Shown here: positions 1-48,839 of the stretch, in pieces
Numbering within the stretch: the first letter of the stretch is position 1
Layout: each line of letters opens with the position of its first letter
NCBI GenBank assembly: GCA_900315885.1
Contig: ONAT01000009.1
Location: 1-48,839, forward strand
Reading direction: 5' to 3'
Source of the DNA: an uncultured Erysipelotrichaceae bacterium
GTDB lineage: Bacteria; Bacillota_I; Bacilli_A; RFN20; CAG-826
Length of the DNA: 48,839 nt
Notes under the pieces: model-generated
What the model was told of the DNA's origin: nothing
What the model saw: the letters and a program-made list of their open reading frames with translations, nothing else
The model's database searches: none
Program-made: the position numbers and the translations under genes

Positions 1-43
1 TTCATTCTTTTTGTATGCTTTTTTCTTTTCCTTAAACACCTTA

Positions 44-73
44 ATTATACAAATTAATTGGTAAATTAATCAA
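44..73 (-). promoter_or_regulatory. Putative outward-facing promoter at the left end
   Basis: Read on the minus strand, TTGATT (68-73) and TATAAT (44-49) are separated by 18 bases. This would drive a gene lying beyond the left edge of the window. No complete gene for it is visible here, and AT-rich sequence makes chance matches likely. Confidence 0.35.
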
Positions 74-161
74 CAATAAAAGGTCATATCCATTTTTTTG
101 CTTGATACGGCCTTGTTTCTCCTTGTTTTCTATTTTTTGGATTTGATTTTTTTATTTAACA

Positions 162-253
162 CTATATCGTTTCATTTGACCCTTTTTATTGCTTGTTTTT
201 TTGTTTTATTCTTTTTTTCCCTTTATTTGTCGCATTTACTTGTTCCACTAACA
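162..253 (-). repeat. 92-bp inverted repeat, left copy
   Basis: Read on the minus strand, this segment is identical, base for base, to 48743-48834 on the plus strand. The identity stops abruptly on both sides. It covers the last 21 codons of a small gene, the intergenic ribosome binding site and the first codons (MKRY) of the next gene. The two copies face each other in inverted orientation at the extreme ends of the window. Confidence 0.93.
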
Positions 254-254
254 T
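186..254 (-). pseudogene. Truncated copy of the small basic protein gene at 48673-48810
   Basis: A 22-codon open frame starts at an ATG created at the repeat boundary. From its second codon on, it encodes the same 21 C-terminal residues (LVEQVNATNK... to KNKQ) as the 45-residue protein at the right end of the window. The N-terminal half and the structured leader found upstream of the intact copy are missing. The overlapping follow-on gene start (MKRY) is also present on the minus strand but runs into a stop after seven codons (MKRYSVK). I see no good ribosome binding site, only AGG ten bases upstream. I read this as a remnant of a duplicated two-gene unit, not an active gene. A functional micropeptide cannot be excluded. 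Confidence 0.5.
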
Positions 255-294
255 ATAAATAAACCTAGTATTGTTGTTTTTTTATTTCAGTTAA

Positions 295-320
295 GAAAAA
301 AGCCCCTTAAAAAGGAGCTT
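295..320 (-). terminator. Rho-independent terminator of rpmG-secE-nusG
   Basis: On the minus strand AAGCTCCTT, a three-base loop and AAGGGGCTT form a nine-pair stem with one G-U pair, followed by a T run. It lies six bases after the nusG stop. It means that rplK, which follows nusG in many Bacilli, is not co-transcribed here. Confidence 0.85.
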
Positions 321-326
321 AAAAAT

Positions 327-866
327 TTAAATTTTGTCAATTTCAGAAAAGTCTACTTCTACAGTTGTTGATCTACCAAAGAAGACAGTTTCAACTTTAA
401 CTGTACCAGTTTCAGTATTGATTTCTGTGATTTGTCCTTCGCTACCTTCAAGTGGTCCACGTAAGACTTTAACATAATCTCCAACTGCATAACGTGAGTA
501 CATGCTCTTATCAACCATACCCATGCTCTTCAAGACTGGTTCAATTTCTTCAACTGGAATAGGGAAAGGTTTTGTACCTCCACCTGATGATCCGACGAAT
601 CCAGTAACACCTGGAGTATTTCTAACCATGAACCATGCTTCATCAGTCATAATCATTTCGATGAAGACATAGCCTGGATATAAATTCTTCAATTTTGTCT
701 TTCCTGTTGGTTGACCATCTTTTAAAACTGGTTGCTCAACTTCTGCAACAATTATTCTAAAAACATAATCTTCTAATCCCATTGATACGACACGGCGTTC
801 AAGATTAGCCTTGACTTTATCTTCGTGTCCAGAATAGCTATTAACTACATACCATTGTTTTTCCAT
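327..866 (-). CDS. nusG: Transcription termination/antitermination factor NusG
   Basis: NusG binds the RNA polymerase clamp through its N-terminal NGN domain and modulates pausing and termination; its C-terminal KOW domain contacts partners such as ribosomal protein S10 or Rho. The product is 179 residues, close to the usual Bacilli length. It starts WYVVNSYSGHEDKV, has the NGN core LYPGYVFIEM with NTPGVTGFVG, and ends in a KOW segment around residues 125-160 (VGDYVKVLRGPLEGSEG). An AGGATT-type ribosome binding site precedes the ATG. The gene is the last of rpmG-secE-nusG and is followed immediately by a terminator. The identification is secure from sequence and context. Confidence 0.98.
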   Translation of the reverse strand: MEKQWYVVNSYSGHEDKVKANLERRVVSMGLEDYVFRIIVAEVEQPVLKDGQPTGKTKLKNLYPGYVFIEMIMTDEAWFMVRNTPGVTGFVGSSGGGTKPFPIPVEEIEPVLKSMGMVDKSMYSRYAVGDYVKVLRGPLEGSEGQITEINTETGTVKVETVFFGRSTTVEVDFSEIDKI

Positions 867-888
867 GTTTCAATCCTCCGCAAACAAA

Positions 889-1083
889 TTATTTTGAGAA
901 TGTATCACGTAAAATTTGTAACAATTTGCCCGCGATAAAATCATCTAAAGAAAGCCACAATGCAGCGATAATCGAAATAACTAAAACGACACCAAGAGAT
1001 TTCAAAACGGTCTCTCGACTTGGCCAACGAACTCTCTTACCTTCTTTTACAACGCCTTGAAAATATTTCTTTGTTTTTCCCAT
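889..1083 (-). CDS. secE: Preprotein translocase subunit SecE
   Basis: SecE is the small essential clamp subunit of the SecYEG protein-export channel in the cytoplasmic membrane. The 64-residue product has the short single-span form typical of Bacillota: an amphipathic N-terminal region with the conserved VRWPSRETVLKS segment (about residues 18-29), then one hydrophobic helix (about 30-47). AGGAGG lies seven bases before the ATG and overlaps the end of rpmG. Its position between rpmG and nusG is the classical order. The partner secY is encoded at 16437-17792 in the ribosomal superoperon. Confidence 0.97.
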   Translation of the reverse strand: MGKTKKYFQGVVKEGKRVRWPSRETVLKSLGVVLVISIIAALWLSLDDFIAGKLLQILRDTFSK

Positions 1084-1092
1084 AGTGACCTC

Positions 1093-1236
1093 CTACTTGC
1101 TCTCTTTATGTAATGTTTGAGCATTACATTTAGGGCAATATTTCTTAATCTCTAAACGAGGTTGAGTTTTTTGTTTTGTGGTTGTGTAGTTTCTAGACAA
1201 ACATTGTGTACAGATAAGTATCACTTTTTCACGCAT
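1093..1236 (-). CDS. rpmG: 50S ribosomal protein L33 (zinc-ribbon type)
   Basis: A 47-residue open frame begins [12 protein letters not shown] and ends HKESK. It has two CxxC pairs (C9/C12 and C34/C37), so this is the zinc-binding form of L33, a small protein of the large ribosomal subunit near the E site. GAGGTG stands upstream of the ATG, and a good promoter lies 27 bases further up. The position directly before secE and nusG matches rpmGB of Bacillus. The gene is short and easily missed, but the family signature is clear. Confidence 0.95.
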
Positions 1237-1262
1237 ACAAAAACACCTCATTTCGATAATAG

Positions 1263-1291
1263 AATATAACATGTTAGAAAAAATTAGTCAA
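1263..1291 (-). promoter_or_regulatory. Promoter of rpmG-secE-nusG
   Basis: On the minus strand TTGACT (1286-1291), a 17-base spacer and TATATT (1263-1268) match a housekeeping promoter well. The predicted start lies about 20 bases before the L33 ribosome binding site. This separates the rpmG-secE-nusG unit from the upstream sigma-factor gene. Confidence 0.75.
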
Positions 1292-1338
1292 TTTTATATT
1301 TTAAATATAAATAATTTTTTGTAAATAAGTAAGCAAAA

Positions 1339-1926
1339 TCACTTTATTTTTTTAATCTTTTTGATTGATACATCTGGCTGTGTTACAGCAATATTTAATT
1401 TATCTGCTATCTCGGCATATGTGTATCCTGATGCCTTTAACATCAATACCATTTTGTCTTTTTTTGATAAATACTCTTCATCAATTTCATTAAAACTATC
1501 AAATCTTTCATTATTTTCAATCCATTTTGTAATTGACGTATCGTGATCTGGTATTACTTCTTCGTATTTTAAACTAGAATCTTCAAAAACATTTTCATCA
1601 AGATTAATGTAAGTTTCTAATAAGCGATAATGCTCTATCGCTTCAGAGACAAATTTTGTTAATCCTTGGTTAATTACCATGTTTAGGAATGTTTTGATAC
1701 TTGATTTTTCTTTGACATAATATTTTAAATTTTTATAGATGCAAATGCACGCAATGCTCTTTAATTCAGTTAAGTCAATTCCACACATTTTTGCACTTTT
1801 TGCATAACTAAAACAAACTATAGTAATTAGATTTTTGTACCTAAAAAGAAGCATATTAAATGCTTCGTTATCATTTTGTTTAATTAATTCTATTAGTTCG
1901 TCGTCTGATAAGTTAGATTTATTCAT
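1339..1926 (-). CDS. Sigma-70 family factor in the sigH position (divergent)
   Basis: The 195-residue protein starts with DDELIELIKQNDNEAFNMLLFRYKNLI, the typical opening of a sigma-70 region 2, and ends with a region 4-like helix-turn-helix (SKKDKMVLMLKASGYTYAEIADKLNI, about residues 152-180). The centre is poorly conserved. Its location between rlmB and rpmG-secE-nusG is exactly that of sigH (sigma-30) in Bacillus, so I infer a SigH/ComX-like alternative sigma factor. GGAGGG precedes the ATG. The gene follows rlmB by 12 bases. In Bacillus SigH serves transition-state and competence genes; whether that role is kept cannot be read from the sequence. The short basic tail (KKIKKIK) ends just after the recognition helix. 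Confidence 0.75.
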   Translation of the reverse strand: MNKSNLSDDELIELIKQNDNEAFNMLLFRYKNLITIVCFSYAKSAKMCGIDLTELKSIACICIYKNLKYYVKEKSSIKTFLNMVINQGLTKFVSEAIEHYRLLETYINLDENVFEDSSLKYEEVIPDHDTSITKWIENNERFDSFNEIDEEYLSKKDKMVLMLKASGYTYAEIADKLNIAVTQPDVSIKKIKKIK

Positions 1927-1938
1927 AGCCCTCCGTAA

Positions 1939-2661
1939 TTAGGAAGGAAATCTGTTGTTAAAAATTTGTGCTAAATACACCGCTGTTGCAACTGAGGCAT
2001 TGAGAGAATTGACATGGCCGACCATTGTAATTTTGCTAATAAAATCACAATTTTCTAAAACCAATCGAGAAATGCCTTCTCCCTCTGATCCCACAACTAA
2101 CGCTATCGGACATTTGTAATCAATTTCACGATAGTCTTGCTTAGCTGAGCCATCAGAACCCACTATCCAATAACCATTGCTCTTTAATGTTTTAATTGTT
2201 TGTGCCAAATTAGTTACCATTGCCACTGGCACAAAATCAATTGCGCCCGTAGAAACTTTTGCAACAGTACTAGTCACACCCACTTGTCCGTTCTTTTTAA
2301 GAATTATCCCGTTTGCGCCAAACGCATCACAAGATCTTAGGATTGCACCTAAATTTTGTGGGTCTTTTACTCCGTCAAGAATAACAATTAATGGATATTG
2401 GGATTTTTTTGCTTTTTTGATTATATCTTCTAAAGAAGAATATTTATAATCATCGATTTCTGCAACTACACCTTGGTGATTGCCATTTTGTGCCATACGA
2501 TTTAAATCTTGCTTTGAACTTGTTTTCATTACAAGATTTTGTTTTTTTATTTCATCTAAAATAGAAAAAAGTGAAAAACCATCGGCTATATAAATGGCTT
2601 TAACCTTGTGTTCTTTTAGTGCACTTAACACCGTGTTCCTTCCATATATATATTGTGCCAT
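1939..2661 (-). CDS. rlmB: 23S rRNA 2'-O-methyltransferase, TrmH/SpoU family (RlmB)
   Basis: RlmB methylates the ribose of G2251 (E. coli numbering) in the peptidyl-transferase loop of 23S rRNA, using S-adenosylmethionine. The 240-residue product has an N-terminal substrate-binding domain opening with YGRNTVLSAL. The SPOUT catalytic domain carries the three SpoU motifs: LDGVKDPQNLGAILRSCDAF, VVGSEGEGIS and GHVNSLNASVATAV. These form the trefoil-knot cofactor pocket. It is transcribed with cysS and the mgtC-like gene upstream and the sigma factor downstream. The related tRNA Gm18 methylases are an alternative, but the position after cysS and before sigH favours RlmB. Confidence 0.92.
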   Translation of the reverse strand: MAQYIYGRNTVLSALKEHKVKAIYIADGFSLFSILDEIKKQNLVMKTSSKQDLNRMAQNGNHQGVVAEIDDYKYSSLEDIIKKAKKSQYPLIVILDGVKDPQNLGAILRSCDAFGANGIILKKNGQVGVTSTVAKVSTGAIDFVPVAMVTNLAQTIKTLKSNGYWIVGSDGSAKQDYREIDYKCPIALVVGSEGEGISRLVLENCDFISKITMVGHVNSLNASVATAVYLAQIFNNRFPS

Positions 2662-2708
2662 AATTTTTCACTCCTTTAACCCCAAATTTGTCTCATTTTA
2701 AAAGACAA

Positions 2709-3458
2709 TTAGTATTTAATTTCAAAAGGTTTTAGAGAAAGTCTTAAATCTTCTCCTAATAAATTAATTGTTTCAGTCTTGGCATTTAACATGCTAACAG
2801 TAATGCTAACAGCGTCTTGGCCATTATATGAACAAATTGTAGTTGAAATGTTTCTAATTAAAACATTGTATTTTTCGGCTGTTTCTTTAATAGTTTTCAA
2901 TGCACATGTGTCATATGTACAAATCATCGTTAATCTTGGTGTCTTTTCAAATGCTCTATTTTCCATTCTTCTTAAGAATTTCAAGACAACTAAAACGATA
3001 ATTGTCGAGAATATTGCAACAACAAATCTTCCTGCTCCTGCTGCTAAACCAATTGTCATAGAGACCCAAACGGTAGTCGCAGTAGTTAATCCTTTGATAT
3101 CAACACCAGTTTTCATAATTGCACCAGCGCCTAAGAAACCTATACCAGTTACTACTTGTGCTGCTAAACGAGCTGGATCATGATTTGGGAAAAAATTATA
3201 ATCAAATGCATAAATTGATAAATACATAACAAGTGCAGAACCTGCCGCAACTAGGATATGTGTTCTTAATCCCGCTGCGTGGCCATGAGATTCACGTTCA
3301 TAACCAATCATACCTGATAAAACACAGGCCAATAAAATACATAAAAATGCTAAAATAATATTACCAAATATACCTAAATTGTTGTTAAAAAATTTAACAA
3401 TATAGTCATCAATAGATGCGACATTTGGTGCGCTATCAGCTAAAAATTTCAATACCAT
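2709..3458 (-). CDS. MgtC/SapB family membrane protein
   Basis: The 249-residue protein has four to five hydrophobic segments in its first 150 residues and the family motifs GYERESHGHAAGLRTHILV and VVTGIGFLGAGAIMK with TTATTVWVSM. A soluble C-terminal domain of about 80 residues follows (from about 165), resembling the ACT-like tail of long MgtC proteins. MgtC proteins are linked to magnesium homeostasis and, in pathogens, to survival in macrophages and F-ATPase control; in free-living Bacilli their role is unclear. The gene sits 18 bases after cysS, where Bacillus carries mrnC (mini-RNase III). A GGAGGT site precedes the ATG. Co-transcription with cysS and rlmB is likely. Confidence 0.9.
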   Translation of the reverse strand: MVLKFLADSAPNVASIDDYIVKFFNNNLGIFGNIILAFLCILLACVLSGMIGYERESHGHAAGLRTHILVAAGSALVMYLSIYAFDYNFFPNHDPARLAAQVVTGIGFLGAGAIMKTGVDIKGLTTATTVWVSMTIGLAAGAGRFVVAIFSTIIVLVVLKFLRRMENRAFEKTPRLTMICTYDTCALKTIKETAEKYNVLIRNISTTICSYNGQDAVSITVSMLNAKTETINLLGEDLRLSLKPFEIKY

Positions 3459-3476
3459 CGTGTTGTACCTCCGAAT

Positions 3477-4814
3477 TTATAAAATATTTCTTTCAATTAA
3501 TTTGCTTCTAATAGAATCACTTGTTGCATAATCCTTATTAGCTTTAGCTAAATTATACTCAATTAAAAGCTTTTTGTCATCATTATTTAAAGTAGGATAA
3601 GCAATATTTAAGCCAAGAATGCTAACTTCATCACGAATTGTAGTAAACAATTGTTCTAAAAGTTTTAAATCTACTTCTTTTGTTCGCATTGCTTGATTTG
3701 CTTGTCTAATTACGTTATATAGTTCACTTAATGCATTCGCGGTGTTCAAGTCATCCGCGAGTGCATTTAAGAAAGGCTCAATATATGTCGCACATTTTCC
3801 ATCTAATCCAATGTCATTTAGTTGTAAAAGGACTGCTAATTGCTTCATAACATTAGTGATTTTTGTTAACTCTTTTGCATTTGTTAACAATAAATCTTCT
3901 GAGAAATTTACTGGAGCACGATAATGTGTGGAAATTAATAATAAACGTACACTATTTCCGCCATATTTTTTCAAAGCATCATGAGCGGTAACGACATTTC
4001 CTAAAGATTTTGACATCTTTTCGTTATTAATATTGATAAATCCATTGTGCATCCAATAATTAGCAATTGCGTGATGGTTAATAGCTTCCGATTGGGCAAT
4101 TTCATTTTCGTGATGTGGGAATTTTAAATCAAATCCTCCACCATGAATATCAATATGTCCGTTTTCAAATAAAGAATTAATCATAACAACACATTCAGTG
4201 TGCCAACCTGGGCGTCCTTTTGACCAAGGAGAATCCCATTTAATACCGACATCGGTGTGTTTCCATAAAGTAAAATCAAGTGGCGATTCTTTTTTAGAAT
4301 TTTCATCAATTCGCGCACCAACTAACAAATCTTCAATACGTGTATTGCTTAATTTGCCATAATCTTTAATCTTTTCAACACGGAAATAGACGTCGCCATC
4401 TACAACATAAGCGGAGCCATTTTTTACTAAACGATCAATAAAATCAATAATTTGATTCATATATTCCGTTACACGTGGAGTCACATTTGGCTTTAAAGCA
4501 TTAATATTTTTTAAATCTTCTTCAAAGGCCTCAATATACATCTTTGTAACTTCACTTTCAGGCATATTAAGTTCTATAGCTCTTTTGATAATTTTATCGT
4601 CAACATCAGTGTAATTGCTGACATATTTTACATCATATCCAATGTAAGTTAAAAAACGACGGAATGTATCAAAAACAACAACAGGACGCATATTACCAAT
4701 ATGAACAAAGTTATATACCGTAGGTCCACATACATACATTGATACCTTTCCTTCATTAATTGGTTTGAATGATTCTATTTGGTTTGTTAAAGAGTTATAA
4801 ATTCTAATTTCCAT
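3477..4814 (-). CDS. cysS: Cysteinyl-tRNA synthetase
   Basis: This class I enzyme charges tRNA-Cys with cysteine. The 445-residue product has YVCGPTVYN with the zinc-ligand cysteine near residue 29, the HIGN signature at about 37-40, the second zinc-ligand region WHTECVVM, IHGGGFDLKFPHHENE with further ligands, and the KMSKSLGN loop. The anticodon-recognition region is somewhat shorter than in Bacillus (about 466 residues in total there). GAGGCGATG precedes the start. It is the first gene of cysS-mgtC-rlmB-sigH. A -10 element TATAAT lies at 4836-4841, close to the terminator of the upstream hydrogenase operon. Confidence 0.98.
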   Translation of the reverse strand: MEIRIYNSLTNQIESFKPINEGKVSMYVCGPTVYNFVHIGNMRPVVVFDTFRRFLTYIGYDVKYVSNYTDVDDKIIKRAIELNMPESEVTKMYIEAFEEDLKNINALKPNVTPRVTEYMNQIIDFIDRLVKNGSAYVVDGDVYFRVEKIKDYGKLSNTRIEDLLVGARIDENSKKESPLDFTLWKHTDVGIKWDSPWSKGRPGWHTECVVMINSLFENGHIDIHGGGFDLKFPHHENEIAQSEAINHHAIANYWMHNGFININNEKMSKSLGNVVTAHDALKKYGGNSVRLLLISTHYRAPVNFSEDLLLTNAKELTKITNVMKQLAVLLQLNDIGLDGKCATYIEPFLNALADDLNTANALSELYNVIRQANQAMRTKEVDLKLLEQLFTTIRDEVSILGLNIAYPTLNNDDKKLLIEYNLAKANKDYATSDSIRSKLIERNIL

Positions 4815-4835
4815 GGTTCATCGCCTCGAATAATG

Positions 4836-4841
4836 ATTATA
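4836..4841 (-). promoter_or_regulatory. Likely -10 element of the cysS promoter
   Basis: A perfect TATAAT on the minus strand, 22 bases before the cysS start codon. The matching -35 position falls in the T-rich tail of the hydA terminator and is a poor match, so the promoter is only partly supported. Confidence 0.45.
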
Positions 4842-4860
4842 GCATTTTTTTATAAAATAA

Positions 4861-4886
4861 AAAAGGGGACTGAATAATCAGTCCTC
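4861..4886 (-). terminator. Rho-independent terminator of hydCBA
   Basis: On the minus strand GAGGACTGA, a four-base loop and TCAGTCCCC (one G-U pair) form a nine-pair stem followed by TTTTT. It lies eight bases after the hydA stop. Confidence 0.9.
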
Positions 4887-4894
4887 AATTTTTA

Positions 4895-6664
4895 TTATTT
4901 TGGGAAACGTTCTCTAGCCTTATATGTTGTATGAAGTAATTCGTGAGCCTTATGACTATTTGGTTCGCCTAAGTAATTTTTGTACAAATCTTGAATTTGT
5001 TTATTCTTATGAGATTGTCTTAAGACTTGTCTTTCATCTTCAGAATATAGCGCATTTGCGCGTTTTTCTTTATATGTATCAAGAATATTTGCATCTTCAT
5101 TTGGTAAGAAGCAAGGTTTGACAAATGGTTGTCCTCCACCATTGATACATCCGCCTGGGCATCCCATAATTTCAATAAATGCATATGGTGATTTTCCTGC
5201 ACGAATATCATCTAATAATGGTTTAGCATTTTTCATACCATGAGCAACTGCAACTTTAACAACTGTGCCATCCATGTCAATTGCGGCTTCTTTTACACCT
5301 TCAAATCCACGTACTTCTTTAAATTCTACAAGTTCGTGTTCTTTGCCTGTGACCATATGGTAAGCAGTTCTAAGTGCCGCTTCCATAACGCCACCTGTGA
5401 CACCGAATATTACGCCAGCGCCAGTGTATTCACCAAGTAAATCTTGATCAAATTCTTCATCTGGTAAATGAACAAAATCAATACCAGAACGTTTAATTAA
5501 TTTGCCTAATTCACGTGTTGTTAAGACAGCATCAACATCTTTTAAGCCCTCTTTGTTTGCGTTTTCAGGTCTTTCTTTTTCATATTTCTTTGCAGTACAA
5601 GGCATAATAGAAACAACGAAAATGTCTTTTGGATCTAAATTATTCTTTTCTGCAAAATATGATTTAACAATTGCACCCATCATTTCATGAGGTGATTTAC
5701 AACTTGATAAATGTCCTAATAGATCGCCATAGAAATATTCAGCATAATTGACCCATCCTGGTGAACAAGATGTAATCATTGGGAGCATTCCACCTGTTTT
5801 AATACGATTTAATAATTCGGTTGCTTCTTCCATAATGGTTAAATCAGCACCAAAATCTGTATCATAAACGCGGTTAAATCCTAAACGTTTTAATGCTGCG
5901 ACCATTTTTCCTGTAACAGGAGTTCCGATACGCATACCGAATTCTTCGCCCAAAGCTGCACGAACAGCTGGAGCTGTTTGAACAACAATAAATTTACCTT
6001 GTCTACGAGCTTCATCTACTAATTCGATTTCGCTCTTTTCTGCTAAAGCACCTGTTGGACAGACGTTAACACATTGTCCACATAACATACATGGTGATTG
6101 AGCCATTGATCTATTGTAAGCAGGTCCTACAACAGTTCTAAATCCACGATTTTCAAATCCTAGGATTCCAATACCTTGGACATTCTTACATCTTTCAACA
6201 CAACGTCCACATAAAATACATTTTGATGTATCTCTAATGATTGATGGTGTTAATTCATCAATTGTGGTTGGTGTCTTTGTACCTTCATACATATCATCGC
6301 GTGCGCCAGTAATTTGTGCAACATGTAATAATTCACAATTGCCATTCTTTGAACATTGTTGACAGTTCTTAGAGTGGTTAGAAAGTAATAATTCCACACT
6401 TGTTCTTCTTGCTGCTACTGCTTTTGGAGAAGAAATTGTGATTTCCATACCTTCCGCTACTGGATAGACACAAGATGCTACTAATCCTCTTGCACCTGTT
6501 GCTTCAACTAAACAAACACGGCAAGAACCTCTTGAACATTCACCATTGTTAAAAGCGCATAAAGAAGGAATTGTATATCCGCATCTCTTACATGCTTCTA
6601 AAATAGTTAATCCTTTTTCAACTTGATAAGGGTGACCTTCAATTTTAATATTAATTAATTCCAT
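4895..6664 (-). CDS. hydA: [FeFe] hydrogenase catalytic subunit HydA (NADH-linked type)
   Basis: HydA reduces protons to H2 (or the reverse) and, with HydB and HydC, exchanges electrons with NADH and usually ferredoxin. The start is taken at ATG (MELINIK), seven bases after GAGGT, giving 589 residues; a GTG three codons earlier overlaps that site. Seen domains: N-terminal [2Fe-2S] fold with C36, C48, C51, C65; a His-Cys3 cluster motif (H97, C101, C104, C110); two [4Fe-4S] ferredoxin motifs (C149-C159 and C192-C202); and the H-cluster motifs L1 TSCSPGW (C300), L2 MPCTAKKYE (C356) and L3 MGCPGGCINGGGQP (C502, C506). A C-terminal small-subunit tail follows. All H-cluster cysteines are present. 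It is the last gene of hydC-hydB-hydA. The maturases HydE, HydF and HydG are not in this window. Confidence 0.97.
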   Translation of the reverse strand: MELINIKIEGHPYQVEKGLTILEACKRCGYTIPSLCAFNNGECSRGSCRVCLVEATGARGLVASCVYPVAEGMEITISSPKAVAARRTSVELLLSNHSKNCQQCSKNGNCELLHVAQITGARDDMYEGTKTPTTIDELTPSIIRDTSKCILCGRCVERCKNVQGIGILGFENRGFRTVVGPAYNRSMAQSPCMLCGQCVNVCPTGALAEKSEIELVDEARRQGKFIVVQTAPAVRAALGEEFGMRIGTPVTGKMVAALKRLGFNRVYDTDFGADLTIMEEATELLNRIKTGGMLPMITSCSPGWVNYAEYFYGDLLGHLSSCKSPHEMMGAIVKSYFAEKNNLDPKDIFVVSIMPCTAKKYEKERPENANKEGLKDVDAVLTTRELGKLIKRSGIDFVHLPDEEFDQDLLGEYTGAGVIFGVTGGVMEAALRTAYHMVTGKEHELVEFKEVRGFEGVKEAAIDMDGTVVKVAVAHGMKNAKPLLDDIRAGKSPYAFIEIMGCPGGCINGGGQPFVKPCFLPNEDANILDTYKEKRANALYSEDERQVLRQSHKNKQIQDLYKNYLGEPNSHKAHELLHTTYKARERFPK

Positions 6665-6675
6665 TTTCTTCACCT

Positions 6676-8541
6676 CTATCTCTTAATAATTGCTTTAAAT
6701 GGGCAAGCACTTATACACATACCGCATTTAATACATTTCTTTGAATCAATAACAAATGGTACTTTACCGACTTCACCAGTAATCGCATTAACTGGACAAC
6801 CACGTGCACATTTGCTACATTTTTTACAACTTTCTGGAATAATATAGTATTCCATTAAATTCTTACAGACTTTAGCAGGACACTTCTTATCGACAACGTG
6901 AGCAATGTATTCATCTTTAAAATGAGTCATTGTTGAGATAATTGGGTTTGCGGCAGTTTGGCCTAAAGCACATAAAGAACCGGCTTTAACTGCTGCACCT
7001 AATTCTTCTAATTGTTTTATATCTTCAAGAGTTCCTTGACCTTTAGTAATTTTGGTAAGCATTTCAAGCATTCTCTTAGTTCCAATACGACATGGTGAAC
7101 ATTTACCACATGATTCATCACAAATAAATTCCATATAGAATTTTGCAACGTCAACCATACAGTTATCTTCGTCCATGACAATCGCACCACCAGAACCCAT
7201 CATAGAGCCTAGTTTAACTAAGTTATCAAAATCAATTGGAGTATCAAGATATTCTTCTGTTAAACATCCACCAGAAGGTCCACCAGTTTGAATAGCTTTA
7301 AATTTTTTGTTATTTGGAATTCCTCCACCAATATCGTAGATTAATTCTCTTAAAGTTGTTCCCATTGGGATTTCAACTAATCCAACATTATTAATTTTTC
7401 CACCTAAAGCGAAAACTTTTGTACCTTTAGATTTTTCTGTACCATATTTTGTGAATTCTGCGACGCCTTCACGTAAAATAAATGGTACACAAGCTAACGT
7501 TTCAACGTTATTAACGATTGTAGGTTTGTCCCATAAACCTTTTACAGCTGGGAATGGAGGTCTTGGACGAGGCATACCACGTTGACCTTGAATCGAATTT
7601 AATAAAGCTGTTTCTTCACCACAGACGAAGGCACCAGCGCCTAAACGTAAGTGACATTTGAAACTAAATCCAGTTCCTAAAATGTTGTCACCTAATAATC
7701 CTAATTCTTCTGCTTCTTTAATCGCTATTTGTAATCTATGAACAGCGATTGGATATTCAGCACGAACATAGAAATAACCATTTTTTGCTCCGATTGCGTA
7801 ACCGGCAATCATCATACCTTCGATAACTGCTAAAGGATTTCCTTCTAAGATTGAACGATCCATGAAAGCACCTGGGTCACCTTCGTCGCCATTACATACG
7901 ACATATTTTTCATCGCTTTGTTGGTCGTAAGCAAATTGCCATTTTCTACCTGTTGGGAATCCGCCGCCACCACGGCCACGTAAACCAGAAGCCAAAATAT
8001 CACTAATGACTGCTTGGCGGTCCATTGTTAAGGCTTTAGCTAAACCTTGGAAAGCACCATATCCTAAGCCTTCATCTATATTTTCCGGATTAATAACACC
8101 ACATCCGTGTAAAGCAATACGAACTTGTTTCTTATAGAAATTTAATTCATCTTGTTTTGCAACTTTTTCATGAGTCTTTGGATCAACCATTAATAAGCGA
8201 TCCACAACTTCGCGACCCATAATGTCTTTTTGAATAATTTCTTCACAATCTTCAACTTTTACCATGTGATACAAAGTATCTTCTGGGAAAATCTTAACGA
8301 AAGGTCCTTGTGAACAGAAACCAAAACATCCAACTTGGTTAACAGTTACCTTATCTTCAAGATTGTTTTCTTTAATTAATTCTTCTAAACGATTTTTAAT
8401 TTCGTCTGAATGTGAAGATAAACAGCCTGTTCCTCCACATACGACGATTGCGCGTTTACCATTTTCACCTGAGAATTTAATATCTAAACAATGAGTGCAC
8501 TTAGCAATTTTTTCTCTTAAATCTTTATCAGTTTTAATCAT
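6676..8541 (-). CDS. hydB: NADH-linked [FeFe] hydrogenase subunit HydB (NuoF-like)
   Basis: HydB carries FMN and the NADH site and passes electrons to HydA. The 621-residue product starts with a thioredoxin-like [2Fe-2S] domain (VVCGGTGCLSS and GCFGFC in the first 80 residues). The NuoF core follows, with the FMN-binding GRGGGGFPTGRKW, GDEGDPGAF and the cluster motif CGKCSPCRIGTKRM. It ends in two extra [4Fe-4S] motifs (CKKCSKCARGCP and CIKCGMCISACP) that complex I NuoF lacks. This architecture is that of the multimeric, often electron-bifurcating HydABC hydrogenases. Its start codon overlaps the hydC stop by one base (TAATG), and two bases separate its stop from the upstream GTG codon of hydA, so expression is coupled. 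Confidence 0.96.
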   Translation of the reverse strand: MIKTDKDLREKIAKCTHCLDIKFSGENGKRAIVVCGGTGCLSSHSDEIKNRLEELIKENNLEDKVTVNQVGCFGFCSQGPFVKIFPEDTLYHMVKVEDCEEIIQKDIMGREVVDRLLMVDPKTHEKVAKQDELNFYKKQVRIALHGCGVINPENIDEGLGYGAFQGLAKALTMDRQAVISDILASGLRGRGGGGFPTGRKWQFAYDQQSDEKYVVCNGDEGDPGAFMDRSILEGNPLAVIEGMMIAGYAIGAKNGYFYVRAEYPIAVHRLQIAIKEAEELGLLGDNILGTGFSFKCHLRLGAGAFVCGEETALLNSIQGQRGMPRPRPPFPAVKGLWDKPTIVNNVETLACVPFILREGVAEFTKYGTEKSKGTKVFALGGKINNVGLVEIPMGTTLRELIYDIGGGIPNNKKFKAIQTGGPSGGCLTEEYLDTPIDFDNLVKLGSMMGSGGAIVMDEDNCMVDVAKFYMEFICDESCGKCSPCRIGTKRMLEMLTKITKGQGTLEDIKQLEELGAAVKAGSLCALGQTAANPIISTMTHFKDEYIAHVVDKKCPAKVCKNLMEYYIIPESCKKCSKCARGCPVNAITGEVGKVPFVIDSKKCIKCGMCISACPFKAIIKR

Positions 8542-9029
8542 TATTGTGCACCTCCTAATTGACGATATTCATCTACTATTTTTTGAACTTGGTTAACGGA
8601 CATTTTAGGATAAACTTTACCATTGATACTAACTGCTGGAGCAATACCACATGCACCAATACAACGAAGTGCATCGATTGTGAATAATCCATCTTCTGTT
8701 GTTTCGCCTGGTTTGATACCTAAAATTTCTGAAAATTTATCACATACTTGTTGAGCACCTTTGACGTAGCATGCAGTACCTAAGCAAACACCAATAACAA
8801 ATTTTCCTTTTGGTTTTAGAGAGAAAAATGAATAGAACGTTACGACACCATAAATTTCTGCGACTGGAATTCCAAGGTGTTCAGATACGATTTCTTGCAC
8901 TTCAAAAGGTATGTAACCGAATTCCTTTTGAACTTGGCTTAAAATCATCATTAAAGGCGTTGTCTCATTTTTGTACTCTAAAATGATTTCTTCAACTCTT
9001 CTTACAGCAGTTGAACTTAATTTTGCCAT
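8541..9029 (-). CDS. hydC: NADH-linked [FeFe] hydrogenase subunit HydC (NuoE-like)
   Basis: HydC is the small thioredoxin-fold subunit that carries one [2Fe-2S] cluster and associates with HydB. The 162-residue protein has the N-terminal helical part (EYKNETTPLMMILSQVQKEFGYIP), YGVVTFYSFF, and the four cluster cysteines in VCLGTACYVKGA and CIGACGIAPA. It matches the 24-kDa subunit family of complex I. AGGAGG precedes the ATG. It is the first gene of the operon, and the upstream 257 bases hold the candidate promoter and an inverted repeat of Rex-operator shape. Confidence 0.96.
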   Translation of the reverse strand: MAKLSSTAVRRVEEIILEYKNETTPLMMILSQVQKEFGYIPFEVQEIVSEHLGIPVAEIYGVVTFYSFFSLKPKGKFVIGVCLGTACYVKGAQQVCDKFSEILGIKPGETTEDGLFTIDALRCIGACGIAPAVSINGKVYPKMSVNQVQKIVDEYRQLGGAQ

Positions 9030-9055
9030 ACAAACTCCTCCTGTGTTACAACTTA

Positions 9056-9072
9056 TTGTTATATAATAACAA
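9056..9072. promoter_or_regulatory. Perfect inverted repeat before hydC, possible Rex operator
   Basis: TTGTTAT-ATA-ATAACAA is a perfect 7-bp inverted repeat lying between a TATAAT element (9092-9097, minus strand) and the hydC start. Rex, the NADH-sensing repressor of Bacillota, binds related TTGTTAA/TTAACAA dyads. A second partial element with TGTTAACA lies at 9138-9145. The half-sites and total length (17 bases) deviate from the usual 18-base Rex box, so the assignment is an inference from sequence shape and from the NADH-linked gene it precedes. Confidence 0.4.
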
Positions 9073-9091
9073 CATTGTAAAATACGTATAA

Positions 9092-9097
9092 ATTATA
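9092..9097 (-). promoter_or_regulatory. Likely -10 element of hydCBA
   Basis: TATAAT on the minus strand, 63 bases before the hydC ATG. The -35 region (ATTAAA at 9115-9120, 17-base spacer) is weak, which would fit a regulated promoter. The rest of the region up to 9245 is AT-rich with no other gene visible. Confidence 0.4.
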
Positions 9098-9245
9098 ACA
9101 TAATAAATTATGTTTTTAATAGTTTTTATTGCCAATTGTTAACATTTTTTATTATAAAAAATAAAACAAGTTAAAAATGACAATAAGAATTTAGTAATAT
9201 AATAAAAATATCAAGCAATTGCTAGATATTTTCATAGTTTTTAAA

Positions 9246-9280
9246 GAAAAAAATGGTAAGTCGTAACTAACTCACCATTT
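9246..9280 (-). terminator. Rho-independent terminator of preT-preA
   Basis: On the minus strand AAATGGTGAGT, an eight-base loop and ACTTACCATTT make an 11-pair stem with one G-U pair, followed by TTTTTCTTT. It begins six bases after the preA stop. Confidence 0.88.
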
Positions 9281-9286
9281 CTTATT

Positions 9287-10522
9287 CTATAATTTTATTT
9301 CGTGCTCTTTTGCACCTTTTTTAAACTTGATTTCGCCTTTAGAAATACATCTAACTGGACATACAGTTGCACATAAGTGACAACCGACACATTTATCTTT
9401 ATTTACTGATGGGCGACGTGTTTCTTCATCAAATTCAATTGCTTGGTGTGCTCCATCAAAACAAGAAATGTAGCAACGTCCACAGCCAACACATTTATCT
9501 AAATCAATTTTCGGATAAACAATGTAAGAGCGATCTAACTCTTCACATGGAATAATGTTCTTATTGGCAACGCCAACCATTTCTTCTAAAGAATCATAGC
9601 CTTGATCTTCTAAATAATGTGATAATCCATTACACATATCTTCAACAATACGATAGCCGTATTGCATAATAGCAGTTGTTACTTGTAATGTTTTAGCACC
9701 TAAAAGAATAAATTCTGCAGCATCTTCCCAAGTTTCAATACCACCAATACCGGAGATTTGAACATCTTCAATACCAGTTCTTAATTGTTGAATGAAACGT
9801 AAAGCGACAGGTTTAACTGCTTTACCAGAATAACCAGAAATTGATGATTTGCCGTTTACAATAGGCATACCAATCTTTTTATCTAAATCAACATTACAAA
9901 TTGATTTAATAGTGTTAATTGCAGCAATACCATCTGCTCCACCTTCCAAACAAGCTTTAGCGATTGGAACCATATCTGTAACGTTTGGTGTCATTTTAGC
10001 CATCATTGGTAATTTTGAACCACGTTTAACAGCTTTACAGTATTTCTTACATAATTCGGCATTTGTACCAACGTCAGAGCCCATTTCGTGAGAAGTCATT
10101 TGAGGGCAAGATAAATTCATTTCAATCATATCTGCGCCTGCTTCTTCTACCAAGCGAGCTAATTCGACCCAGTCTTCTTCATTTGTACCCATAATTGAGG
10201 CAATTAAGACTTTGTTTGGATATTCTTTTTTAAGTCTTCTTAAATCGTTTAAGTTTTCTTCTAAACTATGTTCTGCAATTTGTTCCATATTTTTAAAGCC
10301 TACAAATGGTGTATCTTCTTTTGTTAAGGCATCAAAACGAGGTGAAACTTCATTAATTAAGAAATGTTTAGGACCAATTGTTTTGAAAACAACTCCACCC
10401 CATCCTGAATCATATGCTTTTGCGCACATTTCATAACAGTTGCCAACTGGTGAGGAAGACAAGCAGAATGGGTTTTCAAATTTTACGCCAAGGAAATTAA
10501 TGGATAAATCTTTCTTTTTCAT
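9287..10522 (-). CDS. preA: NAD-dependent dihydropyrimidine dehydrogenase subunit PreA
   Basis: PreA is the FMN-containing catalytic subunit of the bacterial PreTA enzyme, which reduces uracil and thymine to their 5,6-dihydro forms with NADH. The 411-residue protein has a dihydroorotate-dehydrogenase-like TIM barrel (residues 1 to about 320; [29 protein letters not shown]) and a C-terminal ferredoxin domain with two [4Fe-4S] motifs, [11 protein letters not shown] and [11 protein letters not shown]. This arrangement corresponds to the C-terminal half of mammalian dihydropyrimidine dehydrogenase. The ATG overlaps the preT stop by one base, with GGAGG nearby. No hydantoinase or beta-ureidopropionase gene follows, so only the first catabolic step is encoded here. 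Confidence 0.93.
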
Positions 10523-11745
10523 TAACGTTTACCTCCTAAATACTCATCAATTGCATATGCTGCTTCTTTACCATATTTAACTGCAGCCACGACAATCTTA
10601 TCGCCTTTGATAATATCACCAGCAGCAAATACTTGTTTATCATTTGTTTGATATTTATTAGTGTCAACAATTCCTCGATTACTTGTAATTGTATCGAAAA
10701 CTTCTAATTTGGACATTTGTCCAATAGCAACGATAATCTTGTCTGCTTTAATTTTTAAAGTTGCATCTAATTCAACGTGTTTAAAAGTAACTTCATTTCC
10801 GTTAACTTCGATTGGAGTATAGCCATCGATGATTGATACATCATTGTCGTGAGCGTCTTTATATTCTTTCTTGCTTGCAGGGAATTCAAAAACCTGTTCA
10901 CGCGCAACAACTGTTACTGTCTTAGCACCCAGTAATTTTAAACTTGTAGCAACATCCATAGCAACGTCTCCACCACCAATAATTAAAACATTATTTGGTA
11001 CTTCGACTTCGCCGTTATGTTCTTTAATGTTTGCTAAAACATCAACTGCCAATGAAACCTTTTCATTGTCTTTAAATAAAGGTAACATTTTGCCATAACT
11101 TGCACCAACAGCAAGTAATATCGCTTTATAGTCTTTTTTCAATACTTCTAAATCTGTAATTTCCTTATTGTTTACAAACGTAACACCCATTTTTTCAATA
11201 CGTGCTATTTCCTTATCAACAATTTCATTTGGAAGACGATATTCAGGAATACCATATCTTAACCATCCACCAAATTTTTCTTCTTTTTCAAATATTGTAA
11301 CATCGTAACCTAATTCGGTTAATGTGGCTGCAGCTTGTAATCCTGCAGGGCCTGAACCAATAATTGCGACTTTGCCTTTGTTCTTTTCGCCTTTTGGCAA
11401 TACTGCCATACCTATTGCATCTTCAAAATCAGTAACATATCTTTGAATCTTACCGATTTCAATTGGACGATCTATACCAGATCTTGAACAACCTTTTTGA
11501 CATAATTTTTCAGTAGGACAAACTCGTGCGCAAATGGAACCAAGTGCGTTATTTTTACGAATTGTTTCTGCCGCACCCTTAAAATTGCGGAAGCGCACAG
11601 AGCGAATGAATTTGGCAGGGTGTGTGCCTGCTGGACATGCTTTTGAACATGGAGCATCGTAGCAAAGTAAGCAACGAGAAGCTTCATGAATTACCGTCAA
11701 TGGCGTAAAAGCAGGTTCATATTCTTTTTGATAAGCTTTTTTCAT
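10522..11745 (-). CDS. preT: NAD-dependent dihydropyrimidine dehydrogenase subunit PreT
   Basis: PreT takes electrons from NADH through FAD and iron-sulfur clusters and hands them to PreA. I place the start at the ATG of [11 protein letters not shown] because AAGGGAGAA lies just upstream; an ATG eight codons earlier has no such site and itself encodes that sequence. The 407-residue protein has N-terminal cluster cysteines ([29 protein letters not shown]), an FAD Rossmann motif ([14 protein letters not shown]) and an NAD-binding motif ([14 protein letters not shown]), as in the glutamate-synthase small-subunit family. GltD alone is an alternative, but the overlap with preA settles the role. 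A promoter is visible upstream. Confidence 0.92.
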
Positions 11746-11773
11746 TGTAATTTCTCCCTTAACTATCATATTA

Positions 11774-11802
11774 ATTTTACTTATTTAAGGGGCTTTTTTC
11801 AA
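11774..11802 (-). promoter_or_regulatory. Promoter of preT-preA
   Basis: On the minus strand TTGAAA (11797-11802), a 17-base spacer and TAAAAT (11774-11779) form a good promoter about 20 bases before the ribosome binding site of preT. Confidence 0.6.
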
Positions 11803-11824
11803 CATTTATCAAGCAAATATTTGA

Positions 11825-12283
11825 TTAATTTAAGATGGCTAAAGAAACGTTTAAGAAAGTAGCAAAAAAGAGCCATAAAATGTAAGGAATTAATAGATTT
11901 GCTAATTTATAGCATTTTTTACGCATATAAATAAATAGCCAAAGAACTAATCCTAATAATATCAAAATAATAATTAAACCTAATACTGGTGATTTTAAGC
12001 CAAAGAATGCTGGACTCCATAACAAATTAAGAAGTAATTGAAGATAATATATTCTTTCGCCATATTCATCATTATTTTTCGATAATTGATATCCCACATA
12101 TCCCATTAAGATATAAAGTACAGTCCACACAATAGGAAATATAACTGGTGGCACGCGCACAAGCTTTATTAGGCTATTATAATACGGAGTAAAGCTTGGT
12201 AAAGTCATAGAAATCGTAAATGCTGCGAATAAAGGAAATAATACATTAAATAAAAAATCTAAATCAATTTTAATTTTTTTCAT
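11825..12283 (-). CDS. TspO/MBR family membrane protein
   Basis: TspO proteins are five-helix membrane proteins that bind porphyrins and hydrophobic ligands; their physiological role in bacteria is debated. The 152-residue product shows the five expected helices and the family motifs RVPPVIFPIVWTVLYILMG (about residues 43-61), LQLLLNLLWSPAFF and PYILWLFFATFLNVSL. The tryptophan-rich ligand pocket is largely preserved. GGAG stands upstream of the ATG. The gene lies directly after the rplQ terminator, where many Bacilli have the ecfA transporter genes. It appears to be a separate single-gene unit. I saw no convincing terminator after it. Confidence 0.9.
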   Translation of the reverse strand: MKKIKIDLDFLFNVLFPLFAAFTISMTLPSFTPYYNSLIKLVRVPPVIFPIVWTVLYILMGYVGYQLSKNNDEYGERIYYLQLLLNLLWSPAFFGLKSPVLGLIIILILLGLVLWLFIYMRKKCYKLANLLIPYILWLFFATFLNVSLAILN

Positions 12284-12346
12284 AATTGAATGCTAGCTCC
12301 TTTTATACTCTATGCCACATTTGCCTCATTTTTTCCAAAAATAAAA

Positions 12347-12368
12347 GCCCACTGAACAATCAGTGAGC
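12347..12368 (-). terminator. Rho-independent terminator of the ribosomal superoperon
   Basis: On the minus strand GCTCACTGA, a four-base loop and TCAGTGGGC form a nine-pair stem with one G-U pair, followed by TTTTATTTTT. It lies 22 bases after the rplQ stop. Confidence 0.9.
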
Positions 12369-12389
12369 GATTATTAAATTATGTTTAAA

Positions 12390-12797
12390 TTATTTTACGA
12401 ATTCAACAAGTGCCATTTCAGCGTTGTCACCACGACGTGGGACCATCTTTAAGACTCTTGTGTATCCACCATTGCGTTCTTTGTAACGTGGACCAATTTC
12501 AGCAAATAATTTGTCTAAAGCTGATACTTTCTTATCTGCATCAACAAAGACGTTGTTACGAACAACAGCAGCAGCTAAGCGACGATTGTGTAAATCTCCT
12601 GCTTTTGCTTTAGTAACCATTTTTTCTGCTAAGTTCTTAACATCTTTAGCAATACCTGCAGTGACTACAACACGTTCGTGAACGATTAATTCAGTCACAA
12701 CATTTCTTAACATTGCTTTATATTTGCTTGATGTATAAGCGGCTTTAAAACGAACGCCACCTTTTCCATGTACATTCTTACGACCTTGTGTACCCAT
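12390..12797 (-). CDS. rplQ: 50S ribosomal protein L17
   Basis: L17 is a large-subunit protein near the peptide exit tunnel. The 135-residue product has the conserved core MLRNVVTELIVHERVVVTAGIAKDVKNLAEKM and ends PRRGDNAEMALVEFV. It is about 15 residues longer than in Bacillus, mostly in an N-terminal stretch (GTQGRKNVHGKGGVRF) that differs from the usual KLGR start, and in the loop near residue 75. It is the last gene of the alpha segment, directly after rpoA, as in other Bacilli. AGGAGG precedes the ATG. Confidence 0.96.
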   Translation of the reverse strand: MGTQGRKNVHGKGGVRFKAAYTSSKYKAMLRNVVTELIVHERVVVTAGIAKDVKNLAEKMVTKAKAGDLHNRRLAAAVVRNNVFVDADKKVSALDKLFAEIGPRYKERNGGYTRVLKMVPRRGDNAEMALVEFVK

Positions 12798-12809
12798 TTA
12801 AACTTCCTC

Positions 12810-13784
12810 CTAATCAACGTAATCCTTGAAACTTAAACCAATGCCAAGAAGTTTTTCTTTAACTTCTTTGAGTGATTTCTTACCAAGGTTACGTACTTTC
12901 ATCATATCTTCTTCAGTCTTTTGAGTTAATTCTAAGACTGTGGCGATACCTGCTCTCTTTAAGCAGTTATATGAACGAACTGAGAGATCTAATTCTTCAA
13001 TTGTCATATCTTCGTATTTGTTTGTTGTTTGTTCGACTGGTTCAGCGACAATGTTCATATCACGCGTAATTTCATTTAGAGTTAAGAATTCTTCTAAGTG
13101 TGAAATTAAGATTTTTGCTGCTAAAGCAACTGAATCTTGTGGTAGAACTGAGCCGTTTGTCCAAACTTCTAACTCGAGGTTTTCATAATTTGCGTTATGA
13201 CCAACACGAGTTGGTTTTACTTCATAATTCACTTTTGTAATAGGAGAATAGTTGGAATCTGTTGAGATTGTACCAACATTCATCGCTGAAGTGCGAAGTA
13301 ATTTGTTACCTTCAGAAGTTACATAGCCACGTCCGTTGCGTGCATGAAGTGTCATTTTTAATTTGCCACCTTCTGCAACGTGTGCAATAACTAAATCTGG
13401 GTTTACAATTGTAACATCGCTAGGTACTTGAATGTCTGATGCCTTAACGACTTTTGGGCCGACGACCTCTAATTCAAGCTTTTTTGATGAAGCTTCTTCA
13501 TCATCAATTTTTAAAACTAAATCTTTTAATGCAAGAACTATCATAGTCACGTCTTCTTCAACTCCGTCAAGAGCAGAGAATTCATGACGTGCACCCTCGA
13601 CTTCAATTGCATAAACTGAAGCACCTGGTAAAGAAGAAAGCATAACTCTTCTTAAGGAATTGCCTAAAGTTAATGCATATCCTCTTTCTAATGGTCCTAC
13701 AACAAATTTACCATAATTTGTGTTACCATCGAATTCGGCAGTTTCAAAACTAATTTTAGCGAATGGATTTACGATTTTGCTCAT
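12810..13784 (-). CDS. rpoA: DNA-directed RNA polymerase subunit alpha
   Basis: Alpha dimerises to nucleate RNA polymerase assembly, and its C-terminal domain contacts promoter UP elements and activators. Start taken at MSKIVNPF, six bases after AAGGGAGGA, which gives 324 residues; an ATG seven codons upstream reads through that ribosome binding site. The N-terminal domain (to about 235) has NSLRRVMLSSLPG; the C-terminal domain (from about 250) has IEELDLSVRSYNCLKRAGI and VRNLGKKSLKEVKEKL. It lies between rpsK and rplQ as usual. Confidence 0.98.
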   Translation of the reverse strand: MSKIVNPFAKISFETAEFDGNTNYGKFVVGPLERGYALTLGNSLRRVMLSSLPGASVYAIEVEGARHEFSALDGVEEDVTMIVLALKDLVLKIDDEEASSKKLELEVVGPKVVKASDIQVPSDVTIVNPDLVIAHVAEGGKLKMTLHARNGRGYVTSEGNKLLRTSAMNVGTISTDSNYSPITKVNYEVKPTRVGHNANYENLELEVWTNGSVLPQDSVALAAKILISHLEEFLTLNEITRDMNIVAEPVEQTTNKYEDMTIEELDLSVRSYNCLKRAGIATVLELTQKTEEDMMKVRNLGKKSLKEVKEKLLGIGLSFKDYVD

Positions 13785-13833
13785 ATTTTTTCCTCCCTTT
13801 TGCAATCGTTAGTAGACTAATTTTATTATAATA

Positions 13834-14223
13834 TTATCCACGTGGACGCTTTGGTGGGCGGCAACCATTGTGTGGAATTGGTGTAGTATCTGTAATCATT
13901 TGGATTGTTAATCCAGCTGCTTGTAAACTACGAACTGCAGAATCACGTCCAGATCCTGGTCCCTTAACGTTTACATCAACTGTCTTAATGCCTTGGTCAA
14001 CAGCAACTTTAGCACAAGCTTCTGCTGCTAATTGAGCTGCAAATGGTGTAGATTTCTTAGCACCTTTAAATCCCAATGCACCAGCACTTGACCAAGCAAT
14101 GACATTACCTGCTTCGTCTGTGATAGTGACAATAGTGTTATTAAATGTTGAATGAATGTGAGCGATGCCTTTAGTATAGGCTCTTTTAATTTTTTTCTTT
14201 TTAGCAACTGTAGTTTTAGCCAT
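13834..14223 (-). CDS. rpsK: 30S ribosomal protein S11
   Basis: S11 lies on the platform of the small subunit and helps form the mRNA exit region. The 129-residue product has a lysine-rich N-terminus, [40 protein letters not shown] and the terminal [16 protein letters not shown], all characteristic. It sits between rpsM and rpoA. The ribosome binding site is weaker (GAGG) than elsewhere in the operon. No irregularity is visible. Confidence 0.98.
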
Positions 14224-14241
14224 TTAATTAATCCTCACTTT

Positions 14242-14616
14242 CTATTGAACTGCTTGCTTCTTGTTAGCAATTGTCTTTCTAGGACCTTTGCGAGTGCGAG
14301 CATTTGTCTTTGTACGTTGTCCACGAACTGGTAAACCTTTACGGTGACGTAAGCCACGATAACAACCAATTTCACTTAAACGTTTAATATTTAAAGCAAC
14401 TTCACGATGTAAGTCACCTTCAACTTTGTATTTAGAAACTTCATTTCTAATCGCAGTTAATTGATCCTCTGTTAAGTTTTTAACACGAGTATCTTCGTCA
14501 ACTTTAGCTGCTGCTAAAATTTTCTTTGCGAGTGTGTTACCAATACCATAAATATATGTTAATGAGATAACAACTCTTTTTTCATTTGGAATATCTACTC
14601 CAACAATACGTGCCAT
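14242..14616 (-). CDS. rpsM: 30S ribosomal protein S13
   Basis: S13 sits on the head of the small subunit and contacts the P-site tRNA and L5. The 124-residue protein starts [25 protein letters not shown] and ends in the basic tail [17 protein letters not shown], which reaches towards tRNA. Length is within a few residues of the Bacillus protein. AGGAGG lies upstream. It follows rpmJ by 14 bases. Confidence 0.98.
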
Positions 14617-14630
14617 ATAGCATGTCCTCC

Positions 14631-14750
<120 letters not shown>

Positions 14751-14785
14751 TTAAATTCCTCCATTGACTTTCTTAAAAATAATTT

Positions 14786-15004
14786 TTATTTGTATCTAAA
14801 TGTGATTCTTCCACGTGTTAAATCGTATGGCGATATTTCCACCGTAACTCTATCACCTGGTAAGATGCGGATGTAGTTCATGCGGATTTTACCAGAAACG
14901 TGGGCTAAGATTACGACGCCGTTTTCTAATCTTACATTAAACATTGCGTTTGGTAAGGTGTCAACGACTACCGCTTCAACTTCAATAACGTCTTCTTTTG
15001 ACAT
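14786..15004 (-). CDS. infA: Translation initiation factor IF-1
   Basis: IF-1 occupies the A site of the 30S subunit during initiation. Starting at [11 protein letters not shown] gives 72 residues, the standard length. An in-frame GTG five codons upstream overlaps the AAGGAG sequence and is unlikely to be the start. That AAGGAG lies inside the end of map, about 14 bases before the ATG, slightly far. The protein is a single OB fold with [37 protein letters not shown]. Only two bases separate the map stop and this start, so translation is probably coupled. Confidence 0.96.
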
Positions 15005-15006
15005 AG

Positions 15007-15777
15007 TTAGTTTGAACACTCCTTTTTATCATTGTTCATAGTTAAGATTTCATATCCATCTTTTGTTACAACAATAGTATTTTCATAGTGGCTTGCTAAT
15101 TTGCCATCGACTGTTTTGACAGTCCAATCATCACTCATAACTTTAGTATTGTGTCGGCCTTGATTAACCATAGGTTCAATAGCTAAACACATACCTTCTC
15201 TTAAAATAGGACCATAGCCCGGTAATCCATAATTTGGAATTGCTGGATCTTCATGCATATCTCGTCCAATTCCGTGACCAGTATAGTCACGAGGTAATGA
15301 GTAACCGCGTTCTTCGCAATATGTTTGAATAGCGTGAGAGATATCTGATAAATGTGCACCTGGTTTTACAACTTTAAGAGCCTCAAAGAAACTCTCTTCC
15401 GTCACACGAACCAATCGTGCAGCTTCTTCTGATATTTTTCCAACTGCATATGTTCTTGCAGCATCTCCGTTGTAGCCTTTATAAATAGCTCCAACATCTA
15501 AGGAGATAATGTCTCCCTCTTTTAACTTAGTATCATCAGGAATACCATGCACTAATGTGTCATTGATTGACGTACAAATTGATGCCGGGAATCCGCCATA
15601 TCCTAAGAAAGATGGGGTTGCGCCTTGATCACGTATGGTTTTTTCAGCGATGCGATCTAATTCTTTAGTCGTAACACCTGGTTTTAGATGTGGCTTAAGT
15701 GCATCAAATACACTAGCCACAATCCTACCAGCCTCGCGCATCAACACAATCTCTCGTGGTGATTTAACGATTATCAT
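15007..15777 (-). CDS. map: Methionine aminopeptidase, type I
   Basis: This enzyme removes the initiator methionine from nascent proteins. The 256-residue product has the pita-bread fold and all five metal ligands of the family: the two aspartates in [18 protein letters not shown], the histidine in [12 protein letters not shown], the glutamate in LAIEPMV and the last glutamate in HYENTIVV. The catalytic histidine is in LVHGIPDD. No N-terminal SH3-binding or zinc extension is present (type Ia). It lies between adk and infA, three bases after adk, with the ribosome binding site inside the adk 3' end. Confidence 0.97.
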
Positions 15778-15780
15778 ACT

Positions 15781-16434
15781 TTATTTGATCCTTTCAAAAA
15801 TATCACAAATAATTTTGAAGACATTTTCTAAACCAATTAAACCATCGATATCGTGAAGTAAGTTACGATCAGCATAGAACTTTACTAAAGGTAAGGTTTG
15901 ATGTTCATAAGCATCTAATCTAACCGCTAGACTTTCTAATGTGTCGTCTTTTCTTTGCATGAGTTCTCCACCACAGTAATCGCAAACTCCTTCAACTTTT
16001 GGTTTGAGAGTTTCAATATGGAATGGAGCTCCACAAGATTTACAAACACGACGTCCTGTAATTCTTTTTACAAGAACATCTTTTTCTGCTGTGATATTAA
16101 TAACTGCAGAAATTGGTCTATTGATTTCTTTCGTTAGTTTTTCTAAAGCTTCTGCTTGTGGAATTGTTCTTGGGAAACCATCAAGTAGGAATCCTTTAGC
16201 ACAATCATCTTTGGAAAGACGTTCTTTGACTAAAGCGATTGTCACTTCATCAGGCACTAACATACCTTTATTAATATAACTGGCTGCTAACTCTCCAGTA
16301 GGAGTTTTAGCGGCTATTGCTTCTCTAAACATATCACCAGTTGAAATGTGTGGGATACCATAAGCAGCAATAATTTTTTTTGCTTGAGTTCCTTTTCCTG
16401 CACCAGGAGGACCCATCAAAATAATATTTAACAT
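15781..16434 (-). CDS. adk: Adenylate kinase (zinc-lid type)
   Basis: Adk interconverts ATP + AMP and 2 ADP. The 217-residue protein has the P-loop GPPGAGKGTQ (residues 8-17), the AMP-binding STGDMFR, and DGFPRT. The LID carries a four-cysteine zinc site (C131, C134, C151, C154), as in Gram-positive enzymes. Length equals that of Bacillus. It follows secY by two bases, with AAGGAG inside the end of secY. Confidence 0.98.
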   Translation of the reverse strand: MLNIILMGPPGAGKGTQAKKIIAAYGIPHISTGDMFREAIAAKTPTGELAASYINKGMLVPDEVTIALVKERLSKDDCAKGFLLDGFPRTIPQAEALEKLTKEINRPISAVINITAEKDVLVKRITGRRVCKSCGAPFHIETLKPKVEGVCDYCGGELMQRKDDTLESLAVRLDAYEHQTLPLVKFYADRNLLHDIDGLIGLENVFKIICDIFERIK

Positions 16435-16436
16435 TA

Positions 16437-17792
16437 CTAATCAGCACTCCTTCCTTGTACTTCTTCAAAACTCTTACCTGCAACAAGACCATCAATTTGT
16501 GTACTAATTTCGATTGCGACACCAACAACGATGATTAAGCCAGTTCCACCTAACGCTAAGGATTGAGGCAATACATTGGTCAATACTAATACGACAGGTA
16601 AAGCAGCAATCAACGCTAAGGAAATTGCACCGATAAATGTAACACGATTTAAGACCTTGCTAACATATCTTTCAGTTTCATTACCTGGTTTAATTCCAGG
16701 AATGTAAGAACCATTTTTTTGGAAATTCTCTGCTAATTGCTCAGGATTAATTTGTAATGAAGAATAGAAGAATGTGAAGGCAATAATTAGAACGACATAA
16801 ATAATTAAGCCCCATGGCATTTGCCATGTTTGACCATTAAACCAAGGCATAGTGGTCATTTTTGAACTTGAGAATACATTTAGCCATTCAGCTTCAGTAT
16901 CTGCTCCTTCAATGAAACTCACAATTACTTGTGGCGCCATCATAATCGATGAAGCAAAGATAACAGGAATTACGCCAGCAGAGTTAATCTTAATTGGTAA
17001 GAAACTTGCTTGGCTATACTTTTGTCCAGCACCGGATTTACCTGCGTGTTGAACTGGTATTTTTCTTTTAGAACTTTCAATAAAGATAACGAATGTGATA
17101 ATTGCAATATAAGCAACTAAGTATAATAAGAATCTACCAACTCCACTTAATATTAAGGATGCAACTCCAGTTGGAATAGATTTACTTAAATATTGAGAGA
17201 AAGCTTGTAAGATTTGCGTTGGTAATGAGACAACAATACCAGCAAAGATGATAACAGAGATACCATTACCAATACCTTTAACAGATATTTGGTCACCGAG
17301 CCACATAACTAACATGCCACCTGCTACCAAGACAGTAACAATATAAGCATAAGTTAAGAACTCAGAATTACCAATCGTCGATAACTCAATGTAATTAGTC
17401 GCTTGCATCGTCTTAATGATACCATAAGCTTGTACAGCTCCTAATAAAAGAGTTAAGTAACGAGTTGCCATTTCCATCTTTTTTCGTCCGTATTGACCTT
17501 GCTTATTCAATTCAGATAAAGCAGGTAATACATCCATTGAAAGTAATTGGACAATAATTTGTGCCGTGATATATGGTGAAACCCCTAAGGCGAAGATGGA
17601 GAAACTTGATAACGCTCCACCGCCTAAAAGGTTCATCATAGAGAGAGCGTCACTATCTGACCAGTCTCCCACAATCTTGACACCAGGAACCGCAATTGCA
17701 GCTCCGATTCTAAATACTAATAAAATCATTAATGTAAAGAAGATACGATCAACGATTTCTTTATTCTTGAAGATTTGTCCGAGTTTTTTCAT
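16437..17792 (-). CDS. secY: Preprotein translocase subunit SecY
   Basis: SecY is the ten-helix pore of the Sec export channel. I choose the start MKKLGQIFKNKEIVDRIFF, which follows GAGGT by nine bases, giving 451 residues; the 26 extra upstream codons lie inside rplO. Conserved parts include the plug region (GGGALSSFSIFALGVSPYITAQII), NPEQLAENFQKNGSYIPGIKPG in the cytoplasmic loop, and GGTGLIIVVGVA near the end. It is slightly longer than the Bacillus protein, from a loop around FIEGADTEAEWLN. The partner secE lies at 889-1083. Confidence 0.98.
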   Translation of the reverse strand: MKKLGQIFKNKEIVDRIFFTLMILLVFRIGAAIAVPGVKIVGDWSDSDALSMMNLLGGGALSSFSIFALGVSPYITAQIIVQLLSMDVLPALSELNKQGQYGRKKMEMATRYLTLLLGAVQAYGIIKTMQATNYIELSTIGNSEFLTYAYIVTVLVAGGMLVMWLGDQISVKGIGNGISVIIFAGIVVSLPTQILQAFSQYLSKSIPTGVASLILSGVGRFLLYLVAYIAIITFVIFIESSKRKIPVQHAGKSGAGQKYSQASFLPIKINSAGVIPVIFASSIMMAPQVIVSFIEGADTEAEWLNVFSSSKMTTMPWFNGQTWQMPWGLIIYVVLIIAFTFFYSSLQINPEQLAENFQKNGSYIPGIKPGNETERYVSKVLNRVTFIGAISLALIAALPVVLVLTNVLPQSLALGGTGLIIVVGVAIEISTQIDGLVAGKSFEEVQGRSAD

Positions 17793-17793
17793 A

Positions 17794-18234
17794 TTACAAT
17801 ACCTCGGTTGTTCCGCCAGCATTCTTAATAGCTTCTTCAGCAGTCTTTGAGAATTTATGAGCAGAAACATTTAACTTAACATTAAGTTTGCCGTTTCCTA
17901 AAATTTTAACTCCATTATATTCTTTACGGACTAAGCCGACTTCTTTTAACAATGCAGGTGTAACATTTGTGCCTTCTTCGAATCTGTTTAACATTTCAAC
18001 GTTGACAATAGCGTAGTCAACACGTGAAATATTGTTAAATCCACGTTTTGGTAGACGACGGAATAAAGGGTTTTGTCCTCCTTCAAATCCTAGACGGACT
18101 CCGCCACCACTTCTAGCGTTTTGACCTTTGGTACCTTTACCAGCGGTCTTACCATTTCCGGATCCAATTCCACGGCCAGCGCGGAATCCTTTTTTTCTTG
18201 ATCCTTCTACGTATTCGAGTTCATGCAGTTTCAT
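17794..18234 (-). CDS. rplO: 50S ribosomal protein L15
   Basis: L15 is a late-assembly large-subunit protein. From the ATG of [22 protein letters not shown] it has 146 residues, the Bacillus length; a GTG three codons earlier overlaps the GGGAGG site. The glycine-rich basic N-terminus ([19 protein letters not shown]) and the [10 protein letters not shown] motif are clear. It follows rpsE directly with a 41-base gap, so rpmD (L30), normally between them, is absent. Confidence 0.97.
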
Positions 18235-18275
18235 ATTTTGCACCTCCCTATAAAATATTGTGTTTTGGTTTTAAA

Positions 18276-18872
18276 CTATTTACGTAATTCTTTAACTACG
18301 TTATATGATTTAACATTATTCAAGCCATTTACTGTAGCACGAATAACGTTAATTGGTGTACGTGAGCCATAGACTTTTGAGTAAATATTTTTAACACCAG
18401 CTAATTCTAAGACAGCACGGACTGGACCACCAGCGATGATTCCAGTACCTTCAGGTGCAGGTTTTAATAAAACCTTACATGCGCCAAATTCACCATTAAT
18501 TTCGTGTGAAATTGTATCGCCTTTTACTAAGTGAATACGGAACATATTCTTCTTAGCTGCTTCTGTTGCTTTCTTAATTGCATCTGGGACTTCGCCAGCC
18601 TTGCCAGTTCCATAGCCGAAACGGCCTTTGCCATCACCAATAACCATGAGAGCAGCAAATCTCATATGACGTCCGCCCTTAACAGTTTTACTAATACGGT
18701 TGATAGATACAACACGTTCTGTAAATTCTTTTTCTGGTTTTTCGCGACGGAACTCTTTGCGACCACCTCTGCGATTACCATGAGGACGACGTTCAGCTCT
18801 AGGAGCTTTTGCTTCAGTATTAGATGTTTCTTTTACTTCTTCAGTAACTTTTGTTTCTTGTTCTTCTAACAT
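18276..18872 (-). CDS. rpsE: 30S ribosomal protein S5 with extended N-terminus
   Basis: S5 contributes to decoding fidelity near the mRNA entry. The 198-residue product has the double-stranded-RNA-binding-like N-domain ([35 protein letters not shown]) and the C-domain ([22 protein letters not shown]). About 45 residues rich in glutamate, lysine and arginine precede the core, making it some 30 residues longer than in Bacillus. The first ATG has a good AGGAGG, so the extension is likely translated. It lies between rplR and rplO. Confidence 0.97.
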
Positions 18873-18883
18873 ACATGTACCTC

Positions 18884-19240
18884 CTAGAACTCTAAGCCTG
18901 CTTCACGAGCGGCTTCTGCGACTGCTTTAATACGTCCATGATATACATAACCAGAACGATCAAAGACAACTTTTTTAATTCCTAAAGCTATTGCTTTTTC
19001 AGCGATATCTTTACCAACGGCTGTAGCGGCTTCGATATTTCCACCATTAGCTAACTTAAGAGCAACTGATGATGAACTTACCAAAGTGACACCTTTGACA
19101 TCGTCGATAATTTGAGCATGGATATTAGCGTTAGCACGATAAACACTTAAACGTGGTGTTTCAGCAGTTCCACTAATTTTTGCACGTACACGTTGATGAC
19201 GTCTTTCACGTACAACTCTTCTTGATTCTTTATTAATCAT
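18884..19240 (-). CDS. rplR: 50S ribosomal protein L18
   Basis: L18 binds 5S rRNA together with L5 and attaches it to the large subunit. The 118-residue product has the basic N-terminus ([19 protein letters not shown]), [18 protein letters not shown] and the C-terminal [32 protein letters not shown] precedes the ATG. It lies between rplF and rpsE. No oddities. Confidence 0.98.
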
Positions 19241-19261
19241 GTTTCATTTCCTCCTTACCGA

Positions 19262-19804
19262 CTATTTCTTACCAGCACGTTTTCCTTCTTTACGAAGAAT
19301 AAACTCATTTTCGTATTTAATACCTTTTCCTTTATAAGGTTCAGGTTTACGAACTGCACGAATTCTTGCAGCTGTTTGTCCAACTGCTTGACGATCTGCA
19401 CCTTCAATAACTACTTCAGTAATTGATGGTGTAGAAATCTTGACGCCTGCATCTGGTTCGATAACTACTTCGTGAGAATAACCAATATTTAATACTAGGT
19501 TTTCTCCTCTCATAGCTGCACGATATCCAATACCGACGATAACAAGTTTCTTTTTAAATCCTTCAGAAACACCAACAACCATGTTGTGTAACAATGCACG
19601 GGTTGTACCATGAATTGTCTTCATAGTGATGGAATCATCAGGACGAGCAACTGTCATATGTTCACCTTCAACTTTGATGACCATGTGAGGGTTGAAAGTA
19701 TTTGTTAAAGTTCCTTTTGGTCCTTTAACTGTAACTGTGTTGTTATTATTTTCAATAGTAACACCAGCAGGAATTGTAATAATTCTGTTACCAATACGTG
19801 ACAT
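19262..19804 (-). CDS. rplF: 50S ribosomal protein L6
   Basis: L6 lies at the base of the L7/L12 stalk near the sarcin-ricin loop. The 180-residue protein has two similar alpha/beta domains and the conserved C-terminal signature PEPYKGKGIKYENE. Length is within one residue of the Bacillus protein. AGGAGG precedes the ATG, and rpsH ends 12 bases upstream. Confidence 0.98.
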   Translation of the reverse strand: MSRIGNRIITIPAGVTIENNNNTVTVKGPKGTLTNTFNPHMVIKVEGEHMTVARPDDSITMKTIHGTTRALLHNMVVGVSEGFKKKLVIVGIGYRAAMRGENLVLNIGYSHEVVIEPDAGVKISTPSITEVVIEGADRQAVGQTAARIRAVRKPEPYKGKGIKYENEFILRKEGKRAGKK

Positions 19805-19816
19805 TATTACTACCTC

Positions 19817-20212
19817 CTACCATACATAAGCGATAACTTCGCCGCCGATGCCTAATGCACGGGCTTTTTTATCACTCATTACACCTTGTGATGTTGAAAT
19901 AATTGCAACACCTAATCCTCTTAATACACGTGGGAGTTTGTCAGCAGGAACGTTGACACGTAATCCAGGTTTAGAGATTTTCTTTAAACCAGAGATAACA
20001 CGTACTCCGTCTTCAGCGTATTTGAGAGTGATTGTTAATTCTTTTTTTGCATCACCAAGAACGACATAATCAGTAATAAAGCCTTCTTCTTTTAAGATTT
20101 CAGCAATACGTACTTTCATATTTGAACTTGGCATTGTAACTGCTTCGTGACGCATAACATTTGCGTTACGAATTCTTGTAAGCATATCTGCAACAGGATC
20201 TGTCATAACCAT
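19817..20212 (-). CDS. rpsH: 30S ribosomal protein S8
   Basis: S8 binds the central domain of 16S rRNA and, in several bacteria, represses the spc operon by binding its mRNA. The 131-residue product starts [15 protein letters not shown] after two extra codons (MV) and ends [26 protein letters not shown], the S8 signature. The first ATG is ten bases from AGGAGG, the second sixteen, so I keep the first. Confidence 0.97.
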
Positions 20213-20232
20213 AATTATTTTTCCTCCTTCGC

Positions 20233-20418
20233 TTACCAGCTTGCCTTTTTCATTCCTGGAATTTCACCTTTGTAAGCTAATTCACGGAGACAAATACGGC
20301 ATAATTTGAATTTACGAATAACAGAGTGAGGACGTCCACAGCGTTCACAACGTGTATATTCTCTTACTGCAAATTTTTGTGGTTTTGCACAACGAACTTT
20401 AATAGATGTTTTTGCCAT
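20233..20418 (-). CDS. rpsN: 30S ribosomal protein S14, zinc-binding short form
   Basis: S14 lies in the head of the small subunit. The 61-residue product is the short C+ type with C24, C27, C40 and C43 in [20 protein letters not shown] and the ending [11 protein letters not shown]. The zinc-free longer paralogue, if present, is elsewhere. AGGAGG precedes the ATG. It sits between rplE and rpsH. Confidence 0.98.
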
Positions 20419-20432
20419 TTTGCTTGTCCTCC

Positions 20433-20972
20433 TTACTTATGGAATGGCATACCGAGTAATTGAAGCAATGTGAATGCTTCTTCATCAGTATTTGCTGTTG
20501 TTACAACAACAATATCCATACCACGAATTTTTGAAACTTTCTCATAACTAATTTCTGGGAAAATTACTTGCTCTTTGATACCTAAAGTATAATTACCACG
20601 GCCATCAAATGCATTTTTACTTACACCACGGAAATCTCTAACACGTGGTAATGTAATTGAAATTAACTTATCGAGGAATTCGTACATTCTTTCTCCTCTT
20701 AAAGTTACTTTGCAACCAATTGCTTGTCCTTCACGTAATTTGAAAGAAGCAATTGATTTTTTAGCTCTTGTAACTACTGGTTTTTGACCAGAGATAAGAG
20801 TTAATTCTGCAACAGAGTCATCTAATAATTTAGAGTTTGTTGTTGCATCACCAACACCGACATTAATAACGATCTTTTCAAGATGTGGTACTTGCATTTT
20901 GGAAGAATAGTTGTATTTCTCCATTAAAGCAGGTACGATTTCGGTAACGTATTTTTCTTTTAATCTATTCAT
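20433..20972 (-). CDS. rplE: 50S ribosomal protein L5
   Basis: L5 binds 5S rRNA and forms the bridge to S13 at the subunit interface. The 179-residue protein has [50 protein letters not shown] and [18 protein letters not shown], all typical. Same length as in Bacillus. AGGAGG precedes the ATG. It follows rplX by 14 bases. Confidence 0.98.
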
Positions 20973-20986
20973 AATACTTTTACCTC

Positions 20987-21295
20987 CTATTTAACAACGC
21001 TCTTGCTAGCCTTTGTTACACGGACTTTTTCGCCCTTGACAACTTCGTAGCCAACGCGTGTTGCTTTCTTTGTTTTTGGATCGACTAATGCGACATTGCT
21101 AACATGAATAGGAGCAAAGATATCTAAAATTGCACCCTCTGGGTTAGCTTGTGTAGGTTTCTTATGTTTCTTGTGAACATTAACGCCTTCGACAACGACA
21201 CGGTTTAAACGTGGATAAGCTTTTTGAACTACACCAGTTTTGCCTTTGTCAGCTCCAGCGATAACGATAACCGTATCACCTTTTTTGATTTTCAT
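20987..21295 (-). CDS. rplX: 50S ribosomal protein L24
   Basis: L24 is an early assembly protein that binds 23S rRNA near the tunnel exit and has a KOW motif. Start taken at [19 protein letters not shown], eight bases after AAGGAG, giving 102 residues; a GTG six codons earlier overlaps the rplN stop region. [22 protein letters not shown] is the conserved centre. It lies between rplN and rplE. Confidence 0.97.
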
Positions 21296-21312
21296 ATTTC
21301 TTTCTCCTTTCA

Positions 21313-21687
21313 CTATAATACTTCGATAGCTAATGAGACAATTTTCATGAATTTATCTCCAGCATCACGAAGTTCACGAGCGACAGGTCCGAAGACACGT
21401 GTGCCACGTGGAGTACCATCATCATTGATTAAGACAACTGCGTTGTCATCAAATGCGATAGTGGAACCATCAGGTCTGTTGTAAGCCTTTTTAGTTCTAA
21501 CAATGACACCTTTAACAATGTCACCTTTTTTAACTTTTCCGTTTGGAATAGCATCTTTTACAGCACATAAGACAATGTCTCCTACTCCTGCACTTTTGCG
21601 GTAGGAACCACCATATAGGCGGAAGGCACGTACTGACTTAGCACCAGTGTTATCTGCTACAACAAGATTTGTTTCTGTTTGTATCAT
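21313..21687 (-). CDS. rplN: 50S ribosomal protein L14
   Basis: L14 forms an intersubunit bridge and binds the silencing factor RsfS in many bacteria. The 124-residue protein starts [19 protein letters not shown] and has [22 protein letters not shown] and [13 protein letters not shown]. Standard length. AGGAGG precedes the ATG. It lies between rpsQ and rplX. Confidence 0.98.
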
Positions 21688-21701
21688 AAATAAACTTCCT
21701 C

Positions 21702-21971
21702 CTATTTAACTTCTTCGTTTTCTGTATTAATAACAGCAACTAAACGATAACGTTTTAAAGCTGATAAAGGACGTGTTTCCATGATTGTAACGACATCGCC
21801 AACTTTTGCGACATTGTTTTCATCATGTGCTAAATATTTTTTAGCATACTTAACTCTCTTACCATACTTTGGGTGTCTTTTGTGAGTTTCGACTAAAACT
21901 GTAATTGTTTTGTCCATTTTGTCAGATGTAACTACACCTTGTAGTACACGACGGGTATTTCTTTCTTCCAT
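21702..21971 (-). CDS. rpsQ: 30S ribosomal protein S17
   Basis: S17 is a primary 16S rRNA-binding protein with an OB fold. The 89-residue product has [34 protein letters not shown] and [15 protein letters not shown]. Length is within two residues of Bacillus. GGAGG precedes the ATG. It lies between rpmC and rplN. Confidence 0.98.
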
Positions 21972-21983
21972 GTTTCAGTCCTC

Positions 21984-22181
21984 CTATTTAATTCCCAATT
22001 CACGTTCTCTAAGAACGGTATTGATACGGGCAATATCCTTACGGATAAAATTCAATTGTTTAGGTTGTTCTAATTGTCCAACTGCTTGTTTACGGCGTAA
22101 GTTGAATAATTCTTCCTTCAATTGATAAACTTTTTCATTAAGTTCGGTAGTGCTTAATTGTCTAATTTCACTTAATTTCAT
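21984..22181 (-). CDS. rpmC: 50S ribosomal protein L29
   Basis: L29 sits at the tunnel exit, where trigger factor and SRP dock. The 65-residue two-helix protein starts MKLSEIRQLSTTELNEKVYQLKEELFNLRRKQAVGQL and ends with the usual arginine-rich helix (IARINTVLRERELG). It begins two bases after the rplP stop, with GAAAGGGTG as ribosome binding site. Confidence 0.97.
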   Translation of the reverse strand: MKLSEIRQLSTTELNEKVYQLKEELFNLRRKQAVGQLEQPKQLNFIRKDIARINTVLRERELGIK

Positions 22182-22183
22182 GT

Positions 22184-22603
22184 TTATTCACCCTTTCTTT
22201 CTCTTGCGATTACACGTGTTTTGATTGGGAGCTTATAAGCTGCTAAGCGTAATGCTTCGCGAGCATCTGCTTCTGCAATACCACCCATTTCAAACATAAC
22301 ACGGCCTGTTTTTACAACAGCGACCCATGATTCTGGGGAACCTTTACCGGAACCCATACGAACTTCGGCAGGTTTCTTTGTTTTTGCCATTTGTGGGAAA
22401 ATACGAATCCAAACTTGGCCAGCTCTTTTTGTGTATCTTGATAAGACAACACGAGCAGCTTCGATTTGACGAGCAGTAATGTAATTTCCTGACATAGCTT
22501 GGAGACCAAATTCACCAAATGAAACTTCATTACCAGCTTTAGATTTTCCTTCGTACTTTAGACTATGTGGTCTTCTGTACTTAACTCTCTTTGGTTGTAA
22601 CAT
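22184..22603 (-). CDS. rplP: 50S ribosomal protein L16
   Basis: L16 positions the A-site tRNA acceptor end. The 139-residue product starts [21 protein letters not shown] and has [41 protein letters not shown] and [22 protein letters not shown]. Slightly shorter than in Bacillus (144), at the C-terminus. It follows rpsC by five bases. Confidence 0.98.
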
Positions 22604-22608
22604 GTGAA

Positions 22609-23280
22609 TTATTCTCCTTTCTTGCTAACATTCTTAACAGGGCGAACTTCACCACGGCAAATCCAGACTTTAACGCCTAAACGGCCATAAGTTGTTGCTG
22701 CTTCTGCTAAAGCATAGTCAATATCTGAACGAAGTGTATGTAGAGGGATAATACCTTCTTTATAACCTTCGCTACGAGCGATATCAGCACCGCCTAAACG
22801 ACCTGATACAAGAGTTCTACAGCCTTTTGCGCCAGCTTTACGAACATCTCTAATTGCCATCTTTTGAGCAGTTCTGAATGAAGCACGTTCTTCTAATTTG
22901 CGTGCGATTGTTTGTGCAACAATGTTTGCATCAAGATTTGGTTCTTTTACGTCAACAATTTCCAAATTGAATTTTTGCTTCTTTAAAATTTTAGCCAATT
23001 GTTTCTTGACAGCATTAATGTTGTCACCATTTTGACCAAGAGCGACACCTGGACGAGCAACGTGAACCATAATTCTGATAAAGTTGCTTGTTTCAGTTTT
23101 TTGTCTCTCAATGTCAATGTGTGAGACAAGAGCATCTTTTAATGCTTTTGATAAGAATTCACGAATTTTAATATCTTCGTTTAAGAAGGTAGCGAAATCT
23201 TGATTGTTAGCATACCATCTTGAATGCCAATCACGATTGACACCAAAACGCATACCATTTGGATTTACTTTTTGACCCAT
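22609..23280 (-). CDS. rpsC: 30S ribosomal protein S3
   Basis: S3 lines the mRNA entry channel. The 223-residue product starts [18 protein letters not shown], contains a KH domain with [18 protein letters not shown], and a C-terminal domain with [14 protein letters not shown] and [17 protein letters not shown] precedes the ATG. It lies between rplV and rplP. Confidence 0.98.
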
Positions 23281-23294
23281 AAACTTGCTTCCTC

Positions 23295-23636
23295 CTATCT
23301 TTCTTTGACCACAACGGTAATGTGGGCAGTTCTTTTTACTAAACCTGATGCAGATCCTTTAGCACGAGGTAAATATCTCTTCATGCGTGGACCATCATTT
23401 GCATAGATTTCAGCGACATATAATTTATCTTCATCCATTTCATGGTTGTTAACTGCATTAGCAGCTGCTGATCTAATAAGTTTGTCTACGATTGCTGTAG
23501 CTGATTTATTAGTGTTAGCTAAAATCCCTAATGCTACTTTAACATCCTTGCCACGGACTAAGTCGATAACTAAACGACATTTTCTTGGAGTAACTCTTAC
23601 TGATGTAACTGTTGCTTTTGCTTCTGTTGCTTTCAT
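23295..23636 (-). CDS. rplV: 50S ribosomal protein L22
   Basis: L22 has a long beta-hairpin that lines the peptide exit tunnel; changes there give macrolide resistance. The 113-residue protein has VRVTPRKCRLVIDLVRGKDV, ANAVNNHEMDEDKLYVAEIYANDGP and PRAKGSASGLVKRTAHITVVVKE. Same length as in Bacillus. AAGGAG precedes the ATG. Confidence 0.98.
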   Translation of the reverse strand: MKATEAKATVTSVRVTPRKCRLVIDLVRGKDVKVALGILANTNKSATAIVDKLIRSAAANAVNNHEMDEDKLYVAEIYANDGPRMKRYLPRAKGSASGLVKRTAHITVVVKER

Positions 23637-23649
23637 AATTCTCTACTCC

Positions 23650-23943
23650 TTACTTTGCGGCATTAGCAGCTTTATCTTCTGCTGTATGTCCGGTGTGTCC
23701 TTTGTATGTACGTGTAGGTGCAAATTCACCTAATTTGTGTCCAACCATATCCTCAGTAACATAAACTGTAATATGTTCGTGACCATTATATACTGCAAAG
23801 GTATGTTCAACGAATTGTGGGTAAATCATTGATCTTCTTGACCAAGTTTTAATGATTTCTTTTTTGTTTGCGGCATTAAGTGCTTCAACTTTTTTCATTA
23901 AGTGTTCATCACAGAATGCGCCTTTTTTCGTACTACGAGCCAT
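23650..23943 (-). CDS. rpsS: 30S ribosomal protein S19
   Basis: S19 binds S13 in the head of the small subunit. The 97-residue protein has [39 protein letters not shown] and the signature [18 protein letters not shown]. Slightly longer than usual at the C-terminus. AGGAGG precedes the ATG. It lies between rplB and rplV. Confidence 0.98.
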
Positions 23944-23965
23944 TTTTCATTTCCTCCTTTGCCTA

Positions 23966-24796
23966 TTAACGGTCTCTTCTTCTAACGATTAATCTATTAG
24001 AAGATTTCTTTGTATTTCTTGTCTTGACACCAAGAGCTCTCTTGCCCCAAGGTGTACGTGGTGCATCACGTCCGACAGGACATTTACCTTCACCACCACC
24101 ATGTGGGTGATCACATGGGTTCATGACAGAACCACGAACTGTTGGGCGAATACCGTACCAACGATTTTTACCAGCCTTACCTAAATTGACTAAGTTCCAG
24201 TCTTCATTACCAACTTCACCGACTGTTGCACGGCATGTTGCTAAGACTTTACGAACTTCGGAACTTGCAAGACGGATAATAACATATTTTCCTTCTTTAC
24301 CAAGGACTTGTGCGCTTGTTCCAGCTGCACGGCATAATTGTCCACCCTTGCCTGGATATAATTCAATGTTGTGAACTAATGTACCTTCAGGGATGTTACC
24401 AATTAACATTGTGTTTCCAACTTTGATATCAACTGCTTCGCCAGAGATAACTTTATCTCCAACTTTGATACCTTTTGGAGCGATGATGTAAGCTTTAGCT
24501 CCATCAATATAATTAATTAAGCAGATATTTGCATTTCTGTTTGGATCGTATTCAATAGTTGCTACTGTTGCAACGATTCCATCTTTTACTCTCTTGAAGT
24601 CAACAAGACGATAATGGCGTTTATTTCCTCCACCAATGTGGCGAGTTGTGATGCGGCCATTATTGTTACGTCCGCCAGTCTTTTTTAGTTTAACTAATAA
24701 ACTTTTTTCAGGAGTGCTTGTTGTAATTTCTTCAAATGTCGAGTTTGTCATGTTACGACGGCTAGGTGTCGTCGGTTTGTATGTTCTAATTGACAT
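23966..24796 (-). CDS. rplB: 50S ribosomal protein L2
   Basis: L2 is required for subunit association and peptidyl-transferase formation. The 276-residue product starts [17 protein letters not shown] and contains [17 protein letters not shown] and the functionally critical [20 protein letters not shown] with its conserved histidine. It is close to the Bacillus length. TAGGAG precedes the ATG. A 61-base gap with a short inverted repeat (24833-24856) separates it from rplW, the largest gap in the superoperon. Confidence 0.98.
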
Positions 24797-24857
24797 ATTT
24801 TCTTTCTCCTATATTTAATAATTTTTTTCTTATCCTTATATATATAATGATTAAGGA

Positions 24858-25196
24858 CTATTCTTTAAAGATATCTAAGGCTTCACCTTCAGCAAGTGTA
24901 ACCACTGCTTTTTTATATCCGGAAACCATTCCAGGATAACGTGTGCCTCTTTTTGCAGACTTTGCATCAACGTTAATAATGTTGACTTCTTTAACTTTGA
25001 CTTGGAATACTGATTCGAAAGCCATTTTGATTTCTGCGCGATTTGCTGTTTTTAAAACTTCAACAACAATCTTGTTTTGGTTTTGAGCCATTGCCATTGT
25101 CTTTTCAGTAATGATAGGACGGATAATGACATCAAATTGTTTCATAGTTGGTTTTGCGAAGCGCTTTTCTGCTGCTTCTACTTTTTTCTTTGCCAT
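24858..25196 (-). CDS. rplW: 50S ribosomal protein L23
   Basis: L23 lies at the tunnel exit and docks trigger factor and SRP. The 112-residue protein has the core VIIRPIITEKTMAMAQNQNKIVVEVLKTANRAEIKMAFESVFQV in parts, preceded by a lysine-rich extension of about 18 residues, and is longer than the 95-residue Bacillus protein. The ATG overlaps the rplD stop by one base (TAATG), with GGAGG inside the end of rplD. Confidence 0.97.
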   Translation of the reverse strand: MAKKKVEAAEKRFAKPTMKQFDVIIRPIITEKTMAMAQNQNKIVVEVLKTANRAEIKMAFESVFQVKVKEVNIINVDAKSAKRGTRYPGMVSGYKKAVVTLAEGEALDIFKE

Positions 25197-25840
25197 TAGT
25201 TAAGCGCCTCCTCAATCTTTTTGATAGCAGCCTTTGTTGTAACGACTGTATCAACATTTAATAAATCGTATACGCATACGTTGTCGGTTGGAACGATCAT
25301 TGTACCTGCAATGTTCTTTGCAGCATTAATGATGTTTTCGTTTTCTTCATCTAAGACAATAAGAACTTTCTTACCAGCCTTAACTGCTTTTAAAACTTCA
25401 ACCATTGATTTTGTTTTAGCTTCTGCTAATTCAAACTTGTCAATAACAACAATTGCTTTTTCTTTAGCTTTTAAAGATAATGCACTGCGTACTGCTAAGT
25501 TGTGAGCTTTGCTATTCATTGATAAAGAATAGTTTTGTCTGCCATCTGGTCCAAATACGGTACCACCGCCAACCCAAATTGGGGAACGGCTAGATCCTGC
25601 ACGAGCACGACCTGTACCTTTTTGCTTCCAAGGCTTTTTGCCACCGCCACTAACTTCTGAACGAACTTTAGTTTTTGCAGTAGCTTGGCGTTTGTTTGCT
25701 TGATAGACTTGAACAGCTTCAAACATAACAGCTTTGTTTGGTTCAATATTGAATATTTCGCCTTTAGCAGTCATTGTGCTAACATTTTCACCAGTCATTG
25801 AAACAACTGGAAGTTTGATATTCTTTACTTTCTCAGCCAT
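25196..25840 (-). CDS. rplD: 50S ribosomal protein L4
   Basis: L4 has a loop in the exit tunnel and in many bacteria represses the S10 operon. Start taken at MAEKVKNIKLPVV, about nine bases after GAGGT, giving 214 residues; a GTG five codons earlier is contiguous with that site. The conserved tunnel loop is KTKVRSEVSGGGKKPWKQKGTGRARAGS in parts. It is followed by an overlapping rplW. Confidence 0.97.
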   Translation of the reverse strand: MAEKVKNIKLPVVSMTGENVSTMTAKGEIFNIEPNKAVMFEAVQVYQANKRQATAKTKVRSEVSGGGKKPWKQKGTGRARAGSSRSPIWVGGGTVFGPDGRQNYSLSMNSKAHNLAVRSALSLKAKEKAIVVIDKFELAEAKTKSMVEVLKAVKAGKKVLIVLDEENENIINAAKNIAGTMIVPTDNVCVYDLLNVDTVVTTKAAIKKIEEALN

Positions 25841-25854
25841 TGTTTTAAACCTCA

Positions 25855-26541
25855 CTATTCTGCTACAGCTTCAGTGTTGTTAACTAATGTCTTAATAACT
25901 TTAGCGCCCTTTTGAGCTTTAATAGCACTTCTTACTGTAACGATTGATTTTGTAGGTCCTGGGATAGCACCTTTAACTAATAATGCATTTTTAGAAGCAT
26001 CAACAGCAACAACTACAAGATTTAAAATTGTTGCACTCTTGTTACCATGGTGACCAGCTGCTTTCTTACCTGGGTGAACTCTGTTGTTTGTTCTACCGAT
26101 AGTAGCGAATGAGCCAGATCCTCTGTGGTAGCCAGAACCATGTCCCTTAGGTCCAATTTTGTAACCATAACGTTTAATTGCACCTGCGAAACCTCTACCT
26201 TTGCTTGTTCCAGTAACGTCTACGACATCACCAGCAGCAAATATGTCAGCAGTGATAACATCACCGACATTGTATTTTGCCATTTCATCACCATTAAGTT
26301 CTCTTAATTCATACTTAGGTGTGACATTAGCTTTTGCGAAGATACCCTTTTCTGCTTTGTTGCAACGATTTTCTTTCTTGTCTTCGTAGCCAACTTGGAT
26401 AGCTTCATAACCGTCTTTTTCAACAGTTTTCTTTTGTGTTACAACGTTTGGTAAAACTTCGATAACTGTAACAGGATACATAGTTCCATCAGTAGCGAAG
26501 ACTTGGGTCATACCCATCTTACGTCCGACTATTTGTTTCAT
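25855..26541 (-). CDS. rplC: 50S ribosomal protein L3
   Basis: L3 reaches into the peptidyl-transferase centre. The 228-residue protein starts MKQIVGRKMGMTQVF and has GTSKGRGFAGAIKRYGYKIGPKGHGSGYHRGSGS in parts and MGxx-type closing elements (HPGKKAAGHHGN). It is longer than in Bacillus (209), with the excess mostly at the C-terminus (KAQKGAKVIKTLVNNTEAVAE). AGGAGG precedes the ATG. Confidence 0.98.
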   Translation of the reverse strand: MKQIVGRKMGMTQVFATDGTMYPVTVIEVLPNVVTQKKTVEKDGYEAIQVGYEDKKENRCNKAEKGIFAKANVTPKYELRELNGDEMAKYNVGDVITADIFAAGDVVDVTGTSKGRGFAGAIKRYGYKIGPKGHGSGYHRGSGSFATIGRTNNRVHPGKKAAGHHGNKSATILNLVVVAVDASKNALLVKGAIPGPTKSIVTVRSAIKAQKGAKVIKTLVNNTEAVAE

Positions 26542-26558
26542 AATCTCGTCTTACCTCC

Positions 26559-26870
26559 TTATAACTTGATATCAATATTGACACCACTAGGTAATGACAA
26601 TCTGCGTAATGCATCGACTGTTTCCTTTGTTGGGTTGACAATATCGATTAGTCTCTTGTGAGTTCTAATTTCAAATTGTTCACGAGCATCTTTGTATTTG
26701 TGAACAGCTCTTAAGATTGTATAAACTTGTTTTTCCGTTGGAAGTGGAATAGGACCTACAACCTTGGCCCCAGATTTTAAAGCCGCATCAATGATCTTCT
26801 CGACTGAAACATCAACGAGTTTGTGATCATAAGCTTGTAAACGGACTCTAATCTTTTTACTTTTAGCCAT
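26559..26870 (-). CDS. rpsJ: 30S ribosomal protein S10
   Basis: S10 is a head protein of the small subunit and, as NusE, a partner of NusG and NusB in antitermination. The 103-residue product has [28 protein letters not shown] in parts, [17 protein letters not shown] and [24 protein letters not shown] precedes the ATG. It is the first gene of the superoperon, downstream of a strong promoter and a structured leader. Confidence 0.98.
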
Positions 26871-26886
26871 GAATATTTCCTCCTTT

Positions 26887-26995
26887 GTCTAAATCAGGCT
26901 TAGACGTTGCTCTGCACGAATTCCCTGAACCGCCTCATTCATGACAACGACTGTCGGCGTATCAGCAACCTCGCACTTCATTGCAAGCATCAAAC
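26887..26995 (-). promoter_or_regulatory. Structured 5' leader of rpsJ (S10-leader-like)
   Basis: About 110 transcribed bases lie between the predicted start and the rpsJ ribosome binding site. A long-range pair GTTGCT/AGCAAC (26964-26969 with 26906-26911) closes a stem-loop region, and GTCTAA/TTAGAC (26900-26905 with 26887-26892) forms a hairpin directly before AAAGGAGG. The arrangement resembles the S10 leader of Bacilli as I remember it; I did not align it. It probably controls the superoperon. The remaining gap up to 27130 holds the promoter and short AT-rich repeats but no gene. Confidence 0.55.
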
Positions 26996-27001
26996 ATAGC
27001 A

Positions 27002-27030
27002 ATTGTATCAAACGGCACCTTTAGAGTCAA
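27002..27030 (-). promoter_or_regulatory. Promoter of the ribosomal superoperon
   Basis: On the minus strand TTGACT (27025-27030), a 17-base spacer and TACAAT (27002-27007). This is the best promoter match in the window and lies about 130 bases before rpsJ. Confidence 0.85.
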
Positions 27031-27130
27031 GCATTTTTTACGCTTTTTATAATTTATTTATAAATAGCCAAAATTGGCTTCTTTGTATATAACCCAGTAA
27101 TCCCTTTTCAAAAGGCTTAGCGTAACAAAA

Positions 27131-27155
27131 AAATCGCCCAGTAATAGGACGATTT
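27131..27155 (-). terminator. Rho-independent terminator of tgt-queA-queH
   Basis: On the minus strand AAATCGTCC, a seven-base loop and GGGCGATTT form a nine-pair stem with one G-U pair, followed by a T run. It lies about 20 bases after the queH stop. Confidence 0.88.
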
Positions 27156-27175
27156 ATGTAATTTTTTAAGATTTT

Positions 27176-27817
27176 TCATTGATTTTCTTGCTTTTTTAGT
27201 AGCTTTTCATAGGTGAATTTACACCCACAATATAACTGTTGATACAAATTATATTGAATGCGCATCTCACGTGCGTAATCAATGCCTTTGTTCTTTTTAA
27301 AATCAGAATAGAAATATTTTGTGTTTGGATGTTTGAGTGACAATTTCTTACCAATGTCATTAATAATTTGACTATTTTTTTGTCTAGATATTGTCATTAC
27401 TGTTGTAAAATAATCAAAGCCATTCTTTTCAGCATAATCATATGCTTCACCCATTCTTTTTTCATAGCACATGAAGCATCTTTCTTTTCCTTCATCCATG
27501 TCTTTATACTTTTCTAGCGGCTTATTATAATTCTCGTTATCGTATGGTGTTTCAATAACTTTTACTTTAATACCATAGTCATGATAAAAATATTCAAGGA
27601 ATTTTATCATCTCATCTTTACGGCGATAATACTCCTCCTCAGGATAAATATTTGAGTTATTGAAAAATACTGTAACATCAAAATATTGTGTTAAGAATTT
27701 AATTGGGAAAGTAAGACAAGGGCCACAGCAAGCATGCAAAAGTAATTTAGGCTTTCTTCCCTTAATCCTTTCTATTTCTTTTAGTGATTCTAGATAATAA
27801 TTAATTTTCTTTTCCAT
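27176..27817 (-). CDS. queH: Epoxyqueuosine reductase QueH
   Basis: QueH converts epoxyqueuosine in tRNA to queuosine, the last step of the pathway; it replaces the cobalamin-dependent QueG. From the ATG of [13 protein letters not shown], which overlaps queA by 17 bases, it has 213 residues. An ATG 19 codons further up also lies inside queA and has no ribosome binding site. The family cysteine motifs are present: HACCGPC near the N-terminus, CFMCYEKR in the middle and YCGC near the C-terminus, which bind the iron-sulfur cluster and an extra metal. Overlap with queA indicates translational coupling. Confidence 0.93.
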
Positions 27818-28837
27818 AGATGAACATAGCGTCTCCAAAAGAGAAGAAACGATATCTTTCTTTAACCGCTTCATTATAACATTTTAAGATAAATTCACGG
27901 CCTGCTAAAGCAGAAACTAGCATAATTAAAGTGGATTTTGGCAAATGAAAATTAGTAATTAATCCATCAATCGCCAAATATTTATAGCCTGGATAAATGA
28001 AAATTGAAGTATTGTCCGAACAAGCTTTAAACGTTCCATATTTTTGCATAACAGATTCAAGGACACGTGTTGATGTTGTTCCAACAGAAATAATTCTTCG
28101 GTGTTCTTGTTTAGCCTTATTTAAAACATCCGCGGTATCTTGCGTCATAATATAAAACTCAGAATGCATGTGATGTTCCATAACATCTTTAACTTTTACT
28201 GGTCTAAATGTTCCTAGACCAATATGCAAAGTGACATCAACGACAATAACACCTTTTTGTTTCAATTTTTCAAACAATTCTTCCGTAAAATGAAATCCCG
28301 CTGTTGGAGCGGCTGCACTTCCTTCAATGCGTGCATAAACTGTTTGATAGCGTGAATTATCTTCACATTGTTTTTGAATGTAAGGTGGTAAAGGCATTTT
28401 GCCAAGTCGGTCAAGCACTTCATAAAAAACACCAGAATAAATCATTTGCATCATTCTAATGCCTTCTTCTTTTATTTCTACACATTTTGCTTTCAGTTCG
28501 CCATTACCAAAGGTGACAATTGTTCCAACTTTAACAGTTTTAGCATTGCCAACTAAACATTCCCACACATCGTTTTCATTTTGTTTTAATAGCAATAATT
28601 CGACATGAGCGTGTGTTTCTTCTTTCTCTCCAATTAATCGAGCAGGAATAACTTTCGTATTATTTCGTACTAAAACATCTCCAGCATGTAAGTAATCAAT
28701 GATATCGTAAAAATGTTTGTGTTCAATAGTTTGTGTATCTTTATTTACAACCATTAATCGCGATTCATCTCTTTTTTTAGCAGGAGATTGCGCGATTAAT
28801 TCTTCTGGTAAATTAAAATCAAATAATTCAATATCCA

Positions 28838-28838
<1 letters not shown>
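27801..28838 (-). CDS. queA: S-adenosylmethionine:tRNA ribosyltransferase-isomerase QueA
   Basis: QueA transfers and isomerises the ribosyl moiety of S-adenosylmethionine to preQ1 at position 34 of tRNA, giving epoxyqueuosine. The 345-residue product starts [20 protein letters not shown] and has [15 protein letters not shown]-like [31 protein letters not shown] and [17 protein letters not shown]. Length matches Bacillus. The ATG overlaps the tgt stop by one base. Next gene queH overlaps the 3' end. Confidence 0.97.
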
Positions 28839-29968
<1,130 letters not shown>

Positions 29969-29989
29969 TCACATCCTATAAATCGCCTT

Positions 29990-29995
29990 ATTATA
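29990..29995 (-). promoter_or_regulatory. Likely -10 element of tgt-queA-queH
   Basis: A perfect TATAAT on the minus strand, 28 bases before the tgt ATG. No strong -35 element is visible. Confidence 0.45.
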
Positions 29996-30027
29996 ACACT
30001 AACAAAAGTATTTTAAAATTAAAACCA

Positions 30028-30055
30028 TTTACAAATGATAGAAAAAAAGTATAAT
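30028..30055 (+). promoter_or_regulatory. Promoter of queT
   Basis: TTTACA (30028-30033), a 16-base spacer and TATAAT (30050-30055). The predicted start is at about 30062, immediately before the riboswitch. Confidence 0.7.
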
Positions 30056-30066
30056 TGTGTTAGTTG

Positions 30067-30113
30067 AAAGATGTTCCTTGCCAAACCATCTTTTAAAACA
30101 ATAAAACAAGGGG
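30067..30113 (+). promoter_or_regulatory. preQ1-I riboswitch controlling queT translation
   Basis: P1 pairs AAAGATG (30067-30073) with CATCTTT (30087-30093). The loop TTCCTTGCCAAAC contains CCTTG (30076-30080), which pairs with CAAGG (30107-30111) after an A-rich linker to give the H-type pseudoknot of the class I preQ1 riboswitch. The 3' strand of the pseudoknot includes the ribosome binding site AAGGGG (30108-30113), so ligand binding should block translation. The layout closely resembles the translational preQ1-I switch of Thermoanaerobacter. It precedes queT, a known target of preQ1 riboswitches. Confidence 0.9.
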
Positions 30114-30121
30114 ATGATTTT

Positions 30122-30604
30122 ATGAAAAATAGTAAGGTTAGAATGTGCGTTGACAATGCAATAATTGCCGCACTTTATTGTGCTTTAATTTTAACACCAG
30201 GCTTAAATGCTTTAAGTTATAACGCAATACAATTTCGTCTTGCCGAAATATTACTGTTTTTAGTTTTTTACAAAAAACAACTAGGTTTTGGTATTGTTTT
30301 GGGCTGTTTAATTTCAAATTGTTTTAGCCCATTAGGACTTCCAGATATTATATTTGGAACTTTGTCAAGCGCAATCGCAGTAGTTTTGATAGCGTTTTTA
30401 GGGAAAAAACTGGAAATTGTGGCATTTTTACCACTAATTCAATGTTTTATAATCGCTGGTGAACTAACAATTGTGCTTAAAGAACTACCATATTGGACTA
30501 ATTTTTTATATGTGTTTTTAGGCGAATTAGCAGTTATGATTGTCGGCTACATAGTGTTTAAAATTATTGGCCAAAAGAAATGGTTTGAAAAATGTATTAA
30601 ATAA
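30122..30604 (+). CDS. queT: Queuosine precursor transporter QueT (ECF substrate-binding subunit)
   Basis: QueT is the membrane S component that, with a shared ECF energy module, imports queuosine precursors, probably preQ1. The start is the ATG of MKNSKVRMCVDNAIIAALY after AAGGGG; an ATG 17 codons upstream lies inside the riboswitch and is excluded. The 160-residue protein has about six hydrophobic helices and the motif ALSYNAIQFRLAEILLFLVF followed by GCLISNCFSPLG, typical of the family. It is divergent from tgt-queA-queH. No ECF ATPase genes are in the window. Confidence 0.93.
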   Translation: MKNSKVRMCVDNAIIAALYCALILTPGLNALSYNAIQFRLAEILLFLVFYKKQLGFGIVLGCLISNCFSPLGLPDIIFGTLSSAIAVVLIAFLGKKLEIVAFLPLIQCFIIAGELTIVLKELPYWTNFLYVFLGELAVMIVGYIVFKIIGQKKWFEKCIK

Positions 30605-30627
30605 AAGTTTGTGTACATTATAACTAT

Positions 30628-30813
30628 ATGTATTATAACTATCACGGCATTATTAAAAGCAAAATTAAAGCAAATTTGCTAACAAATTACGAATATTTTG
30701 ATAAATACCACAATATTTCACCTGCGCTTGTGCTTTATTTTAAAGATGGCACAAAATATCCAATACGTGAATATCGGTGGCATGAATATTATGAATATTT
30801 AATAAAGAAGTGA
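30628..30813 (+). CDS. Small protein of unknown function
   Basis: The 61-residue frame has normal composition, is rich in tyrosine and lysine, and reads like a compact folded protein (SPALVLYFKDGTKYPIREYRWHEYYEYL). I do not recognise a family with certainty. No ribosome binding site is evident in front of the ATG, so the start is uncertain. It follows queT by 23 bases and could be co-transcribed with it. Its stop codon lies at the hairpin shared with udk on the other strand. A chance frame is possible, but the strong non-random composition and the fit between queT and the terminator favour a gene. Confidence 0.55.
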   Translation: MYYNYHGIIKSKIKANLLTNYEYFDKYHNISPALVLYFKDGTKYPIREYRWHEYYEYLIKK

Positions 30814-30830
30814 CTATTTTATCACTTCTT
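30805..30830. terminator. Bidirectional terminator between queT unit and add-udk
   Basis: AAGAAGTGA and TCACTTCTT form a perfect nine-pair stem around an eight-base loop. A T-rich tail follows on the plus strand (CTATTTTTTC) and a shorter one on the minus strand. The hairpin overlaps the last codons of both convergent genes. Confidence 0.75.
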
Positions 30831-31431
30831 CTATTTTTTCTATGACTTTTTTGAGTTCTTTTTTGTTTAGTCCATCATTAGTGTTGTTATCAAAAACAAT
30901 ATCTACTTCAGTCTTGCTTGGCTCAATATATTTTTTAAAACTCGGTTTAACTGTTGCTAAATATTGATTAATAACACTTTCGACCGTACGGCCGCGTTCT
31001 TTTGTATCACGCATAATTCTTCGTGACAATTTCAAGTCATCATCTGCATCAACATAAATTGTTAAATCAATAATGTCTTTTAAATTTGGAACTTGTAAAA
31101 CCATAATACCTTCAATAATGACTATTTGGTTTGGTTCAACTTTAATCGTTTCTTGTTTTCTTGTGTGCGTAGGGAAATCAAATAATGGTTGATTAATGCT
31201 AAGACCTTTTTTCAAATCTTGTATATGTTTATAAAACAAAGGTGCATCATAAGAATCTGGCAAATCATAATTGATTTTTGCACGTTCTTCCATTGTATAG
31301 TTGCTTCTATCAACACAATAATTGTCGTAAGGTAATTGTGTAATTAAGTGCGGGTATTTTTGCTTTAAATAATTTGATAAAGTAGTCTTCCCTGCACCAG
31401 ATCCACCTGTAATTGCAATAATATATGTCAT
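30814..31431 (-). CDS. udk: Uridine kinase family protein
   Basis: Uridine kinase phosphorylates uridine and cytidine for pyrimidine salvage. The 205-residue protein has the P-loop GGSGAGKTTLS (residues 9-19), the DNYCVDRSNYT segment where the family has its substrate aspartate, FDFPTHTR, IIEGIMVL and RRIMRDTKERGR (LID). The C-terminal fold is of the P-loop kinase type. The ATG overlaps the add stop by one base (TAATG), so both genes form a nucleoside-salvage operon. A related phosphoribulokinase/uridine-kinase-like enzyme with another nucleoside is possible. Confidence 0.9.
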   Translation of the reverse strand: MTYIIAITGGSGAGKTTLSNYLKQKYPHLITQLPYDNYCVDRSNYTMEERAKINYDLPDSYDAPLFYKHIQDLKKGLSINQPLFDFPTHTRKQETIKVEPNQIVIIEGIMVLQVPNLKDIIDLTIYVDADDDLKLSRRIMRDTKERGRTVESVINQYLATVKPSFKKYIEPSKTEVDIVFDNNTNDGLNKKELKKVIEKIEEVIK

Positions 31432-32411
31432 TAGTTAAGCCCCATTTTCTTTAATAATTCTTGTTTTTCTTTTTTGCTTAGGAAAGAAATTTCGACAGCA
31501 TTTCTTAGTAATGTTTCTTTTTCTTGCTTAGTTAAGGCTATCTCTTTTTCTAACAAAGCAAATTCGTTTGCAATAGTAGTTTGTGACACTGTCATATTAT
31601 CGGTATTAATCGTTGCAAGCATTTTATGCTTTAAGAATATACGAAGTGGGTATTCTGAAAGATTATGTACCGCTTTTGTTTGTAAATTACTAGTAGGACA
31701 CATTTCAATACCAATATGATTTTTTGCTAAATAATTCATAAATTCTTCTTCATCAACGGCGCGAATGCCATGTCCAATACGAACAGCGCCAAATCTAATT
31801 GCGTCTTTTATAGACTCTATTGAATCAGATTCTCCAGCATGAATTGTAAAAGGAACTCCTTCTTCTTTAGCTAAAGCAAATTCTTTTGCAAAAGTTTTAG
31901 TTTTAAATAACGCTTCTGCACCCGCTAAATCTAAGGCACAAACTCCTTTATGTAAATAGTCTTTTGCTAACTTTACAGTTTCTAAATTTAAGTCATGATT
32001 TGTATCTCCACGCATACAACATAAAATTACTTGGGATTTGATATCGAAATCATGCATTGCTTTTTCTTGACCTTTTAAGACTGCTTGAATTACCTCATCT
32101 TGGGTAAGACCTTTTTTAAGATGAAGTTGGGGGGCAAATCTTATTTCTGCATATTTCAAACCTTGCTCATTTAAATGCTTCAACAAATCATACATCACTA
32201 ATTCTAGTCCGCGTTTTGTTTGCATAACTAAACCCGGTAAATCAAATTTAGTTAAATATTCATTTAAACTTTGGCAGTTGCGTGGACATTCTAAATATTT
32301 AATTAATTCCTTCTCATCATAACTAGGAAGTTTAATATTTTCTTCTTTAGCAATTTTAATAAGCGTATCTGGGTAAACAGATCCATCAAGATGTAAATGT
32401 AAATCAATCAT
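31431..32411 (-). CDS. add: Adenosine deaminase
   Basis: Add converts adenosine (and deoxyadenosine) to inosine using a zinc ion. The 326-residue TIM-barrel protein has the metal-binding HLHLDGS (residues 4-10), the catalytic HAGES, RIGHGIRAV with a further ligand histidine, MCPTSNLQT and the aspartate in NTDNMTVS. It is close to the family length. GAGGT precedes the ATG and a TATAAT stands at 32438-32443 on the minus strand. Adenine deaminase-like members exist, but the motif set fits adenosine deaminase. It is operonic with udk. Confidence 0.93.
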   Translation of the reverse strand: MIDLHLHLDGSVYPDTLIKIAKEENIKLPSYDEKELIKYLECPRNCQSLNEYLTKFDLPGLVMQTKRGLELVMYDLLKHLNEQGLKYAEIRFAPQLHLKKGLTQDEVIQAVLKGQEKAMHDFDIKSQVILCCMRGDTNHDLNLETVKLAKDYLHKGVCALDLAGAEALFKTKTFAKEFALAKEEGVPFTIHAGESDSIESIKDAIRFGAVRIGHGIRAVDEEEFMNYLAKNHIGIEMCPTSNLQTKAVHNLSEYPLRIFLKHKMLATINTDNMTVSQTTIANEFALLEKEIALTKQEKETLLRNAVEISFLSKKEKQELLKKMGLN

Positions 32412-32437
32412 TGTTTATACCTCTTCTTTGCTTATTT

Positions 32438-32443
32438 ATTATA
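32438..32443 (-). promoter_or_regulatory. Likely -10 element of add-udk
   Basis: TATAAT on the minus strand, 27 bases before the add ATG, with TTTAAT 17 bases further up as a weak -35. Confidence 0.45.
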
Positions 32444-32530
32444 GCAAATACCCATTTTAAATTAAAACCATATTTATCTTTCACCTTTATTTGATAAATA
32501 ACATTAACTATAATAATAGCGGGTGATATT

Positions 32531-33388
32531 ATGGCCAAATACTATTCAAAAATAAAAAATATTACTGATGACACTGAACGCGCTTTTTATAACGCCAAAC
32601 ACACACATTTTAAAAACTGTAAAACAAAAGGTCCAAAAGATGGAGAATCAGCTTTTAAAGAATGCAGAGATATAATAATTGAAAAATGTTTATTAGATTT
32701 GCGTTATCCAATTTGGCACGCTCATAAATTCAATTTAATAAACTCATATTTAACTAAAAATTGTCGTGCTCCATTATGGTATTCACAAAATGGCAATATT
32801 GAAGAATGTAACATAAAAGGTGTTAAAACATTGCGAGAATGTAAAAATATTACTATGTCTAATAACCAAATTAACTCCAATGAATTTGGTTGGAGATGTC
32901 AAAATATTATTTCCGATAATGATACCTTGACTTCTGAATATGCCTTCTTTGAAAGCAAAAACATCACCATTTCTAATATGAATTTCAAAGGTAAATATTC
33001 ATTTCAATATGTAAAGAATATGGTTATTGAAAATTCTAATTTTGATACAAAAGATGCATTTTGGCATACAAATAACGTTCATGTTAAAAACTCATATATT
33101 AAAGGCGAGTATTTAGCGTGGTACTCTAATAACTTAACTCTTGAAAACTGTATCATTGAAGGGACACAACCATTATGTTATTGCAAAAACTTAAAATTAA
33201 TTAACTGTAAAATGATTAATTGCGATTTAGCATTTGAATATAGTGATGTAAACGCCACAATAAACGGAAGTGTGGATAGCATTAAAAATCCTAGCAAAGG
33301 TAACATAATTGTTGATGACTGTAAAGAATTGATAATGTCACACTCCACAAGACCTTTAGAGTGTAAAGTAACAATTAAAAACAAATAA
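32531..33388 (+). CDS. DUF3737 family beta-helix protein
   Basis: The 285-residue protein is built of about 18- to 20-residue repeats with alternating N, I and aromatic positions (for example KNITISNMNFKGKYSFQYVKN and NNLTLENCIIEGTQPLCY, each in parts), which predict a right-handed parallel beta-helix. It matches the DUF3737 family, common in gut Bacillota, whose function is unknown. No signal peptide is visible, so it should be cytoplasmic. It is rich in cysteine for an intracellular protein. GGGTGAT precedes the ATG, with TATAAT at about 15 bases further up. It stands alone, divergent from add and upstream of a tRNA gene. Confidence 0.85.
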   Translation: MAKYYSKIKNITDDTERAFYNAKHTHFKNCKTKGPKDGESAFKECRDIIIEKCLLDLRYPIWHAHKFNLINSYLTKNCRAPLWYSQNGNIEECNIKGVKTLRECKNITMSNNQINSNEFGWRCQNIISDNDTLTSEYAFFESKNITISNMNFKGKYSFQYVKNMVIENSNFDTKDAFWHTNNVHVKNSYIKGEYLAWYSNNLTLENCIIEGTQPLCYCKNLKLINCKMINCDLAFEYSDVNATINGSVDSIKNPSKGNIIVDDCKELIMSHSTRPLECKVTIKNK

Positions 33389-33441
33389 GCAACAATTTAT
33401 CTTTATTTTTCATAAATAAATAACTATAATTATGTCGTTAA

Positions 33442-33517
33442 GGGGCTATAGCTCAGCTGGGAGAGCGCTTCGTTCGCAACGAAGAGGTCACGAGTTCGAT
33501 CCTCGCTAGCTCCACCA
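33442..33517 (+). tRNA. tRNA-Ala (anticodon CGC), CCA encoded
   Basis: All four arms fold: acceptor GGGGCTA/TAGCTCC with the G3-U70 pair that identifies alanine tRNAs, D arm GCTC/GAGC, anticodon arm CTTCG-TTCGCAA-CGAAG, and T arm with TTCGATC. The anticodon is CGC, reading GCG. The outermost T-stem pair is A49-C65, a mismatch. The 3' CCA is encoded. A CGC alanine tRNA is uncommon in AT-rich Bacilli. Confidence 0.93.
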
Positions 33518-33600
33518 ATCTAACAATTCAACGTGACTGGTAGATATATCTAAACAACGTGTTTTAATAAGATTAAATGCAAAAACAATAACCGCTGTTC

Positions 33601-33630
33601 AAGGTGAACTTAAGAAGTTCATCTTTTTTT
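33601..33630 (+). terminator. Rho-independent terminator after tRNA-Ala
   Basis: AAGGTGAACTT and AAGTTCATCTT pair over 11 bases with one G-U around a three-base loop, followed by a T run. It is separated from the tRNA by about 80 bases. Confidence 0.8.
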
Positions 33631-33721
33631 GTGCTGTCCGCAAAAAAATTGTGTCACAAATACTATCGCATCAAATCATTACGTTTCATTGTTGATTTCA
33701 ATAATTGCTTACACACATAAA

Positions 33722-34975
33722 CTACATTTTTTTGGAGTAAACAATACTAGATGTTTTGCCGCTCTTTATAAGAAGATTTTTACTTAGTAAAGAGTTAAGT
33801 GTTCTTATGAGAGTGTCTTTTTTTAAACATGTTATGTCTTCAAGCTCCGCTCTTGTATACTCACGGCTTGTATTCATGAATGTTAAAACCTTTTTTTCAT
33901 TAGTTGTGAGTTCGATTTCCTTCTTCGTTGGTAATGTAATTGATATGTACGAATCTGTAACATCAAAGATAGGTTTTAATTCATATTCGTTATATGACTC
34001 ATTGATACGTTTGATTCCTGTTGCAAATATTTCAACAATATCTAGCCTATGAAAAACATTTGCTAATATGGGATTCCTTAAGTATGAATATTTTCCATTA
34101 AGAAAGGCACTAAGATTCATTTCGGGCATTAATCCACCGGGGGAAGAAACAATTATTTTATCATTGTACATTTCAACTTTTGTGTTGACTTGTATATCAT
34201 ATGTCCTATGAATTATTGCATTTGCAATTGCTTCTCTAAAAGCTTCAAAAGGAATAATTTCATATTTTTTTCTAAATCCGCCTTCAATTCTTTCAATAAC
34301 ATATTGTTCTTCGAAAATTTTTATTACTTCAAAATATTGTTTTAAGAGTGAAATGTTCGAGAAGGTATATCTTTTTCTTATTTCGTTAATATTTGAGCCA
34401 AAAATGACAATATCAATTCCAGGAAAAGCATTTTTATCAGAAAGAAGACTAGCTGCATTGTTGTAACCATTTTTATTTAGAAGGTTAAGACTTTTAAGTG
34501 TGTCGTCATTAAAATTTTCAAGATTAATGGTTTTTTTAAGACTCTCACCTAAGATAGAAAATGTGCAATTTTGATCTTTTGAAACTAATTCTTCAAAAGA
34601 TAAATTCATTCCCTCTAGGACAAGTCTATTTTCAGTAATTGAGTCAACTTCAATAGTAGCCGAATCATTTCTCTTATAACACTTGCCATTGTATCTGTAA
34701 GGTGTCTGTAAACCTTTTTTAACTTTTAAAGTTATAGTCTTATCATCATTTATTTTTAAATTATAATCAGGCTTGGGTCTTATACTATCATTAATTTGGT
34801 TTTCAATTTTCAAGCATTCTTCATTTGGATTTGCAATTCCTTTAATAACACCATCATCAGTAATGCCAAAAATGATGACTCCATCATTAAAATTAGCGAA
34901 TGCGCTAACAGTTTTCAAATAAGTTTTAGTTGTTGTTTCTTTATATTCAATGTTTTTTGTTTCTCTTTGAGCCAT
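33722..34975 (-). CDS. AlbA_2/Schlafen-type ATP-binding transcriptional regulator
   Basis: The start is the ATG of MAQRETKNIEYKE, seven bases after GGAGG, giving 417 residues. The N-terminal part (to about 120) is an AlbA_2 DNA-binding domain with NIEYKETTTKTYLKTVSAFANFNDGVIIFGITDDG. A central segment with EAFREAIANAIIHRTYD and FATGIKRI matches the HATPase_c_4-type ATP-binding domain that usually follows it. The C-terminus ends in a winged-helix (TTNEKKVLTFMNTSREYTRAELEDIT in parts). Such proteins are common accessory regulators, often in islands; targets are generally unknown. The gene is a single unit next to tRNA-Ala, with palindromes over its promoter, which suggests autoregulation. Confidence 0.88.
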   Translation of the reverse strand: MAQRETKNIEYKETTTKTYLKTVSAFANFNDGVIIFGITDDGVIKGIANPNEECLKIENQINDSIRPKPDYNLKINDDKTITLKVKKGLQTPYRYNGKCYKRNDSATIEVDSITENRLVLEGMNLSFEELVSKDQNCTFSILGESLKKTINLENFNDDTLKSLNLLNKNGYNNAASLLSDKNAFPGIDIVIFGSNINEIRKRYTFSNISLLKQYFEVIKIFEEQYVIERIEGGFRKKYEIIPFEAFREAIANAIIHRTYDIQVNTKVEMYNDKIIVSSPGGLMPEMNLSAFLNGKYSYLRNPILANVFHRLDIVEIFATGIKRINESYNEYELKPIFDVTDSYISITLPTKKEIELTTNEKKVLTFMNTSREYTRAELEDITCLKKDTLIRTLNSLLSKNLLIKSGKTSSIVYSKKM

Positions 34976-34994
34976 ATAGAAACCTCCCAACTAA

Positions 34995-35023
34995 ATTATA
35001 TCTCGTTGCAGCACATAATGCAA
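34995..35023 (-). promoter_or_regulatory. Promoter of the AlbA_2 regulator
   Basis: On the minus strand TTGCAT (35018-35023), a 17-base spacer and TATAAT (34995-35000). Confidence 0.65.
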
Positions 35024-35060
35024 CAAGAATAATCTTGTCGCAAAATATGATACGACAAGA
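35005..35060. promoter_or_regulatory. Palindromic operator-like cluster before the AlbA_2 regulator
   Basis: GTTGCA (35005-35010) is mirrored by TGCAAC (35019-35024), overlapping the -35 element and spacer. Immediately upstream TCTTGTCG (35033-35040) is mirrored by CGACAAGA (35053-35060), and ACAAGA (35023-35028) is a further half-site facing TCTTGT. Three half-sites of the same word suggest binding of a dimeric or oligomeric regulator. Confidence 0.55.
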
Positions 35061-35108
35061 ACGGTCATATTCCATTCCAATCCACAAAATAGTCCAAATT
35101 TATCTTTC

Positions 35109-35137
35109 TTGACATCTACCTAAATAAACTTAATAAT
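35109..35137 (+). promoter_or_regulatory. Promoter of the DUF3781 gene
   Basis: TTGACA (35109-35114), a 17-base spacer and AATAAT (35132-35137). CTACCTA (35116-35122) inside the promoter is mirrored by TAGGTAG (35149-35155), which is the ribosome binding site region; the left arm lies before the transcription start, so an operator is more plausible than an RNA hairpin. Confidence 0.55.
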
Positions 35138-35164
35138 CTATAATTATCTAGGTAGGTAACAAAA

Positions 35165-35419
35165 ATGAACGATTTATTATTAAATATAGATAAAACACAT
35201 ACAACAGAATTAGGAAAAGAAAGAATAATTAAAAACTTAAATTTGTGCATCCCCCTTGAAAATGCAGTGGACTTTTGCATATCAAAAATAAAAGATCCAA
35301 AATGTAAAATTACACGTTTGGGAAAAAATTGGTATTGCAAAATTGATAATATAATTATCACTATTAATTCCTATAGTTACACCATCATCACAGCACATAT
35401 ATCAATCTCTAATATTTGA
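35165..35419 (+). CDS. DUF3781 family protein
   Basis: The 84-residue protein matches the DUF3781 family pattern: an N-terminal LLLNIDKTHTTELGKERI, then AVDFCISKIKDPKC and RLGKNWYCKIDNIIITINSYSYTIITAH. The function of the family is unknown. No signal peptide or membrane helix. It is preceded by a good promoter and AGGTAGG. Its stop is 71 bases before the antiporter start, so co-transcription with the antiporter is possible. Confidence 0.85.
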   Translation: MNDLLLNIDKTHTTELGKERIIKNLNLCIPLENAVDFCISKIKDPKCKITRLGKNWYCKIDNIIITINSYSYTIITAHISISNI

Positions 35420-35490
35420 ATAATAAATATTATTTGAATTCTAAATATGCTAGTGCTACAATAGTCGCTGTTAGAAAAGAAGGCTTTATT

Positions 35491-36831
35491 ATGAATTTCG
35501 TTTTATTTTTAGGAATCTTGCTCATTCTTGGACTTGCTTCCTCCCGTGTGATGAAAGTTTGGAAATTACCAAATGTCACAGGTTATTTAATTGTTGGTCT
35601 TATTGCCGCAGTATTATGTATCGTTATCGATTTAGTTAATAAAAACTCTGATTTAACTACTGAATTGAATACCTTAAATTCAATTATATCTTCGATAGCA
35701 TTAGGATTTATTGCTTTATCAATCGGTGAAGAATTTAAATTATCAAAAATCAAAGAATATGGCAAAGACATTATCACTATTACTTTCTTTCAAGCCTTTG
35801 GCGCCATAATATTAGTTGATGTTGTTCTTACTGGTTTATGTTTATTACTTGGTCTAGATGTTAGCATTGCTATTTGCTTAGGCGCAATCGCTGCTGCTAC
35901 TGCTCCAGCTGCTACCATCATGGTTATCAACCAATACAAAGCTAAGGGACCATTAGTGGACATCTTACTACCAGTTGTTGCATTTGATGATGCTATCGGT
36001 CTTGTTGTATTCTCTATTTCCGTCGCAATTGCTAAAGTTCTTGTAACAGGCGTTGCTATCAATGTTGTATCAATCGTAGTTGTTCCTCTTATTGAAATAA
36101 TTGGCTCTTTGCTTTTAGGAGCGTTGTTAGGTGTACTTATGCACTTCGTAATTAAATTCTTTAAGTCAAGAAACAACCACGCTGTTACAATCATCGCTTT
36201 TACATTATTGGGTGTTGGCGCTTGTGAAGCATTAAATAACATCCATATAAATGGCGAAGCCTTAGAATTCTCAAATCTTCTTTGTTGTATGATGATTGGA
36301 GCGATGTACATTAACATTGCTAAAGAAGAAGAAAAAACAATTGTATATCGTGATTTTGATTTAATTGATCATTGGACTCCATTCCTATTTATGTTATTCT
36401 TCGTTTTATCTGGTGCACACTTAGCTACATCAGCAAAATCAATATTAACTACAAGTGATTCTGCAATAATTATCCCTGTGCTCGTAATATTCTTGGCTTA
36501 TATGATTATGCGTTCATTAGGCAAATATTTAGGTTCTTATATTTCATGTAAGATGACGCATCGAGAAAAAGCTATCACCAATTATTTAGGTATAACTTTG
36601 TTACCTCAAGCCGGTGTCGCTATCGGTATGGCAAACCAAATTTCTGGTATGAGTGCATTTGAGCAAAACAATCTTGGAAACATCATTGTTACTGTCGTAT
36701 TATGTGCGACACTTGTATACGAATTAATTGGTCCAGTATTAACAAAATGGTCTTTAATGAAAACTGGTGAAATACCTGATGAAAATGGTGAATACCCATA
36801 TCAAACAGAAGAAAAATCTGAGACTAAATAA
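35491..36831 (+). CDS. Cation:proton antiporter (CPA2/KefB-NapA type)
   Basis: The start is the ATG of MNFVLFLGILLILGLASSRV, after GAAGG; an ATG 25 codons earlier is probably read-through of the leader. The 446-residue protein has about 12 membrane helices. Motifs of the monovalent cation/proton antiporter family are seen: LPNVTGYLIVGLI, AAATAPAATIMVINQY and PVVAFDDAIGLVVFS with the paired aspartates expected in the ion-binding helix. The C-terminal tail is short and hydrophilic and carries no TrkA domain. Na+/H+ exchange is likely; K+/H+ cannot be excluded. Confidence 0.9.
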   Translation: MNFVLFLGILLILGLASSRVMKVWKLPNVTGYLIVGLIAAVLCIVIDLVNKNSDLTTELNTLNSIISSIALGFIALSIGEEFKLSKIKEYGKDIITITFFQAFGAIILVDVVLTGLCLLLGLDVSIAICLGAIAAATAPAATIMVINQYKAKGPLVDILLPVVAFDDAIGLVVFSISVAIAKVLVTGVAINVVSIVVVPLIEIIGSLLLGALLGVLMHFVIKFFKSRNNHAVTIIAFTLLGVGACEALNNIHINGEALEFSNLLCCMMIGAMYINIAKEEEKTIVYRDFDLIDHWTPFLFMLFFVLSGAHLATSAKSILTTSDSAIIIPVLVIFLAYMIMRSLGKYLGSYISCKMTHREKAITNYLGITLLPQAGVAIGMANQISGMSAFEQNNLGNIIVTVVLCATLVYELIGPVLTKWSLMKTGEIPDENGEYPYQTEEKSETK

Positions 36832-36841
36832 CTAAATATCT

Positions 36842-36870
36842 AAGCATTAGGTCATCTAATGCTTTTTTAA
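36842..36870 (+). terminator. Rho-independent terminator after the antiporter
   Basis: AAGCATTAG, a five-base loop and CTAATGCTT form a perfect nine-pair stem followed by TTTTAATTTTT. The remaining gap to 37099 is AT-rich and holds only the promoter of the next cluster. Confidence 0.88.
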
Positions 36871-37006
36871 TTTTTAAGGCATTAATTGTTGGCATTTTTA
36901 ATATAATTTAGAATAACTTCACATATGAAAAACATAACAATATTGCTTTAAAAATGGAACAAACACCCAATTTAAGCGCTTTAATAGTAGCATTTTAACA
37001 TAAGTG

Positions 37007-37035
37007 TTGTAATTATGTTAACTTATTGATATAAT
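37007..37035 (+). promoter_or_regulatory. Promoter of the surface-protein cluster
   Basis: TTGTAA (37007-37012), a 17-base spacer and TATAAT (37030-37035), with an untranslated leader of about 60 bases before the first gene. Confidence 0.7.
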
Positions 37036-37099
37036 TCTAAAAAACATTATTAAAATATTAATATTTTAAATTTTTGCTTAAGAAAGGAGCCAGTATTTT

Positions 37100-40000
37100 A
37101 TGAAAAAGAACAGTTTATTAAAAGTAATCGCGTTCTCTGCAATTGCATTTAGCTTATTAAGTTGTGGTGGAAATAAAAGTTATACTATTACTTACCACTT
37201 CACTGATGAGAATGTAAAAACCATTAAATACAAAGAAGGAACATCTTTTGATTTAATGTCTCCAATTGACATCCAAAACTATACATTTGTCAGTTGGTAT
37301 GAAGATTTAAATTTTGAGTCAAAAGCTCAAACAAATTATCTTGCTACAAAAGATTATGACTTCTACGCTTTTTATCAACCAAACGGCAAATATTATTTAA
37401 CATACAATCCAAATATTTCCGGATATTCCGAAAAATATATTCGTGAAGAATACGATGCTGGTAGTTATGCAATTACTAGTAATTGTTCTTACACTCGTGA
37501 TGATTATTATTTCATCGGTTGGAATAATGCCAAAGATGGAAGTGGCGTAACTATTTATCCAAGTCAGAGAATTGCTATAAATAGCAATACTACTCTTTAC
37601 GCAATATGGCATAAAGAATATATCTCATCAGACCAATCTTTTCCATATCACATTCGTATTTACGATAATGTGGTGGGCCTTGGATCCGCAGTCATAGTTA
37701 TTGATGGCGTAGAAAAAGAAGGCTTCTACGATACCGAAACAAAAGAATTTACATTTATGTTTGGAAGCGATGACCAATTTATTTTTAATCAAGATGTAAA
37801 TGGCAAAATTGATGAAGAAACTGGCTTATTTTCCATAAGAAACAATAAAGAAAAAGGAATGTATGCTTTTAAGAGTTATTTAGATAACAAAACTGATACT
37901 TCCACCATACTTTATCTAGATGGCTATCATTCTGGAATAATTGGCACTATGACAACAAATGGATTTAAAGCTGATTATTATGGAAGCTATAATGAATTCG
38001 GTTCGACAGATGACAATAAAGAATATATTTTCAATATCATTGATACTGAAACACAAGTTGCCACTGGTGAATTCTTTACATTTACATTTAATAAACGAAA
38101 TAGCAATGATAACTCCATCAACGGAACATTTACTATAAAAGGCAAAGAAAATGGTAGCTATACTCGTTATAATAACGGCGAATACCTAAAAGAACGTTTA
38201 ACTCTTGATGGATACGGCAAAGCCACACTTGAAAGTGAATATGATGAAGAAAAACAAAAATATCTCAAAAAACAAACAGGTATTTATAAAGCCACTGCTA
38301 ACTATGGTTCTATAAGTGGTGAATATGCTTTCATTCCTTATGGTGGCACAAGCGAAACATTGTTCTGTATCTATGCTTTAGATGATGATAATGGTAATAG
38401 CACATATGTTTACATTGTTTATGACAACAATTCTGCCGGACAATTTAAACTAAAAGATAATGATAGTGATTATCCAAATTTATATTTAGATGGATATATG
38501 GGTTGCCAATACATGATTAGTGAAGACGAAGTATTAACTGGCTACTATGTATTCCAAGATAATAAAGTAATTGCTCGATTATACAACACTCAAGGAGTTC
38601 TTGTCTCTATTACAAGTTTCAATATCAATATGATGGACAGAACATTTACTCTTGATGATTCAGGATTTGTTATTGATGAAACAAATACCTTACTTAGATA
38701 TAACGGAACCTCCGCGATTGTAGAAATTCCTAACACTGTTACATCCATTGCTAATGACGCATTCAATTATTTATACACTAATGTTAATGTCACACAAGTT
38801 ACTATCCCTGACAGTGTAAAATCAATTGGTGAAAGAGCATTCCAAAATAATGGTACTTTAAAAGTAGTAAAAGTTAATTCTACTACTCCTGCTATAATCG
38901 CTGATACTACATTCCGTTGGCAAAGCGGTGATTTCCAAATAATTGTACCAAGTGGTTATGAAGACATTTATCGCAACTCAGCAGGATGGAAAGTATTTGC
39001 TAATTACATTACTAGTGAAAAAGAAATGGAAAATCGCCCATTATTTGAAGTAAAAGATGGCACATTAGTAAGATTTAATCCTAAAGAAGATACAAATATA
39101 ACAAATATCGTTATCCCAGATGAAGTTAAAACTATCGGTGAAAAAGTATTTAAAAATATTAACAGAATAGAATCTGTTGATTTAAACAATGTTGAAGTTA
39201 TTAATAAAGATGCTTTCTTAGGATGTGAGAATTTAATCACTATAATCGCTAATAAAGTTAAAGATATTGGTGAGTCAGCATTCTTAGAGTGTTATAGATT
39301 AAACGATGTAACATTACCTAATATCGAAACCATTGGTGTTAATGCTTTCTCAGCTTGTTATGCTTTAGATAACATTGTCATTGGTGAAAATATTAAAAGT
39401 ATCGGTGATCGTGCCTTTACTCAATGCTCAATCAATGTTAAATATGATGCAAGCACAAACGAAGAAGTATTAGAAAACAAATTATTCTTTATTACTTTTA
39501 AAGGAACGACCCCACCACAGATGGGAACAAGTATCTTTGAAGGAACAAGTGTTAAAATTCGTTTAAATAATATAGATGTCGCTCTTAATTTCTATAATAC
39601 TGGCGAAAACTGGGCTTACTACTTCCGTCACACATTCATTGATTCTAAAGATGAAAAAGGTGACTACATTGATTGTGATTCATTATTATTAATGCATATC
39701 GATGGTCGTATGGAAGTTGCAGATTATTTCGTTTACTTCTATAAAATTGAAGGTGAAAACGTCACATTATATTTCTTAGAAGATGGATTATTATATTCCA
39801 CAACTGGCAAATACATTAATTCTACATTTATCATTGGCGATTCTAAATTTGTTAAAGAAGGAACAAAATTAACATATAATTCCACTAATAACGATGTATT
39901 AGAAATCGATACTACTATTGGAAGAAAAGATGTTGGTCAAGGATATTATTATAATGCTAAATTTAATGGCGTAGATATTGTCCTTAACGCTACTTATTCG

Positions 40001-40630
40001 GAAGTATACGCTAATATTGGTAACCTAAAATACACATTTACTTTAAAGGCTGATAATACTTTCTCTTACAAAACCACTATTATTCCTTACACTAAAACAT
40101 TTGTTGCTGATGATAATAGTCAAATTACTATCAATTTCAGCGACAAATCTACTGTTATAAAAGGAACGTTGAATAGTATTGTCACATCAAATGGTACATG
40201 CTTATCCACACAAACTGGTTGGTATGCTAATAAAGTAAATGATAACACTTATACTATTACTACTTCTTATTTATCTATAAATTACCACGTTACATTTGTT
40301 ATTAATGGTGATACAATTAGTTATACTTTTTATTCCGAGCAAACAATTTATTGCCGAGACACAAATGGCAATATCGCAATTGTAACGCTTGACGAAACCA
40401 ATAACATAAAACGTGTCTCTCTTAACTTTAAAACTAGTACAGGTTTAGTTAATGCTGAAGCTACTGGCATTAAAGAAAATGATTATTATGTCTTTAATGT
40501 TAATCTAAAAGAATCAGTAACTAATCCTAATACTGGTGAAATCACTTTAGTTGATAGTGAATTAAATGGTATTTATCACGTTACTATTGATGTAACTAAT
40601 AAATCATGCACTATCACTAAAATCTCATAA
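37100..40630 (+). CDS. Large BspA-type leucine-rich lipoprotein
   Basis: The 1176-residue product begins with a lipoprotein signal peptide; the lipobox LLSC places the lipidated cysteine at residue 22. Two InlB B-repeat/Listeria-Bacteroides-type modules follow (about 27-95 and 97-172, each ending in a GW/AFY or IGW...YAIW pattern). A long unassigned beta-rich region runs to about 530. BspA-type leucine-rich repeats lie at about 535-600 and 665-785 (TIPDSVKSIGERAF, NIVIPDEVKTIGEKVF, SIGDRAF). The C-terminal 390 residues are again beta-rich and unassigned. It should be anchored to the outer face of the membrane. BspA-like proteins often mediate adhesion, but a specific ligand cannot be inferred. 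AAGGAG precedes the ATG; two further surface genes follow. Confidence 0.88.
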   Translation: MKKNSLLKVIAFSAIAFSLLSCGGNKSYTITYHFTDENVKTIKYKEGTSFDLMSPIDIQNYTFVSWYEDLNFESKAQTNYLATKDYDFYAFYQPNGKYYLTYNPNISGYSEKYIREEYDAGSYAITSNCSYTRDDYYFIGWNNAKDGSGVTIYPSQRIAINSNTTLYAIWHKEYISSDQSFPYHIRIYDNVVGLGSAVIVIDGVEKEGFYDTETKEFTFMFGSDDQFIFNQDVNGKIDEETGLFSIRNNKEKGMYAFKSYLDNKTDTSTILYLDGYHSGIIGTMTTNGFKADYYGSYNEFGSTDDNKEYIFNIIDTETQVATGEFFTFTFNKRNSNDNSINGTFTIKGKENGSYTRYNNGEYLKERLTLDGYGKATLESEYDEEKQKYLKKQTGIYKATANYGSISGEYAFIPYGGTSETLFCIYALDDDNGNSTYVYIVYDNNSAGQFKLKDNDSDYPNLYLDGYMGCQYMISEDEVLTGYYVFQDNKVIARLYNTQGVLVSITSFNINMMDRTFTLDDSGFVIDETNTLLRYNGTSAIVEIPNTVTSIANDAFNYLYTNVNVTQVTIPDSVKSIGERAFQNNGTLKVVKVNSTTPAIIADTTFRWQSGDFQIIVPSGYEDIYRNSAGWKVFANYITSEKEMENRPLFEVKDGTLVRFNPKEDTNITNIVIPDEVKTIGEKVFKNINRIESVDLNNVEVINKDAFLGCENLITIIANKVKDIGESAFLECYRLNDVTLPNIETIGVNAFSACYALDNIVIGENIKSIGDRAFTQCSINVKYDASTNEEVLENKLFFITFKGTTPPQMGTSIFEGTSVKIRLNNIDVALNFYNTGENWAYYFRHTFIDSKDEKGDYIDCDSLLLMHIDGRMEVADYFVYFYKIEGENVTLYFLEDGLLYSTTGKYINSTFIIGDSKFVKEGTKLTYNSTNNDVLEIDTTIGRKDVGQGYYYNAKFNGVDIVLNATYSEVYANIGNLKYTFTLKADNTFSYKTTIIPYTKTFVADDNSQITINFSDKSTVIKGTLNSIVTSNGTCLSTQTGWYANKVNDNTYTITTSYLSINYHVTFVINGDTISYTFYSEQTIYCRDTNGNIAIVTLDETNNIKRVSLNFKTSTGLVNAEATGIKENDYYVFNVNLKESVTNPNTGEITLVDSELNGIYHVTIDVTNKSCTITKIS

Positions 40631-40659
40631 TTTAAAACTAATCAAGGAGGATTTACATT

Positions 40660-43068
40660 ATGAAAAAAAGATTTTTATTATTATCTGCCTTGGCTATGCT
40701 AGCTTTAGGAGTTGTGAGTTGCGATAATAATTCATCACCTTCTAACTCTTTAGCTCCTGCACCTTCGACAATTCAAAAGCCTAGCGAAGTTACAAGTGTT
40801 ACAAGTGATAAAACTAGTGAAGCAACAAGCTCTACTATTCCATCTTCCGTGGAAAAACCAAGTGAATCTGCAACTTCCACTGAACCAATCATTACCAAAT
40901 ATAAAGTTAATTTCTATCGTGGCGATGAAAAAGTATTTGAAAGCCAAGAAGTTAAAGAAGGCGAATGCGCTACTAACCCTGGCGTCCCAGCTACAACTGA
41001 TACTAAGGTGTTTAAATACTGGATGGATGAAGATGATGTTGAGTTTGATTTCTCTACTCCTATTACTAAAGAAACAAACTTATTTGCGTATTTTGTTTTC
41101 GTTGTAAGTTATGACGCAAATGGAGCAACTGGAACACTGCCAGAAAATGAAGAATATAAAACAACAAAAAGAATTACTCTTCCTGAATGTAATTTAGTAA
41201 AAGAAGGATTCACTTTCGCAGGTTGGAGCGATGGAACTGAAAAATACATGCCTGGTGAATCATATGTAGTTTCTAAATCTATTACATTTGTTGCTACATG
41301 GACTGCAGTTGCACCTGTAACTCAATACGTTGTAACATTTGATGCTAATGGAGGCGTTGGCGAAGCTCCTGCTTCTCAAACATATGAAAGTATTACTTCT
41401 ATTACTTTACCTACTGCATCACTAACTAAAGATGGATTTAATTTCACAGGTTGGAATGATGGAACATCAACTTATAGAGCTGGCGCAACTTATGTTGTTA
41501 ATAAATCAGTAACTTTTAGTGCTGTTTGGACACCAATCCCAACTAAGGGACCTAAAGTCACTTATAAAGCTGGTGACCACGGAATAGGCGCTGACATTAT
41601 TGATTACGCTAGCGCAGAAGATTATTCAATTATTATTAGAAGCGCTCAAACATTTGAAGCCGGAGAAGGCTATGTATTTGATAAATGGGTTAAAGAAGGC
41701 ACAACTCAATCTTATGAGTCTGGTACATTACAATACTTTACAAGTGCTACTACTCTTGTTGCAACTTGGAAACAAGCTGGAATAGGCGCAGTTACATCTG
41801 ATTATAGTGCTGGTATCTATTTCCCAAATGTCTCAGGAAACGGCTCATATACTAATGCAGTCTTTTATGGTGAAAATTTCGATTTAACTTTTGATTACGT
41901 TTTAACTGGAAACACCTTAACATTTACTATTGCTGGAACTAATTATAGCTGTCAAATTGAAAATGGTGCGATTAAATCTTTAACTATTGTATACCAAGGA
42001 AAATCTTATGTGTTTGGCACAATTGAAGAAGTTAAGAATCCACCTGTTGTTACTTTCTCTGCTAATGGAGGAAGTGGTGTTGCTCCTACAGTTACACCAG
42101 TTGAAGCAACTGTAGGTGGAGAGACTAAATACCGCATTACTTTACCAGCTAATACATACACTGCCCCAAATGGCAAAGAATTTGGTGGCTGGTTAGTAAA
42201 CGATGAAACTCAACCACGCAAAGTTGGCAAATCATATTTTGCAGATCCAAATAGTGAAGTTACAATTAAAGCTTATTGGGTATCCGCGGCAAACTTCGTT
42301 ATTGAAACTGTTGATGGTGTTGTAACTCTTAAGACTTGTAATCTTGATGAAACAAACATTGTTGTTCCTGAAGAATTAGGTATTCAAAAGATTTCTATGA
42401 AAGCATTTAAATCTTGCACTAAAGTTCAAACAATTGATTTTCCTTCTACAGTTACAGAATTAGCAACCGGATCATTAACTATTGACACTCTTGTTTCTGT
42501 CACTTTAAGAAGTGAAACTGAAGTATCAGCGATTGGGGCATATAATCCAATGGGTTTAGGAGCAAGTAATAAAAAACTTATCGTTTATGTGCCTAAAGCA
42601 TTATTGACATATGATACAAGCAAAAATGTTTATGTCTATGGTGAAGGTGATATGGGAACTGATTTATATGAATTTAAAGCAATTCAAGATAGTTCTGATA
42701 GTGGAGAAACTAGTGAATACGATGCATTTACTATTCAAGACATTTTAGACAAAACATTCGTTAATGAAGATGGCTTCCAAGCAAACAACAAATACACCAA
42801 ATTCAAAGTATATTACGATTCAAATTTTTCATGTAATATACTTAAATTATATTATGTAAAGACCACTGCTTGGGGAACAAGCAATATGTCCTCAACATTT
42901 ACTGATTACACTTATGATGATGAAACTCATATTATGACATACACAAATTCTAGTGGTATGACTGTTCAATTTGGCTATAAAGATGGCAATATCGTTATTA
43001 CTTTTTTTGCTTATAACGATGCCACATACGATTTTGAGCCTACTACTTTTGTGGAATCAAACGACTAA
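40660..43068 (+). CDS. Lipoprotein with tandem InlB-type repeats
   Basis: The 802-residue product has a signal peptide with lipidated cysteine at residue 21 (GVVSC), then a Ser/Thr/Pro-rich linker (about 24-75) that would span the wall. Four to five InlB B-repeat-type modules follow (about 80-147, 148-217, 223-292, 297-373 and 462-543), two of them close tandem copies with the pattern YDANGG...ITLP...GFTFAGW...YVV.KS.TF.A.W. A short BspA-like leucine-rich segment lies at about 565-650. The last 120 residues are unassigned. It starts 29 bases after the preceding lipoprotein gene with CAAGGAGG, so it is in the same operon. Function is probably surface binding; the ligand is unknown. Confidence 0.88.
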   Translation: MKKRFLLLSALAMLALGVVSCDNNSSPSNSLAPAPSTIQKPSEVTSVTSDKTSEATSSTIPSSVEKPSESATSTEPIITKYKVNFYRGDEKVFESQEVKEGECATNPGVPATTDTKVFKYWMDEDDVEFDFSTPITKETNLFAYFVFVVSYDANGATGTLPENEEYKTTKRITLPECNLVKEGFTFAGWSDGTEKYMPGESYVVSKSITFVATWTAVAPVTQYVVTFDANGGVGEAPASQTYESITSITLPTASLTKDGFNFTGWNDGTSTYRAGATYVVNKSVTFSAVWTPIPTKGPKVTYKAGDHGIGADIIDYASAEDYSIIIRSAQTFEAGEGYVFDKWVKEGTTQSYESGTLQYFTSATTLVATWKQAGIGAVTSDYSAGIYFPNVSGNGSYTNAVFYGENFDLTFDYVLTGNTLTFTIAGTNYSCQIENGAIKSLTIVYQGKSYVFGTIEEVKNPPVVTFSANGGSGVAPTVTPVEATVGGETKYRITLPANTYTAPNGKEFGGWLVNDETQPRKVGKSYFADPNSEVTIKAYWVSAANFVIETVDGVVTLKTCNLDETNIVVPEELGIQKISMKAFKSCTKVQTIDFPSTVTELATGSLTIDTLVSVTLRSETEVSAIGAYNPMGLGASNKKLIVYVPKALLTYDTSKNVYVYGEGDMGTDLYEFKAIQDSSDSGETSEYDAFTIQDILDKTFVNEDGFQANNKYTKFKVYYDSNFSCNILKLYYVKTTAWGTSNMSSTFTDYTYDDETHIMTYTNSSGMTVQFGYKDGNIVITFFAYNDATYDFEPTTFVESND

Positions 43069-43086
43069 TAAAAGGAGAATTAAACT

Positions 43087-44127
43087 ATGAAAAAAATATT
43101 TACATTTTTAACATTACTTATGCTACCATTTGCGTTAACCGCTAATAAAGAAGCAATTAAAGAGGTTAAAGCAGATGAAGATACAAATGCCACAATTACT
43201 ATTGGCAAAAACACTTTCTCGCGTATTACAACAAGTAATATGGGCAAAATCAAAGATGGTGCAAAAGTAATTCTTGCAACCGAAATTCCTAAATATGGCT
43301 TTGCCTTTGCTACAAACGATTTATCAAATACCTCAAGTTACATAACTCGTGGCTATTTAAAAAGCAAATTAGTGGATAGTTCAAACAATGTTATTAGTGG
43401 GGCTCCAGATTTTGTATTTGATGTTAGTAAAGTTGATGATTCATTTGAATTATCAATTAATAAATCAAAATTACTTACTAAAAACTCCACTTTTAACACA
43501 AGCGTTTACTTCGATAGAGATAACACTCTATTTAGCAATTCATCTTATTATTCGAAATTTTCTTTAACAACAAGTTTTTATGGTAATGAAAATGACTATC
43601 CTATATTCACTTGTAATGGCAAAACAATCTACTGTGGAGGCTATTCTATTACCACTAATGGCTACGCTAATTTGTATTTTACATCTAGCACATCTTATAA
43701 AACAAACCCAAACTACGGAACTCCTTCTATTTATGTTTTAAATAAAGGCGAAGAATCAACCGCAGAAGAAAAAGCCAATGCTTTTGTTACTAAATGGCTT
43801 GCTTATAATGACAATTTCTGTGGGAACCTTAATGATGAAACAAAACGTGCTGAAATGCGTGCCTTAATTGAAGAATATGATGCTTTAGATTCAAATGTTC
43901 AAAAACTTATTAGCGCTAAAGAAATTAGTAGTGATGTAACTGTGGGAAATCAAATTACCTATGTCCGCAACGCATTATCAATAAAGACTACAGAAAGCAC
44001 TTCTCAAAGCGTATTAACATCAGTCACATCAGATACTTCAATGACTAGTTATGTCTTAATTATTTCTCTAATTACTCTTTCATTAATCGGCTATTCATTA
44101 ATTGCAAAAACTAAAAAGAGCAAGTAA
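43087..44127 (+). CDS. Secreted, C-terminally membrane-anchored protein of unknown function
   Basis: The 346-residue protein has a signal peptide (MKKIFTFLTLLMLPFALTA, cleavage probably after residue 19). A beta-rich extracellular part runs to about 220. A helical segment with two cysteines, or one and its partner upstream, follows (AEEKANAFVTKWLAYNDNFC). A Ser/Thr-rich stalk and one transmembrane helix (YVLIISLITLSLIGYSLIA) end in KTKKSK. There is no LPXTG-type motif before the helix, so retention is by the helix itself. I do not recognise the family. It starts 18 bases after the second lipoprotein gene with AAAGGAG and closes the operon. Confidence 0.82.
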   Translation: MKKIFTFLTLLMLPFALTANKEAIKEVKADEDTNATITIGKNTFSRITTSNMGKIKDGAKVILATEIPKYGFAFATNDLSNTSSYITRGYLKSKLVDSSNNVISGAPDFVFDVSKVDDSFELSINKSKLLTKNSTFNTSVYFDRDNTLFSNSSYYSKFSLTTSFYGNENDYPIFTCNGKTIYCGGYSITTNGYANLYFTSSTSYKTNPNYGTPSIYVLNKGEESTAEEKANAFVTKWLAYNDNFCGNLNDETKRAEMRALIEEYDALDSNVQKLISAKEISSDVTVGNQITYVRNALSIKTTESTSQSVLTSVTSDTSMTSYVLIISLITLSLIGYSLIAKTKKSK

Positions 44128-44145
44128 TAACTAATAAAACATTTA

Positions 44146-44174
44146 AAAAAGTAGATTTCAACAATCTACTTTTT
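44146..44174. terminator. Bidirectional terminator after the surface cluster
   Basis: AAAAAGTAGATT and AATCTACTTTTT pair around a five-base loop; T runs flank both strands. It overlaps the final codons of the convergent acyltransferase gene. Confidence 0.8.
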
Positions 44175-45806
44175 CTTTTTGTTTTCCATAGCTTTTTCTT
44201 GTTTCTTTTGTAAATCAACCATACTTAGATATAAATCATTTGCAACTCTTTCTCGCTCTTTATCACTGTCGTTTGAAGAGTCATATGTGATTCCTTCACC
44301 AAATGACATTGTTTTATTTTTCTTACATAAGTACACTGGATAGAAAGTAACATTTTTACCAGTTTTTTTATAATACATTTCACCAATGTAAGCAAAGCCA
44401 GAATAGAATGGGTCAACGCTTCCATCTTCTTTATATTTGTCAGTTTTTTCAGGGAAAATAAGCAAGTTATCTCCTCCTGTTAATACATCTACTGATTTAC
44501 GTATAGTCTTTACAACATCTTTGATAGAATCTCGATAAACTGGTATTGGCCTTAATTCTTCAATACATTTTAGCACTATATTACTACAGTGATTAATAAA
44601 CCAATTTTTCATTCTTTTTGGCATCTTTTTAAAGATATTATCAGAGCCTAATCTCATTTGATCTTGAATTTGTTCTTTATTTAACATGCTTGAGATAACC
44701 CATGGTCTAAAATTAAATGGCAAACGCAAGACTGTAACAATTGGGCCATATATTTCATAGTGATTAGAAACAAATACCACTGGACCATTTTTGGTATTTA
44801 CAACTTTTTTATTTAAGACTTTCATTTTGAAAAATGGTCTTAAGAATAATACAAGAATTTTAAATCCTACTCGTCGTGTAGATAACACGAAATTATATAC
44901 TAAATTATATTTAACTTTTTCTTTTATATTATCGTCATCTATTCCACTATGAATATAATCCTCTAGTAGTTTGAGATAATGTCCATCAATTGGCTCCATT
45001 GCTGCTAACCAAAGAGTTATAAACATAAAAATTGTCGGTAAGAATAAAAGAACATCACTTGTGGATGGAATATTTGAACCATATATCAAGAATAAAACAA
45101 TAATTGTCGCTGAGGCAATAATTGAGGAAAATACTAAAGCTATGAGCAGATTTCTAAAATCAACAATAGCCATATTCTTGCTTTCTTTATCCGCGACATA
45201 TTGAATAACTTTGCCAAGCGTTTGATGTAATAATAATGTTGCAGATAGCATTAAGGATGTACCAATTGCATTACATAAGTAATAAAGCCACTTAATTTTA
45301 ATTACATCAAGTGATACAAGAATATTAAATGTTAAATTTATTGTAATACCTAAAATAAACATCAACATGCGATTATATTTGCCTAAATAGAATTTACTAA
45401 ATACCGCAACTTCTAAAATAGTAAGGACAATTAATCCACCATAAAATATCGATGTTTCTAAAATATATGTGCTAAGATCTTTGGTATCAGATAAAACACC
45501 AATTGCAAAATATAAGAAAATTCCTAACAATACCGCTACATAAAAAGTAATTTGCATGTTATTAAACACACGATACGATTTAATATCATTAATTTCTTTA
45601 ATCGTGGATTTGCTACTACGATTAATAATTAATACAACAATCCCTGAAATTAAGCCTAACACTAATAAAAGCAAGGCACATCCTAAAAGAGGAACCTCGG
45701 AATTTAAAAGATTAGAGAGATAATAACCTAAACTTGCAATAAGTGCTGAAAACAAGATAGTTGTTGGCACTAAAACCGAGTATAACCAATACTTTTTCTT
45801 TTTCAT
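44166..45806 (-). CDS. Membrane-fused PlsC-like acyltransferase with altered catalytic motif
   Basis: Start taken at MKKKKYWLYSVLV, eight bases after GGGAGG, giving 546 residues; the ORF extends 14 codons further up without a better site. The N-terminal 270 residues hold about eight membrane helices. The C-terminal part resembles the lysophosphatidate acyltransferase domain: FVSNHYEIYGP stands where the NHxxxxD dyad belongs, LLIFPEKTD where FPEGT is expected, and FYPVYL as the last block. The aspartate of the dyad is replaced by G354 (histidine 349 kept). A very basic tail (KKQEKAMENKKKK) ends the protein. A glycerolipid or cell-envelope acyltransferase is likely by fold; activity is uncertain. 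It follows the CvpA-like gene by 53 bases. Confidence 0.72.
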   Translation of the reverse strand: MKKKKYWLYSVLVPTTILFSALIASLGYYLSNLLNSEVPLLGCALLLLVLGLISGIVVLIINRSSKSTIKEINDIKSYRVFNNMQITFYVAVLLGIFLYFAIGVLSDTKDLSTYILETSIFYGGLIVLTILEVAVFSKFYLGKYNRMLMFILGITINLTFNILVSLDVIKIKWLYYLCNAIGTSLMLSATLLLHQTLGKVIQYVADKESKNMAIVDFRNLLIALVFSSIIASATIIVLFLIYGSNIPSTSDVLLFLPTIFMFITLWLAAMEPIDGHYLKLLEDYIHSGIDDDNIKEKVKYNLVYNFVLSTRRVGFKILVLFLRPFFKMKVLNKKVVNTKNGPVVFVSNHYEIYGPIVTVLRLPFNFRPWVISSMLNKEQIQDQMRLGSDNIFKKMPKRMKNWFINHCSNIVLKCIEELRPIPVYRDSIKDVVKTIRKSVDVLTGGDNLLIFPEKTDKYKEDGSVDPFYSGFAYIGEMYYKKTGKNVTFYPVYLCKKNKTMSFGEGITYDSSNDSDKERERVANDLYLSMVDLQKKQEKAMENKKKK

Positions 45807-45859
45807 TCCTTTACCTCCCAAAAATGAGTAGCACCTCGTGTTACCCATTTATACTTCTA

Positions 45860-46750
45860 TTAATAATTTACTTCGTAAGAATTATCAATTATTCCTGTAG
45901 AACTCTCTTCTTCTAAAATCTTATCATTAAAATCTGAGAAAAATTTAAAAAATTCTTTTAACTCATTTTTAAAAACATAAGTTGATTCATCACCATCAAG
46001 AGTGAAATCATATTGTTTGCTCGACATTTGTTTTTCTAATGTTTCTGCGAAAGGAGATAACATTGAATTGTTTGGATTTAAAGCATTAACCGCAGCTTGT
46101 GTGATTTGATTACACCATGTAAATATTCCTTTACCTGGATTTTTAATTGTTTCAATCGCTGGAGATATTGAAGAAAAAGATATCATAAAAGCAAATGTAA
46201 CAACTAAAGCTTGCGCTAAACCCATTAATGCTCCTAGTAATTTTAATTTAACTTTACGCACTTTATTAGGGATAATTAAACGTATTACTAAGAAATATAA
46301 TATTCCAGATATAATCCAAGAAATAAATTGAACAATAAACACAATCATTGCCCAAGCAATAGATTTACTTATTGATAAAGAAAGAGCAGAGACATAGGCT
46401 TCATTAGAATATTTAGCAGGAAGAGTCTCTTCTAATTCACTTGCGTTTTTAATGGTTAATTCCACAACTTCTTTTATTGATGATGCTTCATAAGTTCCAA
46501 CTTTTACTTTTACATTGATTGTACTTAAGAATGATTCATTGATAAATGTTGCACACTTATCTAATAATGTGAACCACGCAATTAGCAAAACTATAACTAC
46601 GAATATAAATCTAAATGTTCCACGCCAAAATCCTTTAGCGTAACCTAACGATGTAGATATTAACAAGAACAAGAAGATTGTAATATCGAGTAAATATGGG
46701 AATGATAAAATTGTACTAATAATTGTGGATACTGTACCAGCTAAAACCAT
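45860..46750 (-). CDS. CvpA-family-like membrane protein
   Basis: The 296-residue protein has four to five hydrophobic segments: about residues 15-45 with GYAKGFWRGTFRF, 48-65, 130-160 and 170-195 (LLGALMGLAQALVVTFAF). The GYxKGFxRG start and the LLGxxxG segment match the CvpA family, of which some members support envelope stability or colicin V export. A soluble acidic C-terminal tail of about 80 residues follows. Confidence in the family is moderate because the loop between helices two and three is long. It heads an operon with the PlsC-like gene. GGGGTG precedes the ATG, and its promoter overlaps nested inverted repeats. Confidence 0.7.
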   Translation of the reverse strand: MVLAGTVSTIISTILSFPYLLDITIFLFLLISTSLGYAKGFWRGTFRFIFVVIVLLIAWFTLLDKCATFINESFLSTINVKVKVGTYEASSIKEVVELTIKNASELEETLPAKYSNEAYVSALSLSISKSIAWAMIVFIVQFISWIISGILYFLVIRLIIPNKVRKVKLKLLGALMGLAQALVVTFAFMISFSSISPAIETIKNPGKGIFTWCNQITQAAVNALNPNNSMLSPFAETLEKQMSSKQYDFTLDGDESTYVFKNELKEFFKFFSDFNDKILEEESSTGIIDNSYEVNY

Positions 46751-46773
46751 AATATCACCCCTTCGTTTATTCT

Positions 46774-46802
46774 ATTTTAATCAATAGTTTACTATTGTTC
46801 AA
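46774..46802 (-). promoter_or_regulatory. Promoter of the cvpA-like/plsC-like operon
   Basis: On the minus strand TTGAAC (46797-46802), a 17-base spacer and TAAAAT (46774-46779). The whole spacer is made of inverted-repeat sequence. Confidence 0.6.
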
Positions 46803-46808
46803 TAGTAA
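46782..46808. promoter_or_regulatory. Nested inverted repeats over the cvpA-like promoter
   Basis: TTACTATTG-TT-CAATAGTAA (46789-46808) is a perfect 9-bp inverted repeat, and CAATAG (46782-46787) forms a second dyad with CTATTG (46792-46797). Three copies of the CAATAG word therefore lie over the -35 element and spacer. This is the shape of a repressor operator. Confidence 0.6.
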
Positions 46809-46909
46809 GAATTTATAATTTTCCCATGACATCAAGAACTTTATGTGATTAATATGACACTGACTAGGTTTTTAGTTTTGCTAACGCTTTTCTCTTTCTT
46901 TAAGAAAAG

Positions 46910-46915
46910 TATAAT
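46910..46915 (+). promoter_or_regulatory. Likely -10 element of uvrX-yolD
   Basis: TATAAT 42 bases before the polymerase start codon. The -35 region is poor. I saw no sequence resembling a LexA box (GAAC-N4-GTTC) in the 206-base gap. Confidence 0.45.
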
Positions 46916-46956
46916 ATCTTTATAACAAGCAAAAAATAAGAAAGAGGTGGTGTCTA

Positions 46957-48201
46957 ATGGAATCAAATATTGTTGTTATAGATCTTAAAGCGTTCTATGC
47001 TTCTGTAGAGTGCGTAGATAGGCATCTTGACCCATTTTTAACGCCTCTTGTGGTCGTAGATAAAAGTCGTGGACCTGCGACTATTATTTTATCTGTTACC
47101 CCTTATTTAAAAAAGCAAGGCATTCCCTCAAGGCTTCGTTTATTTGAACTTCCAAAAGGCGAATATATATACGCTATGCCTCGCATGGAAAGATATCTTG
47201 AAGTAAGCGCAGAAGTTGTTTCTATTGTCTTACATTATGTAAATGAAGATGATATTCATATTTATTCAATTGATGAATTATTCGTTGATTTAACGCACTA
47301 TTTAAAATTTTATAAAAAGAACTCTTTAGATTTAACAAAACAAATTATGTCTGACATTAAAAACAAATTAGGTTTAACTACTTGTGCTGGAATTGGACCA
47401 AATATGCTTCTTGCCAAATGTGCTTTAGATTTAGAAGCTAAAACTAATCCAAATAACATTGCCTATTGGACTTATAAAGATGTTGAAAACAAATTATATA
47501 AAGTAACTCCTCTTTCAAAAATGTGGGGAATTTCACATAATTTAGAAAAAAAGTTAAACAATCTCGGCTTATATTCTGTTGCGGACATCGCTAATTGCTC
47601 CAAAGACTTATTAATTAGTAAATTGGGCGTAATGGGTGAACAACTCTTTAATAATGCTCGTGGAATTGATAACACGAACATCCGTGAAAAATATATACCT
47701 AAATCAAATTCTCTTTCCGTAGGTCAAGTGTTGAATCGCGACTATTCTATGAATGAAATGCCGATTATTATACGTGAAATGTGCGATGATTTAATGTTAA
47801 GAGTACGCTTACAAAGAAAATTTTGTCAGTGTGTTCATTTGGGCATTTTATATTCAAAAAACGTAAATGCTAAAGGCTTCTATGTTCAGTGCAAATTACA
47901 AAGAGGGACAGATGATGAAGATATAGTTTATGAAGTATTAATGAATTTGTTTAATAAGAATATTCAAAATAATCCAATTAGACAAGTTAGCATATCTGTA
48001 AGTAGCATTTATAACCCTACTGTTGAGCAATTAGATATATTTATTGATCCCGAAGTCCAGCAAAAGAAACGTTCCTTACAATTCACTATTGACCAAATAA
48101 GAAACAAGTTTGGACAGAATGCAATTTTAAGAACTGATGCTTTAAGTAAATCTTCAAACGCTATTGAACGCCATAAATTGATTGGAGGTCATCATCGATG
48201 A
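46957..48201 (+). CDS. Y-family DNA polymerase, UvrX/UmuC type
   Basis: This protein belongs to the translesion polymerases that copy damaged DNA with low fidelity. The 414-residue product has the palm residues D9 (VVIDLKAFYASVE) and D106/E107 (IYSIDELFVDLT), which bind the catalytic metals. It also has GIGPNMLLAKCALDLEAKTNP as the palm/thumb helix-hairpin part. The C-terminal region carries a beta-clamp-binding motif QLDIF (residues 358-362). Overall it is closer to UvrX/YqjW of Bacillus than to DinB. GAGGTGG precedes the ATG. It is followed by yolD in a four-base overlap, the usual partner of UvrX. Confidence 0.93.
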   Translation: MESNIVVIDLKAFYASVECVDRHLDPFLTPLVVVDKSRGPATIILSVTPYLKKQGIPSRLRLFELPKGEYIYAMPRMERYLEVSAEVVSIVLHYVNEDDIHIYSIDELFVDLTHYLKFYKKNSLDLTKQIMSDIKNKLGLTTCAGIGPNMLLAKCALDLEAKTNPNNIAYWTYKDVENKLYKVTPLSKMWGISHNLEKKLNNLGLYSVADIANCSKDLLISKLGVMGEQLFNNARGIDNTNIREKYIPKSNSLSVGQVLNRDYSMNEMPIIIREMCDDLMLRVRLQRKFCQCVHLGILYSKNVNAKGFYVQCKLQRGTDDEDIVYEVLMNLFNKNIQNNPIRQVSISVSSIYNPTVEQLDIFIDPEVQQKKRSLQFTIDQIRNKFGQNAILRTDALSKSSNAIERHKLIGGHHR

Positions 48202-48506
48202 GTGATCGTGGAATGAAAAAATGGTTGCCTTTTAATTCGCTTGTAGAACAAAAACAATATTTAAGGCAAATGAAACAAGATATTAATAAAGCTGAACCTC
48301 CTCTTCTTTCTGAAGATCAAGCAGAGGATATAAATAATATCCTCTGTAATTACCATGGTGAAGTCGCGGAAGTACATTTTTACAAAAAAAATAAAATTTT
48401 TTCTGTTATGGGAAAAATTACCAAAATAGACCAAAACGCCCATTGCATCGTAGTCGACAATATGTTAATAAATGTGTCAACAATAACTTTTTTAAAAATT
48501 TTTTAA
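48198..48506 (+). CDS. YolD-like protein
   Basis: YolD-like proteins accompany UvrX-type polymerases in Bacillota chromosomes, phages and plasmids and were proposed as UmuD-like partners; the biochemical role is not established. The 102-residue product has the family start DRGMKKWLPFNSLVEQ and the beta-rich second half (GKITKIDQNAHCIVVDN). Its ATG overlaps the polymerase stop (ATGA). The ORF ends in an A/T-rich stretch without a clear terminator hairpin. Confidence 0.9.
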   Translation: MSDRGMKKWLPFNSLVEQKQYLRQMKQDINKAEPPLLSEDQAEDINNILCNYHGEVAEVHFYKKNKIFSVMGKITKIDQNAHCIVVDNMLINVSTITFLKIF

Positions 48507-48532
48507 AAAATACTTCCAATAAAACAAATGTT

Positions 48533-48541
48533 TGTTATAAT
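48533..48541 (+). promoter_or_regulatory. Extended -10 promoter of the right-end small gene
   Basis: TG-T-TATAAT is an extended -10 element; TTCCAA 16 bases up is a weak -35. The predicted start at about 48548 coincides with the base of the first leader hairpin. Confidence 0.6.
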
Positions 48542-48548
48542 TTATATA

Positions 48549-48655
48549 GTGTAGCACTCTCCGTAGCTACACGAGAAGGAAGTCTATATTGCCCTCATAT
48601 ATTATTTTACCCAAAAATAAATAGGCTTCCTTCACCTACATTGTTGGAAAACAAT
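48549..48655 (+). ncRNA. Three-hairpin structured leader RNA, family not recognised
   Basis: Hairpin 1: GTGTAGC (48549-48555) with GCTACAC (48566-48572). Hairpin 2: GAAGGAAGTCTAT (48575-48587) with ATAGGCTTCCTTC (48621-48633), 13 pairs with one G-U. Hairpin 3: ATTGTT (48640-48645), GGAA tetraloop, AACAAT (48650-48655). The three stems fill nearly the whole leader up to AAAGGATG. No stem is followed by a T run, so it is not an ordinary terminator. I could not match it to a riboswitch, T-box, SRP or 6S RNA from memory. Confidence 0.6.
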
Positions 48656-48672
48656 ATAAAGGATGTAACTAA

Positions 48673-48810
48673 ATGCTCGAACGGATAGAAAAAGCTGCTA
48701 CAAAATTACAAAATGGTGATATTGACGGCTTGAAAACCATTTTGTTAGTGGAACAAGTAAATGCGACAAATAAAGGGAAAAAAAGAATAAAACAAAAAAA
48801 CAAGCAATAA
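48673..48810 (+). CDS. 45-residue basic small protein of unknown function
   Basis: The frame begins MLERIEKAATKLQNGDIDG and ends with a strongly basic tail (GKKRIKQKNKQ). The first half looks like an amphipathic helix and vaguely resembles the QNGD-type opening of sigma factors and conjugative-element helix-turn-helix proteins, which is not enough to assign a family. AAAGGATG lies ten bases before the ATG. It follows an extended -10 promoter and a structured leader and is followed after ten bases by another start codon, so it seems to be the first gene of a small operon. Its last 21 codons and the next start are duplicated exactly, inverted, at 162-253. Confidence 0.6.
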   Translation: MLERIEKAATKLQNGDIDGLKTILLVEQVNATNKGKKRIKQKNKQ

Positions 48811-48834
48811 AAAGGGTCAAATGAAACGATATAG
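48743..48834 (+). repeat. 92-bp inverted repeat, right copy
   Basis: Exact inverted copy of 162-253. It starts inside the small gene and ends within the sixth codon of the following one, five bases before the end of the window. Confidence 0.93.
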
Positions 48835-48839
48835 AAACA
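48821..48839 (+). CDS. Start of a further gene (partial)
   Basis: An ATG ten bases after the small gene opens a frame reading MKRYRN before the window ends. AAAAAGGG lies just upstream as a possible ribosome binding site. In the copy near the left end the corresponding frame continues differently and stops after seven codons. Too little is visible to name it. Confidence 0.4.

Follow-up and report, generated by a model that had tools for sequence, protein, structure and literature searches.

A predicted two-hairpin leader in a dinB-yolD-ECF sigma factor operon of uncultured Bacilli, probably controlled by the sigma factor itself

The last genes of the window (the whole stretch of DNA analyzed here, 48,839 nucleotides, which is the entire contig C11 of assembly G000 and ends at its last base) are firmly identified as an operon composed of dinB, yolD, a structured leader, and a gene for an ECF sigma factor (Table 1). 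Judging from its sequence context, the leader is a control region 5′ of this stress-response sigma factor gene. We consider it probable that this leader belongs to an ECF sigma gene that regulates its own expression and that an insertion sequence has cut this gene here; in related genomes, a gene for a probable membrane anti-sigma factor follows. Operons of this dinB-yolD-ECF sigma type, whose structured leader recurs in relatives, are apparently undescribed. Most of the locus is now explained and a modest novelty is left in the leader; the apparent new element also cautions that an open frame at the end of a contig can be a chimera with insertion-sequence DNA.

Table 1. Features of the window and their positions
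Feature	Position	Strand	Details
Left end of another insertion-sequence copy, interrupted by a different insertion sequence	162-253	-	Right end at the start of contig C37; target duplication TAGGTTTATTTATA
dinB/umuC-like Y-family DNA polymerase gene, 414 aa	46957-48201	+	First in operon; Pfam IMS 2.7e-28, IMS_C 5.8e-13
yolD-like gene, 102 aa	48198-48506	+	Overlaps dinB stop; Pfam YolD 3.5e-12; synteny kept
P1, ECF-type promoter	48516-48546	+	-35 CCAATAAAA (48516-48524); -10 TTTATA (48541-48546)
Hairpin 1	48549-48572	+	z -4.3; at the expected transcript start; equivalent in 14 lineages
Hairpin 2	48575-48633	+	Arms 48575-48587 and 48621-48633, 13 bp; z -5.0; without U tail in the window
Hairpin 3, weak, GGAA loop	48640-48655	+	z -1.2; just 5′ of the ribosome binding site
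ECF sigma gene, first 23 codons, interrupted	48673-48742	+	15/23 residues identical to the 180-aa ECF sigma factor of G003
Insertion-sequence left end, running off the contig end	48743-48839	+	Holds frame codons 24-45 and the ATG at 48821

Y-family polymerase and YolD-like genes adjoin in Bacillus and its phages. The pair in the window likewise consists of adjacent genes, but here an ECF sigma gene follows. A search of the literature on Y-family polymerases and YolD found nothing related. When 279 genomes of the order were searched with a profile, the ECF orthologues formed a clear group, with dinB and yolD directly upstream in all 30 of the orthologous ECF loci examined. The dinB-yolD pairs in genomes G001 and G002 are of a more distant kind, and no ECF gene follows them.

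The identity of the interrupted gene is apparent from a genome of the same genus (G003; CANQQL010000019.1, uncultured Bacilli bacterium, isolate Lapin-011), in which a related dinB, yolD, and leader are followed by an uninterrupted gene for an ECF sigma factor. This protein contains Sigma70_r2 and Sigma70_r4 (Pfam), that is, regions 2 and 4 only, and its best NCBIfam match is SigY, below the cut-off of that model. Over the 23 sigma codons, the two genomes differ 6, 4, and 10 times at the first, second, and third codon positions, respectively, the third being the highest. In G003, the ECF gene is followed by one that encodes a 494-aa protein, in which inspection shows one hydrophobic segment and for which Pfam and NCBIfam gave no significant match. 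It is of the membrane type encoded 3′ of the ECF gene in relatives and is probably an anti-sigma factor. Probable anti-sigma proteins with a single transmembrane segment are encoded 3′ of the ECF gene at locus L010 (1791-3272, minus strand) and, as homologues, at L238 to L242. Several of them start with repeated FVPN-type segments, and they are without a significant Pfam or NCBIfam match.

The motif CCAAYAA was present 5′ of all ECF loci listed, including those of more distant ECF paralogues, and TTWA followed it at an offset of 16 to 17 in the 31 dinB-yolD-linked loci. The loci had first been picked as ECF genes, and the motif was read off afterwards. As one promoter with near-constant spacing occurs in all relatives, the ECF sigma factor most likely drives its own leader and would thereby autoregulate through P1, as motif and position suggest. 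Positive autoregulation is usual for ECF operons (PMC8103513). The extended -10 promoter proposed in the sequence-only reading has its TGTTATAAT in the sequence, but a sigma-70 promoter scan of the window found none, and the part common to relatives is the ECF-type P1; the predicted start nevertheless stays near 48550.

The arrangement resembles the autoregulated ECF sigma/anti-sigma operons of Bacillus (SigW, SigM, and SigY) in having a sigma-70 protein of regions 2 and 4 only, a predicted upstream promoter of its own with an ECF-like -10 element, and a downstream gene for a membrane anti-sigma factor, which is probable here. It differs in the dinB-yolD linkage, in the long hairpin leader, in a downstream protein that has no significant Pfam or NCBIfam match, and in the -35 element, which is CCAAYAA instead of the AAC box that is usual for ECF promoters (PMC8103513).

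P1-like sites were also seen elsewhere. In the window's own genome, one lies on contig C38 (7163-7191, L255; CCAATAAAACGAGAAATATTATAATTTAT), directly 5′ of a lipoprotein gene with a short leader, and is a candidate target of the window-type ECF sigma factor or a paralogue. Another on contig C32 (8178-8206, L257) lies 5′ of a gene with a signal-peptide-like start and again a short leader, and may be a chance match. In genomes G134 and G137, P1-like motifs occur shortly 5′ of a glycosyltransferase-like gene, a membrane protein gene, and lipoprotein-like genes (L223, L208, L214, and L232), which suggests an envelope-related regulon. However, P1 motif counts were no higher than in genomes that yielded no close ECF orthologue; most matches are therefore expected by chance, and no regulon is established.

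The leader from 48548 onward has a predicted folding energy of -34.7 kcal/mol (z -4.2), and 0 of 200 shuffled sequences folded as well. The three stems described previously are all present in the sequence. The first two exceed chance and, as far as folding models can tell, hairpins 1 and 2 are real. The third does not, as 25 of 200 shuffles were as good, and with its z-score it is by itself no evidence. The loop of hairpin 1, ACTCTCC, is common to the window and G003. An Rfam covariance-model search of the leader at both thresholds yielded nothing at the gathering score and one chance-level match (E 0.59). The view of this region as a structured leader without an Rfam match was borne out, and related genomes carry a two-hairpin leader of altered stem sequence at the corresponding position.

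Among the 22 lineages compared, 14 have a predicted fold with hairpin 1 at the expected start and hairpin 2 after it, with different stem sequences; in three of these (G068, G220, and G175) an alternative stem overlaps the predicted first one. The two-hairpin leader is unclear or absent in about eight lineages. Stems are replaced outright even within one genus (g24), and across genera the MAFFT alignment of the leaders is unreliable (36% mean identity). The leaders had a mean z of -1.93, compared with -0.33 in 772 control windows from the same loci (p 1.6e-4), with z below -2 in only 7 of the 22. A leader's own stem halves pair at 99 to 100% and swapped halves at 47 to 49%, which supports the structure but is no independent test, since the halves were picked from the folds. 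Overall, the predicted folds indicate that the two-hairpin leader recurs and that its stems are replaced while pairing is kept.

In the reading that we favor, the ECF sigma factor itself would read P1, and a transcript from near 48550 would fold into hairpin 1 and then hairpin 2 ahead of the sigma start codon. As a cis-acting part of this transcript, the hairpins may protect its 5′ end. In relatives with a U-tailed hairpin 2, only part of the P1 transcription would reach the sigma gene, and such attenuation could damp the positive feedback. A strict terminator test detected a U-tailed hairpin in 5 of 28 leaders, with 1.8 expected. The window's hairpin 2 has no such tail, so attenuation is not supported in the window's genus. 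Furthermore, 16 of 28 leaders, with 7.1 expected, have a sigma-A-like -10 box close to the start codon, which may provide basal expression from a second promoter in many relatives. The roles considered for the leader, namely attenuator, stabilizer, or small RNA with a C-rich loop, are all inferred. As the sigma gene is broken in the window's genome, the leader there may be decaying.

Alternatively, the P1 transcript of the relatives could end at hairpin 2 and form a small RNA of 60 to 75 nt whose C-rich loop pairs with the ribosome binding sites of other mRNAs, in the manner of LhrC and RsaE. In 18 of 36 leaders, with 1.1 expected, CCCC fell within the loop of a predicted hairpin, although these leaders are related and not independent, and U-tailed hairpins were found in several lineages. 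UCCC-loop RNAs of low-GC Gram-positive bacteria bind ribosome binding sites; cell-envelope stress induces LhrC of Listeria, which base-pairs with mRNA close to the start codon (PMC4132741). In several relatives, the leaders share with LhrC, RsaE, and FsrA a 5′ hairpin, a U-tailed second hairpin, and a C-rich loop. In contrast to these RNAs, the structure sits in a leader and is known from sequence alone, and both the window and G003 lack the CCCC loop and the U tail. This interpretation is possible but doubtful. Should the RNA with the C-rich loop exist, Bacilli would have an ECF-linked small RNA comparable to those that depend on Sigma-E in enterobacteria. Like MicA, RybB, and MicL (PMC8103513), it would be an RNA from an ECF promoter; unlike them, it would lie inside the sigma gene's own leader and is predicted only, and no sequence relation is claimed. 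A search of the open-access literature found no case of an ECF leader with attenuation or a small RNA. Likewise tentative is the proposition that the leader belongs to a so far undescribed family of RNAs, acting as a small RNA or attenuator driven by an ECF sigma factor, with two hairpins that evolve fast and a C-rich loop in most relatives. If it is true, a stress sigma factor of uncultured Bacilli gains a post-transcriptional arm.

It is rather unlikely that hairpin 2 merely terminates the dinB-yolD operon and that hairpin 1 is a by-product. Hairpin 2 does lie between yolD and the ECF gene and is U-tailed in several lineages, but an intrinsic terminator scan of the window found no terminator-like site, and hairpin 1 lies at the P1 start in 14 lineages. 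Moreover, hairpin 2 is downstream of P1, so P1 transcripts would stop there too.

Hairpin 3 could hide the ribosome binding site and thereby control translation. In G003, a comparable weak hairpin encloses this site and its predicted stem pairs with the AAGAAGG motif, while a 3-bp helix in the window touches AGG. However, the hairpin is weak in both genomes (in G003, z -2.0, with 10 of 200 shuffles as good), and we regard this mechanism as improbable. More improbable still is a role of the inverted repeats as DNA, that is, as operator sites for a P1 repressor. In its favor, G003 has a near-perfect palindrome at hairpin 2, but the sequence of a protein binding site should be conserved, whereas here the stems have been replaced by others that still pair, from one genus to the next and even inside a genus; in addition, the hairpin loops are long and variable.

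The 45-codon frame that begins at the sigma start codon (48673-48810) leaves the sigma gene at position 48743. From there on, the identical sequence recurs at three contig ends (C3, C5, and C31) and at positions 253-162 of C11, and the preceding flanks are unrelated. In total, five identical left ends (TGTTAGTGGAACAAG) and four right ends (TGTTAATTGAAAAAG, on the other strand) were found in the genome, and four left/right pairs show target duplications of 12 to 14 bp, with the direct repeats CGTTTTTGATAAAT, GTGGTTGAAATT, AAGAGCAACAAAAA, and TAGGTTTATTTATA. From these sequence features, the multicopy repeat behaves as an insertion sequence. Its end matched none of the plasmids and viral contigs searched, and its interior is not in the assembly.

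The insertion sequence would have entered the sigma gene after codon 23, making the visible 45-codon frame chimeric and breaking the sigma factor; from its sequence, the gene is broken in the window's genome. The AAAGGATG ribosome binding site, the frame, and the ATG ten bases beyond it at 48821 are all present as first described, but their interpretation changes. The supposed 45-residue basic protein is really 23 ECF sigma codons plus insertion-sequence DNA, which supplies the lysine-rich tail, and the start codon of the supposed second gene lies within the insertion sequence, with the contig ending at 48839. A regulated RNA ahead of a real 45-residue protein and a second gene is hardly credible: the frame is open and preceded by a ribosome binding site, but codons 24 to 45 lie in a repeat that has four further copies in the genome, each in an unrelated context, the frame continues into the sigma factor in relatives, and the repeat boundary at 48743 refutes this reading unless the chimera itself proves to be translated and useful.

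For the copy at 48743, the assembly has no right-hand partner. The copy's own target repeat, 12 to 14 bp long, would end in GAAAACCATTT. A search of the window's own genome (approximately 97% complete) did not find the remainder of the sigma gene or the downstream protein in the assembly; the only match to the sigma remainder was a distant ECF paralogue on contig C35. As the remainder is missing, only one side of the insertion is visible, and a deletion adjoining it is possible.

The truncated second copy noted at 253-162 in the sequence-only reading proved to be one more copy of the insertion-sequence end, with no bearing on the leader. The second insertion sequence that interrupts it has an end that is also found at the end of contig C15. 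Most contig ends of the genome stop approximately 99 bases inside a repeat common to another contig. There are many different repeats of this kind, several with related ends (TGTTA...GTAAATGCAACAA), and by their sequences many families of insertion sequences appear to be present in this small genome. Contigs C1 and C29 have runs of N at both ends.
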